Below, in pieces: positions 1 through 64,000 of a stretch of DNA of 64,000 bases. The notes beneath the pieces are model-generated. The model did not search any database and was not told the origin of the DNA. It was given only the letters and a program-made list of their open reading frames with translations. Position numbers and translations under genes: made by a program. The stretch spans positions 1-64,000 of the forward strand of contig JAFLUM010000003.1 in assembly GCA_022508805.1 (NCBI GenBank). The letters run 5' to 3'. How positions within the stretch are numbered: position 1 is the stretch's first letter; each line of letters begins with the position of its first letter. The stretch is from Oscillospiraceae bacterium (lineage in GTDB: Bacteria > Bacillota > Clostridia > Oscillospirales > Acutalibacteraceae).

Positions 1-42
1 AAGATATATCGCCTATATGAACTTGAATTGTAGCATAAACAT

Positions 43-66
43 TTCGACAAATTCCGGTTTGTCGAA
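43..66. repeat. Perfect inverted repeat
   Basis: TTCGACAAA and TTTGTCGAA (9-bp arms) flank a 6-nt loop. No T-run follows on either strand, so it is either the hairpin of an upstream transcript that ends outside the window or an operator in front of the SGNH hydrolase gene. The sequence does not decide between these. Confidence 0.5.
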
Positions 67-144
67 CAAATGACATGTAGCGTGGAAAAATCACAGATTG
101 TTTTAGGTTAAAGACAGCGTACTTCGTGCGTGTGGAGGAACGGT

Positions 145-924
145 ATGAAAAATAAAAGTAAGAGTATAAAAATCTGCATTACCGTGGCGGCGGCATTGCT
201 TGCGGCGGTAATAATAACTGTGCCTATTTTGCAGTCAAAGGGTATGTTCAGCGCGGGCAATAAAGACGAATACAGCCTTGAAAACACCGAAGAACTGGCT
301 GACAGCCCAATCAAGGGCAAAACGGTTATTTTCCTTGGTAGCTCCGTGACATACGGTTCAGCCTCAAAGGGTGAATCATTTGCGGATTTCCTTGAGAAAA
401 GGGACGGTATTATCGCAGTCAAGGAGGCCGTTTCAGGGACAACACTCGTCGATAACGGTGCAAAATCCTACATTTCAAGAATGAAAACCATTGATAAAAA
501 TATTAAAGCAGATGCGTTTATCTGCCAGCTTTCCACCAACGACGCAACTAAGAAAAAGCCCCTCGGCGGAATGTGGGACGACTATTCAATGAGCGATTTT
601 GACACCGAGACCGTGGCGGGTGCTATTGAATATATAATCGCTTATGTAAAAGAAACGTGGGATTGCCCCGTGATATTTTATACCGGTACAAAATATGACA
701 GCGAGCAATACGAAAAAATGGTGGATTTGCTTTTGGATGTTCAAAAAAAGTGGAATATAGGCGTAATAGACTTGTGGAATGATGCGGATATGAACGCTGT
801 CAGCAGGGATGATTACAAGCTGTATATGGCAAACGGGATACACCCGACCCGTGCAGGTTACCGCGAGTGGTGGCTGCCGAAGTTCGAGGAATATCTGTAC
901 AATACGATAGGCGATAATACTTAA
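145..924 (+). CDS. Membrane-anchored SGNH/GDSL-type hydrolase
   Basis: A 259-residue serine hydrolase of the SGNH/GDSL superfamily, which cleaves ester bonds in lipids, carbohydrates or acetylated polymers. Residues about 7-27 form a single hydrophobic N-terminal segment after a Lys-rich start, so it is probably an exported, membrane-tethered enzyme. Block I is GSSVTYG (nucleophile Ser), block III is LSTND, and block V is GIHPT near the C-terminus (catalytic His). The start is the ATG at 145, which has GGAGG at 134-138. A GTG 15 bases upstream overlaps the Shine-Dalgarno sequence and is rejected. It stands alone ahead of an unrelated promoter at 990. The substrate cannot be inferred. Confidence 0.8.
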   Translation: MKNKSKSIKICITVAAALLAAVIITVPILQSKGMFSAGNKDEYSLENTEELADSPIKGKTVIFLGSSVTYGSASKGESFADFLEKRDGIIAVKEAVSGTTLVDNGAKSYISRMKTIDKNIKADAFICQLSTNDATKKKPLGGMWDDYSMSDFDTETVAGAIEYIIAYVKETWDCPVIFYTGTKYDSEQYEKMVDLLLDVQKKWNIGVIDLWNDADMNAVSRDDYKLYMANGIHPTRAGYREWWLPKFEEYLYNTIGDNT

Positions 925-989
925 AATATTTAATATTTGATCAGCATTACTCAGCAAATATTTTAAGATAATATAAAAAAGGTAATAAC

Positions 990-1019
990 TTGACATTATT
1001 CTTGTTTATGATTTATAAT
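990..1019 (+). promoter_or_regulatory. Sigma-70 type promoter
   Basis: TTGACA at 990-995 and TATAAT at 1014-1019, spacer 18. It drives the CDP-alcohol phosphatidyltransferase gene starting at 1058. No other feature is seen in the 925-1057 gap. Confidence 0.65.
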
Positions 1020-1057
1020 TCTATTGTAAATACTATAAAATAATGCCGGGGTGAAAA

Positions 1058-1597
1058 ATGAAAAAGCATATTGCGAATATTATTTCAATATCAAGAATTA
1101 TTGCGGCATCGACACTTTTTATTTTTAGTGAGATAACAAGTGGATTTTTGGCTATTTATATTTATTGCGGTTTTTCTGACCTTATTGACGGACCTATTGC
1201 CAGAAAGCTTGGAACTGTCAGTATTTTCGGAGCAAAAATGGATACAATGGGTGACGTTTTAACCTATTTATCTCTTGCAAAAATTTTGATTATTCAAAAT
1301 CTTATTCCGTTTTGGTTTTATATTGTAGAGGGAATTGCTTTTGTAGGATTTTTAGTTTCAGCAATAATATCCAAGAAAAAACACGGAAAATTTTATTTTG
1401 TTCATTCAAGATTCGGAAAAATCATGGGTGCATCCATGTTTATTCTTCCCCTTGCGATTCAGTTGATCAATGAAAGAATTTATATTGGAATTATTTGTGC
1501 AATTTCAAATATTGCCGCAGGTGAATCGGTTTATATTCAGCTAAAAAGCAAAAATGCCCATTCTGATGTTGTTTCTTTAAAGAAAATAGAAGATTGA
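1058..1597 (+). CDS. CDP-alcohol phosphatidyltransferase family protein
   Basis: An integral membrane enzyme of 179 residues that transfers a phosphatidyl group from a CDP-linked lipid to an alcohol such as glycerol-3-phosphate, inositol or serine. The family signature D-x2-DG-x2-AR-x8-G-x3-D-x3-D is complete between residues about 43 and 69 (it begins DLIDGPIAR), so the metal and CDP site is intact. The rest is a series of hydrophobic helices, as expected for the family. GGGGTG at 1048-1053 precedes the ATG. PgsA-like proteins are of similar length, but nothing here fixes the acceptor alcohol. It is transcribed alone from the promoter at 990. Confidence 0.85.
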   Translation: MKKHIANIISISRIIAASTLFIFSEITSGFLAIYIYCGFSDLIDGPIARKLGTVSIFGAKMDTMGDVLTYLSLAKILIIQNLIPFWFYIVEGIAFVGFLVSAIISKKKHGKFYFVHSRFGKIMGASMFILPLAIQLINERIYIGIICAISNIAAGESVYIQLKSKNAHSDVVSLKKIED

Positions 1598-1669
1598 CTG
1601 TATCTGTCATTTTTTTGATAGCATAAAATTGACAGGTGCATTAAAAATGCAGTTCACAGGAAAAAAGAG

Positions 1670-1701
1670 CGACAATTTTCGGTAGAAGATTGTCGTTTTC
1701 T
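1670..1701 (+). terminator. Intrinsic terminator
   Basis: CGACAAT (1670-1676) pairs with ATTGTCG (1689-1695), followed by TTTTCTT. It ends the phosphatidyltransferase transcript before the next promoter. Confidence 0.7.
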
Positions 1702-1716
1702 TGTTAAAAATAATGA

Positions 1717-1745
1717 TTGACAAACACTGTGTGCGGTGATATAAT
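1717..1745 (+). promoter_or_regulatory. Consensus sigma-70 promoter
   Basis: TTGACA at 1717-1722, 17-bp spacer, TATAAT at 1740-1745. A strong match upstream of the aldolase-like and csaA pair. Confidence 0.8.
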
Positions 1746-1810
1746 ACAAAAAGTCGCTTATATGCTTTAAAGCGATAAAGCGAAACGATAAGAGCAAGGA
1801 GATCTTTTAA

Positions 1811-2788
1811 ATGGCACCCAGAAAAGGTAATTTAATGAGCGTCAGGGGAGACGTCAAGGTAGTTGATGCCACCCTGAGAGACGGTGGACTGTGCAACAAT
1901 TTTGAATTTACTGATGAATTTGTCACGGAGCTTTATAAAACCAATATCAAAAGCGGCGTAGATTATATGGAATTCGGCTACAAAGCCAGTAAAAATTTGT
2001 TTAATGAAAGCGATTTCGGCAAGTGGAAATTCTGCAATGAAGAGGATATACGCTCAATCGTAGGCGATAACATTTCGGATATGAAAATTTCCGTTATGGC
2101 AGACGTGGGCAGATGCGATTTCAAAACCGATTTTCTGCCTAAAAGCGAAAGCGTCATTGATATGGTGCGTGTGGCGTGCTATATTCATCAAATTCCCGCT
2201 GCAATTGAGATGATCGAGTATTTCCACGAGCTTGGGTACGAGACCACCTGCAATATTATGGCGATCTCACAAGCAAACTTAAATCAAGTTGAGGAAGCAC
2301 TCAGTATGCTTGCGCAGTCAAGCGTTGACGTTATCTATCTTGTGGACAGCTACGGCTCGCTTTATCCCGAAAACGCGGCGGAGCTTGCAAAGGTATACCT
2401 TGCCGCCGTCGAGAATACGGATAAAAAAATCGGTTTCCACGCCCACAACAACCAAAATCTTGCCTTTGCAAATACTATTGAGACGCTGTCATACGGCGTG
2501 TCCTATCTTGATGCTACAGCTATGGGCATGGGCAGGGGAGCAGGCAACTGTGCAATGGAGCTTTTGCTGGGATTTCTCAAAAATCCAAGATACAGCCTTT
2601 ACAGTTTGCTTACCTTTATTGAAAAATATATGATTCCATTAAAGGAGCAGGGTATCGTATGGGGCTATGACCTTCAGTATATGCTCACGGGTCAGCTTAA
2701 CCGTCATCCGCGTGAGGCTATGGATTTCACAGCAAAAAAACGCAGTGACTACTGCGAATTTTATAAATCTTTACTTGATAATTTTTAA
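1811..2788 (+). CDS. DRE-TIM aldolase-type protein (HMGL-like)
   Basis: A 325-residue TIM-barrel protein of the DRE-TIM metallolyase group, which contains HMG-CoA lyase, 4-hydroxy-2-oxovalerate aldolase and isopropylmalate synthase. Near residue 18 it has DATLRDGG, the divalent-metal and substrate-binding motif. A later [11 protein letters not shown] stretch supplies the His-x-His metal ligands. C-terminally GMGRGAGN resembles the conserved GxGxGAGN loop. AAGGAG at 1796-1801 precedes the ATG. The csaA start is only 5 bp after its stop, so the two are cotranscribed. The substrate is unknown; proteins of this type are usually annotated only as aldolase catalytic domain-containing. Confidence 0.75.
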
Positions 2789-2793
2789 TTGAT

Positions 2794-3123
2794 ATGGCAG
2801 TTTTTGACGATTTTTTAAAGCTGGATATAAGAGTCGGAACAATTATTAAGGCAGAAAATTTTGAAAAGGCAAAAAGACCTGCTTATAAGCTGCAAATCGA
2901 TTTCGGGCAGGAGATAGGCATAAAAAAATCCTCCGCTCAAATAACACAGCAGTATAAAGCAGAGGAACTTGCAGGAAAGCAGGTTTTGGCGGTGGTCAAT
3001 TTCCCACCGCGCCAAATTGCCGATTTTATGTCTGAGGTATTGGTTTTAGGGACGTACAGCAAGGACGGAGTCGTGCTGATAACGCCCGATAAAACAGTAG
3101 AAAACGGCGATAAGCTGGGATGA
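2794..3123 (+). CDS. csaA: CsaA-type tRNA-binding domain protein
   Basis: A 109-residue single-domain protein with the EMAP/Arc1p-like OB fold. It matches CsaA along its whole length: LDIRVGTI at the N-terminus, SSAQIT in the middle, [10 protein letters not shown] and SEVLVLG further on. CsaA of Bacillus binds tRNA as a dimer and was described as an export-related chaperone. The gene sits 5 bp after the aldolase-like gene, has no strong Shine-Dalgarno sequence of its own, and is probably translated by coupling. The hairpin at 3131 ends the operon. Confidence 0.88.
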
Positions 3124-3130
3124 AAAATGA

Positions 3131-3155
3131 ACGCCTGCATCACGCAGGCGTTTTT
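3131..3155 (+). terminator. Intrinsic terminator
   Basis: ACGCCTGC (3131-3138) and GCAGGCGT (3144-3151) with a 5-nt loop, followed by TTTTT. Confidence 0.85.
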
Positions 3156-3175
3156 AAATGTATTACCTTTTTTCG

Positions 3176-3234
3176 TTTCCTCTTTGAGGGATCCGGCAAA
3201 GCGTTACCTTTGACTGAGGGAGTTGCAGATTGTT
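3176..3234. repeat. Degenerate copy of a dispersed CTCCCTCTTTGAGGGAG-type repeat
   Basis: The segment has TCCTCTTTGAGGGA at its left and ACTGAGGGAGTT at its right. This is the layout of short interspersed palindromic elements, and related short blocks recur at 52446, 53445 and 63388 in this window. All four copies lie between genes. Confidence 0.45.
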
Positions 3235-3250
3235 TTTTAATATGCATCCG

Positions 3251-3919
3251 TTATACAAATCGGAAATTCTCAATCCCCGCGCCGAGCTCAAAATGGTATT
3301 TTACAATACCTAAATCGACTTTGGAGTAAAATCCGCCCGTCGCCTCTGCCTTAACATTGCCGTCGTCAAGCAGAGTGAAACGGAATTTCTGCTGATTCGT
3401 GGCAGTAGGCGCCATCATTGACGCCTCCAAACCATTCTTAAACCAGCGGGGCATATCTCCGTTGAATTTACACAGCGGATCAATGGAACGGTTAACGTGG
3501 GGTACGCCGTTTGTCTCGCCGTATCCTACCGAGATAACGCACACTAACTTTTCTCCGTGACCGATTTTATACGCCGCCTTGCTCTTGCTGAAGGTCAGCG
3601 CCACCCAGCAGGTGTTAAGTCCAAGCATTTGAGCCTTTAAAACGATTCTTTCACCGTAGTAGCCGCCTTTTTCCTGCAGGTCAGCACCCTTTTTGCCGAT
3701 TATTGCAATATAGTTTCTTACTCCCGTAAATTTGCCGTAGTGTGCCCAAAAGCCGTCAAAAGCGTTCGGCTCGTCGGTTATAAGCTGAATATTGAGTCCG
3801 CTTTCTCTGTTGCACTGTTCAATTTCAGATTTCAGCTGGGCGAGCACATCACCCTCAATTCTTTTGTCGGTGTACTTTCTTACGGAATGGCGTTTTTCCA
3901 TCGCTTCAAAAATGTCCAT
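3251..3919 (-). CDS. Nitroreductase family protein (TM1586-like)
   Basis: An FMN-dependent oxidoreductase of 222 residues. The N-terminal RHSVRKYTD motif near residue 10 is the usual nitroreductase FMN-phosphate contact. The later TATNQQKFRF stretch and the overall arrangement fit the TM1586-type subgroup, in which two half-domains are fused. The natural substrate is unknown; family members reduce flavins, quinones or nitro compounds with NAD(P)H. AGAGGTG at 3926-3932 precedes the ATG. A consensus promoter with a dyad in its spacer lies directly upstream, so a repressor is likely. It is divergent from the AlkZ-related gene. Confidence 0.8.
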   Translation of the reverse strand: MDIFEAMEKRHSVRKYTDKRIEGDVLAQLKSEIEQCNRESGLNIQLITDEPNAFDGFWAHYGKFTGVRNYIAIIGKKGADLQEKGGYYGERIVLKAQMLGLNTCWVALTFSKSKAAYKIGHGEKLVCVISVGYGETNGVPHVNRSIDPLCKFNGDMPRWFKNGLEASMMAPTATNQQKFRFTLLDDGNVKAEATGGFYSKVDLGIVKYHFELGAGIENFRFV

Positions 3920-3932
3920 TTATGTCACCTCT

Positions 3933-3967
3933 TACTAAAGTATAGGCTTTAGTATACTTTTTGTCAA
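3933..3967 (-). promoter_or_regulatory. Promoter with overlapping operator-like dyads
   Basis: On the minus strand TTGACA (3967-3962), a 17-bp spacer and TATACT (3944-3939) form a near-consensus promoter. Two nested inverted repeats cover it: TACTAAAG/CTTTAGTA (3933-3940 and 3947-3954) and AAAGTATA/TATACTTT (3937-3944 and 3953-3960). The predicted transcript starts almost at the Shine-Dalgarno sequence. The dyads suggest a MarR- or HxlR-like repressor site, but no such regulator is encoded nearby. Confidence 0.65.
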
Positions 3968-3971
3968 CAAT

Positions 3972-4000
3972 TTGATTTTGCTTTAATTGTGTAGTACAAT
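3972..4000 (+). promoter_or_regulatory. Promoter of the AlkZ-related gene
   Basis: TTGATT at 3972-3977, spacer 17, TACAAT at 3995-4000. Its -35 box lies 4 bp from the -35 box of the divergent nitroreductase promoter. Confidence 0.65.
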
Positions 4001-4033
4001 ATCAGCGAACAGCAATACTTTGAGGTGAGCACA

Positions 4034-4756
4034 ATGGATAAAGAGAACGGAGAATGGATCATTCGCGGCATAAAAGAAAATGATCCCGAATGTATCAAAT
4101 CGGCGGATGCTCTTATAGATTTTGTAAACGAAGTCGGATTTTTGCCGCTGTTTAAAAATGATATTCCCGGATTCTCGGTAGAGGAACGAACGGTATCCCG
4201 CTATTGGTGGTCGGATAATAAAGAACGTGACCCATGGCTGTGGCGGCAAGAAATAGCGCAGAGCGGCAAGGTGGCATACGGAAAATTCTTTGATAAAAAG
4301 GCGGGGTTCGTGTCTCTTGAATGCTTCCCTCATTTTGCCAACTACCGCAGAGACGGATACGATTTTGACGCTTTATGGGATGACGGCAAAGCAAAGCACC
4401 GCAGCAAAATGATTATGGACTTGTTTATGAACGGCGAGGAGCTTTTCTCCAATCAGGCAAAGCGGCTTGCAGGCTTCGGCAAGGATGGCGAAAAGAATTT
4501 TGAGGGCGTCGTGACCGAGCTGCAAATGCAGACATACCTCGTTATACGTGATTTTCGGTGCAGAATAAACAAGGCGGGCTTTCCCTATGGCTGGCCTGTA
4601 ACCGTCTACACTGCACCCGAAAGTATTTGGGGCTACGAATTCGTCTCCTCAGCATATTCCTTTGACCCCGCAGAGTCAAAGGAAAGAATGATAAATCATA
4701 TCTTAAAACACTTCCCACACGCAACCGAAAAACAGGTCAAAGATATTTTAGGATAA
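4034..4756 (+). CDS. AlkZ-related protein of unknown function
   Basis: A soluble protein of 240 residues, rich in Trp and other aromatics. Conspicuous stretches are RYWWSDNKERDPWLWR, VAYGKFFDKKAGFVS and TELQMQTYLVIRDF. This pattern is typical of clostridial proteins annotated as AlkZ-related, a short relative of winged-helix DNA glycosylases. I recognise the family only by its look, and no catalytic motif has been proven for it. The start is the ATG at 4034 with GAGGTG at 4022-4027; the GTG at 4025 overlaps that Shine-Dalgarno sequence. It has its own promoter and is followed by the tRNA-Pro promoter. Confidence 0.6.
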   Translation: MDKENGEWIIRGIKENDPECIKSADALIDFVNEVGFLPLFKNDIPGFSVEERTVSRYWWSDNKERDPWLWRQEIAQSGKVAYGKFFDKKAGFVSLECFPHFANYRRDGYDFDALWDDGKAKHRSKMIMDLFMNGEELFSNQAKRLAGFGKDGEKNFEGVVTELQMQTYLVIRDFRCRINKAGFPYGWPVTVYTAPESIWGYEFVSSAYSFDPAESKERMINHILKHFPHATEKQVKDILG

Positions 4757-4798
4757 ATATTTATTTTGGAGTGTTTTAAGAATATTCGCAAAAAGCAC

Positions 4799-4827
4799 TT
4801 GATTTATTGCTTGAAATGTATTATAAT
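4799..4827 (+). promoter_or_regulatory. tRNA-Pro promoter
   Basis: TTGATT at 4799-4804, spacer 17, TATAAT at 4822-4827, ending 14 bp before the mature tRNA. Confidence 0.75.
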
Positions 4828-4841
4828 CTTTTAGCATTCAT

Positions 4842-4918
4842 CGGGGTGTGGCGAAGTTTGGTATCGCGCTTGGTTCGGGACCAAGAGGCCTCGGGTTCAA
4901 GTCCCGACACTCCGACCA
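4842..4918 (+). tRNA. tRNA-Pro (anticodon CGG)
   Basis: The acceptor stem CGGGGTG pairs with CACTCCG (one G-T wobble). The anticodon arm is CTTGG-TTCGGGA-CCAAG, giving anticodon CGG. The T-arm contains GGGTTCAAGTCCC and the CCA end is encoded. The last 22 nt of the gene are repeated exactly at 5112-5133. Confidence 0.95.
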
Positions 4919-4956
4919 AAACAAAAACGGTTACCGATAGGCGACCGTTTTTGTTT
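4919..4956 (+). terminator. tRNA-Pro terminator, possibly bidirectional
   Basis: AAACAAAAACGGT (4919-4931) pairs perfectly with ACCGTTTTTGTTT (4944-4956), 13 bp. Its loop contains CCGATAGG, which is also found in the terminator loop at 6275. It forms the first part of the 215-bp unit described at 4919-5133. Confidence 0.8.
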
Positions 4957-5133
4957 CGTAAACAGTCGAGGAACTTGAACCCGAGAGGGTTTCGGCGTTA
5001 AGGAAATGTGCCGGCGACACATTTTTAGCCGAAAGCACGAGGCGGGTACCGAATGCGAAGCATTCGGTCGCCGAAGTGGAAAGCATGCAAGGCGTAAGCC
5101 GCAGCAGGCGGTCAAGTCCCGACACTCCGACCA
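4919..5133 (+). repeat. 215-bp tRNA-3'-associated unit A (predicted structured RNA)
   Basis: This stretch between tRNA-Pro and the next gene has no credible ORF. After the terminator it contains an inverted copy of the tRNA T-arm (ACTTGAACCCGAG, 4973-4985). It then has hairpin AACCC-GAGA-GGGTT (4978-4991), AAATGTG/CACATTT (5004-5024), GGCG-x3-ACCGAATGC-GAA-GCATTCGGT-CGCC (5041-5072) and TGC-AA-GGC-GTAA-GCC-GCA (5086-5103). It ends in a 22-nt exact copy of the tRNA 3' end including CCA (5112-5133). Unit B behind tRNA-Leu(CAG) has the same order, the same length and a 23-nt identical block (5085-5107 here). Whether it is a mobile insertion, a tRNA-derived RNA or a processing element is open. 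Confidence 0.7.
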
Positions 5134-5140
5134 TAATTGA

Positions 5141-5177
5141 ACACCAATTTTGATATAACGGATATCAAGGTTGGTGT
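5141..5177 (+). repeat. Long hairpin after unit A
   Basis: ACACCAA-TT-TTGATAT (5141-5156) pairs with ATATCAA-GG-TTGGTGT (5162-5177). The TT/GG positions form wobble pairs, giving a 16-bp stem. No T-run follows, so it is not a classical terminator. It lies between unit A and the next gene's Shine-Dalgarno sequence. Confidence 0.6.
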
Positions 5178-5221
5178 CCGGTTGTACATAGGGATCATAT
5201 TGCATGAGGAAGAGTACGGAT

Positions 5222-5614
5222 ATGATAGTTTTGAAGATTGATTACGACTATTATAAATTTCCGCAAACAATTTCGACCGTCGAAGCGTTTATATCATATG
5301 TGAATGAGCATTACCATACCTTTATTCCTTTGATACAATACCAGACAGTTAATTGCGCATTTCCATATCTGATTGAGGAAGAATCGAAAACGGTTTATGT
5401 AAATGTGGCAGGTATGGAACAAATATATACAGAAGAAGCCACCGTCATCCCAACTCGTAAAGAATATGATGATAGGTTGAAACGCATTATTCAGGAAAAA
5501 TGTAAAAGCTGTAAACATTATGAAGAAGATGCAGATGGAGATGATTTATCAGGACATAGGGATAAACTGACTCTTGACGGTGAATGTTGGATGTACGAAA
5601 AGGAAATCATTTGA
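5222..5614 (+). CDS. Hypothetical protein with CxxC-type Cys cluster
   Basis: A 130-residue soluble protein that I do not recognise. The first two thirds are a mixed acidic and aromatic domain beginning MIVLKIDYDYYKFP. The C-terminal part has KCKSCKHY followed about 25 residues later by GECW, which could be a small metal or disulfide site. An ATG at 5204 is in frame, but GAGGAAGAG at 5206-5214 lies between the two and favours 5222. The gene directly precedes a small membrane protein gene (5704), and the two may form one transcript. Confidence 0.6.
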   Translation: MIVLKIDYDYYKFPQTISTVEAFISYVNEHYHTFIPLIQYQTVNCAFPYLIEEESKTVYVNVAGMEQIYTEEATVIPTRKEYDDRLKRIIQEKCKSCKHYEEDADGDDLSGHRDKLTLDGECWMYEKEII

Positions 5615-5703
5615 TTATTTTGACGGTGCCCACGTCTTTTAACAATATCCTGAACTTTTTAATGAAAAGTTTGAAGGGTGGCATAGGAGGCTCAATTGAA
5701 GAA

Positions 5704-6189
5704 ATGAAGAAAAGTCGTAAACGGTTAAAGGTATGTATTGCTATATTCGTTGCTATATCCATAATAAGTATCTTGGCTGCATTATTTTTCAGTTATAGCG
5801 GAATTGATGAATATATTGATCACCGCACACAATCAGGTGTAGCATATTTGTCGGTTTTTTCGAACGGAGAATTATCCCCGACAAACGAGTATCAAATAAC
5901 AGGCGATCTAAAATTTGATGATCTCCAAAACGCCTATAAATTCGATATTGACTATGGGGAAATCCGCGGGACGATCCGTTTTTACGATAAGTACGATATA
6001 GAATTTGGATTTGTTAATACGAATAAATGGCATAATATTCATATTCGTTTGGATATTAATGATCAAGACGGTCAGCTTGCAGTCAGACAAACCGTCAGTT
6101 ATGAAACAGAGAATAATCTGTACGAAGTATTAGTAACCGAGGAAATCACCGCCGAAAACGAAATATCAGTTTTTCGGGGAGGTATATAG
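5704..6189 (+). CDS. Hypothetical membrane-anchored protein
   Basis: 161 residues: a basic start (KKSRKRLK), a hydrophobic helix at about residues 9-28, then an extracytoplasmic, beta-rich polar domain of about 125 residues with no Cys. There is no lipobox, so it is a signal-anchor protein or is cleaved at an undefined site. The frame is open upstream to 5584, but AGGAGG at 5685-5690 and the Lys/Arg-rich start point to the ATG at 5704. The family is not recognised. It ends before the terminator at 6275. Confidence 0.6.
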   Translation: MKKSRKRLKVCIAIFVAISIISILAALFFSYSGIDEYIDHRTQSGVAYLSVFSNGELSPTNEYQITGDLKFDDLQNAYKFDIDYGEIRGTIRFYDKYDIEFGFVNTNKWHNIHIRLDINDQDGQLAVRQTVSYETENNLYEVLVTEEITAENEISVFRGGI

Positions 6190-6274
6190 TTAATATGCGC
6201 CCTAAAAAGATTTTGTATTTCTTATTTCAAAAAGGGGTTTCACTTGTATCAAAATTAGGGCTTTCTTTCAAATA

Positions 6275-6308
6275 AAACGGTTGCCGATAGGTAACCGTTT
6301 ATATTTTT
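6275..6308 (+). terminator. Intrinsic terminator
   Basis: AAACGGTT (6275-6282) and AACCGTTT (6293-6300), then a T-rich run. The stem and the CCGATAGG loop closely repeat the tRNA-Pro terminator at 4919. Confidence 0.75.
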
Positions 6309-6310
6309 TC

Positions 6311-6339
6311 TTGACATATACCCTTATGGGGTATATAAT
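6311..6339 (+). promoter_or_regulatory. Copper-operon promoter
   Basis: TTGACA at 6311-6316, spacer 17, TATAAT at 6334-6339: a full consensus. The spacer is filled by CsoR operator 1. Confidence 0.85.
6318..6334. promoter_or_regulatory. CsoR operator 1
   Basis: ATACCC-TTATG-GGGTAT fits the known CsoR box (TACCC...GGGTA). It lies between the -35 and -10 boxes. Confidence 0.8.
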
Positions 6340-6343
6340 ATAA

Positions 6344-6360
6344 ATACCCTACAGGGGTAT
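6344..6360. promoter_or_regulatory. CsoR operator 2
   Basis: ATACCC-TACAG-GGGTAT is a second near-identical box at the expected transcription start. Its centre lies 26 bp from that of operator 1. Both sites would be occupied by apo-CsoR and released by Cu(I). Confidence 0.8.
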
Positions 6361-6377
6361 GTGAACGGAGTGACAAT

Positions 6378-6680
6378 ATGGAGAACAAATGCGAATGCTG
6401 TCATAAGACAAAGGAACGCTCGGAAGAAGAATACAAGTCTCTCATCCACCGTCTTAACCGAATCGAAGGGCAAATCCGCGGAATTAAAGGTATGGTCGAA
6501 AAAAATGCCTATTGCACGGACATAATAGTACAGGTGGCGGCGGCAAATGCGGCGCTTAATGCCTTTAACCGTGAGCTTTTGTCTAATCATATTAAAACCT
6601 GCGTTGCAGAGGATATCAAAGCGGGAAATAACGGTACTGTGGACGATCTTCTGGCGACACTGCAAAAACTTATGAAATAG
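6378..6680 (+). CDS. csoR: CsoR-type copper-sensing repressor
   Basis: A 100-residue all-helical repressor of the DUF156/CsoR family. The Cu(I) ligands Cys46, His71 and Cys75 are present in the classical x-C-H-C arrangement (AYCTDII and NHIKTC). The helix-1 motif HRLNRIEGQIRGI is intact. An unusual N-terminal CECCH cluster (residues 5-9) adds further thiols. GGAG at 6367-6370 precedes the ATG. Two CsoR boxes overlap its promoter, so it represses its own gene and the ATPase gene that starts 9 bp after its stop. Confidence 0.93.
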   Translation: MENKCECCHKTKERSEEEYKSLIHRLNRIEGQIRGIKGMVEKNAYCTDIIVQVAAANAALNAFNRELLSNHIKTCVAEDIKAGNNGTVDDLLATLQKLMK

Positions 6681-6689
6681 GAGAAGGGT

Positions 6690-9203
6690 ATGACTAAATA
6701 TTCGATAACGGGAATGAGCTGTGCGGCGTGCAGTGCGAGAATAGAAAAAGCCGTAAATAATGTGGACGGCGTGACTGCCTGTTCCGTCAGCCTGCTTACT
6801 AATTCAATGGGCGTTGAGGGAACTGCCTCATCTGCTGATATAATTGCGGCGGTGGAGGCGGCAGGCTACGGCGCATCCCTTAAAGGTACTGAAAATAAAG
6901 CAAAATCAGCATCAGATGATGAGTTGAAGGATACCGAAACACCGAAACTTTGGCGCAGACTTTGGGCGTCGGTCGGATTTTTAGTGATTTTAATGTATAT
7001 CTCCATGGGTCATATGATGTGGAACTGGCCTCTTCCGTCGTTTTTTAACGGCAATCACGTGGCAATGGGGCTTGTACAGCTTGTATTGACCGTCATAATA
7101 ATGGTGATAAATCAAAAGTTTTTCATAAGCGGCTTTAAAGGACTTTTGCACCGCTCGCCCAATATGGATACCCTTGTAGCCCTCGGCGCAGGCGCTGCGT
7201 TCGTCTATAGCCTGTACGCCCTGTTCGCCATGACGGACGCGCAGGTGCACGGCGATATGGCGGCGGTTATGACATATATGGACGAGTTCTATTTTGAGTC
7301 GGCGGCAACCATACTCACGCTTATAACTGTGGGTAAAACGCTGGAGGCGCGCTCAAAGGGCAAGACCACCGACGCATTGAAAAGTTTGATGAAGCTTGCG
7401 CCAAAAACCGCTGTTGTTATTAGAGACGGAGCGGAGGTGACTGTTCCTGCGGAGCAAGTCAGAAAAGGCGACATATTTGTAGTACGACCCGGCGAAAGCA
7501 TACCCGTTGACGGTATAGTTATCGAAGGAACAACGGCGGTGGATGAATCCGCGCTGACGGGCGAGAGCATCCCCGTGGATAAATCGGCAGGGGATACGGT
7601 GTCGGCGGCGACCTTAAATCAGTCGGGATATATAAAGTGCGAAGCCTCAAGAGTGGGCGAGGATACTACACTATCTCAAATTATACGCACGGTCAGCGAT
7701 GCCGCGGCGACAAAAGCACCAATAGCTAAGGCAGCGGATAAGATCTCGGGCGTGTTTGTGCCTGCCGTGATCGCAATAGCCGTTATAACAATAATAGTTT
7801 GGCTTATCGTCGGCGAGGGCTTCGGCTTTGCGCTTGCGAGAGGCATTTCTGTGCTCGTTATAAGCTGTCCCTGCGCTTTGGGACTTGCAACGCCCGTAGC
7901 CATAATGGTGGGCAACGGTGTGGGAGCAAGGCACGGCATACTTTTCAAAACTGCTGCTTCCCTTGAGGCAACGGGCAGAACACAGATAGCCGTACTCGAT
8001 AAAACGGGAACAATAACCAAAGGTGAGCCCAAGGTCACCGATATTATTCCTGCTGACGGTATATCTGAAACCGAACTCCTGACATCGGCATATTTGCTTG
8101 AGGGCAGAAGTGAGCATCCGCTGGCAAAAGCCATTGTGGAAAAGGGCAGGGGAAACGGCATTGAAAATGATATTGACGGCGAAAGCATAACCGATTTCAA
8201 AGCGCTCCCCGGCAGCGGACTTACGGCAAAACTGGATGAAAGGGTTATCTACGGCGGTAATCTTAAATTCATCGGAGAAAAGGTCACTGTTCCCGAAAAT
8301 ACCGTTCGAATAGCCGAAAAGCTGTCTGAGGAGGGTAAAACGCCGCTGCTGTTCTGCTTTGAGGATAAAATGCTCGGTATAATAGCTGTTGCAGACGTTA
8401 TTAAGGAGGACAGTCCCCGTGCGGTAAAGGAGCTCCGCAATATGGGCATCCGCGTTGTTATGCTGACCGGTGACAACGAAAAAACCGCCAAAGCCATAGG
8501 CGCGCAGGCGGGTGTTGACGAGGTCATAGCGGGAGTTATGCCCGACGGTAAAGAGAGTGTTATAAGAAAGCTGAAACAGCAGGGCAAGGTTATGATGGTC
8601 GGCGACGGAATCAACGATGCTCCGGCTCTTACCCGTGCAGATATAGGTGCGGCAATCGGTGCAGGAACTGACGTCGCCATTGACGCCGCCGATATAGTGC
8701 TTATGAAGAGCAGTCTTGCCGATGTTCCTGCGGCTATAAGACTCAGCCGAGCCGCCCTTCGCAACATTCACCAAAACTTATTTTGGGCGTTCTTTTATAA
8801 CGCCATCGGAATCCCCCTTGCGGCAGGAGTATGGATACCCATATTCGGCTGGACGCTGAATCCTATGTTCGGTGCGGCGGCAATGGGTCTGTCGAGCTTT
8901 TGTGTAGTATCAAACGCATTGCGATTGAATTTTGTCAATATCCGCAGTGCGAAGAGAGATAAAAAAATCAAGCAAAATAAAGCAAAGGAGCAAAAAACTA
9001 TGGAAAAGACTATGAAAATTGAGGGTATGATGTGCCCTCACTGTGAAGCAACCGTTAAAAAATGTCTTGAGGAGTTCCAGGAAGTCGATGCGGCGGCAGT
9101 AAGCCACGAAAGCGGCACGGCAGTGCTCACGCTCAATGCGGAAATCTCTGACGAAGTACTCAAAAAAGCAGTCGAGGACAAGGGCTATACTGTAATCGGC
9201 TGA
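6690..9203 (+). CDS. copA: Copper-exporting P1B-ATPase with N- and C-terminal HMA domains
   Basis: An 837-residue Cu(I) efflux ATPase of the cytoplasmic membrane. In order: N-terminal HMA domain (GMSCAAC, residues 8-14), paired N-terminal helices, actuator loop TGE at 290-292, membrane copper site CPC at 393-395, phosphorylated Asp437 in [13 protein letters not shown] nucleotide-site motif, and GDGINDAP from 638. After the last membrane helix comes a Lys-rich linker and a second HMA domain (GMMCPHC) of about 66 residues, which resembles a free CopZ. AGGAG at 6679-6683 precedes the ATG. Inside the gene, AAAGGAG at 8984-8990 and an in-frame ATG at 9000 could start a separate CopZ. Confidence 0.93.
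8984..9203 (+). other. Possible internal translation start for a CopZ-like chaperone
   Basis: AAAGGAG (8984-8990) lies 9 nt before an in-frame ATG (9000). Initiation there would yield a 67-residue HMA protein with GMMCPHC. The start falls exactly at the junction between the Lys-rich linker and the C-terminal domain. Confidence 0.5.
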
Positions 9204-9216
9204 TCACAAGCAATAA

Positions 9217-9260
9217 AAAACCGCTGTCAGATTTCTCTGACGGCGGTTTTGCTATTTTTT
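9217..9260. terminator. Bidirectional terminator
   Basis: A 15-bp imperfect stem: AAAACCGC-T-GTCAGA (9217-9231) with TCTGAC-G-GCGGTTTT (9236-9250), loop TTTC. It has T-runs on both sides and lies between convergent copA and the Gfo/Idh/MocA gene. Confidence 0.85.
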
Positions 9261-9268
9261 TATAAATT

Positions 9269-10225
9269 TTATTTTTCAAAGGGATAGACAAGTCCTAACT
9301 GTCTGCGGCACTCGTCCATAATTTTCATACAGTCGCGGGTTGAGGAAAACGGAACGTAATCCGACTCCTTTTTGCCCGCCTTGATCTCCTCGGCAACGCG
9401 GGTAAATTCAGTAAGATAATCCGTTTTGCCGTAAAAAGTCTCGTTGCCGTTATTGCTTTTCATTTTTGCGACCGACGCCATATGGAACATGGGGATTTTG
9501 ATAGTTCCCTCAGTTCCACGGATAACGCAGCTTTCTTTAAGCGTATTAAGCGACATATTAAGAATGCATTTCGTTTCACCAAAGCGAAGTGTTACCGTCT
9601 CGCTGACATCTATGCCGTCCTTTATTTTGCCCGTGCATCGAATTTCATCGGGATATCCGAAAAGATTGTAGCAGTATGTTATGGGATATATTCCTATATC
9701 GAGAAGTGCTCCGCCGGCTGTCTCGGGCATACGCACACGGGAGTTTTTTGACATCATAAGTCCGGGGAACGCATAATTTACGGTCATCGATTTCACTTCG
9801 CCGATTTTGCCCGACTGCACCCAATTTTTAACTGTCAGCGCCACGTCTGAAAACCAAGTCCACATGGCCTCGGCATAATATGTGTCGTTCTCTCTTGCGC
9901 AGTCAAGCATTTTATCGACCTCGCTCACGCTTACGCCGACGGGTTTTTCACAAAGAACAGGGATCTTCGCGTTTAACGCCATCAGCGAGTATTCAAGGTG
10001 AGAGGTGTGGGGAGTCGCAATATATACTGCATCGGCACCTTTATGCGCTATTGCTTCGGCGGCTGTATTGTATGCAACTGCGCCGTGACTTTTGGCAAAG
10101 GCTTCCGCTTTTTGAGCGTTTCTGCTGTATATAGCGACGATTTCATGGTCGCCCTTTTCAATGCTGAATGCAGTAGATTTTGCAATGTTTCCGCTGCCTA
10201 TGTAAACCCATTTAAATTTTTCCAT
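9269..10225 (-). CDS. Gfo/Idh/MocA family oxidoreductase
   Basis: A 318-residue NAD(P)-dependent dehydrogenase for sugars, inositol or related compounds. The Rossmann start YIGSGNIAKS lies at residues 8-17. The EKP motif (LCEKPVGV, about residue 93), whose Lys is part of the family's active site, is intact. The second half is the mixed alpha/beta substrate domain. An AGGAG precedes the ATG. It lies 12 bp after metA on the same strand and is probably cotranscribed with it, although no functional link is evident. The substrate is unknown. Confidence 0.85.
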   Translation of the reverse strand: MEKFKWVYIGSGNIAKSTAFSIEKGDHEIVAIYSRNAQKAEAFAKSHGAVAYNTAAEAIAHKGADAVYIATPHTSHLEYSLMALNAKIPVLCEKPVGVSVSEVDKMLDCARENDTYYAEAMWTWFSDVALTVKNWVQSGKIGEVKSMTVNYAFPGLMMSKNSRVRMPETAGGALLDIGIYPITYCYNLFGYPDEIRCTGKIKDGIDVSETVTLRFGETKCILNMSLNTLKESCVIRGTEGTIKIPMFHMASVAKMKSNNGNETFYGKTDYLTEFTRVAEEIKAGKKESDYVPFSSTRDCMKIMDECRRQLGLVYPFEK

Positions 10226-10237
10226 ATCTGTTACTCC

Positions 10238-11155
10238 TTATTTGATTTCCGAAATATCATACGGCGTGCGCTGATAAACGAAGTAGTTGAGCCAGTTCTG
10301 GAAAAGCAGACTGCCTGCTCCGCGCCAAGTCAGCGGCGGAGTAAGCCGAGTGTCGTCATTGGGGAAATAGTTATAAGGCAGCTTTATCGGGAGTCCCTTG
10401 TGTAGGTCGCGGAAATACTCCCGCGCAAGCGTGTCACTGTCATATTCCGAATGACCTGTGCAGTAAAAATTACGGCACTCCATATCCGCAACGATATGTA
10501 CGCCTGAAATGTCGGAATATGAGAGTATTTGCAGATCCTTGACAAGGGCAATATCCTCTTTTCTGATCTCTGTATGGCGTGAATGAGGGACATAAAAAAT
10601 ATCGCTGAAGCCGCGAAGCAGGGGGTGATACATATCTAAGGGACGGTGCGGAAAAACGCCGAACATCTTTTCATCGAGAGTATATTTCGGTATACCGTAA
10701 TGGTAATAAAGCGCTGCCTGAGCGCCCCAACAGATAAAATATGTGGAATAAACGTGAGTTTTTGCCCAGTCAAAAATCGTGCAGAGCTCGCTCCAGTAAT
10801 CAACCTCTTCAAAGGGCATCATCTCAACGGGAGCACCTGTCACGATCATACCGTCGAATTTTTGATTTTCAACATCGCGGAAGGTCTTGTAAAATTTGAG
10901 CATATGCTCTTTATTCGTGTTTTTTGAGACGTGCGAGGCAACCTGCAAAAGCTCCACCTCAACCTGTAAAGGCGAATTACTTAACAGACGAAGTATCTGC
11001 GTCTCCGTCTCGATTTTTGTTGGCATAAGATTAAGAATTATGATTTTGAGCGGACGAATATCCTGAAGTGCCGCTCTCGACTCGCTCATAACGAAAATGT
11101 TCTCCAATTCAAGGCTGTGCCGCGCCGGAAGCTGATTGTCGATTTTAATGGGCAT
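10238..11155 (-). CDS. metA: Homoserine O-acyltransferase MetA, predicted acetyl type
   Basis: 305 residues; activates homoserine for methionine synthesis. The catalytic Cys142 lies in FICWGAQAA, and GHSEYD supplies further active-site residues. Position 111 is Glu (TGAPVEMM). In this family Glu111 has been linked to acetyl-CoA use and Gly111 to succinyl-CoA use, so it is predicted to be a homoserine O-acetyltransferase despite the usual succinyl annotation. AGGAG precedes the ATG. It has its own promoter (11200-11228) in the 79-bp gap after hemW. There is no room for a SAM riboswitch or T-box there. Confidence 0.93.
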
Positions 11156-11199
11156 ATAAGTCCGCTCCTTTCATTATTTTCTGAATTTACAGGATTTTT

Positions 11200-11228
11200 A
11201 TTGTATCATAATGTACATGTAAATGCAA
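11200..11228 (-). promoter_or_regulatory. metA promoter
   Basis: On the minus strand TTGCAT (11228-11223), spacer 17, TACAAT (11205-11200). Confidence 0.55.
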
Positions 11229-11234
11229 ACAGTT

Positions 11235-12335
11235 TTATAGTATTTCCGCCAAAATAGAGTTTGACAGCAAAAATCCTTTTCTTGTAAGACGAAGACCGTT
11301 TTCATCGGACTCCATATAACCGTTATTGACAAAAATACACGCTTTTTCACGCATTTCATTGGGTATTTTATGTCCGAATCTCTTTAATACATTATTTTCG
11401 CAAAGTCCCTCGGCAAGCCGCAGTGCCAGCATGGCGTATTCCGTAAAATCGCCGCCGTCACCGTCGGGGACAGGGGGGACACCGCTTATAAATCCCTCTA
11501 AATCACGTTCATAATAGAACCGTTTTCCGTGGATATAGGAGTGTGCCGCCGCGCCTAAGCCGAGATATTCCTCACAGTGCCAATATTTCAGATTGTGGCG
11601 GCTCTCGTACCCTGCGCGGGCAAAATTCGATATTTCATACTGCGAAAGTCCGCCTTTTGTGAGGGCTTCGCACATCTGTAAATATAAATCGGCAGTCAAG
11701 TCGTCATTGGGTAAATCCAGCTTTCCGCGATTTTTATAAAAGGGTGTATTTTCTTCTAACTTTAATATATATGCGCTGATATGCGGAACACCTGACGAAA
11801 TACAAAAGCTAAGCGTTTCGGCAAGAGTTTTTTCTGTCTGCTTTGGAATACCAAGCATAACGTCCAGAGAGATGTTTTTGATCCCCGCTTCCCGTATCGA
11901 TTTTACATCACTTTCAACGGTCTTGATGTCAGCACGTCTGCCCAAAATTCTTCGTTCGCCGTCGTCAGCGGATTGCAATCCCATTGAAATTCGGTTTACG
12001 CCCGAAAAGGCAAGCTCTTTAAAAAAATCCTCATCTAAGCCGTACGGATTACACTCCACCGTGATTTCTGCATCGTCAGTCAAAAATGCTGACTTTGCCG
12101 TATTTACAAGGGAAGCAAGCCTTTTTGCACCCAATACAGACGGAGTTCCGCCGCCAATGTAAAGTGTATCGGATTTACGCTGTAAAGCTGTACTGCTTGA
12201 CGACATTTTGTGCCGTAAAGCCGCACAGTAAGCATCTTTTATCCCGTCGTCCTTACAGGGAAAGGAATAAAAATCACAGTACGGGCATTTTGAGCGGCAA
12301 AAGGGGATATGTAAATAAAGTCCGATCTTATTCAT
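11235..12335 (-). CDS. hemW: HemW-like radical SAM protein
   Basis: 366 residues. It begins [13 protein letters not shown] and carries the radical-SAM cluster motif CRSKCPYC (C-x3-C-x2-C) with the extra Cys of HemW-type proteins. HemW is a heme-binding chaperone-like protein formerly called oxygen-independent coproporphyrinogen oxidase; the true CPO HemN is longer. The frame is open upstream into lepA, but homology starts at the ATG at 12335, which overlaps the lepA stop by 8 bp. It is the last gene of the obg-mrnC-yitT-lepA-hemW run, and lepA-hemW is a common Firmicute pair. Confidence 0.9.
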
Positions 12336-14139
12336 CGTCCAGCTTGAGCACCGCCATAAACGCCTCCTGCGGTACTTCAACCGTACCGAAGTGACGCATA
12401 CGCTTTTTGCCTTCCTTCTGTTTTTCAAGCAGCTTTTTCTTTCTCGTGATATCGCCGCCGTAGCACTTTGCAAGCACATCCTTACGCATTGCCTTAACGG
12501 TCTCACGGGCAATGACCTTGCCGCCAACGGCTATCTGTATGGGTATTTCGAACATCTGTCGCGGAATATTGTCCTTCAACTTTTCGGCGATTTTTCTCGC
12601 TCTCGGATATGCCTTTTCCGAGTGAATAATAAAGGACAGCGCGTCAATGGCGTCACCGTTGAGGAGAACGTCAAGTTTTATCAGTGATGATTTTTGATAA
12701 TCAGACATCTCATAGTCAAACGAGGCGTAACCTCTTGTCCGCGATTTAAGCGCGTCAAAAAAGTCGTAGATTATCTCGTTAAGCGGTAATTTATAGTGGA
12801 GATCAACTCTGTCCGATGCTAAATAAGTCATACCGATGTACACACCGCGTCTGTCCTGACACAGATCCATTATCGCGCCAACATATTCGGGCGGAGCATA
12901 AATATGCGCATCCACCGTCGGCTCTTCGCTGTAATCTATGGTCGCGGGGTCGGGATAATTGCAGGGATTGTCGATTTCAACAATATTACCGTTTGTAAGG
13001 TGGATTTTATAAATAACGCTGGGAACGGTCGTCACAAGGTCAAGATTGTATTCGCGTTCAAGGCGTTCTTCGATAATTTCAAGGTGCAAAAGTCCCAAAA
13101 ATCCGCAGCGGAAACCAAAGCCCAATGCTCCCGAAGTCTCAGGCTCAAAGGACAGTGCCGCATCGTTTAACTGTAGCTTTTCAAGAGCCTCACGCAGATT
13201 TTCATAATCGGCTCCGTCAGCGGGATAAACTCCGCAGAATACCATCGGGTTGACCTTGCGGTAGCCTTCAAGAGGCTCATCGGCAGGATTCTCCGCAGTC
13301 GTCACCGTGTCGCCTACGCGTGCATCGCCTACGGTCTTAATTGAAGCGGTAATATATCCGACCTCGCCGGAGGAAAGCTCTTTTGCGGGCTCCATAAACG
13401 TGGGCCGCATATACCCAACCTCGACAACGGTGAATTCAGCGCCCGTTGCCATCATACGCATGGTGTCGCCCGCCTTTATTTTTCCGTCCATAACGCGGAC
13501 GTAAACGATAACACCCTTGTAGCTGTCGTATACGGAATCAAATATGAGCGCTCTCAGCGGTTTATCATCGTTATTTTCGGGAGGTGGAACGAGTTTTACT
13601 ATGCTCTCCAAAACCTGCTCCACGTTTTCGCCCGTTTTTGCCGAGACTCTCGGCGCCTCGTCGCAGGGGAGTCCGATGACCTCCTCAACCTCGTTTACAA
13701 CTCTGTCTGGATCAGCGGCAGGCAAGTCAATTTTATTGATAACGGGTACTAACTCCAAATCGTGATCAAGGGCTAAATATGTGTTGGCAAGGGTCTGAGC
13801 CTCAACACCTTGAGAGGCATCCACTATCAGCACCGCGCCCTCGCATGCGGCAAGAGAACGCGAGACCTCATAGTTAAAGTCCACGTGACCGGGTGTGTCT
13901 ATTAAATTCAGCTCATATGTATTGCCGTCATCCGCTTTGTAATCAAGCTTCACCGCATGAGCCTTAATGGTTATTCCGCGTTCACGCTCAAGGTCCATAT
14001 TGTCGAGCAACTGGTCGGTCATATCACGCTTAGAGACGGTTTCGGTAAGCTCCAAAAGCCTGTCTGCAAGCGTGGATTTGCCGTGGTCAATATGAGCGAT
14101 GATTGAAAAATTCCTTATGTTTTCCTTTTTTTGTGACAT
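12328..14139 (-). CDS. lepA: Elongation factor 4 (LepA)
   Basis: A 603-residue translational GTPase that acts on stalled or initiating ribosomes. G1 is [10 protein letters not shown]3 is DTPGH, and G4 is NKID. Then come EF-G-like domains II, III and V and the LepA-specific C-terminal domain with the basic [17 protein letters not shown] tail region. The ATG at 14139 has AGAGG at 14146-14150; an upstream TTG (14145) is less likely. It overlaps hemW downstream and follows the yitT-type gene closely. Confidence 0.97.
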
Positions 14140-14155
14140 AGTCAACCTCTTTATA

Positions 14156-15031
14156 TTATTTTGTATTCCACTGATTAAATCCTTCGCCGAGTATCTCCTT
14201 TGCCTGAGTGACGATAAAGAAGGCGCTTTCGTCGGCGGATTTGATTTTCTTTATAAATTTTCCCGTTTGATTATCATAACAGGCGCATAAAAGCACCTCA
14301 CGATCTCCGTCAGTGTATCCGCCGCGACCGTGCAAAACGGTAACACCTCGGTGCAACTCATTGATTATCAGTTCACGTATTGTCTCACCGTGGCAGGTTA
14401 TGATCATTACCATAGTACCCCTGTTTGCACCGTAGATAATATAGTCGATGGTCTGCATACTTACGAATATTACAACGCCTGCATAGAGCATTGACTCCAC
14501 ATTGCGGTACACGATACCGCCGAGAACTATCACAATAAGGTCAAAAATAAATATTGACCGCCCGATTGATATGTGCGGAAACTTAAGCTGTAAAAGCTTT
14601 GCTATTATATCCGTTCCGCCCGTTGTGGCGTTGCGGATAAAAACTATCCCCAGACCCAACCCCGACAGAACTCCGCCGAAAAGAGAGGACAGCAGTAAAT
14701 CATTCCCGTAAATCGGCAATACCGTGCCTAAGTCTATCATCGCCGACATAATAAATGTTGCCCACATTGTACGGAGCACAAATTTTGTGCCGAGCCTTTT
14801 AAATGCAGGGAAAAACAGCGGTATATTAAGAAGAAAAATCACCGTACCGATAGGGAACCCCAAAAGGTGATTTAAGACGGTGGCAAGTCCCGTGAAACCG
14901 CCGTTTAAAATGTCATTGCGCGAGGTAAAACAGTTTACCGCCACGGAGTAAAGCATACCGCCGATAATAAACAGAACGGTATCAGTAATAAAACCCTGTA
15001 TTTTTTTACGGTTCAGTGTCACCCTCATCAT
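14156..15031 (-). CDS. YitT family membrane protein
   Basis: About 291 residues with five or six membrane helices in the first two thirds (for example [15 protein letters not shown]) and [11 protein letters not shown], the conserved YitT loop. The C-terminal soluble DUF2179 domain contains [20 protein letters not shown]. The function of the family is unknown. The start overlaps the end of mrnC; the MM at 15031/15028 follows an AGGG within mrnC, which suggests coupled translation. Further upstream in-frame codons lie inside mrnC and are not used. Confidence 0.85.
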
Positions 15032-15425
15032 CCCTGACGCTCTTAATGACCTCATTAAGCAACAGGGAAAGACGTTCGTTTTCACCCTTTAAATAAAGAT
15101 ATCCTATAAGAGCCTCAAAACCTGTCGCATAATGATAGTCACATCCGCTTTGGTTCTTGGGCGTGTGAGAGGTGTGCGCGTTTCTGCCGCGCTTAAACAC
15201 ATCAGTCTCTTTTTCGGTGAGCAGGGGAAGGAGCTTTCTCATTCCCTCTGCCTGTGCCGATGCCTTGACCGCCTGAACCGAAAGCTTATGTAATTCGCCG
15301 ACAGGTCTGTTGGCATCGCAAACCAGCATTTCACGGATATACAGCGAAAAAACAGCGTCTCCCGTGAAAGCCAGTGTCAGCGGACTTAACTGTTCCGCAT
15401 TGACTTCGCTTTTATATAATCTCAT
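15006..15425 (-). CDS. mrnC: Mini-ribonuclease III
   Basis: A 139-residue, single-domain RNase III without an RNA-binding domain. In Bacillus it matures 23S rRNA precursors. The motifs LAFTGDAVFSLYIRE (N-terminal) and KRGRNAHTSHTPKNQS followed by ATGFEALIGYLYL match the family. It lies between obg and the yitT gene; the 11-bp gap to obg and the downstream overlap place it in one operon. Confidence 0.95.
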   Translation of the reverse strand: MRLYKSEVNAEQLSPLTLAFTGDAVFSLYIREMLVCDANRPVGELHKLSVQAVKASAQAEGMRKLLPLLTEKETDVFKRGRNAHTSHTPKNQSGCDYHYATGFEALIGYLYLKGENERLSLLLNEVIKSVRDDEGDTEP

Positions 15426-15436
15426 TTTAAACTCCG

Positions 15437-16717
<1,281 letters not shown>

Positions 16718-16838
16718 TCAAAACTCATATTCCCTAATATTCTACACTAAATCCGCCGAATAATAAATAGATAAAAATATTTTTTGCTGAAAAATATTAA
16801 AAAAATATGCGAAATCGCTTATATTGTGTAAGCAAAAC

Positions 16839-16867
16839 TTGACATACACTAAATATAGTGATATAAT
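16839..16867 (+). promoter_or_regulatory. Upstream promoter of a tandem pair
   Basis: TTGACA at 16839-16844, spacer 17, TATAAT at 16862-16867. The spacer contains the dyad CACTA-AATA-TAGTG. It lies in the 353-bp gap between obg and the 80-residue protein gene. Confidence 0.75.
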
Positions 16868-16953
16868 AAACCTAACAGGTGAAATGAGGTAGAAAACATA
16901 TTTTTGTGTCCAAAAAAGCGGACTCAAAATGTAAAATATTTCGAACATTTGTA

Positions 16954-16981
16954 TTGACAAACATAAAAAATCTCGTATAAT
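16954..16981 (+). promoter_or_regulatory. Downstream promoter of a tandem pair
   Basis: TTGACA at 16954-16959, spacer 16, TATAAT at 16976-16981, followed by a leader of about 70 nt with a small TGCC/GGCA hairpin (17017-17029). Confidence 0.75.
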
Positions 16982-17061
16982 AGTACCTGTAAAGAACATT
17001 CGTTCGCATTTGTTCTGCCTAAAACGGCAGTTAAAAAATATTTTCTGCGGAGGTAAAAATT

Positions 17062-17304
17062 ATGACAACGGCATTTGTAATCAGAAGCTTAATAGAATTT
17101 TCGGCTATAATTCTTTTAATTTTCGGCTATATTCACGAGGAAAAGGTAATAGCCTTTGAGCAGGCGGTAAAAAGAATAGTTATCGGCAATATAAGACGGT
17201 ATATTCGAATAAAAAACCATAAAAAGGCAGTAGCCCGCGGTGAGCATCTTCGTCTTCACACCACACACAGCAAGGCGGACAGCGCTGAAGTGGTGGTAGC
17301 ATAA
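17062..17304 (+). CDS. Small single-span membrane protein
   Basis: 80 residues: a hydrophobic helix at about 8-24 (LIEFSAIILLIFGYIH), then a basic amphipathic stretch rich in Lys, Arg and His, and an Ala/Val tail. It has a strong Shine-Dalgarno sequence (GGAGG, 17049-17053), two stacked consensus promoters and its own terminator, so expression is probably high. I do not recognise the family. The position of the basic region suggests that it faces the cytoplasm. Confidence 0.75.
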   Translation: MTTAFVIRSLIEFSAIILLIFGYIHEEKVIAFEQAVKRIVIGNIRRYIRIKNHKKAVARGEHLRLHTTHSKADSAEVVVA

Positions 17305-17350
17305 GATTTACTTTATATTGACTTCTTCCTTTCACACCTCTTTCTCTATA

Positions 17351-17392
17351 AAAAACGCTCAGATTCACTTTGCGTGTATCTGAGCGTTTTTT
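17351..17392. terminator. Bidirectional terminator
   Basis: AAAAACGCTCAGAT (17351-17364) pairs with ATCTGAGCGTTTTT (17378-17391), a perfect 14-bp stem between convergent genes. Confidence 0.9.
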
Positions 17393-17409
17393 CTTGTCTA
17401 TAATTCATT

Positions 17410-18636
17410 TTAAATCGGCAATACTGCAGTTATTTGAAACAGGTTTCCGCCTTTAATATCAGCATTGATTTTACCGCCGTGCGCTGTCACAATAGCCCGA
17501 GCCACCGAAAGTCCGATTCCGTGACCGCCTGTTTCGGAATTACGGGACGGGTCAGTACGGTAAAATCTGTCAAATATATGATTAAGATTTTCGGATGTTA
17601 TAACTGTGTCGATCGTATTAGATACCGTCAAAATCAAATTTTTATTTTGCCGTGTAAAATTAAGCGTTACAGTTCCGCCGACAGGTGAATATTTCAAGGC
17701 GTTATCCATAAGAATTGATACAAGCTGCCTGATCGCCTTATAATTTCCTTGCATAGACAGCATCGGCTGAACATTGCATATAAATTCCTTTTCCTGTGCT
17801 TGGAACAGCGTTTTAAAAGGTGCGGAAGTCTCCTGTACCACGTCAGAAACGGGAAATTCAATCATTTGAAGCGTGTTTTCCGATTCTTCCATGCGTGCCA
17901 AATAGACGAGATCGTTTGTAAGCACCGTGAGCCGTTCTGCCTGCTGGCGGATATCCTCTAAACACTCGTTTTTGCCCATATCCATTTCCAAAACGTCAAC
18001 ATTGGCGCTGATAATAGTCAAGGGCGTTTTTATCTCATGTCCTGCATCCGTAATGAACCGCTTTTGTTTTTCATAGCTCTCCGAAATGGGGCGGATAAAT
18101 TTACCCGAGAAAAACGATATGACTAAAAATACGATTATAAATCCTGTAATAGCCATAATAATGCTTATTATCAAAAAATTATAATATGCGTCTAATTGTC
18201 GACCGCAGTCGAGAAAAGTTATCCGTACACCGTTTCCCTCGACCGTTCGTACATATCTGAAGCTGTCAACAAATCCACATTTGCTGTTCTTATTCATAAT
18301 GTCATCGGCATATTCAACGGCCTTTTCGGCATCTACCGATATAATTTGACTTGTTTCTGCACGAATAACATCACCGTTACCGTTCAGCAGAACAGAAAAA
18401 TACCTTGACTCAAAGGGGAGCTCCGGTGACATATTCGGCGGCAGTCGGTCGCCTCTGTTTCCGCCCATATCAGGAAAAACACCCTTGTTATGTGAAAGCA
18501 ATGACAAGGTGCTGTCAGCTTCTCTGACGACTGAATTGTAATTGAGAACATTCATTCCGAATACAACGGTCAAAAGAAGCAAAAAAATAGAAATTGTAGA
18601 TAAAACTATGAATTTCAATTTCAGATTTTTTATCAT
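17410..18636 (-). CDS. Sensor histidine kinase
   Basis: A 408-residue membrane kinase with TM1 at about 10-28, an extracytoplasmic sensor of about 120 residues, and TM2 at about 153-174. The HisKA motif is DAGHEIKTPL with phospho-acceptor His200. The HATPase domain has a DNALKYSP N-box and a GGHGIGLSVA G2-box. Its ATGA overlap with the response regulator means the two are cotranslated. The divergent VTC/DUF4956/beta-helix operon is the most obvious target, although no binding sites are evident. Confidence 0.92.
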   Translation of the reverse strand: MIKNLKLKFIVLSTISIFLLLLTVVFGMNVLNYNSVVREADSTLSLLSHNKGVFPDMGGNRGDRLPPNMSPELPFESRYFSVLLNGNGDVIRAETSQIISVDAEKAVEYADDIMNKNSKCGFVDSFRYVRTVEGNGVRITFLDCGRQLDAYYNFLIISIIMAITGFIIVFLVISFFSGKFIRPISESYEKQKRFITDAGHEIKTPLTIISANVDVLEMDMGKNECLEDIRQQAERLTVLTNDLVYLARMEESENTLQMIEFPVSDVVQETSAPFKTLFQAQEKEFICNVQPMLSMQGNYKAIRQLVSILMDNALKYSPVGGTVTLNFTRQNKNLILTVSNTIDTVITSENLNHIFDRFYRTDPSRNSETGGHGIGLSVARAIVTAHGGKINADIKGGNLFQITAVLPI

Positions 18637-19304
18637 ATTGATTCCTCCAACGAGTACCCTGCGTTTCTGGACGCTTTAATTTGAATATCGGCATTAAGCG
18701 CCGTCAGCTTTTTGCGAAGATATGAAATATACACCCAAACAACGCTTATCTCCGCATCACTGTCAAAGCCCCAAATGCTTTCCATAAAGCGTTCGGCGGA
18801 AATAATATGATGGGGATTTGCCATTAAAAGCTCCATCATTTGAAATTCTCGGTTTGCCAAACGAAAGCTGCCTGCCGCCGATGATAATTCATAAGTAGCA
18901 CGGTCAAGAGTGATATTACCGAACGTGAGCTTTGAATCAGTCGCCGTACTGCTTCGGGTAATGGCACGAATACTTGCCAATAGCTCTTTGGAATCAAACG
19001 GCTTTGTAAGATAATAGTTAGCTCCGCTGTCAAGACCCAGAACCTTGTCGTCAATTTCCGATTTTGCCGTGAGCATTAAAATAGGTATCATATTTCCTTT
19101 TGCACGGACTTTTTTAAGCACGGTTATTCCGTCCGTTTTAGGCATCATAATATCCAAAACGGCAACGTCATAATTGCCGGATTCAATATATACGAGAGCA
19201 TCCTCGCCGTTATGGACTGCGTCGGCGGAGTAGTTGTTCTTTTCAAAAATCTTTAAAAGTGCTCTTGCAAGAGGACGCTCATCTTCGGCAAGTAAAATTC
19301 TCAT
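18633..19304 (-). CDS. OmpR-family response regulator
   Basis: 223 residues. The receiver domain has AED near residue 7, phospho-acceptor Asp51 in VLDIMMP, a Thr in MLTAKS and a Lys in KPF. The C-terminal winged helix is of the OmpR/PhoB type. The start is the ATG at 19304 with GGAAAGGA upstream; the frame is open further upstream, but homology begins at MRILLAED. It overlaps the kinase gene by 4 bp. Confidence 0.92.
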   Translation of the reverse strand: MRILLAEDERPLARALLKIFEKNNYSADAVHNGEDALVYIESGNYDVAVLDIMMPKTDGITVLKKVRAKGNMIPILMLTAKSEIDDKVLGLDSGANYYLTKPFDSKELLASIRAITRSSTATDSKLTFGNITLDRATYELSSAAGSFRLANREFQMMELLMANPHHIISAERFMESIWGFDSDAEISVVWVYISYLRKKLTALNADIQIKASRNAGYSLEESI

Positions 19305-19465
19305 AACGGGTACATCCTTTCCAATTAATGATTCTACCATAAATTTCTGAATTTATAAATAGCTTATCACCGAAACATTAACTGAAGTTAAAAATAAAAA
19401 TTTCTGATTTTTTAGCCCCAATTAAGTTTTAAGGTTTATATTGCCTTGTGAAAGGGGCGTTGTGC

Positions 19466-20185
19466 TTGGCTTATAAAACAGTTTTTAAGCGCTATGAGCT
19501 GAAATATATGATTACCGAAGAGCAAAAAGCAAAGATTTTGAAGGCTATGAAGCCGTATATGTCCTTGGATCAATACGGACGCACGGTGATTCGAAACATT
19601 TATTTTGATACGGATAATTATCGGCTTATCCGACGGTCCATTGAAAAACCTTCGTATAAAGAAAAACTCCGTATTCGAAGCTATAACCGTGCAAAACCGC
19701 AAAGCACGGTGTTTGTAGAGCTGAAAAAGAAATACGATTCCATAGTTTACAAGCGGCGTATATCGCTGACAGAAAAATCGGCTATGGATTGGGTGCAGGG
19801 TAAGCATTCATTTAAAAACAAAACGCAGATATCAAATGAAATTGATTATTTTATATCTTTTTATAAAAATCTTCATCCGGTCGTTTTTCTTTCATATGAG
19901 CGTGAGGCTTTTTACGCTTTGAACGGTGACAACTTTCGTGTCACCTTTGACGATAATATTCTTTGCCGTCAAACCGATTTATCTTTAAAATCCGATGTAT
20001 GGGGAACCCCAATATTAGATGAAGGCAAAGTTCTTATGGAAATTAAGTGCTCATGCGGTATCCCGCTTTGGATGACAAGGGTTTTATCCGAGGAGCACAT
20101 CTATAAAACGTCATTTTCAAAATACGGAATGGCTTATGAAAAAATGATATATCCAAAATTACAGGAGGCTGAAATTTATGCTTGA
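19466..20185 (+). CDS. VTC-domain (polyphosphate polymerase-like) protein
   Basis: About 239 residues of the VTC catalytic-tunnel fold related to the yeast polyphosphate polymerase subunit Vtc4. Basic and acidic motifs that line the tunnel are present: FKRYELKY at the N-terminus, YKEKLRIRSY, VFVELKKK, YKRRI and VLMEIKCS. AAAGGGG at 19451-19457 fits the TTG at 19466 as start; a GTG at 19448 is the alternative. It overlaps the DUF4956 gene by 8 bp. In bacteria this pair recurs with secreted CotH or beta-helix proteins. Polyphosphate synthesis by such bacterial proteins is inferred, not shown here. Confidence 0.8.
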   Translation: MAYKTVFKRYELKYMITEEQKAKILKAMKPYMSLDQYGRTVIRNIYFDTDNYRLIRRSIEKPSYKEKLRIRSYNRAKPQSTVFVELKKKYDSIVYKRRISLTEKSAMDWVQGKHSFKNKTQISNEIDYFISFYKNLHPVVFLSYEREAFYALNGDNFRVTFDDNILCRQTDLSLKSDVWGTPILDEGKVLMEIKCSCGIPLWMTRVLSEEHIYKTSFSKYGMAYEKMIYPKLQEAEIYA

Positions 20186-20873
20186 TTCATTGTTTAAAGG
20201 ACTTTTTGATTCATCCGCCGCTGCTCATATCAGTATAACGGATTTTCTGCTTTGTATCGGAGCTTCTTTGGCTCTCGGGCTAATTATGGCATTTGCCTAT
20301 ATGTACCGCACACGCTATACAAAGAGCTTTGTCGTCACCTTGGCGGTATTGCCTGCCGTGGTATGCGTAGTTATTATGATGGTGAACGGCAACATAGGAG
20401 CAGGCGTTGCCGTTGCAGGAGCCTTCAGCCTCGTTCGTTTCCGTTCAGCACCGGGAACCGCCAAGGAAATATGCGCGCTGTTTCTCGCAATGGGAGCGGG
20501 ACTGATTGCAGGTATGGGCTACCTGGGGTTTGCCTGTCTGTTTACGGTTATTATGTGCGGCGCGTTTATGCTTTTCAACCGCTTTGATTTCGGCACAAAG
20601 AAAAACGCTGCCAAATATAAAACGCTGAACGTCACTATTCCGGAGAATTTAAACTATTCCGATGTATTTGACGATATTTTCTCCGAATACACCTCGGCTT
20701 ATGAATTAGAGCGTGTAAAGACAACGAATATGGGCAGTATGTTCCGGCTTACTTACAGCATATCTTTATCGGATCCCAAAAAAGAAAAAGAGATGATAGA
20801 TAAAATCCGCTGTAGAAACGGAAATCTTGAAATCTCCGTTTCACAACAGGAAAATTCGACCGCTGAGCTGTAA
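20178..20873 (+). CDS. DUF4956 membrane protein
   Basis: 231 residues with about four helices in the first 140 residues (LGLIMAFAYMY, VVTLAVLPAVVCVVIMMV, LFLAMGAGLIAGMGYLG and a fourth) and the conserved loop AFSLVRFRSAPGTAKE. The C-terminal cytoplasmic domain is about 85 residues long. It is translated by overlap with the VTC gene. The constant pairing with VTC proteins suggests a membrane partner of that enzyme, but its function is unknown. Confidence 0.85.
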   Translation: MLDSLFKGLFDSSAAAHISITDFLLCIGASLALGLIMAFAYMYRTRYTKSFVVTLAVLPAVVCVVIMMVNGNIGAGVAVAGAFSLVRFRSAPGTAKEICALFLAMGAGLIAGMGYLGFACLFTVIMCGAFMLFNRFDFGTKKNAAKYKTLNVTIPENLNYSDVFDDIFSEYTSAYELERVKTTNMGSMFRLTYSISLSDPKKEKEMIDKIRCRNGNLEISVSQQENSTAEL

Positions 20874-20885
20874 GGAGAAATCTTT

Positions 20886-22724
20886 ATGAAAAAACTGAGA
20901 TTGTTATCTATTATTATATCATTACTGTTGCTGTTTTCAGCTTGCGGAAAAATCGGAAGCGAAAATGGCGAACCCGGAAATACGGGTAATTTCGGTGACA
21001 GCAGTAATGCTGAACCCGTAGAAGTGGACTTTTCAAAAACCGATTCTGATATGTTCACCGACCGTGACTTAAGAGCAGATTATGATGAAAAAACAAGTGT
21101 ACTGATAGAGCTTAACGGGGACTCCGTTTCCTGCAATTCAAACGCCGTACAAATATCGGGAACGACAGCAACTATAACAGGCGACGGCACGTATATCCTG
21201 TCTGGAACACTGGATGACGGTATGATAATTATCGATGCAGGGAATAAAGGTAAGCCTCAGCTTGTTTTAAACGGTGTTACCGTAAACAGCAAAACATCTG
21301 CACCGATTTACGTGTTGAATGCTGATAAGGTGTTTCTCACCTTAGCGCCAAACACCGAGAATACACTTACCAACGGCGGCATGTTTACCGCCATTGACGA
21401 AAACAACATTGACGCCGTGATTTTCTCTAAGGATGATTTGACCTTAAACGGCTCTGGCAGTCTTACGGTAAATTCGCCCGCAGGTCACGGAATAGTATCC
21501 AAAGACGACCTTGTTTTTACAGGCGGAACATACACAGTCAATTCCGCATCGCATGGTTTAGACGCCAATGACAGCGTGAGAATCACCAACACCACACTCA
21601 CTGTCGATGCGGGAAAAGACGGAATCCATTCTGAAAATTCCGATGACGAAAGCCTTGGATTTGTCTATATTTCAAGCGGAACGTTTGATATTTCCGCCGA
21701 GGGCGACGGTATCAGCGCCAAGGCGTATATGCAAATCGAGAACGGAAGCTTTAATATTGTATCCGGCGGCGGAAGCGTCAATGCCTCAAAACAGACTTCG
21801 GATTCTTGGGGGGGATTTATGGGCGGCAATCGAGGACCTTCCTTTAACTCTTCTTCCGACTCTGACGACAGCGGTACAAGTATCAAAGGAATCAAATCCA
21901 ACGGAGATATGCTTATAAGTAACGGAAAATTCATAATTGATTCCGCGGACGACTCCGTACATTCCAACGCATCTATCGTCGTCAACGGCGGAATCTTTGA
22001 AATCGCAAGCGGCGATGACGGCTTCCACGCTGACGAAGCGCTGACAGTTACCGCAGGAACCATAAATATTACGGAAAGCTACGAGGGGCTTGAAGCACTC
22101 AATCTTACTATCACAGGCGGCAATATTAAGCTGATTGCAGCGGATGACGGACTGAACGCCGCAGGCGGTACGGATTTCAGCGGCTTTGGCGGATTTCGCG
22201 GTAACGATCATTTTGGCGGACCCGGAGGCGCTCCCGGCGGTAGAGGACCCGGTGGGCAAGGAGGTCCTGGCGGAGGTATGGGAGAAAGTTCTTCTTCCAA
22301 CGGAACTATTGTCATTTCCGGCGGAACAATATATATAAAAGCCTCTGGCGACGGAATTGATGCAAACGGAATTTTAGAGATATCCGGGGGACACATAACC
22401 GTTTGCGGACCGACACAGGGAGACACCGCCACTTTGGATTATGACATTAGCGGCGTTATTACAGGCGGCACATTCATAGGAACAGGAGCATCAGGTATGG
22501 CGCAAACCTTCAGCGACTCCGAACAGGGCGTTGTAGCAGTGAATGTGGGAAATCAATCGTCGGGAACGAAAATTGTATTAAAGGATAAATCGGGCAATAC
22601 GATTATCTCATATGAACCTGAGCTTCCCTTTGCAGTAGTTATTTTGAGTACACCCGAATTGATTAAAGGTGAAACATATGAGATCACTGTAGGTACTCTG
22701 TCAGGGGAATTTGAGGCGAGTTAA
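20886..22724 (+). CDS. Lipoprotein with Cthe_2159-type beta-helix (carbohydrate-binding) domain
   Basis: A 612-residue exported lipoprotein. The signal peptide ends in FSAC with the lipidated Cys at 20. The mature part is a long series of Asn/Gly/Asp-rich beta-helix turns (repeats such as ISSGTFDISAEGDGISAK), like the clostridial Cthe_2159 proteins that bind calcium and acidic or cellulosic polysaccharides. A low-complexity Gly/Pro segment (GGPGGAPGGRGPGG, about residue 445) interrupts the helix. It is the third gene of the VTC-DUF4956 operon, 12 bp after DUF4956, and acts outside the cell. Confidence 0.82.
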   Translation: MKKLRLLSIIISLLLLFSACGKIGSENGEPGNTGNFGDSSNAEPVEVDFSKTDSDMFTDRDLRADYDEKTSVLIELNGDSVSCNSNAVQISGTTATITGDGTYILSGTLDDGMIIIDAGNKGKPQLVLNGVTVNSKTSAPIYVLNADKVFLTLAPNTENTLTNGGMFTAIDENNIDAVIFSKDDLTLNGSGSLTVNSPAGHGIVSKDDLVFTGGTYTVNSASHGLDANDSVRITNTTLTVDAGKDGIHSENSDDESLGFVYISSGTFDISAEGDGISAKAYMQIENGSFNIVSGGGSVNASKQTSDSWGGFMGGNRGPSFNSSSDSDDSGTSIKGIKSNGDMLISNGKFIIDSADDSVHSNASIVVNGGIFEIASGDDGFHADEALTVTAGTINITESYEGLEALNLTITGGNIKLIAADDGLNAAGGTDFSGFGGFRGNDHFGGPGGAPGGRGPGGQGGPGGGMGESSSSNGTIVISGGTIYIKASGDGIDANGILEISGGHITVCGPTQGDTATLDYDISGVITGGTFIGTGASGMAQTFSDSEQGVVAVNVGNQSSGTKIVLKDKSGNTIISYEPELPFAVVILSTPELIKGETYEITVGTLSGEFEAS

Positions 22725-22743
22725 TTTTACTGATTTAGACAAG

Positions 22744-22775
22744 GACCTCTTATGGCAAAAGCGCCATAAGAGGTC
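22744..22775 (+). terminator. Terminator-like hairpin
   Basis: GACCTCTTATGGC (22744-22756) and GCCATAAGAGGTC (22763-22775), a perfect 13-bp stem. The T-run is weak on both sides. It lies between convergent genes. Confidence 0.6.
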
Positions 22776-22806
22776 TCTTCTGGTTTATAAATTTTTTCGG
22801 TATTCT

Positions 22807-23412
22807 TTACGCCGTATATTCTCTTACTCTCAGCGGTATACCCAATTTTTCACAAAGCTTTTTGCAGTCCTCGATATCTTCTTCGCTTATAACGTCCACG
22901 ACTGACATTTTCACCTGAGCACCGTATTCTTTACATTCGATTGCAAATTTTATAAGAGCGTCAAAGGATTTTTCGCCGTATGCGGGCTGGGAAATATCAT
23001 TGTATTTTTCGGCTGTGGGAGCGTTAAGGCTTATTGACAAAACGTCAACCATCTCGCATATCTCCTTCGCCGTAGAGCGTTTATTGATAAGGTCTGAAAG
23101 ACCGTTGGTGTTAAGACGTATGTAAAACCCGTTTTCCTTTAAATATTTGCACGCTTTGATAAGCACATCATAATTGCAGGTGGGCTCGCCGTAGCCGCAA
23201 AAAATAACGCTTTTTCCGTAGGGCGTAAAATCGAACGCCTCAACAGCCGCTTTTATCTCCTCAAAATCGGGATTATGCTTGTCAAACCACAGTGTTTTTG
23301 CCTCGCCAACGGCATCGCCGTTGTTGCGTATGCAGAATTTGCACCTGCACGGGCACGCATTGGTAATGTTGAGATATACTTGATTTTCATATGTGTAAAC
23401 AATATCTGCCAT
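22807..23412 (-). CDS. TatD-associated-type radical SAM protein
   Basis: 201 residues. The N-terminal YLNITNACPCRCKFCIRN contains the radical SAM C-x3-C-x2-C motif, followed by CGYGEPTCN (GGE-like) and RLNTNG. The length and sequence match small radical SAM proteins that accompany TatD nucleases in Clostridia. There is no tatD here. Its ATG overlaps the stop of the ECF gene by one base (TAATG), and the Shine-Dalgarno sequence lies within the ECF gene. The reaction is unknown. Confidence 0.75.
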   Translation of the reverse strand: MADIVYTYENQVYLNITNACPCRCKFCIRNNGDAVGEAKTLWFDKHNPDFEEIKAAVEAFDFTPYGKSVIFCGYGEPTCNYDVLIKACKYLKENGFYIRLNTNGLSDLINKRSTAKEICEMVDVLSISLNAPTAEKYNDISQPAYGEKSFDALIKFAIECKEYGAQVKMSVVDVISEEDIEDCKKLCEKLGIPLRVREYTA

Positions 23413-23978
23413 TAATGTACTCCTTTTAAATATCTTTTAAATCCTGCTTTGTCAAGAGACGCCGCAAGGATCATAAATATCAAAATGCTTCCCACTGACT
23501 GAGCAAGACTGCCGGGGAGAGAATCTATCGCCGCCGCAGACAGCAACGCTCCCGCAGAGCCGGCTGTTTGGGAGTATCCGCCTATGCCGAACGCCATTAT
23601 GATCACGGTGGAAATATAGTATCCTACCGTGGATATCACAACTGAAAGCACCGACATCCATCCGCTGCGTTTGGTGAGAATACGGTCAGCTTTGCTTGTC
23701 ATCGGAAGGGATATAAGAGCCTTGATGATGACCGTAAAGGGTGCCCAGTACCCGAACCCCGACAGTATATCCGCCAGTCCTCCGCCTATTGATCCGGCGA
23801 GGGCGCCGAAGGGGAAGGGCAGAACACACGCCGCAATGTATATTACCGCATCGCCGAAATGCATATACTGTCCCATGCCCACGGGAATGTGGAAAAAAGC
23901 GGTGGGTAGAAATACGAGTGCGGCAAACACAGCGCACAGAGCAATATTTTTAACAAGGCTTTTTTTCACACGATTCAC
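23412..23978 (-). CDS. ECF transporter S component, likely vitamin B6-related
   Basis: A 188-residue membrane protein with about six helices. The N-terminal ALCAVFAALVFLPTAFF and the MGQYMHFGDAVIYIAA segment are typical of ECF S components, which bind a vitamin and share the EcfA/A'/T energy module encoded elsewhere. The neighbouring pyridoxal kinase gene upstream and the divergent PdxR-type regulator make pyridoxine or a related vitamer the likely substrate. This is inference from context only. Confidence 0.75.
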   Translation of the reverse strand: MNRVKKSLVKNIALCAVFAALVFLPTAFFHIPVGMGQYMHFGDAVIYIAACVLPFPFGALAGSIGGGLADILSGFGYWAPFTVIIKALISLPMTSKADRILTKRSGWMSVLSVVISTVGYYISTVIIMAFGIGGYSQTAGSAGALLSAAAIDSLPGSLAQSVGSILIFMILAASLDKAGFKRYLKGVH

Positions 23979-23988
23979 CTCAAGGTTG

Positions 23989-24825
23989 TCACAGAATTTT
24001 AAGAAATTTCTGAAAATCTATGCCGTCGTTGCGATCGTATGGATGAGCGACGGTGCTTTCAATGGATTTTGATATAAAATCCATTGCCTTTATAACTGCC
24101 GACAGGGGATCAACTCCCGACAGCGCCGCAGAGATGATAACGCTTGCAAACAGATCGCCTGTGCCGGAAAAGCTGCCGCCGATTTTGGGTGCGGTAACGG
24201 TGTTAAAGCCGCCGTCCCACAGCACGCATGAGGCTAAATATTCCTTTTCGCCGCGTGTTATCGGAACACCGGTGGTTATCACTGTTTTAAGCTTTTTGCC
24301 GGTCAGTGAGCTTGACAACTCATGTATTGCCTTGAGTAGCTCTTGCGTATCCATTTTTCGCAGAGCCGTATAATCACCGCCGGAAAGTATGCAAAGCTCC
24401 GTAAGATTGGGCGTTATTATATCCGCCTTTTTTACAAGGGAGCAAATTTTCTCGCACATCGCTTTGTCATACGACGCATACAAGCTGCCGCCGTCACCTG
24501 CTACAGGGTCGACAAGAGTCAGCGTGTTGCTCGCTGAAAACCCGTCTATAAAATCCAAAATAAAACCGATTTGCCTTTCGTTAGCGATAAATCCGGTAAA
24601 AATTCCGTCAAAGGAGGTTGTAAGCTTTTTCCATTCCTTTTTAAAAGACTCCATATTATCCGTAAAATCGTCGCAAAAGAATGAATCATATCCTGTTTGG
24701 TTAGAGAGCACCGCCGTAGGCAGGGGACAAGCCTCGTGACCCATTGCGGAGATAACGGGAAGGGCGGCGGTCAGCGAGCATCGGCCGAAGCCGGAAAGGT
24801 CGTTTATAACTGCTATTTTTTTCAT
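23989..24825 (-). CDS. pdxY: Pyridoxal/pyridoxamine kinase
   Basis: 278 residues of the ribokinase-like fold. It starts MKKIAVINDLSGFGRCSLTA, has PTAVLSNQTGYD in the substrate site, DPVAGDGGSLY and the catalytic loop GTGDLFAS (Asp as base). It phosphorylates vitamin B6 vitamers to PLP or PMP. The start is the ATG at 24825, with the Shine-Dalgarno-like GGTGGTGAG just upstream; in-frame GTG codons at 24837 and 24834 are less likely. It is the first gene of a pdxY-ECF-radical SAM operon that is divergent from pdxR. Confidence 0.9.
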   Translation of the reverse strand: MKKIAVINDLSGFGRCSLTAALPVISAMGHEACPLPTAVLSNQTGYDSFFCDDFTDNMESFKKEWKKLTTSFDGIFTGFIANERQIGFILDFIDGFSASNTLTLVDPVAGDGGSLYASYDKAMCEKICSLVKKADIITPNLTELCILSGGDYTALRKMDTQELLKAIHELSSSLTGKKLKTVITTGVPITRGEKEYLASCVLWDGGFNTVTAPKIGGSFSGTGDLFASVIISAALSGVDPLSAVIKAMDFISKSIESTVAHPYDRNDGIDFQKFLKIL

Positions 24826-24848
24826 GCCGCTCACCACCGAAAAACTAT

Positions 24849-24876
24849 TGAAAAATCATTTTACTTGCAATATAAT
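24849..24876 (+). promoter_or_regulatory. pdxR promoter
   Basis: TTGAAA at 24849-24854, spacer 16, TATAAT at 24871-24876. A possible divergent promoter for pdxY (TTTAAA and TATATT on the minus strand) overlaps it, which fits joint control by PdxR. Confidence 0.5.
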
Positions 24877-24934
24877 ATACCTACAGTGTCGTTTAAAAAA
24901 TATACAAAAACAATAATTTTTAAAGGGACAGTTT

Positions 24935-26236
24935 ATGGCGGAATACAGAAAATTGTATATGCAATTATACGATTATTATAAAAATTTAATAGAAAACGGA
25001 CTCTTGGCAGAGGGCTCACGACTGCCGTCCATTCGTAGATGTGCCGATGAACGGGGCGTCAGCCGAACCACAGTGGAGCAGGCATATATGTGCCTTTGCG
25101 ACGACGGATATATCCTGCCGAAAAGCCAAAGCGGTTATTACGTATCAAAAAGAGGTAAACAGATAAAAAAATATGAGCTGTCGCAAAAAAAAGACGGCAA
25201 TGAGAGTGAAATTCTTTACGATTTTGCATCGTCGGGCGTGGACTCCGAAAGCTTTGACCTTAATATTTGGCAACGGTATGTGAAAAGTGCTTTGCGGCAG
25301 ACAGAACGGCTGCTTTTTTACGGTGAGCCCCAGGGCGAGGCAGATTTAAGAAACGAAATAGCAAAATACGTTCGTGAAACGCGAAACTGTGTTTGTGACG
25401 GCGACAGTATTGTCATCGGTGCGGGCGTTCAAACCTTACTTAATATTCTCTGTCCGCTTATCGGCAAAAAGACAGTGTCCTTTGACGATCTTTCATACAA
25501 ACAGGGAACTGCGGTTTTCCGCGACCACGGATTTAAAGTCATTTCCGATAGGGAAAAAGGGGAGGTGCTCTACGTCTCACCGTCATATGCCACCAAATGG
25601 GGGGACACAATGAGCGTTTCGGAGCGTTTTTCCCTTACGGAATATGCCCGTGAAAAGGGCAAGCTGATAATCGAGGACGACTACGGCAGCGAATTTCGCT
25701 ATTTCAACCGTCCCACACCGTCCTTGCAGGGACTTGATGGCGGCGAAAACACTGTGTATCTCGGCACTTTCTCAAAATTATTGCTTCCGTCGATCCGTAT
25801 AAGCTTTATGATACTTTCGCCGCACATTTTGACGGAATACAAAAAACACGGCGAGGTGTATAATCAAACCGTCTCAAAGTCAGAGCAGATCGCCCTTTGC
25901 AGCTACATACGCGACGGACATCTCGCCTCACAGATACGCAAATCACGAAAGCTGTACATTCAAAAATCGGCTCAACTTGCCGATATGTTAACTGAAAATT
26001 TGGGCGAACGAATAAAAATAATTAAAAACAATTCGCCCCTTTATGTTAGGTGCAGCTTTTCGGGAATATCGACTGAAGAATTTTGCAAAAGGGCGAAAAA
26101 AGTCGGGATTTCTGTTATACCAGCAGCGTTCAGTGAAAACAGTGCCGAAATAGCGTTTTCTGTGTCGTCTGTGGGGTCCGAAAAGCTCTCTGGAGCCGTA
26201 AAAATGCTGAAAAAGTCCGTCATAAATGGTGAATAA
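24935..26236 (+). CDS. pdxR: PdxR/MocR-type transcriptional regulator
   Basis: 433 residues. The N-terminal GntR winged helix (SRLPSIRRCADERGVSRTTV, about residues 28-47) is fused to an aminotransferase-like domain with the PLP-binding Lys281 in GTFSKLLLP. MocR-type regulators sense PLP and control B6 synthesis or salvage genes. The divergent pdxY operon is the likely target, hence the symbol. AAAGGGA precedes the ATG. Confidence 0.87.
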   Translation: MAEYRKLYMQLYDYYKNLIENGLLAEGSRLPSIRRCADERGVSRTTVEQAYMCLCDDGYILPKSQSGYYVSKRGKQIKKYELSQKKDGNESEILYDFASSGVDSESFDLNIWQRYVKSALRQTERLLFYGEPQGEADLRNEIAKYVRETRNCVCDGDSIVIGAGVQTLLNILCPLIGKKTVSFDDLSYKQGTAVFRDHGFKVISDREKGEVLYVSPSYATKWGDTMSVSERFSLTEYAREKGKLIIEDDYGSEFRYFNRPTPSLQGLDGGENTVYLGTFSKLLLPSIRISFMILSPHILTEYKKHGEVYNQTVSKSEQIALCSYIRDGHLASQIRKSRKLYIQKSAQLADMLTENLGERIKIIKNNSPLYVRCSFSGISTEEFCKRAKKVGISVIPAAFSENSAEIAFSVSSVGSEKLSGAVKMLKKSVINGE

Positions 26237-26310
26237 GTACAAAAAAATTTCCTTTATATGTGCCAAATGACAGTATTACTAATAATTGTCGAATTATTTT
26301 GAAAAATAAA

Positions 26311-26339
26311 TAGACTTTTTTCACCCTTTCTGTTATAAT
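26311..26339 (+). promoter_or_regulatory. Hydrogenase operon promoter
   Basis: TAGACT at 26311-26316, spacer 17, TATAAT at 26334-26339. No Rex-type palindrome is visible in 26237-26443. Confidence 0.6.
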
Positions 26340-26396
26340 CATTGTGTATGCTGAAGCGATATTTTTTGCTTGGTATAAAAATATAATTTATATATA

Positions 26397-26416
26397 AGAT
26401 AGACTCATATCTATCT
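26397..26416 (+). repeat. Dyad in the hydrogenase leader
   Basis: AGATAGA-CTCATA-TCTATCT, 7-bp arms, lies between the promoter and the AAGGAGG Shine-Dalgarno sequence of the first gene. It could be an operator or an RNA hairpin. Confidence 0.45.
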
Positions 26417-26443
26417 CATATTTAAAAAGGAGGAAACCTATAA

Positions 26444-26941
26444 ATGCTCAAGAAAATCAGTTCCATTCCGTTTAAAGGAACGGCAGAGCAGGAGGCACAG
26501 CTTAAGGCTGTTATCGAAGCCAATAAGGACGATAAAAGTATGTTGATGCACGTTATGCAACAGGCGCAGGCAATATATGATTATCTTCCCTATGAGGTTC
26601 AGGTAATGATCGCGGAGGGTATGGACGTCCCGCTTGAAAAGGTCTATGGCGTATCAACCTTCTATGCACAGTTCGCTCTTTCTCCCAAGGGTGAGTACAA
26701 CATCTCCGTATGCCTTGGAACAGCTTGCTACGTTAAGGGTGCTCAGGAGCTTCTTGATAAGCTTTCAGAGCAGCTGGGCATCGGTCCCGACGAGTGCACG
26801 AACGACGGAAAATTCTCGCTTGAGGCTTGCCGCTGCATCGGAGCCTGCGGACTTGCTCCCGTTCTCACCGTTAACGATGAGGTTTACGGCAAGCTTACGG
26901 GTAACGATATCCCCGGCATTCTTGCAAAGTATATGGCATAA
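26444..26941 (+). CDS. hndA: NuoE-like [2Fe-2S] subunit of bifurcating hydrogenase (HndA type)
   Basis: 165 residues: a helical N-terminal part (residues 1-75), then a thioredoxin-like [2Fe-2S] domain with Cys ligands in CLGTACY and CRCIGACG. It is the small electron-entry subunit that partners the NuoF-like HndC. AAGGAGG precedes the ATG. It is the first gene of the hydrogenase operon, and its stop overlaps the HATPase start by one base. Confidence 0.92.
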   Translation: MLKKISSIPFKGTAEQEAQLKAVIEANKDDKSMLMHVMQQAQAIYDYLPYEVQVMIAEGMDVPLEKVYGVSTFYAQFALSPKGEYNISVCLGTACYVKGAQELLDKLSEQLGIGPDECTNDGKFSLEACRCIGACGLAPVLTVNDEVYGKLTGNDIPGILAKYMA

Positions 26942-27489
26942 TGAGAGAGCTTTCTCTTAACATTTTAGATGTTGCTCAAAATTCAATAACGGCGGGCGCT
27001 TCGCTCATCACTGTTGAGGTAAATGAAAATACAGTCGACAATTCATTGACGATAGGCATTTACGACAACGGCAGCGGTATGAGTAAGGAGCAGGTCGAAA
27101 GCGTCATTGACCCGTTTTTCACAACGCGTACCACACGCAAGGTGGGAATGGGAATACCGCTTTTTAAAATGGCTGCCGAGATGACCGGCGGGGGACTGGA
27201 AATTAAATCAGAGCTTTCGGTTGGGACAGAGGTAAAAGCCGTTTTTAAGACCGACAGCGTGGATTTTACTCCGCTGGGCGATATAGCTTCCACTGTTGTG
27301 GCGCTTATTTCTATGAACACCGACCGCGATTTTATTTATCGCCGATCGGTGGACGGCAGGGAATTTGTGCTTGATACGAGAGAGCTTAAAACGATTTTGG
27401 GTGACGTTCCCTTAGATACTTACGAAATATCTGAGTGGATCAAGGATTATATCACGGAAAATACTAACGAATTATACGGAGGTGCCTAA
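26941..27489 (+). CDS. Lone HATPase (GHKL) protein in hydrogenase operon
   Basis: 182 residues: a GHKL ATPase domain with N-box DVAQNS, G1 DNGSGM and GMGIPLF, without a HisKA dimerisation domain or any membrane segment. A tail of about 60 residues contains FIYRRSVDGREFVLDT. It resembles anti-sigma or serine-kinase ATPases more than full sensor kinases. It lies between hndA and hndB with overlaps on both sides, so it is part of the operon. Its role there is unknown; regulation of assembly or activity is a guess. Confidence 0.8.
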   Translation: MRELSLNILDVAQNSITAGASLITVEVNENTVDNSLTIGIYDNGSGMSKEQVESVIDPFFTTRTTRKVGMGIPLFKMAAEMTGGGLEIKSELSVGTEVKAVFKTDSVDFTPLGDIASTVVALISMNTDRDFIYRRSVDGREFVLDTRELKTILGDVPLDTYEISEWIKDYITENTNELYGGA

Positions 27490-27490
27490 T

Positions 27491-27865
27491 ATGAAAACTC
27501 TTGAAGAGCTTATGGCTATAAGAGACAAGACAAAGCAGAGAATGACAGTCCGTGAGGACACAGGTGACGACGCAGTAAGAGTAGTCGTCGGTATGGCTAC
27601 CTGCGGTATCGCCGCAGGCGCAAGACCCGTTCTCAATGCTTTCGTTGACGAGGTTGCAAAAAGAAATCTTAAGGGCGTAACGGTAACACAGACAGGCTGC
27701 ATCGGTATGTGCCAGTATGAGCCTATCGTTGAGGTTCTTCAGCCCGGCAAAGAAAAGGTAACATACGTTAAAATGACCGCCGAAAAGGTTGCAAAGGTCG
27801 TTAACGACCATCTTGTAAACGGAAATCCCGTTGCGGAATACACCATCGGCACGGTTACAAAATAA
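27491..27865 (+). CDS. hndB: HndB-like [2Fe-2S] thioredoxin-fold protein
   Basis: 124 residues matching HndB of NADP-reducing hydrogenases: MATCGIAAGA and TGCIGMCQYEP supply the four Cys of a thioredoxin-like [2Fe-2S] cluster. The start is the ATG at 27491 with GGAGGTG at 27479-27484 inside the end of the HATPase gene. It lies 12 bp before hndC. The same fold recurs at the N-terminus of HndC. Confidence 0.88.
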   Translation: MKTLEELMAIRDKTKQRMTVREDTGDDAVRVVVGMATCGIAAGARPVLNAFVDEVAKRNLKGVTVTQTGCIGMCQYEPIVEVLQPGKEKVTYVKMTAEKVAKVVNDHLVNGNPVAEYTIGTVTK

Positions 27866-27877
27866 GGAGGAAACATA

Positions 27878-29665
27878 ATGTATCGTTCTCATGTGCTTGT
27901 TTGCGGCGGTACCGGTTGTACCTCTTCAAACAGTTCGGCGATAATTGAGGCTCTTGAGGCTCAGATCGCCGAAAAAGGACTCAGCGAGGAAATCAAGGTA
28001 ATCAGAACAGGCTGTTTCGGTCTTTGCGCGCTGGGCCCCATTATGATAGTTTATCCCGAAGGCAGCTTTTACTCACAGGTAACGGTGGATGACGTTCCCG
28101 AAATCGTTGAGGAGCATCTTCTTAAAGGAAGAATCGTTACGAGACTTCTCTATGATGAGACCGTTCAAAAGGATGAGATCAAATCCCTTCGTGAAACAGA
28201 GTTTTACAGCAAGCAGAACCGTGTTGCGCTTCGCAACTGCGGCGTTATTGACCCCGAGGATATTGATGAGTACATAGCCTATGACGGATATCAGGCTTTG
28301 GCAAAGTGCCTTAATGAGTACACTCCCGAGCAGGTTATTCAGATCGTTAAGGATTCGGGTCTTCGCGGACGCGGAGGCGGAGGATTCCCCACGGGTCTTA
28401 AATGGAGTTTTACTGCCGCTAACCAGGCAGATCAGAAATACGTTGTATGTAATGCCGACGAGGGCGACCCCGGAGCATTCATGGACCGTTCCGTGCTTGA
28501 AGGCGACCCCCACTGCATAGTCGAGGCTATGGCTATCTGCGGTTACGCAACGGGCGCTACCGAGGGCTATGTTTACGTTCGTGCCGAGTACCCCATCGCT
28601 GTTAAACGTCTTAACATTGCAATAGAGCAGGCGAGAGAGTACGGTCTTCTCGGCAAAAACATATTCGATTCAGGTTTTGATTTTGATCTTCACGTCCGTC
28701 TCGGCGCAGGCGCATTCGTTTGCGGTGAAGAGACAGCACTTATGACCTCTATTGAGGGTAACCGCGGCGAGCCCAGACCCCGTCCGCCTTATCCGGCAGT
28801 AAAGGGACTTTTCGCAAAGCCCACCACCGAAAATAACGTTGAGACGTTTGCAAACATTCCCCAGATAATCCTCAACGGTGCTGATTGGTTCGCATCAATG
28901 GGTACCGAAAAATCAAAGGGTACAAAGGTGTTTGCTCTCGGCGGAAAAATCAAGAATACAGGACTTGTTGAAATTCCTATGGGTACCACACTTCGCGAGA
29001 TCATTGAAGAGATCGGCGGCGGTATTCCCAACGGCAAAAAGTTTAAGGCGGCACAGACCGGCGGACCTTCCGGCGGATGCATCCCGGCTTCCCTTATGGA
29101 TACCCCCATCGACTACGATAACCTTACCGCTATCGGCTGTATGATGGGCTCCGGCGGACTTATCGTAATGGATGAGGACAACTGTATGGTCGATATCGCA
29201 AAGTTCTTCCTCGACTTTACTGTTGACGAATCCTGCGGTAAATGTACTCCCTGCCGCGTAGGTACAAAGAGACTTCGCGAGATGCTTGAAAAGATCACCG
29301 ACGGCAAGGCAACCCTTGAGGATCTTGATAAGCTTGAGGAGCTTTGCCACTATATCAAAGAGAATTCTCTCTGCGGACTCGGTCAAACTGCTCCAAACCC
29401 TGTGCTTGCAACTCTCAAGTTCTTCAGAGATGAGTATGTTGCCCACATTGTTGACAAAACCTGCCCTGCAGGCGTCTGCAAAAAGCTTGTCAGCTACAGC
29501 ATTGTTGCCGACAAATGTAAGGGCTGTACGGCTTGCGCCAGAAAGTGCCCTGTCGGCGCTATCAGCGGAACAGTCAAGCAACCTCACGTTATTGATAAAG
29601 ATAAATGCGTTAAATGCGGCGTTTGTATGGAAACCTGTAAGTTTAACGCCATTGTTAAGAAATAA
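27878..29665 (+). CDS. hndC: NuoF-like flavin subunit of bifurcating hydrogenase (HndC type)
   Basis: 595 residues, in order: an N-terminal [2Fe-2S] thioredoxin-like domain (CGGTGC, CFGLC), the NuoF core with GRGGGGFPTG (NAD(P)H and FMN site), the FMN loop NADEGDPGAF, an SLBB domain, the [4Fe-4S] site SCGKCTPC, and a C-terminal double ferredoxin domain (CKGCTACARKC and CVKCGVCMETC). It is the probable electron-bifurcation site, linking NAD(P)H, ferredoxin and the H-cluster subunit HndD. Confidence 0.95.
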   Translation: MYRSHVLVCGGTGCTSSNSSAIIEALEAQIAEKGLSEEIKVIRTGCFGLCALGPIMIVYPEGSFYSQVTVDDVPEIVEEHLLKGRIVTRLLYDETVQKDEIKSLRETEFYSKQNRVALRNCGVIDPEDIDEYIAYDGYQALAKCLNEYTPEQVIQIVKDSGLRGRGGGGFPTGLKWSFTAANQADQKYVVCNADEGDPGAFMDRSVLEGDPHCIVEAMAICGYATGATEGYVYVRAEYPIAVKRLNIAIEQAREYGLLGKNIFDSGFDFDLHVRLGAGAFVCGEETALMTSIEGNRGEPRPRPPYPAVKGLFAKPTTENNVETFANIPQIILNGADWFASMGTEKSKGTKVFALGGKIKNTGLVEIPMGTTLREIIEEIGGGIPNGKKFKAAQTGGPSGGCIPASLMDTPIDYDNLTAIGCMMGSGGLIVMDEDNCMVDIAKFFLDFTVDESCGKCTPCRVGTKRLREMLEKITDGKATLEDLDKLEELCHYIKENSLCGLGQTAPNPVLATLKFFRDEYVAHIVDKTCPAGVCKKLVSYSIVADKCKGCTACARKCPVGAISGTVKQPHVIDKDKCVKCGVCMETCKFNAIVKK

Positions 29666-29679
29666 GGAGTGTGCCTGAT

Positions 29680-31419
29680 ATGGAAAATGTAAATGTTAAA
29701 ATTAACGGCAGACCTTATTCTGTACCCAAGGGTAGCAGCATTCTTGAGGCTGCACGTTACGCGGGAATAGAGGTTCCCACACTTTGCTATCTTAAAGATA
29801 TTAACGAGATCGGCGCTTGCCGTATGTGTATGGTAGAGGTCAAGGGCGCAAGAAGCCTTGTCGCCGCTTGTGTGTTCCCCGTTAACGATGGAATGGAGAT
29901 CTTTACAAATACCGAAAAGGTAAGACATTCAAGAAAACTCACTCTTGAGCTTATTCTCTCGACCCATGACAGAAAGTGCCTTTCCTGTGTACGCAGCGGG
30001 ACCTGCGAGCTTCAGCAGCTCTGTAAGGAGTTCGGCGTTGACGATGAGACCCGCTATGAGGGCGACGTAGTCCGCTACAACTTTGACGACTCTGCCGCTC
30101 ATATGGTAAGAGATAACAACAAATGTATCCTTTGCCGTCGCTGCATTGCCGCCTGCGATCAGCAGGGCATCTCAGTCATCGGCGCAAACGCAAGAGGATT
30201 TGATACTCACGTTTCTTCCGCATTTGATAAGGATCTTGCAGACGTTTCCTGCATCTCCTGCGGTCAGTGTATCGTTAACTGCCCCACAGGCGCTATCGTT
30301 GAAAAGGACGATACCGACAAGGTTCTTGCCGCTATCAACGATCCCGAAAAGTTCGTTATCGTTAATACCGCTCCCTCTATCCGTGCTACTCTCGGCGAGG
30401 CATTCGGTATGCACATCGGCACTAACGTAGAGGGCAAAATGGTTGCCGCTCTTCGCAGACTTGGCTTTGACAAGGTATTTGATACTGATTTCGCAGCCGA
30501 CCTTACAATAATGGAAGAGGCAAATGAGCTTATCGACCGTATTCAGAACGGCGGCACTCTCCCGATGATCACTTCTTGCTCACCCGGTTGGATCAAGTAT
30601 TGCGAGCATTATTATCCCGATCAGCTCTCGCATCTTTCCACCTGCAAATCACCTCAGCAGATGTTTGGTGCAACTATGAAGACATATTATGCTGAGAAGA
30701 TGGGTATTGATCCCAAAAATATGGTCGTTGTCGGCGTAATGCCCTGTACGGCTAAAAAGTTTGAGACAAAGCGTGACGGTCAGGCGGCTTCCGGTTATCC
30801 GGACGTTGATATCGCTATCACCACAAGAGAGCTTGCAAGAATGATCGATAACGCCGGTATCTTCTTTAAGCATCTTCCCGACGAGGAGTTTGATAATCCC
30901 TTCGGCGAGAGCACGGGCGCAGCCACAATATTCGGCGCTACGGGCGGCGTTATGGAAGCAGCTCTTCGTACGGCAGTTGAAAAGCTTACGGGCAAAGAGC
31001 TTGAGGTCGTTGACTTTACCGAGGTTCGCGGTATGAACGGCGTCAAAGAGGCTGAGTATGACATCGGTGGTAAGAAAGTCAAGGTTGCTGTTGCCAGCGG
31101 TACTAAGAACGCCAAGGTCATTATGGATAAGGTCAAAGACGGCACAAGCGATTATCTCTTTATCGAGATAATGGGTTGTCCCGGCGGCTGCATCAACGGC
31201 GGCGGTCAGCCGATCCAACACGCTGTTGTCAGAAACTTCGTTGACCTTAAGGGCAGAAGAGCAGAGGCTCTTTACAGTGCTGACAGAAATAATCCCAAGA
31301 GAAAATCTCACGAGAATGAGGCTATCAAGACACTTTACACCGAGTATCTCGGCAAGCCCGGCAGCCATAAGGCTCACGAAATTCTCCACACGTCATACGT
31401 GGCAAGAAAGAAATATTGA
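29680..31419 (+). CDS. hndD: [FeFe]-hydrogenase catalytic subunit (HndD/HydA)
   Basis: 579 residues, in order: an N-terminal plant-type [2Fe-2S] domain, a His-Cys [4Fe-4S] site (HDRKC), two ferredoxin clusters (CILCRRCIAAC and CISCGQC), then the H-domain. L1 is TSCSPGW at 298-304, L2 is MPCTAKK from 354, and L3 is EIMGCPGGC at 496-504. The C-terminal small subunit-like domain is fused. L1 has Ser301 where many monomeric enzymes have Cys (TSCCPxW). The ATG at 29680 has AAGGAG at 29664-29669. It reversibly makes H2. Confidence 0.95.
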   Translation: MENVNVKINGRPYSVPKGSSILEAARYAGIEVPTLCYLKDINEIGACRMCMVEVKGARSLVAACVFPVNDGMEIFTNTEKVRHSRKLTLELILSTHDRKCLSCVRSGTCELQQLCKEFGVDDETRYEGDVVRYNFDDSAAHMVRDNNKCILCRRCIAACDQQGISVIGANARGFDTHVSSAFDKDLADVSCISCGQCIVNCPTGAIVEKDDTDKVLAAINDPEKFVIVNTAPSIRATLGEAFGMHIGTNVEGKMVAALRRLGFDKVFDTDFAADLTIMEEANELIDRIQNGGTLPMITSCSPGWIKYCEHYYPDQLSHLSTCKSPQQMFGATMKTYYAEKMGIDPKNMVVVGVMPCTAKKFETKRDGQAASGYPDVDIAITTRELARMIDNAGIFFKHLPDEEFDNPFGESTGAATIFGATGGVMEAALRTAVEKLTGKELEVVDFTEVRGMNGVKEAEYDIGGKKVKVAVASGTKNAKVIMDKVKDGTSDYLFIEIMGCPGGCINGGGQPIQHAVVRNFVDLKGRRAEALYSADRNNPKRKSHENEAIKTLYTEYLGKPGSHKAHEILHTSYVARKKY

Positions 31420-31440
31420 TTTAAGTAGTATTTTAACTCG

Positions 31441-31468
31441 GACGGGGAGTACCTTTGTACTTCCCGTC
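31441..31468 (+). terminator. Hydrogenase operon terminator
   Basis: GACGGGGAGTAC (31441-31452) and GTACTTCCCGTC (31457-31468), with one G-T wobble. The T-run is weak. Confidence 0.65.
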
Positions 31469-31512
31469 TTGTAACAGAGTCGCAAAAAACTGTTAATTGG
31501 AAGTGGTGTAGG

Positions 31513-32475
31513 ATGTTTAAAAGAATAATTTCGTTGTTTCTTGTGTTCGTTTTGCTTTTCACGCTGGGAGCGTGCAAGTCAGAAGACAGTGAGCAGGAGA
31601 CGGAGAGCGGCGAATACATACAAAGTGATGTGGGCGATAACGAAATCAGTTCAGATGATGTTGAAAATGCTTCAAGCACCGCTCCAAATACCGACAATAC
31701 TCTTCAAGCAACCAACAATGACAATACGACTGCGACGACAACGACCGAAGCCGTGCGTTCGGTGAAGGTAACCGTTCCCGAGGGTTACACTCTTGTCCGT
31801 ATTGCGTGGCTTTTAGAGGATAAAGGCGTTTGTGACTCGGATGATTTTATTAAAGCCGCTCAAACCTATACAGAATGGCTTGATTTATCACAGTATTCGT
31901 TTTTAAATGATATGAAAAAGGCAAGTAACGTCTGTTTTTACCTCGAGGGCTACTTTTTTCCGCTTACATATGATTTGCAGAAGGATATGGATCCCAAGCA
32001 GGTAATAAAAACGTTACTTAACGGAACAAAGGGGCGTTTCAACGACTCACTTTTACAGCGTGTAAGGCAAAGCGGATACAATCTTCATGAGATCTTGACA
32101 ATAGCCTCAATAATCGAAAAAGAGGCGTTTAAAAGCAGTGACCGCACTATGATCTCATCGGTTCTTCATAACCGACTTAATGCGGGAATGAAGCTGCAGT
32201 GCGACCCGACCATAACATACTGTACGGGCGTAATTGACGTGATTTATCCCGACAAGCTTGATTATTATAAGTATTATTACAATACTTACCGTTGCTCTGC
32301 ACTGCCTGCAGGACCCATCTGTAATCCCGGTATGGGCGCTATTGAGGCGGCGCTTTCGCCCGCACAGTCAGATTATTTCTATTTTATTTTAGAAGATAAA
32401 GAACCGTACAACTCATATTTCTCCAAAACATATGAGGAGCATTCCCAAAAATGGGAAGAGATTCAGAACGGTTGA
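31513..32475 (+). CDS. MltG-like endolytic transglycosylase, lipoprotein form
   Basis: 320 residues. The signal peptide with lipobox LGAC (Cys about 20) makes it a lipoprotein rather than the usual membrane-anchored MltG. A Ser/Thr/Asn-rich linker (about 25-80) is followed by a LysM-like part (VPEGYTLVRIAWLLEDKG) and the catalytic YceG domain, with the active Glu in SIIEKEA. VLHNRLNAGMKLQCDPT and LPAGPICNPG are typical. It cuts nascent peptidoglycan glycan strands. A second, membrane-anchored MltG lies at 44988. Confidence 0.87.
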   Translation: MFKRIISLFLVFVLLFTLGACKSEDSEQETESGEYIQSDVGDNEISSDDVENASSTAPNTDNTLQATNNDNTTATTTTEAVRSVKVTVPEGYTLVRIAWLLEDKGVCDSDDFIKAAQTYTEWLDLSQYSFLNDMKKASNVCFYLEGYFFPLTYDLQKDMDPKQVIKTLLNGTKGRFNDSLLQRVRQSGYNLHEILTIASIIEKEAFKSSDRTMISSVLHNRLNAGMKLQCDPTITYCTGVIDVIYPDKLDYYKYYYNTYRCSALPAGPICNPGMGAIEAALSPAQSDYFYFILEDKEPYNSYFSKTYEEHSQKWEEIQNG

Positions 32476-32500
32476 CGGACGAAAACAGAAAACAGACACA

Positions 32501-32535
32501 AAAAAGCTCCCTATCACAGTGATAGAGAGCTTTTT
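32501..32535. terminator. Bidirectional terminator
   Basis: AAAAAGCTC-C-CTATCA (32501-32516) pairs with TGATAG-A-GAGCTTTTT (32520-32535). It lies between convergent genes. Confidence 0.85.
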
Positions 32536-32548
32536 CAGTAATTACCGA

Positions 32549-33136
32549 TTATCTAAACATCGTCCATATATTGCTGAGTACCGTTTTTGTGCAGCTGTAA
32601 GAGTAGTAATAGTCACCTGCATACCATTCATCTTCCCAGCCGCCGTAATTATCCAGCGCAGAACGCATAATGAAGATAGAGAATATTGATGAGGCGATTG
32701 AAATCAGTATACTCAGAACTATTGAGACGATAAGTCCTATTAGTGCCATTTTACCGTATGCCTTTGCACTTATCGGGCGCTTGTCTCTGTCAATAAGATA
32801 AAGTATGAGACCGAGTATAGGCACTAAAAAACACGCTACCTTGAGCCACGTTGACGGTACATCGTCTTGCGCAGGCACGGTGTTCATATTCACACTTTGG
32901 AAGGGCGAACCGCACTTGACGCATACGACCGCCATCGGATCGCATTTGTTACCGCAGCGCTGACAGTATTTAAACTGCGGCGCCGCATACGGATTATATG
33001 CGTATCCGTTATTTTGAATGGGAGCGCCGGGTGCAGGCGCATTACTTTCAGCGGTGTATTCAAGCTTGCATCCGCAGTCGGGGCAATTCTCCATTGTATC
33101 GCCGAACACTGAATAGCATTGAGGGCATTTTTTCAT
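32549..33136 (-). CDS. Double zinc-ribbon membrane protein (paralogue 1)
   Basis: 195 residues. Two zinc ribbons occupy the N-terminal half (CPQC and CPDCG; then YCQRCG and CVKCG). A hydrophobic helix (WLKVACFLVPILGLILYLI), a conserved RPISAKAYGKMALIG stretch and a second hydrophobic region follow. The extra C-terminal tail has many Tyr. GAGGAGG precedes the ATG at 33136. Such zinc-ribbon proteins are common in gut Clostridia and of unknown role. It is a tandem paralogue of the next gene. Confidence 0.78.
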   Translation of the reverse strand: MKKCPQCYSVFGDTMENCPDCGCKLEYTAESNAPAPGAPIQNNGYAYNPYAAPQFKYCQRCGNKCDPMAVVCVKCGSPFQSVNMNTVPAQDDVPSTWLKVACFLVPILGLILYLIDRDKRPISAKAYGKMALIGLIVSIVLSILISIASSIFSIFIMRSALDNYGGWEDEWYAGDYYYSYSCTKTVLSNIWTMFR

Positions 33137-33175
33137 TCTCAAAACCTCCTCATTTAAGCTTAATTAATTGCCGGA

Positions 33176-33646
33176 TCAATAGTAATAATATGAGCTTGCA
33201 AACATATCGCCGACTACATAACCGACTACACGTAATACTATATTCAAAACGATTCCGACAACAAATCCGATGATAGCCGCTTTACCGTAGGCTTTTGCGC
33301 TTACAGGCTTTTTATCTTTATTGACAATATAAAGAATAAGACCGACTATCGGGAAAAAGAAGCATACAACCTTAAGAATAGTCTTGGGGTCATCGTCAAC
33401 TGCGGGATAAGCGTTCACATTTTGGAACGGAGCACCGCACTGTGTACAAATAACTGCCATCGGATCACACTGCTTACCGCAGTTTTGGCAGTATTTTACC
33501 TGCGGGGCAGGATTGGGAGTGTATGCTCCGTTTTCATAGCTGTCGTTTGTATTATAATCATTAACATATTCAAGCGGACGTCCGCAATCGGGACAGATGT
33601 CCATTGAATCATCAAATCTTGCTAAACATTGAGGGCATTGTTTCAT
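33176..33646 (-). CDS. Double zinc-ribbon membrane protein (paralogue 2)
   Basis: 156 residues with the same architecture as its neighbour: CPQC/CPDCG, YCQNCG/CTQCG, a membrane helix and KPVSAKAYGKAAIIG, then a second hydrophobic segment and a Tyr-rich end. The ATG at 33646 has AGGAG 9 bp upstream and matches the paralogue's MKxCPQC start. The two genes are 39 bp apart and arose by tandem duplication. The function is unknown. Confidence 0.78.
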   Translation of the reverse strand: MKQCPQCLARFDDSMDICPDCGRPLEYVNDYNTNDSYENGAYTPNPAPQVKYCQNCGKQCDPMAVICTQCGAPFQNVNAYPAVDDDPKTILKVVCFFFPIVGLILYIVNKDKKPVSAKAYGKAAIIGFVVGIVLNIVLRVVGYVVGDMFASSYYYY

Positions 33647-33763
33647 GTTCATAATCTCCTAATATTTTATTCACATTTATTTTACAATATAAAACTTGCA
33701 AAGTCAAGAAAAAGTATAAAAATTTCCCGCCATTTCTGACGGGAAATTTTTAATATAATTTAA

Positions 33764-36700
33764 TCAGTTCTCTTCGGGAGCATAAAGATCCTTGAGGCGA
33801 AGAAGATGTGTATATCTTGCCTTTGCGGTGTCCTCAGCCTTTGTGAAGAGCTGTTCGGCTCTTTCGGGGAATGCACGTGAAAGTGAGGAGTAACGAGCCT
33901 CGTTCATAATGAAGTCGCGGTAGCTCTCGGTGCCTTCCTTGCTGTCGATGGTGAAGGGGTTCTTGCCTTCAGCCTTGAGAGCGGGATTGTAACGGAACAT
34001 ATTCCAGTATCCGCAGTCAACAGCCTTCTTCATCTCAGCCTGGCAGTTGACCATACCGCCTTTGATGGAGTGCATCTCACAGGGAGCATAAGCGATAATG
34101 ATGGACGGACCGTGATATGCCTCAGCCTCAGTAATAGCCTTGATGGTCTGATTCTGATCAGCGCCCATAGCGATCTGAGCAACGTATACATAGCCATAGC
34201 TCATTGCGATCTCTGCAAGGCTCTTCTTGGCAACAGCCTTACCTGCAGCGGCAAACTGTGCAACCTGACCGATGTTGGAAGCCTTTGAAGCCTGACCGCC
34301 TGTGTTGGAGTAAACCTCGGTATCGAATACCATAATGTTTACATCCTCGCCGGATGCAAGAACATGGTCAACACCGCCGAAGCCGATGTCATATGCCCAA
34401 CCGTCGCCGCCGAAGATCCAAATGGATTTCTTTGAAAGGTATTCAGCATTGTCAAGAATATCTTTCTTAGCTTCACATCCGCAGTCAAAGCCCTTAAGAG
34501 CAGCAACCAGGTTATCGGAAGCAGCCTTGTTTGCCTCGCTGTCATTTACAGTGTCAAGGTAAGCCTTTGCCGCCTCTATAACATCAGCGGGAGCCTTTCC
34601 TTCGTCTACAATAGCCGTAACCTTGTCAATAAGTCTGTTTCTTATAGCGTTCTGACCAAGGTACATACCGTAGCCGTGCTCAGCGTTGTCCTCAAACAGT
34701 GAGTTAGCCCAAGCGGGACCGTGACCGTTCTTGTCAACCGTGTAGGGTGATGTTGCGGCAGGACCGCCCCAAATTGAGGAGCATCCCGTTGCGTTGGAGA
34801 TGTACATTCTGTCGCCGAAAAGCTGTGTGATAAGTCTTGCGTAAGATGTCTCTGCACAGCCTGCGCAGGAACCGGAGAACTCAAGAAGCGGAGTCTTGTA
34901 CTGGCTTCCGATAACTGTGTTGTTCGCAAGGTCTTCCTTGACAGAAACGTTGGCAACCATATAGTTGAATGCGTCCTGCTTGTAGTCCTGGCTCTCTCTG
35001 GGAACCATCTTCAAGGAGTCTGTGGGGCAAACTCCGATACATACGCCGCAGCCCATGCAGTCCATGGGAGAAACAGCGAGTGAATACTGATAAACGCCCT
35101 TGCCCTTACCCTTTTTCTCAACTATTGTTGCGCTCTCGGGAGCAGCGGCAACCTCGTCAGCAGTAAGTGCATAGGGACGGATGGTAGCGTGCGGGCATAC
35201 ATAAGAGCACTTGTTGCACTGCGCGCAGGTAGCAGCGTTCCACTCGGGAACCATAACTGCAACACCGCGTTTTTCATAAGCAGAAGCGCCCTGCTCAAAC
35301 GTACCGTCAGCGTGGTCAACGAATGCGGAAACAGGAAGCAGATCGCCGTCCATCTTGCCGACAGGTTTCATAATGGTGTCAACCATCTTAACAAGCTTTG
35401 CAGGTCCGTTTTCGCTCTCAGCCGCCTTAGTATCAACAGCCTCTGCCCAGTCAGCGGGAACGTCGATCTTAACGTAAGCAGATGCACCTGCATCAATTGC
35501 TTTTTCGTTCATTTCAACGATTTCTTTACCCTTTTTCATGAACTTCTGAGCTTTTTCCTTCATGTAGCCGATAGCTTCCTCAGGAGGAAGAACCTTAGCA
35601 AGTGAGAAGAATGCTGACTGAAGAACTGTATTTGTTCTCTTGCCGAGACCTATTTGTGCTGCCAGGTCAATAGCGTTAACTGTGTAAAGCTGAATATTAT
35701 TCTTAGCAATGTACTGCTTTGTCTCAGCGTTCAGCTTTTCGCTGAGCTCATCGGCACTCCATTGGCAGTTGATAAGGAATATACCGCCGGGTTTAACATC
35801 GTTGACCATACGGAATCCCTTTTCAATATATGAGGGGTTGTGGCAGGCAACGAAGTCAGCCTTGTTTATGTAGTACGGGCTTCTGATAGGCTTGTCACCG
35901 AAACGAAGGTGAGATACCGTGATACCGCCCGTTTTCTTTGAGTCGTACTGGAAATACGCCTGAACGTATTTGTCGGTATGGTCGCCGATGATCTTGATAG
36001 AGTCTTTGTTAGCACCGACAGTACCGTCACCGCCGAGACCCCAGAACTTGCACTCGATCGTGCCTTCAGCCGCAGTGTTGGGAGAGGGCTTCTCTTCGAG
36101 TGAAAGGTGAGTAACATCGTCGTTGATACCCATAGTGAACTGACGCTCGGGAGTCTCCTTATTAAGATGCTCATAAACAGCAAAAATGCTTGAGGGAGGA
36201 GTGTCCTTTGAACCGAGACCGTATCTGCCGCCGCAGACCTTTGCAGCTCTGCCCATCTCGTTAAGAGCGGCAATAACGTCAAGGAACAGGGGCTCACCGA
36301 TTGAGCCGGGCTCCTTAGTTCTGTCAAGAACAGCGATCTTCTTTGCTGTCTCGGGAATAGCCTCGCAGAATTTCTTTGCGGAGAAGGGTCTGTAAAGGCG
36401 AACCTTCAAAAGACCGACCTTCTCACCCTTAGCGGTAAGATAGTCAACAACCTCTTCTGCGACATCGCAGACAGAGCCCATTGCAACGATTACTCTTTCT
36501 GCATCGGGAGCGCCGTAGTAGTTAAAGAGCTTATAATCAGTGCCAAGCTTTTCGTTGACCTTGTTCATATAATTCTCAACGATTGCGGGAACAGCATCAT
36601 AATAGCTGTTGCAAGCCTCTCTGTGCTGGAAGAAGATATCACCGTTCTCGTGTGAGCCGCGCATTACAGGGTGCTCGGGGTTAAGAGCGCGCTTACGGAA

Positions 36701-37327
36701 CGCAGCCACAGCGTCCATATTGCACATTTCTTTAAGATCTTCATAATCCCAGATGTTGATTTTCTGGATTTCGTGTGAGGTACGGAAACCGTCGAAGAAG
36801 TTAAGGAAGGGAACTCTGCTCTCGATAGTTGCAAGGTGAGCAACAGCGCCAAGGTCCATAACCTCCTGAACGTTGCTTTCGGCAAGCATTGCAAAGCCTG
36901 TCTGACGGCAAGCGTAAACGTCGGAATGATCACCGAAAATATTCAGTGCGTGTGATGCCACACAGCGAGCTGAAACGTGGAAAACGCTGGGAAGAAGCTC
37001 ACCTGCAATCTTATACATATTGGGGATCATAAGAAGAAGTCCCTGCGAAGCCGTATAAGTGGTGGTGAGAGCACCTGCTGCAAGAGAACCGTGAACGGTA
37101 CCTGCCGCACCTGCCTCGGACTGCATCTCAGCAACGCGTACAGTCGTGCCGAAAATGTTTTTGCGACCCTGAGCGGACCACTGGTCAACATAGTCGGCCA
37201 TAGGGCTTGAGGGAGTGATGGGGTAAATACCGGCTACCTCAGTGAACGCGTACGACACGTGAGCAGCAGCCGTATTACCGTCCATAGTCTTGGAACTTCT
37301 GACTATGGGGGTCTTTTTTTCTGCCAT
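33764..37327 (-). CDS. nifJ: Pyruvate:ferredoxin (flavodoxin) oxidoreductase
   Basis: A 1187-residue single-chain PFOR: pyruvate + CoA + oxidised ferredoxin gives acetyl-CoA + CO2 + reduced ferredoxin. Domains in order: N-terminal pyruvate-binding part (IYPITPSSPMA), CoA and gamma domains, two [4Fe-4S] ferredoxin clusters (CAQCNKCSYVCP and CMGCGVCIGVCP), and the TPP domain with GDGWAYDIG and NTGGQASK. Extra Cys in GSCAGCAE bind the proximal cluster. AAGGAGG precedes the ATG. It supplies the ferredoxin used by the Hnd hydrogenase. Confidence 0.97.
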   Translation of the reverse strand: MAEKKTPIVRSSKTMDGNTAAAHVSYAFTEVAGIYPITPSSPMADYVDQWSAQGRKNIFGTTVRVAEMQSEAGAAGTVHGSLAAGALTTTYTASQGLLLMIPNMYKIAGELLPSVFHVSARCVASHALNIFGDHSDVYACRQTGFAMLAESNVQEVMDLGAVAHLATIESRVPFLNFFDGFRTSHEIQKINIWDYEDLKEMCNMDAVAAFRKRALNPEHPVMRGSHENGDIFFQHREACNSYYDAVPAIVENYMNKVNEKLGTDYKLFNYYGAPDAERVIVAMGSVCDVAEEVVDYLTAKGEKVGLLKVRLYRPFSAKKFCEAIPETAKKIAVLDRTKEPGSIGEPLFLDVIAALNEMGRAAKVCGGRYGLGSKDTPPSSIFAVYEHLNKETPERQFTMGINDDVTHLSLEEKPSPNTAAEGTIECKFWGLGGDGTVGANKDSIKIIGDHTDKYVQAYFQYDSKKTGGITVSHLRFGDKPIRSPYYINKADFVACHNPSYIEKGFRMVNDVKPGGIFLINCQWSADELSEKLNAETKQYIAKNNIQLYTVNAIDLAAQIGLGKRTNTVLQSAFFSLAKVLPPEEAIGYMKEKAQKFMKKGKEIVEMNEKAIDAGASAYVKIDVPADWAEAVDTKAAESENGPAKLVKMVDTIMKPVGKMDGDLLPVSAFVDHADGTFEQGASAYEKRGVAVMVPEWNAATCAQCNKCSYVCPHATIRPYALTADEVAAAPESATIVEKKGKGKGVYQYSLAVSPMDCMGCGVCIGVCPTDSLKMVPRESQDYKQDAFNYMVANVSVKEDLANNTVIGSQYKTPLLEFSGSCAGCAETSYARLITQLFGDRMYISNATGCSSIWGGPAATSPYTVDKNGHGPAWANSLFEDNAEHGYGMYLGQNAIRNRLIDKVTAIVDEGKAPADVIEAAKAYLDTVNDSEANKAASDNLVAALKGFDCGCEAKKDILDNAEYLSKKSIWIFGGDGWAYDIGFGGVDHVLASGEDVNIMVFDTEVYSNTGGQASKASNIGQVAQFAAAGKAVAKKSLAEIAMSYGYVYVAQIAMGADQNQTIKAITEAEAYHGPSIIIAYAPCEMHSIKGGMVNCQAEMKKAVDCGYWNMFRYNPALKAEGKNPFTIDSKEGTESYRDFIMNEARYSSLSRAFPERAEQLFTKAEDTAKARYTHLLRLKDLYAPEEN

Positions 37328-37356
37328 TTTTTATTTCCTCCTTGAGTGGATTGCTC

Positions 37357-37369
37357 GGTCAAAATGACC
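37357..37369. promoter_or_regulatory. Palindrome upstream of nifJ
   Basis: GGTCA-AAA-TGACC, perfect 5-bp arms, 30 bp before the nifJ start. It is a possible regulator site and does not match the Rex consensus. Confidence 0.35.
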
Positions 37370-37488
37370 TGCATATATATGTAATCATACGAAATATATG
37401 TTATCACTTTTAAGCGGATATGTAAATATATTTTAATTGGAAAATTGCGAAAATTTTGACGAATTTTTTATAAAATATCACCACAAAT

Positions 37489-37515
37489 ATACTGTGCTTA
37501 ACGAATACTGTGCTT
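37489..37515. repeat. 11-bp direct repeat upstream of the CNNM/CorC gene
   Basis: ATACTGTGCTT occurs at 37489-37499 and again at 37505-37515, a 16-bp period. The second copy runs into the -35 box. Confidence 0.6.
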
Positions 37516-37542
37516 GACTTAATGAATATTTTGTTATACAAT
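37514..37542 (+). promoter_or_regulatory. Promoter of the CNNM/CorC gene
   Basis: TTGACT at 37514-37519, spacer 17, TACAAT at 37537-37542. Confidence 0.6.
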
Positions 37543-37590
37543 ACACACTGATATCTTATTATAATATATTTTAAGGAGAGATTTTTCTTT

Positions 37591-38937
37591 ATGGACGCAG
37601 ACCCGGGGAGTATTATTTTAAAAATAGTAATCCTTTTTGTATTGATTTTTGTCAATGCGTTTTTCGCTATGTCGGAGATAGCCGTTATATCGCTTAACGA
37701 TAATAAAATTGATAAAATGGCGGAAGCCGGCAATAAAAAAGCAAAGCAGATCAAAAAACTGACCGAAAGCACCAGCGCTTTCCTGTCAACCATACAAATA
37801 GGCGTCACACTTGCAGGATTTTTGACGTCGGCGACCGCCGCTCAATCCTTTGCAGTACTGCTCACTGATGCACTTGCAAAAACAGCCCTTGTGGACGTTA
37901 TTCCCGTAGGAATCGTCAGCGGAGCTTCCACAGTGGTCATTACGCTGATAATGTCGTATTTTTCACTTGTGTTAGGCGAGCTTGTTCCCAAAAAGATAGC
38001 AATGCAAAAGTCTGAAAAAGTCTCTTTTGCCGTTGCTCCCGTACTTCTGTTTACGGCACGCGTTACACGACCGGCAGTAAAGCTTTTGTCCCTTTCAACT
38101 AACGGGATTTTAAGACTTATCGGTATCGATCCCCACGCTGACGAAGAAACACTGACTGAAGAAGAAATTCGTATGATGGTCGACGTAGGCGGCGAACAGG
38201 GCGTTATCGAGGACGTTCAAAAAGAGATGATAGACAACATCTTTGAGTTTGACGATATGGACGTGGGCGATATTATGACTCACAGAACGGATATGGTCTG
38301 CATAGACGCCAGAGAGGGTCTGTCGGATGCGATAAAGCTCTCAATAGATAACGGAGTTTCAAGAATTCCCGTTTATGAGGAGGATCCCGACAATATAATC
38401 GGCATAATTTATGTTAAGGATTTCCTTAAATATGTCGGTTCTCCGCTGCCTAAATCCAAATCCATAAAGGATTTAATGCGTGAGGCATATTACGTTCCCG
38501 AGACAAAGCGCTGCGGCGAAATGTTCTCCGAGATGACCGAAAAGCACATACAAATGGCAGTTGTCGTCGATGAATACGGTGGAACGGCGGGTATCGTTAC
38601 CCTCGAGGACATTCTTGAGGCAATAGTTGGCAATATTCAGGACGAATATGACCAGGAATCCGATGAAATTTCAATTATCGACGATAAAACCTTTACAATA
38701 GACGGTATAACCGATATTGAAGAGGTCGAGGAATTAACCGGGAAAACTTTCCCCGATGGCGATTACGACACCTTGGGCGGATATATCATCAGCGTGCTGG
38801 GCTTTTTGCCGCAGGACGGCGAGCTGAATGAGGTGACCTTTGAGAATATCAAATTTACCGTTCTCAACGTTGAGGAACGCCGCATAGGCAAGGTCAAGGT
38901 CGAGATACTTCCCGATATTTCGGACGGAAAGAAATGA
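37591..38937 (+). CDS. CNNM/CorC-type (HlyC family) transporter-like protein
   Basis: 448 residues. The N-terminal DUF21/CNNM membrane domain has about four helices (ILFVLIFVNAFFAMSEIAV and others), followed by two CBS domains (DIMTHRTDMVCID to VVVDEYGGTAGIVTLEDILE) and a C-terminal CorC_HlyC domain. Bacterial members are linked to Mg2+ or Co2+ homeostasis; the old name hemolysin is misleading. AAGGAGAG precedes the ATG. It is monocistronic with its own terminator. Confidence 0.9.
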   Translation: MDADPGSIILKIVILFVLIFVNAFFAMSEIAVISLNDNKIDKMAEAGNKKAKQIKKLTESTSAFLSTIQIGVTLAGFLTSATAAQSFAVLLTDALAKTALVDVIPVGIVSGASTVVITLIMSYFSLVLGELVPKKIAMQKSEKVSFAVAPVLLFTARVTRPAVKLLSLSTNGILRLIGIDPHADEETLTEEEIRMMVDVGGEQGVIEDVQKEMIDNIFEFDDMDVGDIMTHRTDMVCIDAREGLSDAIKLSIDNGVSRIPVYEEDPDNIIGIIYVKDFLKYVGSPLPKSKSIKDLMREAYYVPETKRCGEMFSEMTEKHIQMAVVVDEYGGTAGIVTLEDILEAIVGNIQDEYDQESDEISIIDDKTFTIDGITDIEEVEELTGKTFPDGDYDTLGGYIISVLGFLPQDGELNEVTFENIKFTVLNVEERRIGKVKVEILPDISDGKK

Positions 38938-38944
38938 TAAATCA

Positions 38945-38970
38945 AAAACCGACCCCACAAGGTCGGTTTT
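38945..38970 (+). terminator. Intrinsic terminator
   Basis: AAAACCGACC (38945-38954) and GGTCGGTTTT (38961-38970), perfect 10-bp stem. Confidence 0.85.
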
Positions 38971-39002
38971 CTGTTAGATAAAACGAAAGGGGCACAGAAC
39001 GG

Positions 39003-39611
39003 ATGAATAAATCCAATTATCAAATTCAGCTTGACCGTATAATATCCGAGCTTGACGGCATACCGTCGCTGCTGCTCCATAGCTGCTGTGCTCCCTGCAG
39101 CAGCTACTGTATAGAATATCTGTCGCAGTATTTTAATATCACCGTGTTTTATTATAATCCGAACATCTATCCCGAAGAGGAATATCAGCACCGTAAGGCG
39201 GAACAGAAAAGACTTATCAGCGAAATGAAAACGAAATATCCCGTAAAAATGCTTGACTGCGATTTTGAAAGCGAAGCGTTTTATAACGCAGTCAATGGAC
39301 TTGAAAGTTGCCGTGAGGGAGGGGAGCGGTGCTTTGCCTGTTACCGTTTGCGCTTACAAAAAACGGCTCAAGCGGCTAAAAACGGAAGTTTTGACTTTTT
39401 CACGACAACTCTTACCATAAGTCCGCTGAAAAACGCTCAGAAAATTAACGGGATAGGCGAGGAGTTGGGCGAAAAATACGGCGTACCGTTTTTACCGTCG
39501 GATTTCAAAAAGAAAAACGGATATAAACGCTCCATTGAGCTCAGCCGAGAATTTTCACTTTACCGCCAAAATTACTGCGGCTGTGTTTTCTCGCAGAATA
39601 CAAAAGAATGA
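39003..39611 (+). CDS. queH: Epoxyqueuosine reductase QueH
   Basis: A 202-residue enzyme for the last step of queuosine synthesis, the non-orthologous replacement of QueG. Diagnostic Cys clusters are present: HSCCAPCSSYC near residue 27, ERCFACYRLR in the middle and YCGC at the end, which ligate an [4Fe-4S] cluster and a second metal. No PreQ1 riboswitch is seen in the short upstream gap, which is filled by a terminator. It is transcribed alone. Confidence 0.93.
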   Translation: MNKSNYQIQLDRIISELDGIPSLLLHSCCAPCSSYCIEYLSQYFNITVFYYNPNIYPEEEYQHRKAEQKRLISEMKTKYPVKMLDCDFESEAFYNAVNGLESCREGGERCFACYRLRLQKTAQAAKNGSFDFFTTTLTISPLKNAQKINGIGEELGEKYGVPFLPSDFKKKNGYKRSIELSREFSLYRQNYCGCVFSQNTKE

Positions 39612-39628
39612 TGAATTTTTTTAACTGC

Positions 39629-39657
39629 TCCCGCCTTACTTAGGCGGGATTTTTTTA
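39629..39657. terminator. Terminator between convergent genes
   Basis: CCCGCCT (39630-39636) and AGGCGGG (39642-39648), followed by a long T-run. Confidence 0.85.
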
Positions 39658-41115
39658 CAACTGTACGGTTTTGGTGGCAATAGCATCCCGAAAAGCCCTG
39701 TCGTGCTCAACAAAAATCATTGTCGGCATAAATTCTTTTAAAAGTCCTTCAATTTGCATACGGGAATAGACGTCAATAAAATTCAGCGGTTCATCCCACA
39801 CATATATGTGCGCCTGTTCACAAAGACTTTTTGCAATCAATACCTTTTTCTTCTGTCCGCCCGAAAAGTCGCTAATGTCCTTCTCAAACTGTACGCGTTC
39901 AAAGTCCATTTTCCGCAAAATCGCTTTAAACAGACTTTCATCTATACGGTTTTCCTCCGAGTAGTCGGACAGCGTTCCTTTCAAATGTGCGGTATCCTGC
40001 GGTACATATGAGATGACAAGCCCCGAGCCTGTAGAAACCGTGCCGGTATGCTCTAACTGTTCCCCAATCAACAGTTTGAGCAAACTGCTTTTGCCGCTGC
40101 CGTTTCTGCCGTCCAGTACGACACGGTCACCGCGACGTACCGTAAATGATGTAGGCTTGCATATTGTCCTACCGTCATAACAGACCGCAACATCGGAAAA
40201 AGTGGCAAGCGTGTCGGTGTGGTATATCAGCGGTGAAATCTTTAGGCTTTCAGCCGTTTCGATGTTCTTAAGCAGCCCCGATTTTTGTTCAATTGCCTGT
40301 TGCTGTCTCGCTTCAATGGATTTTGACCGCTTCATCATTTTTGCGGATTTGTGCCCGATATAGCCTTTATCAAAGGCTCCTGCTTTTGACGCTTCTACGC
40401 GATCAGACCATACCGCCGTGCGTCTTGCCGATTGCTTCAACCGTTTTATATCCTTTTGCAAACGCTCATTTTGTGTAAGCTCAAATTCCTGTTGCCTTTC
40501 AAAATTCTCCATCCAAGAGGAAAAATTCCCGCTTTGCACTTCGATATTTGCCCTGTTTATGGATAGAATGTGGTCAACACAGCCGTCTAAGAAACGGCGG
40601 TCGTGCGAGACCAATATAAAACCTTTTTTCTTATTAAGATACGCCGACACCATTTCTCTTGCCCCTATATCCAAATGGTTTGTAGGTTCGTCAATTAACA
40701 GAAAATGTCCCTCATTCAGGAAAAGTGCGGCAAGCAATACCTTTGTCTGCTCTCCGTTGGAAAGTGTATCAAACGGGCGCCAAAGTACGTCGGAATTTAC
40801 CTCAAGATATGACAGTTCACGCATCAACTCCCATTCTTCTGCAAGAGGACAAATCTCCGACAAAATATCTTGTGTCAGTCTGCTTTTATCCTCGACAGGA
40901 TAAGGAAAATAGTCAAACTGTACGGATGATGCGATATTTCCCGCGTATTCATATTTCCCCAGCAAGAGATTCAGAAAAGTGGTTTTTCCTCTGCCGTTTC
41001 TGCCCACAAAACCAAGCTTCCAATCGGTATCCATCTGAAAGCTTACATCCTCAAAAATATTATCGTAGCTTGAAGGATATGAAAATGTAAGGCTTTCAAC
41101 TTTAATCAGTGACAT
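39655..41115 (-). CDS. ABC-F ribosomal protection protein (Lsa/CplR type)
   Basis: 486 residues, two ATPase domains and no membrane segment. Walker A motifs are GRNGRGKTT and GRNGSGKSS, signatures LSNGEQTK and FSGGQKKK, Walker B LLIDEPTNHLD and VWDEPLNFID. The inter-domain linker is rich in basic and coiled-coil sequence. The N-terminus (MSLIKVESLTFSYPSSYDNIF) closely resembles Lsa/CplR proteins, which dislodge lincosamides, pleuromutilins and streptogramin A from the ribosome. The resistance spectrum cannot be read from sequence. The ATG at 41115 has AAGGAG upstream. A leader peptide and attenuator precede it. Confidence 0.87.
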   Translation of the reverse strand: MSLIKVESLTFSYPSSYDNIFEDVSFQMDTDWKLGFVGRNGRGKTTFLNLLLGKYEYAGNIASSVQFDYFPYPVEDKSRLTQDILSEICPLAEEWELMRELSYLEVNSDVLWRPFDTLSNGEQTKVLLAALFLNEGHFLLIDEPTNHLDIGAREMVSAYLNKKKGFILVSHDRRFLDGCVDHILSINRANIEVQSGNFSSWMENFERQQEFELTQNERLQKDIKRLKQSARRTAVWSDRVEASKAGAFDKGYIGHKSAKMMKRSKSIEARQQQAIEQKSGLLKNIETAESLKISPLIYHTDTLATFSDVAVCYDGRTICKPTSFTVRRGDRVVLDGRNGSGKSSLLKLLIGEQLEHTGTVSTGSGLVISYVPQDTAHLKGTLSDYSEENRIDESLFKAILRKMDFERVQFEKDISDFSGGQKKKVLIAKSLCEQAHIYVWDEPLNFIDVYSRMQIEGLLKEFMPTMIFVEHDRAFRDAIATKTVQL

Positions 41116-41139
41116 AAAATTATCTCCTTTTCTCAGAAC

Positions 41140-41178
41140 ATAAAATAAGAGCTGCAAGAAAGTCAATTCTTGCAGCTC
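41140..41178 (-). terminator. Attenuator terminator of the ABC-F leader
   Basis: On the minus strand GAGCTGCAAGAA (41178-41167), loop TTGACT, TTCTTGCAGCTC (41160-41149), then TTATTTTAT. It stands 25 bp before the ABC-F start codon, so it would stop transcription unless opened. Confidence 0.85.
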
Positions 41179-41323
41179 GCCATAGCATAACCGTACCGCT
41201 ACATAAATGTAAGCAGTAAACTATATATGAGTGAATAGACTTATAACTTTCTTGCAATGGGCGCAATAACACCGTAAAAACACGGAATTACTGCATATTC
41301 AAAATTTATTTGCAAGAAAAGTT
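41153..41323 (-). promoter_or_regulatory. Ribosome-mediated attenuator (mutually exclusive RNA stems)
   Basis: Segment 1 (41323-41310, AACTTTTCTTGCAA, inside the leader peptide) pairs with segment 2 (41257-41245, TTGCAAGAAAGTT) except for one extra T. The core of segment 2 (41256-41246) is also perfectly complementary over 11 bp to segment 4 (41163-41153, ACTTTCTTGCA), which is part of the terminator. A ribosome stalled on the leader would cover segment 1, free segment 2 to take segment 4, and open the terminator. Confidence 0.8.
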
Positions 41324-41329
41324 AATCAT
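41306..41329 (-). CDS. Leader peptide of the ABC-F gene (MINFSCK)
   Basis: A 7-codon ORF, ATG at 41329 and TAA ending at 41306. A strong Shine-Dalgarno sequence (AAGAGGTGG, ending at 41334) precedes it. It lies directly after the promoter and contains attenuator segment 1. It is comparable in position to the leader peptides of known antibiotic-inducible ABC-F genes. Confidence 0.75.
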   Translation of the reverse strand: MINFSCK

Positions 41330-41361
41330 CTTTCCACCTCTTTCAAATTAATACAAAACAA

Positions 41362-41390
41362 AGTATATCACAAGTGTTTAAAGTAATCAA
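41362..41390 (-). promoter_or_regulatory. ABC-F promoter
   Basis: TTGATT (41390-41385), spacer 17, TATACT (41367-41362), about 35 bp before the leader peptide start. Confidence 0.7.
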
Positions 41391-41431
41391 GTGCTATGTT
41401 ACGTTCCTTTAAATACCGCTAAAAAGGAGCA

Positions 41432-42904
41432 TTAAGAGTCCTGCTTCTCCTGTGCCTTTTTCATAGCCTCACGCTGCTTAAGGACTTGTTCGTGAACATC
41501 TTCCATTGTTTTGCCCGTGAGCTTATAAAAGAAGAACGGCAGACCCGCGAGCAGCATCATAAGACCATGGAATATAGTATAGAAGAACAGCATTGCAATC
41601 TTTGTATATGTAGACTGTTCGGGATAAACGCCCTCAACAGGCTGCATATACTTAATGATCGAATCTTCACCCAGCAGGATAAGAGGAGAGAGAACAGATG
41701 CGATGGTACCGCTTATAGTAGTGCCGATACCAAGCACGAACGGTAAACTTGCGTCAAGACGTTTGCCGGTTTTAAGCTCAATATCCTCGAGAACATCTGC
41801 TTGGAACATTGACGGCAGCAGGTTAGAGGCGCCAAACTGAAGTCCGATAAGAAACAGTGCTGCTATGAATATTATCTGCAAAACTGATGATTCAGATTTA
41901 AAGTATGCATATCCAACAGCAAAAGCCAATACGTTTGCGCATATGGAATAAATACCGGATGCAATATAAAGCTGTTTTGAGTTGAACTTTTTAAGAAGTG
42001 CATTGATAATAAGCATTCCTACTGCAGTACCGATGCCCGTGGGCAGACCGAAGAAAAGAAATTTATCAGATCCGCCGAGGAGCGCTGCCGCAAGGAAAAC
42101 ACCCATATAGTTGGCTATTTGACGGAAATTCTTTAAAAAGTCGCTGATAAGAATGACCCATGTCCACTTGTTGGAAAGAATATCGATGAAGCCCAGCAGG
42201 GGATTTTGTCTCTTGTCGGCATAAACAACGCGTTCTCTTACAGCCCGCATACCGATAAGCATCGTGATAGCGCCGACAACTGCGCAAATCGCCGCACCGA
42301 TTATGTATTCCACCTGTTCTTTATTTATTCCCGAGTCGGTTTTCTTGATATACGCATCAAGTATCAAGCCTATTACCAATACGACTACAAGCGGAGCGGA
42401 ATTACCTACGGCGCTGGCGATAGAGCGGAATGAGATGACCTGATCGCGTTCGCGTTTATTGGGAGTCATGACAAGTGCGATCTTATTGAATACGTCGCCA
42501 AAACTTGTGGATATCGCATACATAATACCGATTGCGACAATGTAGATGAAAAGAACAGTGGTGGGAAGTCCCGTGGGAGCAACAAACGTAAGAACTGTTG
42601 CAACCGCCATAGGCAGAGCGATGAATATTCCCAACGGACGGAACTTGCCCTTTTTGGATGGCTTGTGACCGTCTATATACATAGTTACAAAGAAACTTAT
42701 AACAAAGCCCGAGATTGAGAGGATTCCGTTATAAAGCGAAATCGTTTCCTTTTCCAGTACAAGTACATTGACAAGATATGCGTTTTTGTAGCTTGCGACC
42801 ATACCCGTCATTGTTGTATAGAAAAAAACTGCCATCAAGTAGAGAACGAATTCGTTTTTTCTCACGTGTTTTTCATTTTGCTGAGCTAAAATAGTACTTT
42901 CCAA
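41432..42904 (-). CDS. MFS transporter
   Basis: About 490 residues with 12 predicted membrane helices and a cytoplasmic loop containing MTPNKRERDQVISFRS (the family's loop 2-3 type motif). The C-terminal tail is charged. The start is a TTG at 42904 with AGGGG at 42915-42919; upstream in-frame codons lack a Shine-Dalgarno sequence. The substrate is unknown; the sequence looks closer to glycoside/pentoside/hexuronide-type or sugar permeases than to drug efflux pumps. It is not obviously linked to the ABC-F gene, which has its own promoter. Confidence 0.78.
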   Translation of the reverse strand: MESTILAQQNEKHVRKNEFVLYLMAVFFYTTMTGMVASYKNAYLVNVLVLEKETISLYNGILSISGFVISFFVTMYIDGHKPSKKGKFRPLGIFIALPMAVATVLTFVAPTGLPTTVLFIYIVAIGIMYAISTSFGDVFNKIALVMTPNKRERDQVISFRSIASAVGNSAPLVVVLVIGLILDAYIKKTDSGINKEQVEYIIGAAICAVVGAITMLIGMRAVRERVVYADKRQNPLLGFIDILSNKWTWVILISDFLKNFRQIANYMGVFLAAALLGGSDKFLFFGLPTGIGTAVGMLIINALLKKFNSKQLYIASGIYSICANVLAFAVGYAYFKSESSVLQIIFIAALFLIGLQFGASNLLPSMFQADVLEDIELKTGKRLDASLPFVLGIGTTISGTIASVLSPLILLGEDSIIKYMQPVEGVYPEQSTYTKIAMLFFYTIFHGLMMLLAGLPFFFYKLTGKTMEDVHEQVLKQREAMKKAQEKQDS

Positions 42905-43013
42905 AACATCACTTCCCCTAAAATTTATAATGATTGAACAAAAAAATCGCTTCAATCAAATATATATTATATATTATCACACAAATATCACTTGCGCAAT
43001 ATCAAATTCAATC

Positions 43014-43685
43014 TTATTGTTTATGTGCAGTAAGCTTATATATCGGCATACCCATTTCTACAAATTTTTGCTCGTATTCCGTTACAATATTGTCCCCGTT
43101 ATCATCACTGTGCAGGTCAAGAGATATGTCGGAAAGAGTGAATCCGTTTTGAGAAAAGCTTTCAAGGGAATATTCAAAAAATTTACGGTTGTCGGTTTTC
43201 TGAGTAATAAATCCGCCGTCACATAAAAGCATTTTATAGATTTCAAGGAACGCGGGGCTTGTGAGTCTGTGTTTTTCCTGCTTTGCTTTGGGGTACGGTG
43301 TGCTGAAGTTGAGATATATTTCCGCAACACTGTTTTCCCTTATAAAAAAGGGTAAGTATTCTGCCTTCATCTCAAGAAAACGGATATTAGGAATATTTTC
43401 GAGTATGACCCTTTCGCACGCTTCCACAAGCACTCCGCGTACACATTCTACCGCGAGAATGTTTTTATGGGGATTTCTCTTTGCATATTCGCACACAAAC
43501 TGTCCCTTGCCGCAGCCTATTTCTAAAACTAGAGGATTTGACCTACCGAAAATACCGTCAATATCAAAATAATTATCTCCGCCTTGGACCTCGCTGAAAT
43601 TAAGCGACGGCAGATTGTATTCTATTCTCAATGCACTGCAGGCTTCACGCCGTGCTTCAAGATTATTTATTCTTCTCAATCTCAC
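43014..43685 (-). CDS. trmB: tRNA (guanine-N7-)-methyltransferase
   Basis: 223 residues; methylates G46 in the tRNA variable loop. SAM site LEIGCGKGQFV, then ECVRG, and the PYPKAKQEKHRL motif (family PWPKxxHxKRR). It ends TEYEQKFVEMGMPIYKL. The start is a GTG at 43685 with AGGTGA upstream. A hairpin separates it from the U32 gene. Confidence 0.92.
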   Translation of the reverse strand: MRLRRINNLEARREACSALRIEYNLPSLNFSEVQGGDNYFDIDGIFGRSNPLVLEIGCGKGQFVCEYAKRNPHKNILAVECVRGVLVEACERVILENIPNIRFLEMKAEYLPFFIRENSVAEIYLNFSTPYPKAKQEKHRLTSPAFLEIYKMLLCDGGFITQKTDNRKFFEYSLESFSQNGFTLSDISLDLHSDDNGDNIVTEYEQKFVEMGMPIYKLTAHKQ

Positions 43686-43714
43686 AAAATCACCTGAATT
43701 TTACTTATAAAGCA

Positions 43715-43741
43715 ACAGCGGAACGTTTTATATTCCGCTGT
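43715..43741 (-). terminator. Terminator-like hairpin
   Basis: ACAGCGGAA (43715-43723) and TTCCGCTGT (43733-43741), perfect 9-bp stem after the U32 gene. The T-run is weak. Confidence 0.55.
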
Positions 43742-43751
43742 CAAATTATAT

Positions 43752-44972
43752 CTATTTTTCTTTTCTTAAAAGTGTACCTTTGGGGAAATTAAGGTCACTT
43801 TTGATTTTTAAAGTCATCATCGGGTGGGGGACGGCGTCAATTTCGTTCCCGTCCGCGTCAAAAAGTTCAACCGCCGTAAAAGTCATCGGCTTGCAACCGG
43901 GCATCAGGGCGTCAAGCTCATCGCCTTTATAAAACTTGTTGCGCTGTTCGGCTATGATATATCCGTCTTTACATTCTTTAACCGCCGCGACCACGTCGTA
44001 ATGGCGCTTGTAACCGCCCTCAAGGCTTATTTGCGCATTTTCATTGGGATGACCGAAATAAAATCCTGTGCAGTATTCGCGGTAGCTTATCTTATAGCAC
44101 TCGTCGATCGCCCACTGCGGAGTCTTATATTCAGGAACGGGATTTTTTATGTATCCGTCAATAGCCGCCCTGTAAGCGTTTGTTATGACCGCCGCGTAAT
44201 AGGCGGATTTTGCTCTACCCTCGATTTTGAAACTGCTTATTCCCGCATTTACAAGCTCGGGGATATGCTCGATCATACACATATCCTTTGAATTTAGTAT
44301 GTATGTTCCCTCTTTACTGTCGTCAATTGGGAAATACATACCGTCGCGCTTGACTTCCATCAGTGCGTATTCCCAGCGGCAAGGCTGAGCGCATTCGCCG
44401 CGGTTGGCGTCACGGTCAACAAGATAGTTTGATAAAAGACATCTGCCTGAGAACGATACACACATGGCACCGTGTACAAAGCATTCAATTTCCAACTCTT
44501 TAGGCGTTTTTGCACGTATTTCGGCAATTTCCGAAAGGGAAAGCTCACGTGCCATAACAACGCGTGAGGCTCCCATATTATAAAATTCATTTGCGGTGAC
44601 GTAATTAACTATTCCCGCCTGCGTGGAGATGTGCACGGGTATTTTGGGGGCGTGTTTTTTGCACAGTGACAAAACTCCTATGTCCGCCACGATAAAGGCA
44701 TCAACTCCGATGTCCTGCCAGCGTTCAAGGTAAGAGGGGAGTACATCCGCTTCACCGTTTCTGGGAAGAGTGTTGCAGGCGAGATATACTTTCACTCCTC
44801 TTTCATGACACAGCTTTACCGCCTCGGTAAGTCCCTCGAAATCGAAGTTTTGCGGGGCAGCACGCATGGAAAAGGTATCGCCGCCCAAATATACTGCGTC
44901 TGCACCGAACATCAGGGCGGCCTCAAGACGTTCGCGGTCGCCCGCCGGAGATAACAATTCGGGTATTATCAT
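43752..44972 (-). CDS. Peptidase U32 family protein
   Basis: 406 residues. It starts MIIPELLSPAGDRERLEAAL and has the U32 signature with Cys residues (ECFVHGAMCVSFSGRC and ECAQPCRW). Members of the family include proteases and the tRNA/rRNA hydroxylases TrhP and RlhA, so a role in RNA hydroxylation is at least as likely as proteolysis. The start is the ATG at 44972 with GGAG upstream; a TTG at 44984 is in frame. It follows mltG by 15 bp. Confidence 0.85.
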   Translation of the reverse strand: MIIPELLSPAGDRERLEAALMFGADAVYLGGDTFSMRAAPQNFDFEGLTEAVKLCHERGVKVYLACNTLPRNGEADVLPSYLERWQDIGVDAFIVADIGVLSLCKKHAPKIPVHISTQAGIVNYVTANEFYNMGASRVVMARELSLSEIAEIRAKTPKELEIECFVHGAMCVSFSGRCLLSNYLVDRDANRGECAQPCRWEYALMEVKRDGMYFPIDDSKEGTYILNSKDMCMIEHIPELVNAGISSFKIEGRAKSAYYAAVITNAYRAAIDGYIKNPVPEYKTPQWAIDECYKISYREYCTGFYFGHPNENAQISLEGGYKRHYDVVAAVKECKDGYIIAEQRNKFYKGDELDALMPGCKPMTFTAVELFDADGNEIDAVPHPMMTLKIKSDLNFPKGTLLRKEK

Positions 44973-44987
44973 AAATTGCTCCAAAAA

Positions 44988-46676
44988 TCAGTTGTTCTGC
45001 GCGTTTACCTGCGCTATCGTTCTGGCGTTTGCATTATGCTCTTCAATGGTACTTGCCATATATATTTTACGGTTACTGTCGTGACTGAAGAAATAGTACT
45101 GCGTAGTATCAGGGTACAATGCCGCTTCAATAGCAGCCTGACCGGGATTGCATATGGCTCCCACGGGAAGCCCCGCGCACTCATATGTGTTGTAAGCACG
45201 TATATATGCGTTGAGCTTGGACGTCTCTTTAACACGCCCACTGACGGTGTTTGCAACGTAATCCTTTGTTGAGTCGCAGTCCAGCGTGGGATAAACACCC
45301 GAACGGTTCAATCTGTTGTGTAAAACAGATGAAACCAAATTAAACTGATCGCTGCCGTATGCCTCTTTTTCAATGATAGACGCTATTCTTACTATGTCAT
45401 CCGTGGACATTGAAAGCTCGGCGGCACGCTCAGAGTATTCATCTGTCCAACGCGCTTTAAAGGCGTTAAGAAAATCGCGAACTACCGACGCAGGGTCAGC
45501 TCCCTGTTCAAATTCATACGTTGCGGGGAAGAAATAACCCTCAAGCATATGATAACGTTCTTCTTTGTTATCTATTTCCTTAACGAAATCGTATTCCGAG
45601 CTGAAATCGATCTCGTCGATAGTCTTGTAAAGCGATGCAGCCGTGCAGACCTCATTTTTTTCAAGTCTTTCAAAGATTTGGTCTATGGTAAAGCCCTCGG
45701 GTATGGTAATGCTTATGGTCGCACCGCGCTGACTGCTTGTCTTAAATCGGACTATCATTTTTTCTATGCCCATAGACTTGTTAAAGTAATAAACTCCGGG
45801 CAGATAATTTTCATCGGTATAGCCCATAACCTTTATGAATATGCGGCAGAACAGCTCGTTTTTAATAAGACCTTTTTCGCTTAATACCTTGATAGCTGTA
45901 TTTGTGTCGGCATCGTTCGGAAGAACCACTTCAACCGACTTGCCGTCGTCGCGGTTGATCGCCAAAACGTCATTAATGCAGCTCAACATCACTGCGGATA
46001 CAGCGATTGAAATCAAAAGACAGCAGACAAAAACTATACAGTCTTTTTTATGCGTTCTCACAAATCCCAGCAAAGCCACACCGATATTTTTAACATTGGG
46101 TTTTCCGTTTTTTTGTTTTTTATTAGATGCATTTTGCTTAGATGCAGCATCGGTTGTCTTAACGGGAGTGCGTTCGGCGGTTTTTCTGATACCGGAACGG
46201 GAATGTGAGGATGCTGTGCCGCGTGAACCTACGGCGCCCGTACTGCGAATATTCCGCGAAGCCGCCGCACGTCTTTTTCTCTCTACAAAGTCAATACTGC
46301 GAAACTCAGTAGTATCTGAGGCAGGCAGTTTACTGTCATACTTATTTTTAGGCGTATCATTGCTGCGAGATTTTATCGAATTTAAATCAAGAGAATAATT
46401 GCCTGTGGATTTACTTGCGGTCTGTTCGGCACCTTGAGTGGCTTTTTGACTTGCAGAAGCGGCAGCCCTCGTATCTTTTTGAGCTTTTGACGGCGTATTC
46501 GATGCCGACCGATTCACGGCAGGTTTTTTTGACTCGGTATTTTTGGCCGCAGAGGATTTTTTTACAGGTTCTTCCGTGTTCCGTTTAGCAGACTTGCTGC
46601 CGATCACTTCACCTGCGTATTCATTTAAGAGATCCTCATAGCTTCTGTCGTCAAATCCGTCTGAAAAATTATTCAT
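44988..46676 (-). CDS. mltG: Endolytic transglycosylase MltG with long N-terminal tail
   Basis: 562 residues. Residues 1-210 are a disordered, Ser/Thr/Ala/Lys-rich cytoplasmic tail, one TM helix lies at about 212-234, then the LysM-like and YceG catalytic domains follow (SIIEKEA with catalytic Glu, LHNRLN, LPVGAICNPG). AGGAGGT precedes the ATG. It is the canonical membrane form, in contrast to the lipoprotein MltG at 31513. The tail may be a docking or regulatory element in the divisome or elongasome. Confidence 0.92.
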   Translation of the reverse strand: MNNFSDGFDDRSYEDLLNEYAGEVIGSKSAKRNTEEPVKKSSAAKNTESKKPAVNRSASNTPSKAQKDTRAAASASQKATQGAEQTASKSTGNYSLDLNSIKSRSNDTPKNKYDSKLPASDTTEFRSIDFVERKRRAAASRNIRSTGAVGSRGTASSHSRSGIRKTAERTPVKTTDAASKQNASNKKQKNGKPNVKNIGVALLGFVRTHKKDCIVFVCCLLISIAVSAVMLSCINDVLAINRDDGKSVEVVLPNDADTNTAIKVLSEKGLIKNELFCRIFIKVMGYTDENYLPGVYYFNKSMGIEKMIVRFKTSSQRGATISITIPEGFTIDQIFERLEKNEVCTAASLYKTIDEIDFSSEYDFVKEIDNKEERYHMLEGYFFPATYEFEQGADPASVVRDFLNAFKARWTDEYSERAAELSMSTDDIVRIASIIEKEAYGSDQFNLVSSVLHNRLNRSGVYPTLDCDSTKDYVANTVSGRVKETSKLNAYIRAYNTYECAGLPVGAICNPGQAAIEAALYPDTTQYYFFSHDSNRKIYMASTIEEHNANARTIAQVNAQNN

Positions 46677-46680
46677 AGGA

Positions 46681-47244
46681 TTACCTCCTGACCTTTAATT
46701 CGTTCTGTGTGGCAACGGCGTCCACTTTTACGTCATATTTATCCGTCGGCAGCTTTGATACCGACAGCTCCTCATAACAGGGGCATACGCTCATACCGTT
46801 AAACTTAAGCAAAAATCTGTCGTAATAGCCTTTCCCGTAACCGATTCTGTTAAATTCTTCGTCTACGGCGAGTGCAGGTATAATGGCAATATCGTACGGA
46901 TTCGGAGCATATTTTTCGCACTCCGCTTTCGGTTCGGATATACCGAAAAGCCCTCTTTCCAAATCGCCGCCGTCACGCACCCTCAAAAATACCATATGAC
47001 CGTTTCGGTCGATGCATTTCGGATAATAAACTCTTTTGCCGCGTGCTCTGCATTCGTTTACTATATACCGTGTGTCGAATTCGTCACCTAAGGATGAGAA
47101 CAGAAGCACCTGCCTGCACCTCTCAAAATAGGGTGAATTGATTATATTTTCGCTGATTTTAAGGTCACAGTCCTTCCGATAATTTCCGTTAATTCCGTGC
47201 CGTTTAGAAATCAGCTCACGTCTTAATTCTGACTTGCTTTTCAT
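46681..47244 (-). CDS. 5-formyltetrahydrofolate cyclo-ligase
   Basis: 187 residues; ATP-dependent conversion of 5-formyl-THF to 5,10-methenyl-THF. It has the N-terminal basic SKSELRRELISKR and the ATP/phosphate loop RIGYGKGYYDRFL. It overlaps the DJ-1 gene by 4 bp (ATGA) and lies in a run with tmk, which fits folate/one-carbon and thymidylate supply. Confidence 0.92.
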   Translation of the reverse strand: MKSKSELRRELISKRHGINGNYRKDCDLKISENIINSPYFERCRQVLLFSSLGDEFDTRYIVNECRARGKRVYYPKCIDRNGHMVFLRVRDGGDLERGLFGISEPKAECEKYAPNPYDIAIIPALAVDEEFNRIGYGKGYYDRFLLKFNGMSVCPCYEELSVSKLPTDKYDVKVDAVATQNELKVRR

Positions 47245-47789
47245 TTTTCAAATATTTGAAGTGACGCTCTTAAGGCCTCAGCTGTTTCGTGCCCTTTAAA
47301 ATATTCGACTATTCTAAGCCCGAATTCTACTCCGCTGCCCATACCCTTTGCAGTGATAATATTACCGTCACGGCAAACAAAGCTTTCCCCAATGTTCGCT
47401 CCCTCAAGGTCCTTTTCAAAACCGGGGAAGCATATTGCCGTTTTGCCCTTTAAAAGTCCCTTGTGACCGAGTATGGACGGTGCTGCACATATGGCGCATA
47501 TCAGCTTTTCGTTATCCACGGCAAAGTCAATGGCACTTTGCACTGCGGAACTCTTTTCCAAATTTACCGTACCGGGCATTCCGCCGGGCAAGAAAACGGC
47601 ATCGACACTGCTGTCAAGAGTGATGTCACTGTCGCAAATATCACAGACGATAGAAATTTTGTGTGCTCCCGTAACTGTTTTGCCGCCTACACCTACCAGC
47701 GCCACTTCAAGTCCCGCGCGGCGAAGCACATCTGCAGGACCGAGAGCCTCGACTTCTTCAAATCCGTCTGCCAAAAAAATATAAATCAT
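47241..47789 (-). CDS. DJ-1/PfpI family protein
   Basis: 182 residues of the class I glutamine-amidotransferase-like fold. The nucleophile elbow is ICAAPSILG with Cys near residue 100. The N-terminal Glu (DGFEEVEA) is the partner residue in DJ-1. GGMPG is also conserved. It is closest to YajL/ThiJ-type proteins. Proposed roles in the family (glyoxalase, deglycase, stress chaperone) are disputed. It overlaps both neighbours by 4 bp. Confidence 0.88.
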   Translation of the reverse strand: MIYIFLADGFEEVEALGPADVLRRAGLEVALVGVGGKTVTGAHKISIVCDICDSDITLDSSVDAVFLPGGMPGTVNLEKSSAVQSAIDFAVDNEKLICAICAAPSILGHKGLLKGKTAICFPGFEKDLEGANIGESFVCRDGNIITAKGMGSGVEFGLRIVEYFKGHETAEALRASLQIFEK

Positions 47790-48451
47790 ACGATCTCCTT
47801 AATATGGGAATAAATTTTGTCGCCTATCTCTTCAATGGAAAGCGGTTCGTCACCCTTAAAGCATTTTACCGCCTTCCAGCCGAAACGGTCAGCGGCGTAC
47901 AGTGCCGCCTGACGGCATTGCTTTAAGTAGCTGACATTTGCCTCGTGAACATCTTTTTTAGCTTCTTTGCCGCCGTACCGTGCAGTCATAAGTCTTTGCG
48001 AAATATCCACGTCCATATCAAGAAAAATCACCGCGTCAGGCTTTGGAATACCCATAAGCTCATATTCTGTGTGAAAGAGCCAATCTAAATAACCGTTCCA
48101 TTCACTTTCCGGCAGCTTTACTGTTTGGTGAACGGCATTTGACGTGGTATAACGGTCGGCTAAAATCAGCGTACCGTTTTTGTAATCCTCGCCCCACACG
48201 TTTTTAAAGCTGGCGTACCTGTCAACGGCGTAAAAAAGCGATGCGGAATAAATATTTACGTCCGACGGGTCGTTGCCGAACTCGCCGCCGAGGTACATTT
48301 TGACAAGCTCGCTGGAACGGCTGTCATAATCGGGCAGCTTGATTTGCCTGAGTTTAATATTATTATCAGCAAGACGGCGCTTTAAAAGCTCGACCTGAGT
48401 TGATTTTCCGCTGCCGTCAAGACCTTCGATAACAATAAGCTTACCGTTCAT
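47786..48451 (-). CDS. tmk: Thymidylate kinase
   Basis: 221 residues; dTMP + ATP gives dTDP + ADP. P-loop GLDGSGKST, DR(Y) motif ILADRYTTSNAVHQ. It is slightly longer than the usual 205-215 residues and has a divergent lid with RLMTARYGGKEAKKDVHE. It is the first gene of the tmk-DJ1-cyclo-ligase run, and divergent from thyX, which produces its substrate. Confidence 0.9.
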   Translation of the reverse strand: MNGKLIVIEGLDGSGKSTQVELLKRRLADNNIKLRQIKLPDYDSRSSELVKMYLGGEFGNDPSDVNIYSASLFYAVDRYASFKNVWGEDYKNGTLILADRYTTSNAVHQTVKLPESEWNGYLDWLFHTEYELMGIPKPDAVIFLDMDVDISQRLMTARYGGKEAKKDVHEANVSYLKQCRQAALYAADRFGWKAVKCFKGDEPLSIEEIGDKIYSHIKEIV

Positions 48452-48556
48452 AAAAACCCTCGTTTACATATTTATACAGGCTATATTATATCAAAGTATT
48501 CTTAACATTACAATCCAAATTTCGATATTTTTTCTTTAAGATTGTTATAAGCCTTA

Positions 48557-48585
48557 TTGCACGCAAATTTTATTTATGTTAAAAT
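48557..48585 (+). promoter_or_regulatory. thyX promoter
   Basis: TTGCAC (48557-48562), spacer 17, TAAAAT (48580-48585). Confidence 0.5.
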
Positions 48586-48617
48586 ACATATAACGACAAA
48601 AAAGTGAGGTTAAATAA

Positions 48618-49997
48618 ATGAGCTACGATTATAACGAAAGCACCGCTTTGATAATCGGTATGACCGACACGGACGAAAAGGTTACTGCGGCAGGCGGCAG
48701 AATATCTACTCAAGAGGGCACCGCACTCTCAATATGGGACAAGTCTCAGGACAAGGAGAAAAATGAACGTCTTATCGGCAAGGTTACCGCATCGGGACAT
48801 AACAGCACCGTTGAGCATACATATTTTAACCTGGCTTTTCAAAACGTGACCGCCTTTGCGGAGCAGTTTATAATTGAATTCAGACTTGCATCCTTCACCG
48901 TAAAATCAAGAAGATATGTTGATTTCAGTAGCGCAGGCTTTTACGTTCCCGATTTTGGAGACGAAAAAATAACGGACGAATACACCCGTCATATGGAAAA
49001 GATGTTCGCTCTTTACGGCGAACTTTGCAACGCAGGTATCGCCCGTGAGGATGCCCGTTTTGTACTGCCGTACTGCCTTTACAGCAATTTCTTTTGCAGC
49101 GTAAACGGCAGGGAGTTTTTGCATATGCTCAGCGCTATGCTTTACGGCAGGGGAGCAAAATTCCCCGAGCTTAAAAGACTCGGCGAGCAGTTACTCCGTC
49201 AAGCGGAAGAAAAAGCCCCCGGTATAATGGCAGATTTTGAAAAACGCAATAACAACGGCAAAAACGATTTGCCGGATCTTTCGTTTATCGACGTGGAGCC
49301 CGAGCATTCGGATAAACAGGTAGAGCTTTTGTATGCCGCACCCGATGCTGCAAAAGCGGTTGCACGCAACGCCCTTATTTCCTATAAAAACTATTCCTCA
49401 AAGCAAATCGAAAATATACTTTCCGACAGTGAAATCGTGGGGAAAATCGTGTCCGAGGTGATAAACTCCCGTCGCCAAAGACCGCTCGAGTGCGTGAATT
49501 ACACTCTTCGTTTCAATAACGTGTCACTTTCCTGCATAACGCACTTTACACGTCACAGAATACAGTCCATTGAGCTTCCCGAGCTTACAAAAACCGACAG
49601 ACTTAAGTTTATAATTCCGCCGGTTCTCTGTGAGAATCCTGAGCTTTTGGAAAAGTATAAAAACGCCTTTTATGAAACCGATGCTGAGTACAAGCGCTTA
49701 AAGGCGCTGGGGATTCCCGAGGAATTGTTGGTATATTATCAGCTCAGCGGAAATACACTTGATATTGTAACCACAATGAATGCAAGACAGCTTTTGCTGT
49801 TTATGAAGCTGCGTGCATGCAACCGTGCGCAGTGGGAGATCAGAGAATATGCCGTCGAGGCGCTTTCGCTTTTGCGTAAGGCTGAGCCTTCACTCTTTGC
49901 TTTTTACGGACCGAGCTGCTTTATAGGAGCGTGCCCCGAGGGCAGACTTTCCTGCGGAAAAGCAGCAGAGATAAAGGAACAGTTTAAAGCTCTCTGA
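48618..49997 (+). CDS. thyX: Tandem (double-domain) FAD-dependent thymidylate synthase ThyX
   Basis: 459 residues, about twice the usual 220. Both halves align with ThyX. The N-half has the STVEH region and an S-x-RY part (Ser97, Arg99, Tyr100), but its RHR site reads EFR (87-89). The C-half keeps RHR at 312-314 and AQWEIR at 404-409, but has lost the S-x-RY part (IELPELTK). The active-site motifs are thus split between the halves. It makes dTMP from dUMP with methylene-THF, FAD and NAD(P)H. It is divergent from tmk. GAGGT precedes the ATG. Confidence 0.88.
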   Translation: MSYDYNESTALIIGMTDTDEKVTAAGGRISTQEGTALSIWDKSQDKEKNERLIGKVTASGHNSTVEHTYFNLAFQNVTAFAEQFIIEFRLASFTVKSRRYVDFSSAGFYVPDFGDEKITDEYTRHMEKMFALYGELCNAGIAREDARFVLPYCLYSNFFCSVNGREFLHMLSAMLYGRGAKFPELKRLGEQLLRQAEEKAPGIMADFEKRNNNGKNDLPDLSFIDVEPEHSDKQVELLYAAPDAAKAVARNALISYKNYSSKQIENILSDSEIVGKIVSEVINSRRQRPLECVNYTLRFNNVSLSCITHFTRHRIQSIELPELTKTDRLKFIIPPVLCENPELLEKYKNAFYETDAEYKRLKALGIPEELLVYYQLSGNTLDIVTTMNARQLLLFMKLRACNRAQWEIREYAVEALSLLRKAEPSLFAFYGPSCFIGACPEGRLSCGKAAEIKEQFKAL

Positions 49998-50041
49998 ACA
50001 GCACCAACGCTGTCTGATTGCAGTACCGGTAGGAGCCGAAT

Positions 50042-50758
50042 ATGAAAAGGATACCGAAAAGAAAAAAAGGAAAAAGTTTTATTTTTCCCATAATCGCCCT
50101 GTTCTCGATAAGCCTTTGCGCGGTACTCGCAATGCTTCTCGTGGGCGGGTCGGACAGCCTTTACTATATAAATCAGCTTAATTTTGTGCCTGACGAAAAG
50201 ACCGTTTGCATCGATCCGGGGCACGGAGGCTCTGACTCAGGTGCCACGGGAGAGGGCGGACAGCGCCTTGAAAAGGACGATAATCTGCGCCTTTCTTTAT
50301 TGGTGCGTGATATTCTGACCGAGCGCGGATATACAGTCATTATGACCCGTGACAGCGACGCCACCGTTTCTCTTGAAGAAAGATGCAAAATTGCAAATAA
50401 AGCACACGCATCACTATTTGTCGCCATTCACCGCAACAGTGCCGTGAGCGGTAAGGGAATGGAAATGTGGATACACAGCAGTCAGCCCACAGATGATATG
50501 CTGTTAGCGGAGAACATTCTCGATAACCTTATGACAGCGGGTATTTCCGCAAGCAGAGGAATACATTCGGGCTACCGTGAGGGCGAGAATCTTAATTATT
50601 ACATAAACAGAAACACAAAAATGCCCTCATGCCTTGCCGAGATCGGCTTTGTTACAAGTGATGAGGACAACAGGGATTTTGATGAAAAGCTGACTGAATA
50701 TGCCACGGCGATAGCCGACGGTATTGAGATGACTTTGCTTGAAATGAACGGAGAATAG
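50042..50758 (+). CDS. N-acetylmuramoyl-L-alanine amidase (CwlD-like)
   Basis: 238 residues. The N-terminal signal-anchor (about 13-34) is followed by an Amidase_3 domain with zinc ligands in DPGHGGSDSG (His), a Glu in the NLRLSLLV region, IHRNS (His), and the catalytic Glu in CLAEIGFVTS. It cleaves the amide between MurNAc and the stem peptide. The size is similar to CwlD, which has a role in spore cortex muramic-lactam formation, but a sporulation role cannot be claimed from this window. AGGAG precedes the ATG. Confidence 0.88.
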   Translation: MKRIPKRKKGKSFIFPIIALFSISLCAVLAMLLVGGSDSLYYINQLNFVPDEKTVCIDPGHGGSDSGATGEGGQRLEKDDNLRLSLLVRDILTERGYTVIMTRDSDATVSLEERCKIANKAHASLFVAIHRNSAVSGKGMEMWIHSSQPTDDMLLAENILDNLMTAGISASRGIHSGYREGENLNYYINRNTKMPSCLAEIGFVTSDEDNRDFDEKLTEYATAIADGIEMTLLEMNGE

Positions 50759-50760
50759 AC

Positions 50761-52401
50761 GTGGATATGAAAATCTACAAAGCGGAGGAATACGGAATTG
50801 TCCCGGGGAAGCACTGCGAAAGTGAGCTTCGGGACTTTTTGAATTCGCTGGACGGCGACGAAGAAAAGGTGATCGAGTTTAAAAAAGGCGACTATCCACT
50901 GGACACGTCAAAATTTCCGGACTGTATGCTTTATATCACCAATACGGCAGGTGACGGAGAATATTCTGCGGGGGAGACTCCACATAAAAGCCGTTCGCCC
51001 CTTTATTTTGATGGAATTAAAAATCTGACCGTGGAGGGAAACGGAGCGCGTTTTTTAATTTGGGGACAAGCCACTAATGCCGTAATAGCGGAATGTGAAA
51101 ATATAAAAATCAAGGATATTGAGATTTGTCCCGTTGATCCCAATATGCACGAATTAAAGGTCATATCAAAAGGTCTTTTTTACGTTGATTATGAGCTTGA
51201 TTCCCAAAGTGAATACGAGATATCGAACGGCAAAGTGTGGTTCTGCGGCAGCGATTACCGCTATAATGCCGCCCACCGTGCAAAAACCGCAAGGTATATC
51301 CCGTGCGTACAGGTCGAAAATACCGACCGTGTAATGCGTACTCTCCACCCTTTGGCAGGCTGCATAAAAATAAAAGAGATTTCCGAAAGAAAAATCAGAG
51401 CTTTTTGCCTTTCGACCGCACGCTTTAAGATTGGTGACAGATACTATATTTACGACGACCGCCGTCAGTATGCGGGGATTTTTGTCCGCGACAGCAAAAA
51501 TGTAGTCTTAGAAAGAGTAAAACAGAGCTTCAATTATTCTCTTGCATTCGTCGCACAAAATACTGAGAATATCACCCTTGAGGGCGTAGAATTTGCTCCC
51601 GATAAGACCTCGGGCAGACTTATCGCCTCTCTTGCCGATTTTGTTCAAATCTGTATGTGCCGCGGCAAAGTTAAGATATTAAACAGCCGTTTTGAGGGAG
51701 CAGGGGACGACTGCCTTAACGTCCACGGCTTTCATTTTAAAATAACTCACATTGACGGCGACAGGATAACCGTCAAATTTATGCATCCCCAGTCCCACGG
51801 CTTTAACCCGTTGAGGGCAGGTGACGAGCTGGCCTTTATCGACCCTAAAACGCTTTTGGAGTGCGGCAGAGCGAAAATCATTGCATCACACCTTGTTGAC
51901 GAATATAGCATCGAACTGACCATTGACGATGCTTTGAGCGCTAAAATCGGAAATATGATCGAGGACATCAACGCCTGTCCCGATTTGCTGTTCAGCGGAA
52001 ATACCGTTGAGCGAATAATCACAAGGGGACTGCTCATCACCACAAGGGGTAAAACCGTTGTGGAAAATAATCACTTTAAAAGCTGTTCAATGAGCGGAAT
52101 ACTCATTTCCGATGACGCCGCAAGCTGGTATGAGAGCGGTCTGTGCCGCGATGTCACAATAAAAGACAACCTGTTCGACTACTGCGGTGAAAACGGAGTG
52201 CTCATAAAGCCTGAAAACACCGTACACGCAGGTGCAGTACATAAAAATATCACTGTTACGGGCAATACATTTAAAAAATGCGAAAAGGCGTGTTTTAGTA
52301 TAAAATCCTCTTCGGATATAACGCTCAGCGGTAACCTTATAAAAGATGCACCCGAAAAATTAAAGCAAAGCAACTGTGAAAATATTATAACTGATTTCTA
52401 A
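50761..52401 (+). CDS. Right-handed beta-helix protein, GH110-like
   Basis: 546 residues, no signal peptide, built from parallel beta-helix turns (NLTVEGNGARF, NVVLERVKQS, DVTIKDNLFDY, NITVTGNTFKK). The central FEGAGDDCLNVHGFHFKI, with an acidic pair followed by NVHG, and the inserted beta-barrel-like region resemble GH110 alpha-1,3-galactosidases, which act on blood-group B-type ends. That assignment is tentative. The start is the GTG at 50761 (GGAG 7 bp upstream) or the ATG at 50767. It follows the amidase by 2 bp and is therefore cotranscribed. Confidence 0.65.
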   Translation: MDMKIYKAEEYGIVPGKHCESELRDFLNSLDGDEEKVIEFKKGDYPLDTSKFPDCMLYITNTAGDGEYSAGETPHKSRSPLYFDGIKNLTVEGNGARFLIWGQATNAVIAECENIKIKDIEICPVDPNMHELKVISKGLFYVDYELDSQSEYEISNGKVWFCGSDYRYNAAHRAKTARYIPCVQVENTDRVMRTLHPLAGCIKIKEISERKIRAFCLSTARFKIGDRYYIYDDRRQYAGIFVRDSKNVVLERVKQSFNYSLAFVAQNTENITLEGVEFAPDKTSGRLIASLADFVQICMCRGKVKILNSRFEGAGDDCLNVHGFHFKITHIDGDRITVKFMHPQSHGFNPLRAGDELAFIDPKTLLECGRAKIIASHLVDEYSIELTIDDALSAKIGNMIEDINACPDLLFSGNTVERIITRGLLITTRGKTVVENNHFKSCSMSGILISDDAASWYESGLCRDVTIKDNLFDYCGENGVLIKPENTVHAGAVHKNITVTGNTFKKCEKACFSIKSSSDITLSGNLIKDAPEKLKQSNCENIITDF

Positions 52402-52407
52402 AAGATA

Positions 52408-52436
52408 ACTCCCGAAAGCCGAACGCTCTCGGGAGT
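52408..52436. terminator. Terminator between convergent genes
   Basis: ACTCCCGA (52408-52415) and TCGGGAGT (52429-52436), followed by TTATTT. It serves the beta-helix gene and, on the other strand, 1-phosphofructokinase. Confidence 0.75.
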
Positions 52437-52445
52437 TTATTTCCG

Positions 52446-52462
52446 CTCCCTCTTTTAGGGAG
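52446..52462. repeat. Dispersed palindromic repeat copy
   Basis: CTCCCTCTTTTAGGGAG, a 6-bp-arm palindrome preceded by CCG. It shares CCGCTCCCTCTTT with the copy at 53445. Confidence 0.55.
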
Positions 52463-52470
52463 TTATCATT

Positions 52471-53376
52471 TTACCGTATTTCGTTAAAACACCGCTTTAT
52501 CTCCTCTTTCTCGGCAATTCCTTTTGAAAAAGCCGTTGCCGCACCGCACGCCGTAGCAAGCCGCAAAGCGTAATCATAATCTCCGCTTTTAATATATCCT
52601 GCAATAAACCCTCCCACCATAGAGTCACCGCAACCTGTGGTGCTCACGGCTTTTCCCGTCACTGCACCCACAGTATGAGTATTGCCGTCAGCATCTATCA
52701 GCACCGCACCCTTTTCTCCCCGCGAGACAAGAACATTTTGCGCTCCCATACTTTTTAAGCGACAGGCATATTCAGTAATTTCTTCTGTACTGTCGGCAGA
52801 TATACCGAATATTTCACCTAATTCGTGGTGATTTGGCTTTATTAGAAACGGATTGTATTTTAAAGTGTTTATAAGCTGATTTCCCGAGGTGTCCACCACA
52901 GCGTGAATACTCTTGCCATCAAGTTTATTCAAAATGCGCTCATAAGTGTTATTGGGGAGTGAGGTTGGCACACTGCCTGCCAAAACGAGAAAATCACCGT
53001 TTTCAAGACAGTTGAGCTTTTCAAAAAGCTCCGTTAGCTTTTTATCGGGTATTTCGGAACCTGCCGCATTTATGTCGATTTCACTGCTGCACCTGATTTT
53101 TACATTTATCCTTGTTCTGCCGTTTTCAAGTCTTATAAAATCGTTGTCTATACCGCTTTCAGTGAGCATTCGGCAAAGCTCTTCGCCTGTAAATCCGGCG
53201 GCAAAGCCCAATGCTTTTGACGGTATTCCCAATCTTGAAAGTACGGTGGATACATTTATACCTTTTCCGCCGCAAATTATCTCATCAGCCGATGCACGGT
53301 TGATATCATCAGCCGAAAGCGTGTCGGTGTTCATTATATAGTCAAGCGCAGGATTAAAGGTCACGGTGTAAACCAT
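52471..53376 (-). CDS. fruK: 1-phosphofructokinase (PfkB family)
   Basis: 301 residues. N-terminal TFNPALDY, then GGKGINVS (substrate phosphate site) and the C-terminal catalytic GCGDSMVGGF. These fit hexose-phosphate kinases of the FruK/LacC type: fructose-1-phosphate or tagatose-6-phosphate to the bisphosphate. LacC remains an alternative because galactose-releasing enzymes are near, but no tagatose pathway genes are present. AGGAG precedes the ATG. It is monocistronic, without the usual fruR-fruA neighbours. Confidence 0.85.
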   Translation of the reverse strand: MVYTVTFNPALDYIMNTDTLSADDINRASADEIICGGKGINVSTVLSRLGIPSKALGFAAGFTGEELCRMLTESGIDNDFIRLENGRTRINVKIRCSSEIDINAAGSEIPDKKLTELFEKLNCLENGDFLVLAGSVPTSLPNNTYERILNKLDGKSIHAVVDTSGNQLINTLKYNPFLIKPNHHELGEIFGISADSTEEITEYACRLKSMGAQNVLVSRGEKGAVLIDADGNTHTVGAVTGKAVSTTGCGDSMVGGFIAGYIKSGDYDYALRLATACGAATAFSKGIAEKEEIKRCFNEIR

Positions 53377-53444
53377 TTATATCACTCCTTGCAAATATTG
53401 TACCACAATTATGACATATATAGAAGACACAATTAAGTCATTTT

Positions 53445-53463
53445 CCGCTCCCTCTTTGGGGGG
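53445..53463. repeat. Dispersed repeat copy
   Basis: CCGCTCCCTCTTTGGGGGG, between the fruK start and the radical SAM gene. Confidence 0.5.
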
Positions 53464-53517
53464 TTTGTAATATTGCTTTTTCTTTTAATATTTACTATAA
53501 TAATTCAGGGTGATATC

Positions 53518-54426
53518 GTGACAGACAGGTATAATTCACTAAATAATTATTTGCAAAACACATTTGGCGAAAAGGTGTATAAAATTTCGCTGGATTTGGG
53601 TCTTACCTGTCCTAACCGTGACGGCAGTCTCGACACCCGTGGCTGTATTTTCTGCTTAGACGGTTCGTCACACTTTGCCGAAAGCGGGAAAAGTATTTCA
53701 GAGCAGATAGAAAACGCCAAAAAGCGTGTGACGAATAAGACGAAAGCTGAAAAATTCATAGCGTATTTTCAAAGCTATACAAACACCTATGCTCCCACCG
53801 AATTCCTTGAAAAAGTATTTGCCGAGACTATAAACCACCCCGATATAGCGGCGATTTCCGTTGCCACAAGACCGGACTGCCTTCCGCCCGAGACGCTCGA
53901 TTTGCTGGAAAGACTTAATCATATAAAACCCGTGTGGGTGGAATTGGGATTGCAGACAGTTAACCCAAAATCGGTCGAATATATCCGCAGAGGATACGAA
54001 AATTCCGTCTATTTTAATGCTGTAAAAGGGCTTAAAAAACGAAATATCACGGTTATAACGCATATTATTATCGGACTTCCCGGTGAAGAAAAAGCAGATA
54101 TACTGAACACATTAAAATTTGCGGTGGATGCCGGCACGGACGGTGTAAAACTCCAACTTTTGCATATTCTTGTGGGTACAGATTTATACGGGGATTACAA
54201 AAGGGGAGAAGTCACGCCGCTCACCCTCGAAGAGTATATGGATATACTGTTCGCCTGCATCGAGCATCTGCCAAAAGACATAGTTATTCACCGTTTAACA
54301 GGTGATGCACCGAAAAAATACTTGGCAGCGCCCCTGTGGAGCGCCGATAAAAAGACGGTGCTCAATACAATAAACCGTGAAATGGAAAGAAGAAATATAA
54401 TACAAGGCAACGAGGTGCAAATATGA
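53518..54426 (+). CDS. TIGR01212-type (YhcC-like) radical SAM protein
   Basis: 302 residues. The cluster motif is widely spaced, CPNRDGSLDTRGCIFC (the first Cys separated from C-x2-C), as in YhcC/Elp3-like proteins. Then ATRPDCLP and WVELGLQT, and THIIIGLPGE. Function unknown; Elp3-like tRNA modification has been suggested for relatives. The GTG at 53518 with AGGGTGAT upstream starts the homologous part. Its stop overlaps the alcohol dehydrogenase start (ATGA). Confidence 0.85.
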   Translation: MTDRYNSLNNYLQNTFGEKVYKISLDLGLTCPNRDGSLDTRGCIFCLDGSSHFAESGKSISEQIENAKKRVTNKTKAEKFIAYFQSYTNTYAPTEFLEKVFAETINHPDIAAISVATRPDCLPPETLDLLERLNHIKPVWVELGLQTVNPKSVEYIRRGYENSVYFNAVKGLKKRNITVITHIIIGLPGEEKADILNTLKFAVDAGTDGVKLQLLHILVGTDLYGDYKRGEVTPLTLEEYMDILFACIEHLPKDIVIHRLTGDAPKKYLAAPLWSADKKTVLNTINREMERRNIIQGNEVQI

Positions 54427-55547
54427 ATTGGGAATTTTCTATGCCCGTAAAAATTTATTTCGGAACGGATAAGGTTAAAGAACTGCCGCAGATAATCGAC
54501 TCTATGGGGCTTAAAAACGGAGTGCTCGTTTGCTCCAAAACGCTGAAAAACAACGGAACTGCAGAAAAAATAATCAAAGACTGCTGCGGCAGAATAACCG
54601 CGGTTTTCAGCGATATCAGACCGAATCCCACAACGGATAATGTTAACAGTTGCGTAGCCGTTCTTCGTGAAAATAACGCTGAATTCGCTGTAGCTCTCGG
54701 CGGAGGCTCACCTATGGATTGCTGTAAAGCGGCGTGCGCCATAGCAAGGGGTCAGGACGAAATCGAAAGCTACCATACGGGCGGGAAAAAGATATGGGCA
54801 GGGGAGACTATACCGATGATCGCGGTCGCCACCACCTCGGGAACGGGCAGCGAGATAACGAATATTTCCGTGCTGACCGATATGAAAAAGGGCGTAAAAA
54901 CGCCTATGAACGACCCGCTTATGTATCCCAAAGCGGCGATAGTCGACCCGCGTCTTACATTGAGCGTTCCGCCTCGTGTTACCGCGTCAACGGGACTTGA
55001 TGTGCTTGCCCATGCACTGGAGAGCTTTTGGAGTATTCTCCACCAGCCTATATGCGAAAGCTGCTCTCTTCACGCGGCAAGACTCGTTTTCGTGTATCTT
55101 TATAAAGCCTACACCGAGCCCGATAACCTTGAAGCAAGAGAAAAGATGGCTGAAGCGTCAATTGTGGCGGGTGTAGCCTTCAGCAACCCGCGAACAACGG
55201 GAAGTCATGCCTGCTCGTTCCCGCTCACGAATCTTTACGGCGTACCCCACGGCGAGGCGTGCGCTTTGACTCTCGATTATTTCACAAGATATAACGCTGA
55301 AGCGGAAAACGGCAGACTTCACCGCTTTGCCCGCGACTGCGGCTTTGAGGACGCCTACAAAATGGCGGATGCCATAACTGAGCTTAAAAAGAAAACGGGT
55401 ATGGCGCTGACTCTGTCGGATATCGGAGTAAAAACCGACGAAGAGATCGAAAAACTCACCGAGCTGAGTATGCACCCGTTGCTCGAAAAGAATCCTATTC
55501 CCTTAGGCTACGACGATATCAAGCAAATGTATCATTCAATAAAATAA
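54423..55547 (+). CDS. Iron-containing alcohol dehydrogenase
   Basis: 374 residues of the group III ADH family. NAD(P) site ALGGGSPMD, metal ligands around TGLDVLAHALE and VPHGEACALT (Asp, two His, plus a further His at about 280). It reduces aldehydes to alcohols or oxidises diols; the exact substrate is unknown. It is translated by overlap with the radical SAM gene. Confidence 0.9.
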   Translation: MNWEFSMPVKIYFGTDKVKELPQIIDSMGLKNGVLVCSKTLKNNGTAEKIIKDCCGRITAVFSDIRPNPTTDNVNSCVAVLRENNAEFAVALGGGSPMDCCKAACAIARGQDEIESYHTGGKKIWAGETIPMIAVATTSGTGSEITNISVLTDMKKGVKTPMNDPLMYPKAAIVDPRLTLSVPPRVTASTGLDVLAHALESFWSILHQPICESCSLHAARLVFVYLYKAYTEPDNLEAREKMAEASIVAGVAFSNPRTTGSHACSFPLTNLYGVPHGEACALTLDYFTRYNAEAENGRLHRFARDCGFEDAYKMADAITELKKKTGMALTLSDIGVKTDEEIEKLTELSMHPLLEKNPIPLGYDDIKQMYHSIK

Positions 55548-55564
55548 AAACATATAATATTTTC

Positions 55565-55593
55565 TTGACATTCGTATAATTAAATGGTATCAT
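55565..55593 (+). promoter_or_regulatory. tRNA-Leu(CAG) promoter
   Basis: TTGACA (55565-55570), spacer 17, TATCAT (55588-55593). The tRNA leader contains a hairpin TTTGGTTTC/GAAACCAAA (55629-55637, 55653-55661) just upstream of the mature 5' end. Confidence 0.65.
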
Positions 55594-55670
55594 AATCAAG
55601 CGGATTTAAGCGAAATGCCCCGCCTCGGTTTGGTTTCACCGTGTAAAATTTAGAAACCAAAACTTTATAC

Positions 55671-55757
55671 GCGGATATGGCGGAATTGGCAGACGCGTTA
55701 GATTCAGGTTCTAATGGTCGCAAGGCTGTGCAGGTTCAAGTCCTGTTATCCGCACCA
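55671..55757 (+). tRNA. tRNA-Leu (anticodon CAG)
   Basis: 87 nt with a long variable arm. The acceptor stem GCGGATA pairs with TATCCGC. The anticodon arm TTAGA-TTCAGGT-TCTAA gives CAG. CCA is encoded. 19 nt of its 3' end recur at 55951-55969. Confidence 0.95.
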
Positions 55758-55795
55758 AAAACTCATCAGTCGCTTTAGCGACCGATGAGTTTTTG
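55758..55795 (+). terminator. tRNA-Leu(CAG) terminator
   Basis: AAAACTCATC-A-GTCGC (55758-55773), loop TTTA, GCGAC-C-GATGAGTTTT (55778-55793). It has the same 38-nt length as the tRNA-Pro terminator but a different sequence. Confidence 0.85.
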
Positions 55796-55972
55796 CATTA
55801 AGTTATTGCGGGACTTGAACCTGCGAAGGTTTCGGCGTTTAGAAAATGTGCCGTCGGCACATTTTTAGATGAATGCGGAGGCGGATACCGAACGCAAAGC
55901 GTTGGGTCGCCAAAGCGAACAGTATGCAAGGCGTAAGCCGCAGCAGACAGTCAAGTCCTGTTATCCGCATCG
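55758..55972 (+). repeat. 215-bp tRNA-3'-associated unit B (predicted structured RNA)
   Basis: Same layout as unit A. After the terminator comes GGACTTGAACCTGC (55811-55824), an inverted copy of this tRNA's own T-arm. Then AACCT-GCGA-AGGTT (55818-55831), AAATGTGCC-GTC-GGCACATTT (55844-55864), GGCG-x3-ACCGAACGC-AAA-GCGTTGGGT-CGCC (55880-55911) and TGC-AA-GGC-GTAA-GCC-GCA (55925-55942). The 3' end is a 19-nt copy of the tRNA-Leu end (55951-55969), with TCG instead of CCA. A short stem and seven T (to 56003) follow. Confidence 0.7.
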
Positions 55973-56003
55973 GAATAAACCTCGCTTTTGCGATGCTTTT
56001 TTT
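55967..56003 (+). terminator. Possible terminator of unit B
   Basis: GCATCG (55967-55972) and CGATGC (55991-55996), followed by seven T. The inner part can also pair as CGC-TTTT-GCG. If used, it would end a plus-strand transcript of unit B. Confidence 0.5.
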
Positions 56004-56097
56004 GTTCGGTAAGTTCGCGTGAAAAGTCTGAGCTAATATTGTAAAGGCTTTAAAAAATTTGGCGCTGATTATTCTGCTTTTCCGTTTAATCTTTATA

Positions 56098-56126
56098 TTG
56101 ACAAAATTGAGTAACAGGGGTATAAT
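56098..56126 (+). promoter_or_regulatory. tRNA-Leu(TAA) promoter
   Basis: TTGACA (56098-56103), spacer 17, TATAAT (56121-56126): full consensus. Confidence 0.85.
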
Positions 56127-56146
56127 TATTAAGTTGTAATTCATAT

Positions 56147-56233
56147 GCCGCTGTGGCGAAATCGGCAGACGCAAGGGACTTAAAATCCCTCGGTGGCAAC
56201 ACCGTACCGGTTCAAGTCCGGTCAGCGGCACCA
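56147..56233 (+). tRNA. tRNA-Leu (anticodon TAA)
   Basis: 87 nt. Acceptor GCCGCTG with CAGCGGC. The anticodon arm AGGGA-CTTAAAA-TCCCT gives TAA. Long variable arm, CCA encoded. Unlike the other two tRNAs it has no 215-bp unit behind it. Confidence 0.95.
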
Positions 56234-56271
56234 AAAATCGACAATTCTCGACAGAGGGTTGTCGATTTTTT
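56233..56271 (+). terminator. tRNA-Leu(TAA) terminator
   Basis: AAAAATCGACAA (56233-56244) and TTGTCGATTTTT (56259-56270). Confidence 0.85.
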
Positions 56272-56415
56272 ACTTGTTTACCACTCACATAACAATTACA
56301 CGGCACAAGAAATGATGAGACTGTAAATATTTCACTCGGCAAACAATTATATGTTGTAAAAAAAGGTATTATATGATAAACTAAATTATAATATTGCACA
56401 CTGTGGAGGCAAGTT

Positions 56416-59400
56416 ATGAAGTATTTGATAAACAGAGAAAATTTCAGACAGTTCGATATTTCCGAGATAAACAAGCTCCCCGGGAGAGCCTATTTTATCC
56501 CGTATTCAGATAAATCGGCTCTCACTGCTCAGACCCCTATAACCGAGCGCTATAACAGCTCAATGGTACATATTTTAAACGGCGAGTGGGACTTTAAATA
56601 TTACGATAAGGATATGCTTATCCCCAACGAATTCTATTCCGAAAGAATTCAGTTTGACAAGGTGACTGTTCCCTCAACTTGGCAGAGAACGGGTTACCGT
56701 GAGCCGTGTTATCTCAATACACGGTATGAGTTTGACCCCACCCTTTATCCCGAAATGCCTCAGGATGTCCCCATGGGCGTTTACAGAAAATTTATCACTG
56801 TGGAGAACACCGACAAGGTGCATATCATCACGTTTTTGGGCGTTATTTCCTCTCTTGACCTTTACGTAAACGGCAGCTTTGTGGGCTACAGCGAGGGCGC
56901 TCACAATTCAGCAGAATTTGACATTTCTAAGTATCTCATAAAAGGTGAGAACGAGATTATTGCCGTAGTCAGCAAATGGTCAACGGGGACATATCTTGAA
57001 TGTCAGGATATGTTCCGTGAGAACGGAATTTTCCGCGACGTTTATCTCACTGAGCTTGATAATACTTATATTTATGATTATCATACGGAGACGGTTAAGA
57101 GAGACGGCAAATATGATATGACTGTTTTTGCCGATATTATGGGCGACACGGCAGGGTATACGCTCTCCGTCGAGCTTGTTGACAACGGCAAGGTGATCGC
57201 GGCATCTGAAACACAGGCAGTCTCCAAAACAACCGTTTCTTTTGAAGCTCTCAATGTAACAGAATGGAACGCCGAGGAGCCGTATATATACGAGCTTTAC
57301 ATCACGCTTAAAAAGAATGGTGAAACCGTTTCGGTGCTTAGAAATATAACAGGCTTTAAAACTGTTGAGATCAAGGGCAATGTGTTTTATTTTAACGATA
57401 AACCCATAAAATTCAAGGGCGTTAACCATCACGATACCGATATGCACGGTGGCTATGTGCTGACAGGCGAAAAGATCAAAAACGAGCTTGAGCTTATGAA
57501 AAAGTTCAATATCAACGCTATCCGAACCTCTCACTATCCGCCTGACCCAATGCTGCTCACTTTGGCTGACATTATGGGCTTTTATATCGTGGATGAAGCG
57601 GATATTGAAACTCACGGAGCCAGCAACTGCTCAAAGACTGCTACAGAGCATCTTATAAGCAACGATTTAAAATGGGTAAACCGCTATCTTGACCGCGTAT
57701 CAAGAATGTATTACCGCGACCGCAGCCATCCGTCGATCACAATGTGGTCGCTGGGCAACGAGGCGGGCGGCTACAAATGTCAGGACGAGTGCTATAAATT
57801 CTTAAAAGATGAAAAATCGCCCATCCCCGTGCATTATGAGGGCGTTATCCGCACAAAGAGAGCAGGCTATGACGTTATTTCCGAGATGTACCCCACCCAG
57901 GAGCACGTTTCCCGCGTCGGCAAGCTCACCGCCCTTGAAAGATACCGCAAAAAGCCTTATTTTATGTGTGAGTACGTTCACGCAATGGGCGTTGGTCCCG
58001 GAGGCGCAGAGGAGTATTGGCAGAGTATTTACGCCCACGACAATCTTATGGGCGGCTGTGTCTGGGAGTGGGCGGATCACGCCGTTTACCACGCAGACGG
58101 TGATAAAAAATATCCCTATCGCTACACCTACGGCGGTGACCACGGCGAGGAAAAGCACGACAGCAATTTCTGCGTTGACGGTATGCTTTACCCCGACAAA
58201 ACTCCGCATACGGGCGCATACGTTATAAAGGCGATATACCGCCCCGTAAGAAGCGAGTATATAAGTGGCAAATGCTTCTCATTTACCAATACAAACAGGT
58301 TTAAAAACAGCAAATATCTGAATGTGATTTGGACTCAGCTTATAAACGGTGTGGAGCATAAAAGCGGCACTTTGACGCTCGATATTGAGCCGATGCAGTC
58401 CAAAACCTACGAGATACCCTACGATGAATATGATAAAAACGGCGATTGCCACATAAATATTGCATATTATGACGGCGACCACCGCTGTGCGTTGGAGCAG
58501 ACGGTGCTTTGCGATAACGCAAGCTTTGCCGCAAAATCGACCGTAGGCAACGTGGAAATTTCCGATAAAAACGGCATTTTGACCGTGGGATTTAACGGCG
58601 GTAAACTGGCTTTTGACAAAAACAGCGGCGAAATGGTGAGCTACTTTAAAAACGGCTGCGAGTTTTTAAATATCTGTCCCGCAGACGGCAAAAAAGGCTT
58701 TATTCCAAATCTTACCAGGGCATCACTTGATAATGATTCCTTCGGTTTCCCCAAGCTCTGGGCGGTAATCAAGCTGAACGAGGCTAAACTTGAGCTTAAA
58801 GAATTCAAATACGCTGATTATTCGGCATACGCTGTCATAGCTCAGTCGTATACCGTGAAAAAAGGCTTTAAAAACTATTTCCACGTTAATTTGACCTATA
58901 CCGTTCACGGCGACGGACTTGTAAATGTCACGGCATCACTCACAAAAGCCATGTTTGGCAGCCTTGAAATTCAACGCTTCGGACTTATGGCGGAATTATC
59001 ACCGCAGCTTACGGATATGGAGTTTTACGGCAGAGGCTCCGACGAAAAGATGGAAAATCTCTGCGATATGAAGGATCACGCCACGGTTGGCGTTTACAAA
59101 ACGACCGTTGCCGATATGCACGAGCCTTATGTTATGCCGCAGGATAACGGCAACTGTGGCGGAGTTAAGTATTTAAAACTTTCCGATAGAGACGGAAACA
59201 CCTTCTGCGTTTACGGCGAGCCTAAGTTCAGCTTTTCGGCCCACGATTATACACAGAGTGCCTTGGATAAGGCAAAGCATCAGGAGGAGCTTGTCCGTGA
59301 AAACACGACGGTCCTTTCTGTCGACGGCTTTATGCGCGGTACGGGCACGAACACCTGCGGTCCCGATACCCTGTCAAAATACAAGGTGAAAACCGATAAG

Positions 59401-59436
59401 CCTCTTACCTTCAAATTCTCATTCAAGGCGGAATAA
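56416..59436 (+). CDS. GH2 beta-galactosidase
   Basis: 1006 residues, LacZ-like, without signal peptide. An N-terminal jelly-roll sugar-binding domain (VPSTWQRTGY), an Ig-like domain, then the TIM barrel with RTSHYPPDP, general acid/base Glu449 in LGNEAGG and nucleophile Glu519 in MCEYVHAMG. Two further beta domains follow, as in LacZ. It hydrolyses terminal beta-galactosides in the cytosol. Only 2 bp separate it from the GNAT gene, and GH95 follows, so the three form an operon. GGAGG precedes the ATG. Confidence 0.93.
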   Translation: MKYLINRENFRQFDISEINKLPGRAYFIPYSDKSALTAQTPITERYNSSMVHILNGEWDFKYYDKDMLIPNEFYSERIQFDKVTVPSTWQRTGYREPCYLNTRYEFDPTLYPEMPQDVPMGVYRKFITVENTDKVHIITFLGVISSLDLYVNGSFVGYSEGAHNSAEFDISKYLIKGENEIIAVVSKWSTGTYLECQDMFRENGIFRDVYLTELDNTYIYDYHTETVKRDGKYDMTVFADIMGDTAGYTLSVELVDNGKVIAASETQAVSKTTVSFEALNVTEWNAEEPYIYELYITLKKNGETVSVLRNITGFKTVEIKGNVFYFNDKPIKFKGVNHHDTDMHGGYVLTGEKIKNELELMKKFNINAIRTSHYPPDPMLLTLADIMGFYIVDEADIETHGASNCSKTATEHLISNDLKWVNRYLDRVSRMYYRDRSHPSITMWSLGNEAGGYKCQDECYKFLKDEKSPIPVHYEGVIRTKRAGYDVISEMYPTQEHVSRVGKLTALERYRKKPYFMCEYVHAMGVGPGGAEEYWQSIYAHDNLMGGCVWEWADHAVYHADGDKKYPYRYTYGGDHGEEKHDSNFCVDGMLYPDKTPHTGAYVIKAIYRPVRSEYISGKCFSFTNTNRFKNSKYLNVIWTQLINGVEHKSGTLTLDIEPMQSKTYEIPYDEYDKNGDCHINIAYYDGDHRCALEQTVLCDNASFAAKSTVGNVEISDKNGILTVGFNGGKLAFDKNSGEMVSYFKNGCEFLNICPADGKKGFIPNLTRASLDNDSFGFPKLWAVIKLNEAKLELKEFKYADYSAYAVIAQSYTVKKGFKNYFHVNLTYTVHGDGLVNVTASLTKAMFGSLEIQRFGLMAELSPQLTDMEFYGRGSDEKMENLCDMKDHATVGVYKTTVADMHEPYVMPQDNGNCGGVKYLKLSDRDGNTFCVYGEPKFSFSAHDYTQSALDKAKHQEELVRENTTVLSVDGFMRGTGTNTCGPDTLSKYKVKTDKPLTFKFSFKAE

Positions 59437-59438
59437 GT

Positions 59439-59870
59439 ATGATCGAGTATAAATGGTTCGAAGCGGGCGTTATTGATCGGTCATTCAGGGATTTACGCAT
59501 ACAGGTGTTTGTGGACGAGCAGGGCTTTTCCGAGGATATCGAGTTCGATAATTATGATGAGATCGTTCCGCATCTTGCCGTGTTTTCTGACGGTGTTCCC
59601 GTCGCCACAGGCAGAATAATCGAAGTTGATAAATCCACCTGTAAAATCGGGCGTATCGCCGTAAAAAAAGAACTGCGCGGTACGGGATTGGGCGAGAAAA
59701 CAGTGCTGGAATTACTGCGCCAAGCTAAGGAATTGGGTTACGTCAAGGCCTTGGTCGGCGCGCAGACCCACGCTATCGGTTTTTATGAAAAATGCGGATT
59801 TATCCCCGTGGGAACAGATGAATATTATGAGGAACACGTGCCGCATCGTGATATGTATCAGCTTTTATAA
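59439..59870 (+). CDS. GNAT family acetyltransferase (ElaA-like)
   Basis: 143 residues. The acetyl-CoA loop is KKELRGTGLGEKTV (R/Q-x2-G-x-G/A), flanked by typical GNAT strands (IGRIAV and ALVGAQTHAIGFYEKCGF). The substrate is unknown. Its position between GH2 and GH95 might reflect acetylation of a released sugar, as with galactoside acetyltransferases, but that is guesswork. Confidence 0.87.
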   Translation: MIEYKWFEAGVIDRSFRDLRIQVFVDEQGFSEDIEFDNYDEIVPHLAVFSDGVPVATGRIIEVDKSTCKIGRIAVKKELRGTGLGEKTVLELLRQAKELGYVKALVGAQTHAIGFYEKCGFIPVGTDEYYEEHVPHRDMYQLL

Positions 59871-59888
59871 AAAGGGGAGCCGGGCGCT

Positions 59889-62255
59889 TTGAAGCTGCTT
59901 TATTTAAAACCAACCTCAAAATTACGGCTGAAAAAACCGTATTATACAGGCTTTGAAAATCAGTGGCAGCAGACAGCGCTGCCGCTTGGTAACGGCAGTC
60001 TCGGACTTACCGTTATGGGCGAGGTAAAACAAGACAGATTGGTGCTGAATCACAAAAATCTGTGGTCGGGCGGTCCGTCAAAGAACCGTCCCGGATACTC
60101 CGGCGGCAATATAACCGTGCCCGACAAAAACGGCAAAATGCCCTATGATTATTATAACGAGATACGCAGTGAATTTATAAAGGGCAACGATAAAAAGGCT
60201 TATGACCTTTGCGAAAAGCTTGTGGGACTTAAAGACGGCTACGGCTCATATATGTGCTGGGGTGAGCTGAGTTTTGCCGACAACAGCATAAAAAAATATA
60301 AAAATTATAAAAGAGAGCTTGATCTCTCTTCGGCGGTGTGCTGTGTTCAGTATGATGCCATACTTAAAAACGGCGATACTGTCAGCGATAAAAGGGAGTA
60401 TTTCGTATCCCACCCTGACCGCTCAGCTGTTGTCCGTTTTACACGGCGAGGCGGCGAGCTCGCATTAAGACTGTCTCTTTCCTCGGCGCACGGCGGGGTA
60501 AAGTATGGCAAGAATGAGATTATTCATTCAGGCAGACTCACCGATAACGATTTAAAATTCTGCCTTTTTGCCAATATTGATACCGACGGTGAGCTTTACG
60601 CTGATGCCGACAGAATTTCTGTTGCACACGCTACGTTTATAACCCTCATTTTCTCCGCGGATACTGATTACGCGGACAAATACCCCCAATACAGAACGGG
60701 CGAAAGTGAAGAAGATCTTTTTAACCGAGTCAAATTACAGGCAGACACAGCTGCCAAAAAGCCGTATAATGAACTTCTTAATGCCCATATCAACGACTAT
60801 TCGCACTTGTTCTCGCGGGTACAGCTTGATATCGGCGGCACTGATGATCAAACTGCCGATAAGCTTTTGTGTGGATATAACAAAAAAACTACCACCGAAG
60901 AAAAGCGTCGTTCTGCAGAACAGCTTTTGTACGACTACGGGCGTTATATGCTGATTTCCTCTTCCCGCGAGGACGATATTCTGCCGTCCAATTTGCAGGG
61001 TATTTGGAATGTCTCAAACTCGCCTATATGGAGCTGTGACTATCACCTTAACATTAATTTGCAGATGAATTATTTCCCCGTATTCAGCGGGAATTTGGCT
61101 GAGTGTGCTGCTCCGCTTGTGCGTTATATAAATTCATTGGCGATTCCCGGCAGACTCACCGCCGAATATTATACGGGTGCACAAAGCCACGGAGAAGAAA
61201 AGAACGGATTTTTATTTCATACGCAGAACACGCCGTTCGGTTGGACTTGTCCCGGCTGGAAATTCAATTGGGGATGGTCGCCTGCGGCAGTTCCGTGGAT
61301 ACTCCACAGCCTGTATGAATACTATGAATACACTCTTGACCGCCGTGTGTTGAAACGGGATATTTACCCCTTGCTCCGCGAGACAGCAGAGTATTTCAGC
61401 GGACTGCTTGTTGAGCATAACGGCAGACTTGTCACCGTGCCTTGCTTTTCACCCGAGCACGGACCTCGAACCCTCGGTAATACGTATGAGCAGTCTCTCC
61501 TTTGGCAGCTTTATGACGACGCTTCAAAAAGCGCTGATGTTCTGGAGACTGACTGCGAGCTTTCCGCAAAATGGAAGGGTATTATGTCACGGCTTAAGCC
61601 GTATGAGATAGGCGATGACGGTCAAATAAAGGAATGGTATCACGAAACAAAACTCGGTTCTATGGGTGAGCATCATCACCGTCATATATCCCATCTCTTG
61701 GGACTTTACCCCGGCAATTTTATGAATAAAGTCGACACGCCCGAGCTTGTTAACGCCGCTAAAATCTCATTAAACGACCGCGGTGACAAAAGCACAGGCT
61801 GGTCTATGGGGCATAAAATTAACTGTTGGGCTCGCACAGGCGACGGCGACAGAGTTTTAAAAATCATCGGCGAGCTTTTCAAAAACGGAATTTATCCGAA
61901 TTTTTGGGACGTTCATCCGCCTTTCCAAATAGACGGAAATTTTGCATTTGCAGCGGGAATAAATGAAATTTTACTGCAAAGCCACAGCGGATTTATTGAG
62001 CTTTTGCCCGCTTTGCCGTCAAAATGGAAAAACGGCAGTGTCACAGGACTTGTGGCACGTGGGAATTTTACCGTAAGTATGAAATGGTTAGATAATCAGC
62101 TTGTCAGTGCGGAAATCATATCCAATGCAGGCGGAATATGCAGACTGTATTACGGAAAATCTGAATTTTCGGTAAATGATACGGTAAATTCCCAAAAAGG
62201 ATTTGCCGAATTCCCCACCGTAAAGAGTGAAAAATATATTATTAAAACGGTATAA
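59889..62255 (+). CDS. GH95 family glycoside hydrolase (alpha-L-fucosidase/galactosidase type)
   Basis: 788 residues. N-terminal beta domain with ALPLGNGSLG and LWSGGP, then an (alpha/alpha)6 barrel with LPSNLQGIWN, HLNINLQMNYFP, HRHISHLLGLYPG and FQIDGNFAFAAG, all typical of GH95. Family enzymes remove alpha-1,2-L-fucose or alpha-L-galactose by inversion. There is no signal peptide, so it is cytosolic. The start is the TTG at 59889 with AAGGGGAG at 59872-59879. It is the third gene of the GH2-GNAT-GH95 operon. Confidence 0.9.
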   Translation: MKLLYLKPTSKLRLKKPYYTGFENQWQQTALPLGNGSLGLTVMGEVKQDRLVLNHKNLWSGGPSKNRPGYSGGNITVPDKNGKMPYDYYNEIRSEFIKGNDKKAYDLCEKLVGLKDGYGSYMCWGELSFADNSIKKYKNYKRELDLSSAVCCVQYDAILKNGDTVSDKREYFVSHPDRSAVVRFTRRGGELALRLSLSSAHGGVKYGKNEIIHSGRLTDNDLKFCLFANIDTDGELYADADRISVAHATFITLIFSADTDYADKYPQYRTGESEEDLFNRVKLQADTAAKKPYNELLNAHINDYSHLFSRVQLDIGGTDDQTADKLLCGYNKKTTTEEKRRSAEQLLYDYGRYMLISSSREDDILPSNLQGIWNVSNSPIWSCDYHLNINLQMNYFPVFSGNLAECAAPLVRYINSLAIPGRLTAEYYTGAQSHGEEKNGFLFHTQNTPFGWTCPGWKFNWGWSPAAVPWILHSLYEYYEYTLDRRVLKRDIYPLLRETAEYFSGLLVEHNGRLVTVPCFSPEHGPRTLGNTYEQSLLWQLYDDASKSADVLETDCELSAKWKGIMSRLKPYEIGDDGQIKEWYHETKLGSMGEHHHRHISHLLGLYPGNFMNKVDTPELVNAAKISLNDRGDKSTGWSMGHKINCWARTGDGDRVLKIIGELFKNGIYPNFWDVHPPFQIDGNFAFAAGINEILLQSHSGFIELLPALPSKWKNGSVTGLVARGNFTVSMKWLDNQLVSAEIISNAGGICRLYYGKSEFSVNDTVNSQKGFAEFPTVKSEKYIIKTV

Positions 62256-62267
62256 AAACACAAAGAG

Positions 62268-62299
62268 AACGGTTGCGATACTTTCGTAACCGTTTTTTA
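62268..62299 (+). terminator. Intrinsic terminator
   Basis: AACGGTT-G-CGA (62268-62278) and TCG-T-AACCGTT (62284-62294), followed by T-run. Confidence 0.85.
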
Positions 62300-62365
62300 T
62301 ATTGACAGGCAAACTTTGCGACATAAATGAGTAGAATTTAATATCGCAAATAGGAGCTGTCAAAT

Positions 62366-63331
62366 ATGAAAATTACAAAAATAAGCCATTTCGGCATACA
62401 AAGAAAAATCGTCGCCAATATGACTACCGAAAGCTGGGAAACGATTCCCCACGTAACATATAATTATGAACCCGACGTCACTGATTATATGACAGAGTAT
62501 AAAAAACTCAATTTTAATAGGTGCGGAACGGATAAAATAACACTGAACACGGTTTTACTCAAGGTCATCGTTGAGGGAATCAAAGCCGCACCCATAATGA
62601 ATTCTCACATTGAGTATAACCGCAAGCTCGTACGCGGCACCTTAAAAACCTTTGAAGATATAAATATCTCAATGCCTATGCTAATGCCCGATGGCAAGAT
62701 GATGACCGTCAACCTTCATAATTTCGAAAGGAAAAACCTTGATGAAATGACTGATTATATTGCCGACATCCGCAGACGTATGGGAAAGACCGATTTGAAT
62801 GAAGCAATGTATGAGGTATCCCTCGACAACACATTGACCGCATTTAAGAAGGGGAAAATCAAACAGACCGTTTACCGTCTTATCGGTTCAAAAACGGGTG
62901 CTCATAAGGTGAAAACCTTGTCGAGAAAGGCAAAAAAAGAATATGAAAGCATCTCCGCAACTGAAAAACTTACCAAAAAGGACATAGAACAGGGGACAGT
63001 TACCGTTTCAAATATCGGATCCCTTTATCGCGGTCAGCGTGGGAATTTAAGCCTTTTAGAGATAATTCCGCCGCAGGTTTGTGCCTTCGGATTGGGGGCT
63101 GTTCAGGAAAAGTCTGTGGTCGTAACAGACGGTCACGGTGGAAAATTCATAGAAGTCCGTCAGGTGCTGCCTATCTGCATCGCCTTTGACCACCGTGCTC
63201 TTGATTTCGGCGAGCTCATACCTTTTTTAAAGCGTCTTGACAATATATTCGATTATCCCCAACAAATACATTCGTGGAAAGGAACTGAAAAGGATAAAAA
63301 ACACCGCGAATTCACCGTAACTGCCATATAA
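62366..63331 (+). CDS. Orphan E2-type (2-oxo acid dehydrogenase) acyltransferase domain protein
   Basis: 321 residues corresponding only to the catalytic chloramphenicol-acetyltransferase-like domain of E2. The HxxxD motif is present as DHRALDFGE (His276, Asp280). There is no lipoyl domain and no E3/E1-binding domain, and no E1 or E3 gene nearby. A Lys-rich insert at about 165-200 separates the two halves. It may be a stand-alone acyl-CoA transferase. The small gene is isolated by terminators on both sides. Confidence 0.83.
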   Translation: MKITKISHFGIQRKIVANMTTESWETIPHVTYNYEPDVTDYMTEYKKLNFNRCGTDKITLNTVLLKVIVEGIKAAPIMNSHIEYNRKLVRGTLKTFEDINISMPMLMPDGKMMTVNLHNFERKNLDEMTDYIADIRRRMGKTDLNEAMYEVSLDNTLTAFKKGKIKQTVYRLIGSKTGAHKVKTLSRKAKKEYESISATEKLTKKDIEQGTVTVSNIGSLYRGQRGNLSLLEIIPPQVCAFGLGAVQEKSVVVTDGHGGKFIEVRQVLPICIAFDHRALDFGELIPFLKRLDNIFDYPQQIHSWKGTEKDKKHREFTVTAI

Positions 63332-63336
63332 AAAGA

Positions 63337-63367
63337 AAATCGCTTTGACGCACTGCCAAAGCGATTT
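63337..63367. terminator. Hairpin between convergent genes
   Basis: AAATCGCTTTG (63337-63347) and CAAAGCGATTT (63357-63367), perfect 11-bp stem, short T-runs. Confidence 0.65.
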
Positions 63368-63387
63368 CAACGGTTATGCTTAATTTC

Positions 63388-63406
63388 CTCCATCAAAGAG
63401 GGAGCC
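63388..63406. repeat. Dispersed repeat copy (inverse orientation)
   Basis: CTCCATCAAAGAGGGAGCC. Its reverse complement carries GGCTCCCTCTTTGATGG, related to the copies at 52446 and 53445. Confidence 0.5.
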
Positions 63407-63420
63407 GAATAAGGTGTGGA

Positions 63421-63984
63421 TTACTTATTCTTTTTATTAGCCTTTTTCTGAGCCTTTTCCGCCCTGATTTTTGCTTTCATTGCCTCTTTTTCAGCCATGA
63501 GAGCCGCAGCCTCTTGGATATCGGCTTCAAGCTTTGCCTCATATCTTGCCTTTGCCTCATCATAAAGGGCCTCAATTTCATCAAGGTGAGTATAGTTTTC
63601 AGCCTGCTCAATAATCCGTTTGGCATCCATGTAAGGCTTTGCGGCACGGTTGAAGATTACATGACGGTTAATTTCTTCTTTTTCATCTGCCTTGGCAACT
63701 TTTCTTTGGAAAGTAACCTCTTTGATTTCCGCTTTGATTTCTGCAACTCTGGCAGAATCTTTGTTGTCCTTTGCATCGCTGAGATTACGGCTCAACTCAT
63801 TGAGTCTATTGTCACAGTAGTCCTGACGTTCAAAAATACCTTCAAGGACTGAATAATCAGGCTCCGTAAATTCTTCACCGTTTGAGAAATGCTTTGCTAT
63901 TTCCTTGCAAGCGGTAATCTTTTTCTTGGCGAATTGAATAGCGTACTTTCTGTATTCTTTTTCTTCCTCAGTGTTTCTCGGCAT
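63421..63984 (-). CDS. Charged coiled-coil protein of unknown function
   Basis: 187 residues, almost entirely helical, very rich in Glu, Lys and Ala, with Lys-rich ends (AQKKANKKNK). No membrane segment and no motif that I recognise. The ATG at 63984 has AGAGG upstream and the ORF appears complete, but upstream context lies outside the window. Confidence 0.7.
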   Translation of the reverse strand: MPRNTEEEKEYRKYAIQFAKKKITACKEIAKHFSNGEEFTEPDYSVLEGIFERQDYCDNRLNELSRNLSDAKDNKDSARVAEIKAEIKEVTFQRKVAKADEKEEINRHVIFNRAAKPYMDAKRIIEQAENYTHLDEIEALYDEAKARYEAKLEADIQEAAALMAEKEAMKAKIRAEKAQKKANKKNK

Positions 63985-64000
63985 TGACCGAGCCTCTGCA

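Follow-up and report, generated by a model that had tools for sequence, protein, structure and literature searches.

Host-matched tRNA-tail repeats around conserved structured centres in Clostridia: a possible generalised form of the tyrT-type repeat

The window – the whole 64,000-nucleotide stretch of Oscillospiraceae DNA that was analysed – contains two members of a family of small non-coding units that lie directly behind tRNA genes. The ends of each unit match the tRNA behind which it lies, while the centre is common to the family. This common centre, the class 1 payload, is a strongly covarying conserved structure, and at least two unrelated payloads occupy the same frame. The preferred reading, held tentatively and a little short of probable, is that the units are structured RNAs transcribed by read-through, set in a frame that was built at the tRNA T-loop through duplication or a switch of template. 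The units would then be a generalised tyrT-type repeat.

The units of the window

Class 1 matches were scored with R1, a covariance model built from the common centre alone. The features of the unit behind tRNA-Leu(CAG), followed by those of the unit behind tRNA-Pro(CGG), are:

55565..55593, plus strand: sigma-70-like promoter of tRNA-Leu(CAG) (TTGACA, 17 nt, TATCAT), a consensus match only
55671..55757, plus strand: tRNA-Leu(CAG), the host gene; position 55736, in its T-loop, is where the repeat begins
55756..55795, plus strand: terminator-like hairpin 1, directly 3' of the tRNA, a 19-bp inverted repeat
55811..55824, plus strand: antisense T-arm copy (antiT), an inverted repeat, exact against 55730–55743
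55817..55950, plus strand: common centre (payload) of class 1; model R1, 122.8 bits
55818..55831, plus strand: helix P2 (AACCT, GCGA tetraloop, AGGTT), from alignment and pair counts
55843..55865, plus strand: hairpin P3b, a near-perfect palindrome with A-run and T-run sides, from pair counts and fold
55880..55911, plus strand: helix P4, from pair counts; the inner part is also in the minimum-energy fold
55922..55948, plus strand: helix P5 (GTATGC...GCAGAC), from pair counts
55951..55969, plus strand: direct copy of tRNA-Leu 55736–55754, T-loop to discriminator, without CCA, from repeat search and fold
55980..56003, plus strand: short stem and T7 (55997–56003), terminator-like 2, by sequence
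4842..4918, plus strand: tRNA-Pro(CGG), host of the second unit of the window
4977..5111, plus strand: common centre of the tRNA-Pro unit; R1, 137.3 bits; fold z = −3.2
5112..5130, plus strand: direct copy of the tRNA-Pro tail, then CCA

A repeat search found TCAAGTCCTGTTATCCGCA at 55736–55754 and again at 55951–55969, a 19-nt repeat with 100% identity whose spacing, 215 bp, is exactly that of the original prediction. Between the two copies, GGACTTGAACCTGC at 55811–55824 (14 nt) is the exact reverse complement of 55730–55743, an inverted T-arm. Roughly estimated, the number of exact 19-mers expected by chance in 600 nt is ca. 2e-9, and that of inverted T-arm 14-mers ca. 4e-5. The arrangement is not due to chance, because a match to class 1 or to the second class described below was present in 38 of the genus's 39 genomes, though some of the class 2 matches are short and weak.

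The two terminators of the tRNA-Leu unit are indeed unlike in sequence, as first described, and neither has an entry in the terminator scan; hairpin 1 has a 2-nt loop and one mismatch. The 23-nt segment that had been put forward as common to the two units of the window was read from the sequence and is identical (55924–55946 and 5085–5107).

The fold of 55806–55969 has an energy of −69.7 kcal/mol, compared to a shuffle mean of −49.0 (z = −5.0). In this minimum-energy fold, antiT pairs with the first letters of the direct copy 55951–55969 to form helix P1; P3b and part of P4 are also seen, and the letters of P2 are paired otherwise. All of P1–P5 are visible in the minimum-energy fold of the tRNA-Pro unit, 4842–5133, in which the parts have the same order as in the tRNA-Leu unit. 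A consensus scan found one promoter-like site upstream of tRNA-Leu(CAG) and none inside its unit. Judged from the sequence, plus-strand transcription from the tRNA promoter would fit this unit.

R1 finds three class 1 units in the genome to which the window belongs, the third of them near the end of contig C4. The tRNA-Leu(TAA) gene of the window, 56147–56233, has no unit, no tail copy and no inverted part; it has its own consensus promoter match (TTGACA, 17 nt, TATAAT, 56098–56126) and a terminator-like site. The only Rfam matches in the window at gathering score are the three tRNAs, with no riboswitch, T-box or other family.

Structure and distribution of class 1

In the alignment of units, the order of parts is: tRNA, terminator 1, antiT, P2, P3 with the inner hairpin P3b, P4 (often shortened), P5, the tRNA-tail copy, and terminator 2. 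The antiT is the reverse complement of approximately positions 51–66 of the tRNA. Its 3' part, a GNRA loop and matching sense T-arm letters make up the P2 hairpin, and its 5' part pairs with the first letters of the tail copy in P1, which closes the whole fold. The tail copy spans the T-loop to the discriminator, with CCA present or absent. The distance from the end of the tRNA to the centre is 30–73 nt, with 59 the most frequent. A constant unit length, as originally predicted, was not found: the tail spacing is mostly 173–224 bp, with a few of 261–306 that include extra sequence or a neighbouring tRNA, and the typical unit length is about 150–225 bp, the shortest units measuring 137–148 bp.

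Across 38 centres, 92.9% of 1352 cells were paired, compared to only 35–43% when structures were slid along the alignment, and changes on both sides of a pair numbered 175 versus 47.6 in shuffles. In fixed register, P2 has a four-letter loop in 52 of 100 distinct starts; 45 of these 52 loops are GNRA, and all four bases occur at the N. Loops of this kind, in which the second base is free to vary, argue for an RNA.

Within the genus, R1 matched 35 of 39 genomes (E <= 0.01) and, in a sample of 247 genomes from the order, 52 genomes representing 34 of 136 genera (E <= 1e-4). Named records matched by pattern were mostly metagenome bins of Clostridia/Oscillospiraceae, including Candidatus Fimenecus excrementavium. 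Pattern matches at seven loci in Proteobacteria and an Omnitrophota bin were taken as chance, with no adjoining tRNA and a weak or absent R1 match. No match of the unit was found in phages and plasmids by blastn, or in viral contigs, in which one exact pattern was searched. A literature search covering titles and the beginnings of abstracts, with subscription papers thinly represented, found no description of this family.

The loci fetched comprised 182 R1 matches, reduced to 164 units after the removal of repeats, with 10 further rows excluded beforehand. Ninety-six of these units begin at most 120 nt from a complete tRNA or tmRNA gene, 24 begin within 700 nt (many of these being later members of arrays), and two are far away. 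For the other 42, there is no complete tRNA or tmRNA in the fetched stretch. Twenty of the 42, from 17 loci, were inspected: in some, the upstream tRNA is represented by its 3' part alone, others lie at masked or missing sequence, and others are decayed. Five loci in which only the 3' part of a tRNA lies upstream of the unit (L135, L154, L161, L150 and L177) look as though tRNA and unit had been separated by the integration of an element.

An upstream gene was available for 120 units, and 111 of these, in which the gene ends in CCA and enough sequence lies behind it, were used in the comparisons that follow. The upstream genes of these 111 units represent 24 tRNA species and tmRNA. Outside of the genus, 17 of 18 loci fetched after the model was built adjoin a tRNA with antiT and/or copy; one of the 18, L289, is identical in sequence to L096, which was used in the model. 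The frame behind tmRNA has the T-arm and tail of tmRNA itself (L112, 5451–5580, minus strand, and L313).

Host-matched ends, a second payload and rearrangements

Units were located by the centre model only, and the same 210 bases were then searched for the tails of the unit's own tRNA and of others. The 3' copy had its own gene as the unique best match in 97 of the 111 units. A search limited to 45 bases behind the model match, which misses copies where the match ends early, gave 89 of 111. The last 11 letters before CCA were an exact match to the own gene in 89 of 111 units, versus 2 of 6414 comparisons with other kinds of tRNA. For the antisense T-arm, the best 12-mer was exact for the own tRNA in 74 of 111 units, versus 453 of 6414 for others. 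The original prediction that the tRNA-derived flanks are specific to the host while the centre is common is upheld by these counts. It did not hold that every unit has a tail copy: the full 19 letters are shared with the own tail in 49 of 111 units, fewer than 16 in 34 units (in some of which the copy is shifted by one base), and only 9–13 in 11 units.

Differences between copy and tRNA were compiled in 84 units. At these positions antiT agrees with the tRNA in 39 cases, with the copy in 2 and with neither in 3. Of these 44 letters, 23 fall on position 58, which is conserved, and one-base shifts account for some of the remaining 21. At positions 59 and up, the counts are 16, 2 and 3. With the same two reservations, this weakens the proposal that pairing with the copy is all that maintains antiT.

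The Pro(GGG) loci have a copy that begins not in the T-loop but at the CAAG of the anticodon arm (CAAGAGGCC). This was seen at three loci and, by likeness, at L087, which has no tRNA within the stretch. The antiT has changed to fit the shifted copy in L091, L115 and L087, and fits poorly in L107.

Behind the tRNA-Pro(CGG) of some species, a different centre (class 2) is found within the same frame. Its conserved centre is GTCCATCTTTTGCG...GCAAAAGGGACATA (L306–L315). A DNA search with one unit, with the tRNA-derived ends included in the query, gave class 2 matches in 12 of the 39 genomes of the genus. Three of these (G001, G002 and G029) have a class 2 match without class 1 – G001 is counted by sequence match only, its one locus having been read without a complete tRNA in the stretch – and G036 has a single class 2 match, to the tail part only. 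Nine of the 12 class 2 loci that were read are behind Pro, Leu(TAA), Gln, Gly, Glu, Ser or tmRNA genes, with antiT and/or copy, and three have no such tRNA frame in the stretch. A third kind of centre was seen once (L256).

Seventeen arrays, in which the repeat begins in the T-loop, provide 21 pairs of neighbouring units. Fourteen of these pairs are alike in both terminator and centre, and are tandem duplicates; three are unlike in both (in L079 behind Leu(GAG), in L082 behind Glu(TTC), and in the tRNA-bearing block of E. coli); and four are mixed. The unit had been described as a module that acquires its flanks from the tRNA it sits behind. The match to the host tRNA stands, but acquisition is only one of several mechanisms.

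The two terminators of a locus are alike in 38 of 97 loci and unlike in the other 59. In comparisons between loci, terminator 2 of one resembles terminator 1 of another in 13 of 534 cases, and the terminators 1 of two loci resemble each other in 28 of 534. Terminator 1 would have arrived with the unit in one case (L079/L125) and would be the tRNA's own in another (Leu(CAG) in G035 versus G023 and G024). Whole-block differences between species were seen at Leu(GAG) (L079/L125) and Pro(TGG) (L061/L192).

Two near-syntenic genomes, G037 and G026, differ in a unit behind Arg(TCT), which is present in G037 and absent in G026. It is flanked by direct repeats of the tRNA tail and terminator, and the difference can be a loss instead of a gain. 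Of the Gln(CTG) unit, G026 has everything through P4, with an unrecognisable copy (L144), and in G037 the unit is cut at the apex of P3b. In G034, the Val, Pro and tRNA-Trp-fragment loci have common sequence behind the unit and an antiT that fits the local tRNA, which looks like conversion between loci. When the nearest centre was identified for 70 units, omitting the unit's own array, it was behind the same tRNA in another genome for 25, behind another tRNA in the same genome for 12, and neither for 33, which indicates both inheritance and spread within genomes. Taken together, the arrays, the terminators, the G037/G026 comparison, the G034 loci and the Pro(GGG) copies suggest that short words resembling the T-loop serve as sites of recombination or template switching, by steps that we infer.

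Origin and possible function

In E. coli, the repeats at tyrT have been recognised for a long time and, to our knowledge, have so far been an isolated oddity. In strain MG1655, inverted T-arm pieces are found at +56 to +78 behind each tRNA-Tyr of tyrT/tyrV, and the exact last 19 letters of tRNA-Tyr are found again at +156 or +159, with repeats of 178 bp. The longest inverted match was reached by 4 and 2 of 500 shuffles, in which only the single-base content was kept. The record annotates the ncRNA RttR. The tyrT/rttR locus is like the present family in its order of parts: tRNA, 56–59 nt, inverted T-arm parts, a hairpin with sense T-arm letters, payload, and 19-nt copy. The unit of the window has the same anatomy, with an exact tail copy of ca. 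19 nt and an inverted T-arm ca. 55–60 nt behind the tRNA. The antisense T-arm of E. coli is imperfect, whereas that of the Leu(CAG) unit is exact, and the frame was seen in E. coli at tRNA-Tyr only, in contrast to the range of tRNA species and tmRNA in Clostridia.

The Rfam family RtT (RF00391) had no match in any of the 39 genomes of the genus or, at gathering score, in the window. In 10 loci it had none up to E = 1; tRNA was the sole convincing Rfam match there, and the other, weak ones look like chance. In a control set of 14 genomes, RF00391 matched E. coli only. R1 did not match the E. coli locus (L117). The family has been filed, by its anatomy, as a new variant of the tyrT-type repeat and not as a member of Rfam RtT. 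The occurrence of one frame across an order and behind many tRNAs makes the origin and function of the tyrT repeat comparable and testable.

In the preferred reading, the unit would be promoterless and transcribed by read-through from the tRNA promoter. The transcript would fold with antiT paired to the 3' copy (P1) beside the GNRA-capped P2, and the payload RNA would probably be a small RNA of the rtT type. The frame would arise from a switch of template at the T-loop, during replication or repair; the T-loop consensus GGTTCRA is common to nearly all tRNAs. A snap-back behind the palindromic terminator would copy the T-arm in antisense, the payload of another locus would be brought in by a jump via this consensus, and a return jump would copy the tail and terminator of the host tRNA again. 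Tandem duplication, and deletion between direct repeats, would keep the tails identical to the tRNA.

This account is favoured by the own-gene match of the copies (97 of 111), the covariation, the GNRA loops, the fold z-scores, the absence of an internal promoter in the scan, the 17 of 18 loci outside the genus, the tandem arrays, the loci with two similar terminators, the Arg(TCT) difference between G037 and G026, the agreement of antiT with the tRNA, the shifted Pro(GGG) copies, class 2, and the E. coli frame. Against it, no case was found of a unit newly forming at a tRNA. The terminators are unlike in 59 of 97 loci, and the 13 of 534 cross-locus resemblances are equally explained by insertion of whole blocks. 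Neighbouring units differ in both payload and terminator in L079 and L082, and four pairs are mixed; helices P3b, P5 and P2 show no excess of G-U over A-C; and 11 of 111 units with no more than 13 of 19 letters persist.

A broader proposal – that the T-loop is a general point of acquisition in bacteria, at which template switching copies the ends of a unit from any host tRNA or tmRNA, so that unrelated payloads (class 1, class 2 and E. coli rtT) could move without damage – is more speculative and must be considered doubtful. If the ends are written from the host tRNA, non-coding units would have a route into essential genes without breaking them. Reverse transcription primed by tRNA was considered as well, since retroviral primer sites switch similarly. 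It was rejected as the main model because the duplicated terminators behind the tail show duplication at the level of DNA.

Unlikely, in comparison, is a regulatory device in which antiT blocks folding of the T-arm in read-through transcripts, the 3' copy and P2 compete, and the payload senses a signal and controls the tRNA in question. The agreement of antiT with the tRNA over the copy (39 to 2, with the two reservations stated for that count), the perfect antiT 12-mer to the own tRNA in 74 of 111 units, and the conserved fold with its GNRA loop are what such a device would lead one to expect. However, terminator 1 lies between the tRNA and antiT, and therefore the majority of transcripts should stop short of antiT. 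This model gives the acceptor part of the copy nothing to pair with, yet an exact match of the last 11 letters is found in 89 of 111 units. Some tRNAs do without a unit, such as Leu(TAA) in the window, in a genome with three class 1 units, and unrelated payloads in one frame argue against a single sensor. If the RNA does act on its tRNA, it would represent a new kind of tRNA-specific control.

Less likely again is a site-specific mobile cassette, in which a recombinase acting in trans would insert blocks of tail, terminator, antiT and payload at the T-loop and restore the tRNA – in effect, an integrative element reduced to its attachment site. As at the tRNA attachment sites of integrative elements, the 3' end of the tRNA is directly repeated from the T-loop onwards, but a unit of ca. 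150–225 bp is too short for an integrase, includes an inverted T-arm, and has one payload behind many tRNAs. Whole-block differences between species, the unlike neighbours in L079 and L082, the start of the copies in the T-loop (Pro(GGG) excepted) and the palindrome P3b, nearly without G-U, are all consistent with insertion. The tail of one tRNA would, however, give a broken hybrid at another, yet one payload class is found behind 24 tRNA species; 14 of 21 neighbours are plain duplicates; and phages and plasmids had no match of the unit.

Two kinds of partner enzyme were rejected. Units are like integron attC cassettes in forming arrays of small units, in being closed by a pair of inverted repeats, and in having palindromes that change on both arms, but the T-loop GTTCRA does not fit, by eye, the attC core motif GTTRRRY. 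The integron integrase (TIGR02249) was above cut-off in none of the 39 genomes. Like REP/RAYT and MITE-like repeats, the units are dispersed, small, palindromic and non-coding, but they lie behind tRNA or tmRNA genes with host-specific ends, and a Y1 transposase is unnecessary. This transposase (PF01797) was above cut-off in 20 of 39 genomes and had no match in the genome of the window (G000) or in G038, which has 13 units. Matches to the integron-integrase model below cut-off, as from other tyrosine recombinases, were found in 36 of 39 genomes, so an integrase acting in trans could still be at hand.

Counts of G-U versus A-C pairs, which ignore shared ancestry, differ between the helices. The ratio is 29 to 1 in the tRNA acceptor stem, 43 to 1 in the T stem, and 99 to 27 and 124 to 50 in the terminators. 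It is 6 to 1 in P3a, 13 to 8 in P1, 4 to 8 in P2 and 20 to 20 in P5. P4 has 30 to 4 by hairpin search, and 13 to 13 and 2 to 4 on fixed alignment columns. P3b has 4 G-U versus 9 A-C among 1031 pairs, and 22 to 21 over a wider stretch. Because the counts in P3b, P5 and P2 are unlike those in acceptor stems, several helices evolve unlike a one-strand RNA helix, and P3b and P5 therefore change like two-strand palindromes. The stem of P3b is preceded by an A-run and followed by a T-run, and P3b could act as a terminator in both directions, in which case G-U would be excluded on either strand; alternatively, its arms may be matched by template switching.

Least probable is that the units are a neutral by-product with a functionless RNA, made by tandem duplication of tRNA tails and with palindromes perfected by template switching, which would agree with the counts in P3b, P5 and P2, the G037 unit truncated at the apex of a hairpin and the units with a decayed copy, but not with a payload conserved across a bacterial order (52 of 247 genomes), the free second base of the GNRA loops, or the excess of G-U in P3a and, by hairpin search though not on fixed columns, in P4, and P3b may instead owe its lack of G-U to two-way termination.

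In two cases at tRNA-Leu(CAG) the frame is incomplete or divided. In G003, the tRNA and its unit are 13 kb apart (L041 at C6:16434 and L224 at C6:29455), apparently split within the loop of the terminator. In G035 (L210), a lone antisense T-arm is found behind the terminator, with no payload or copy, and is either a remnant or a starting point.
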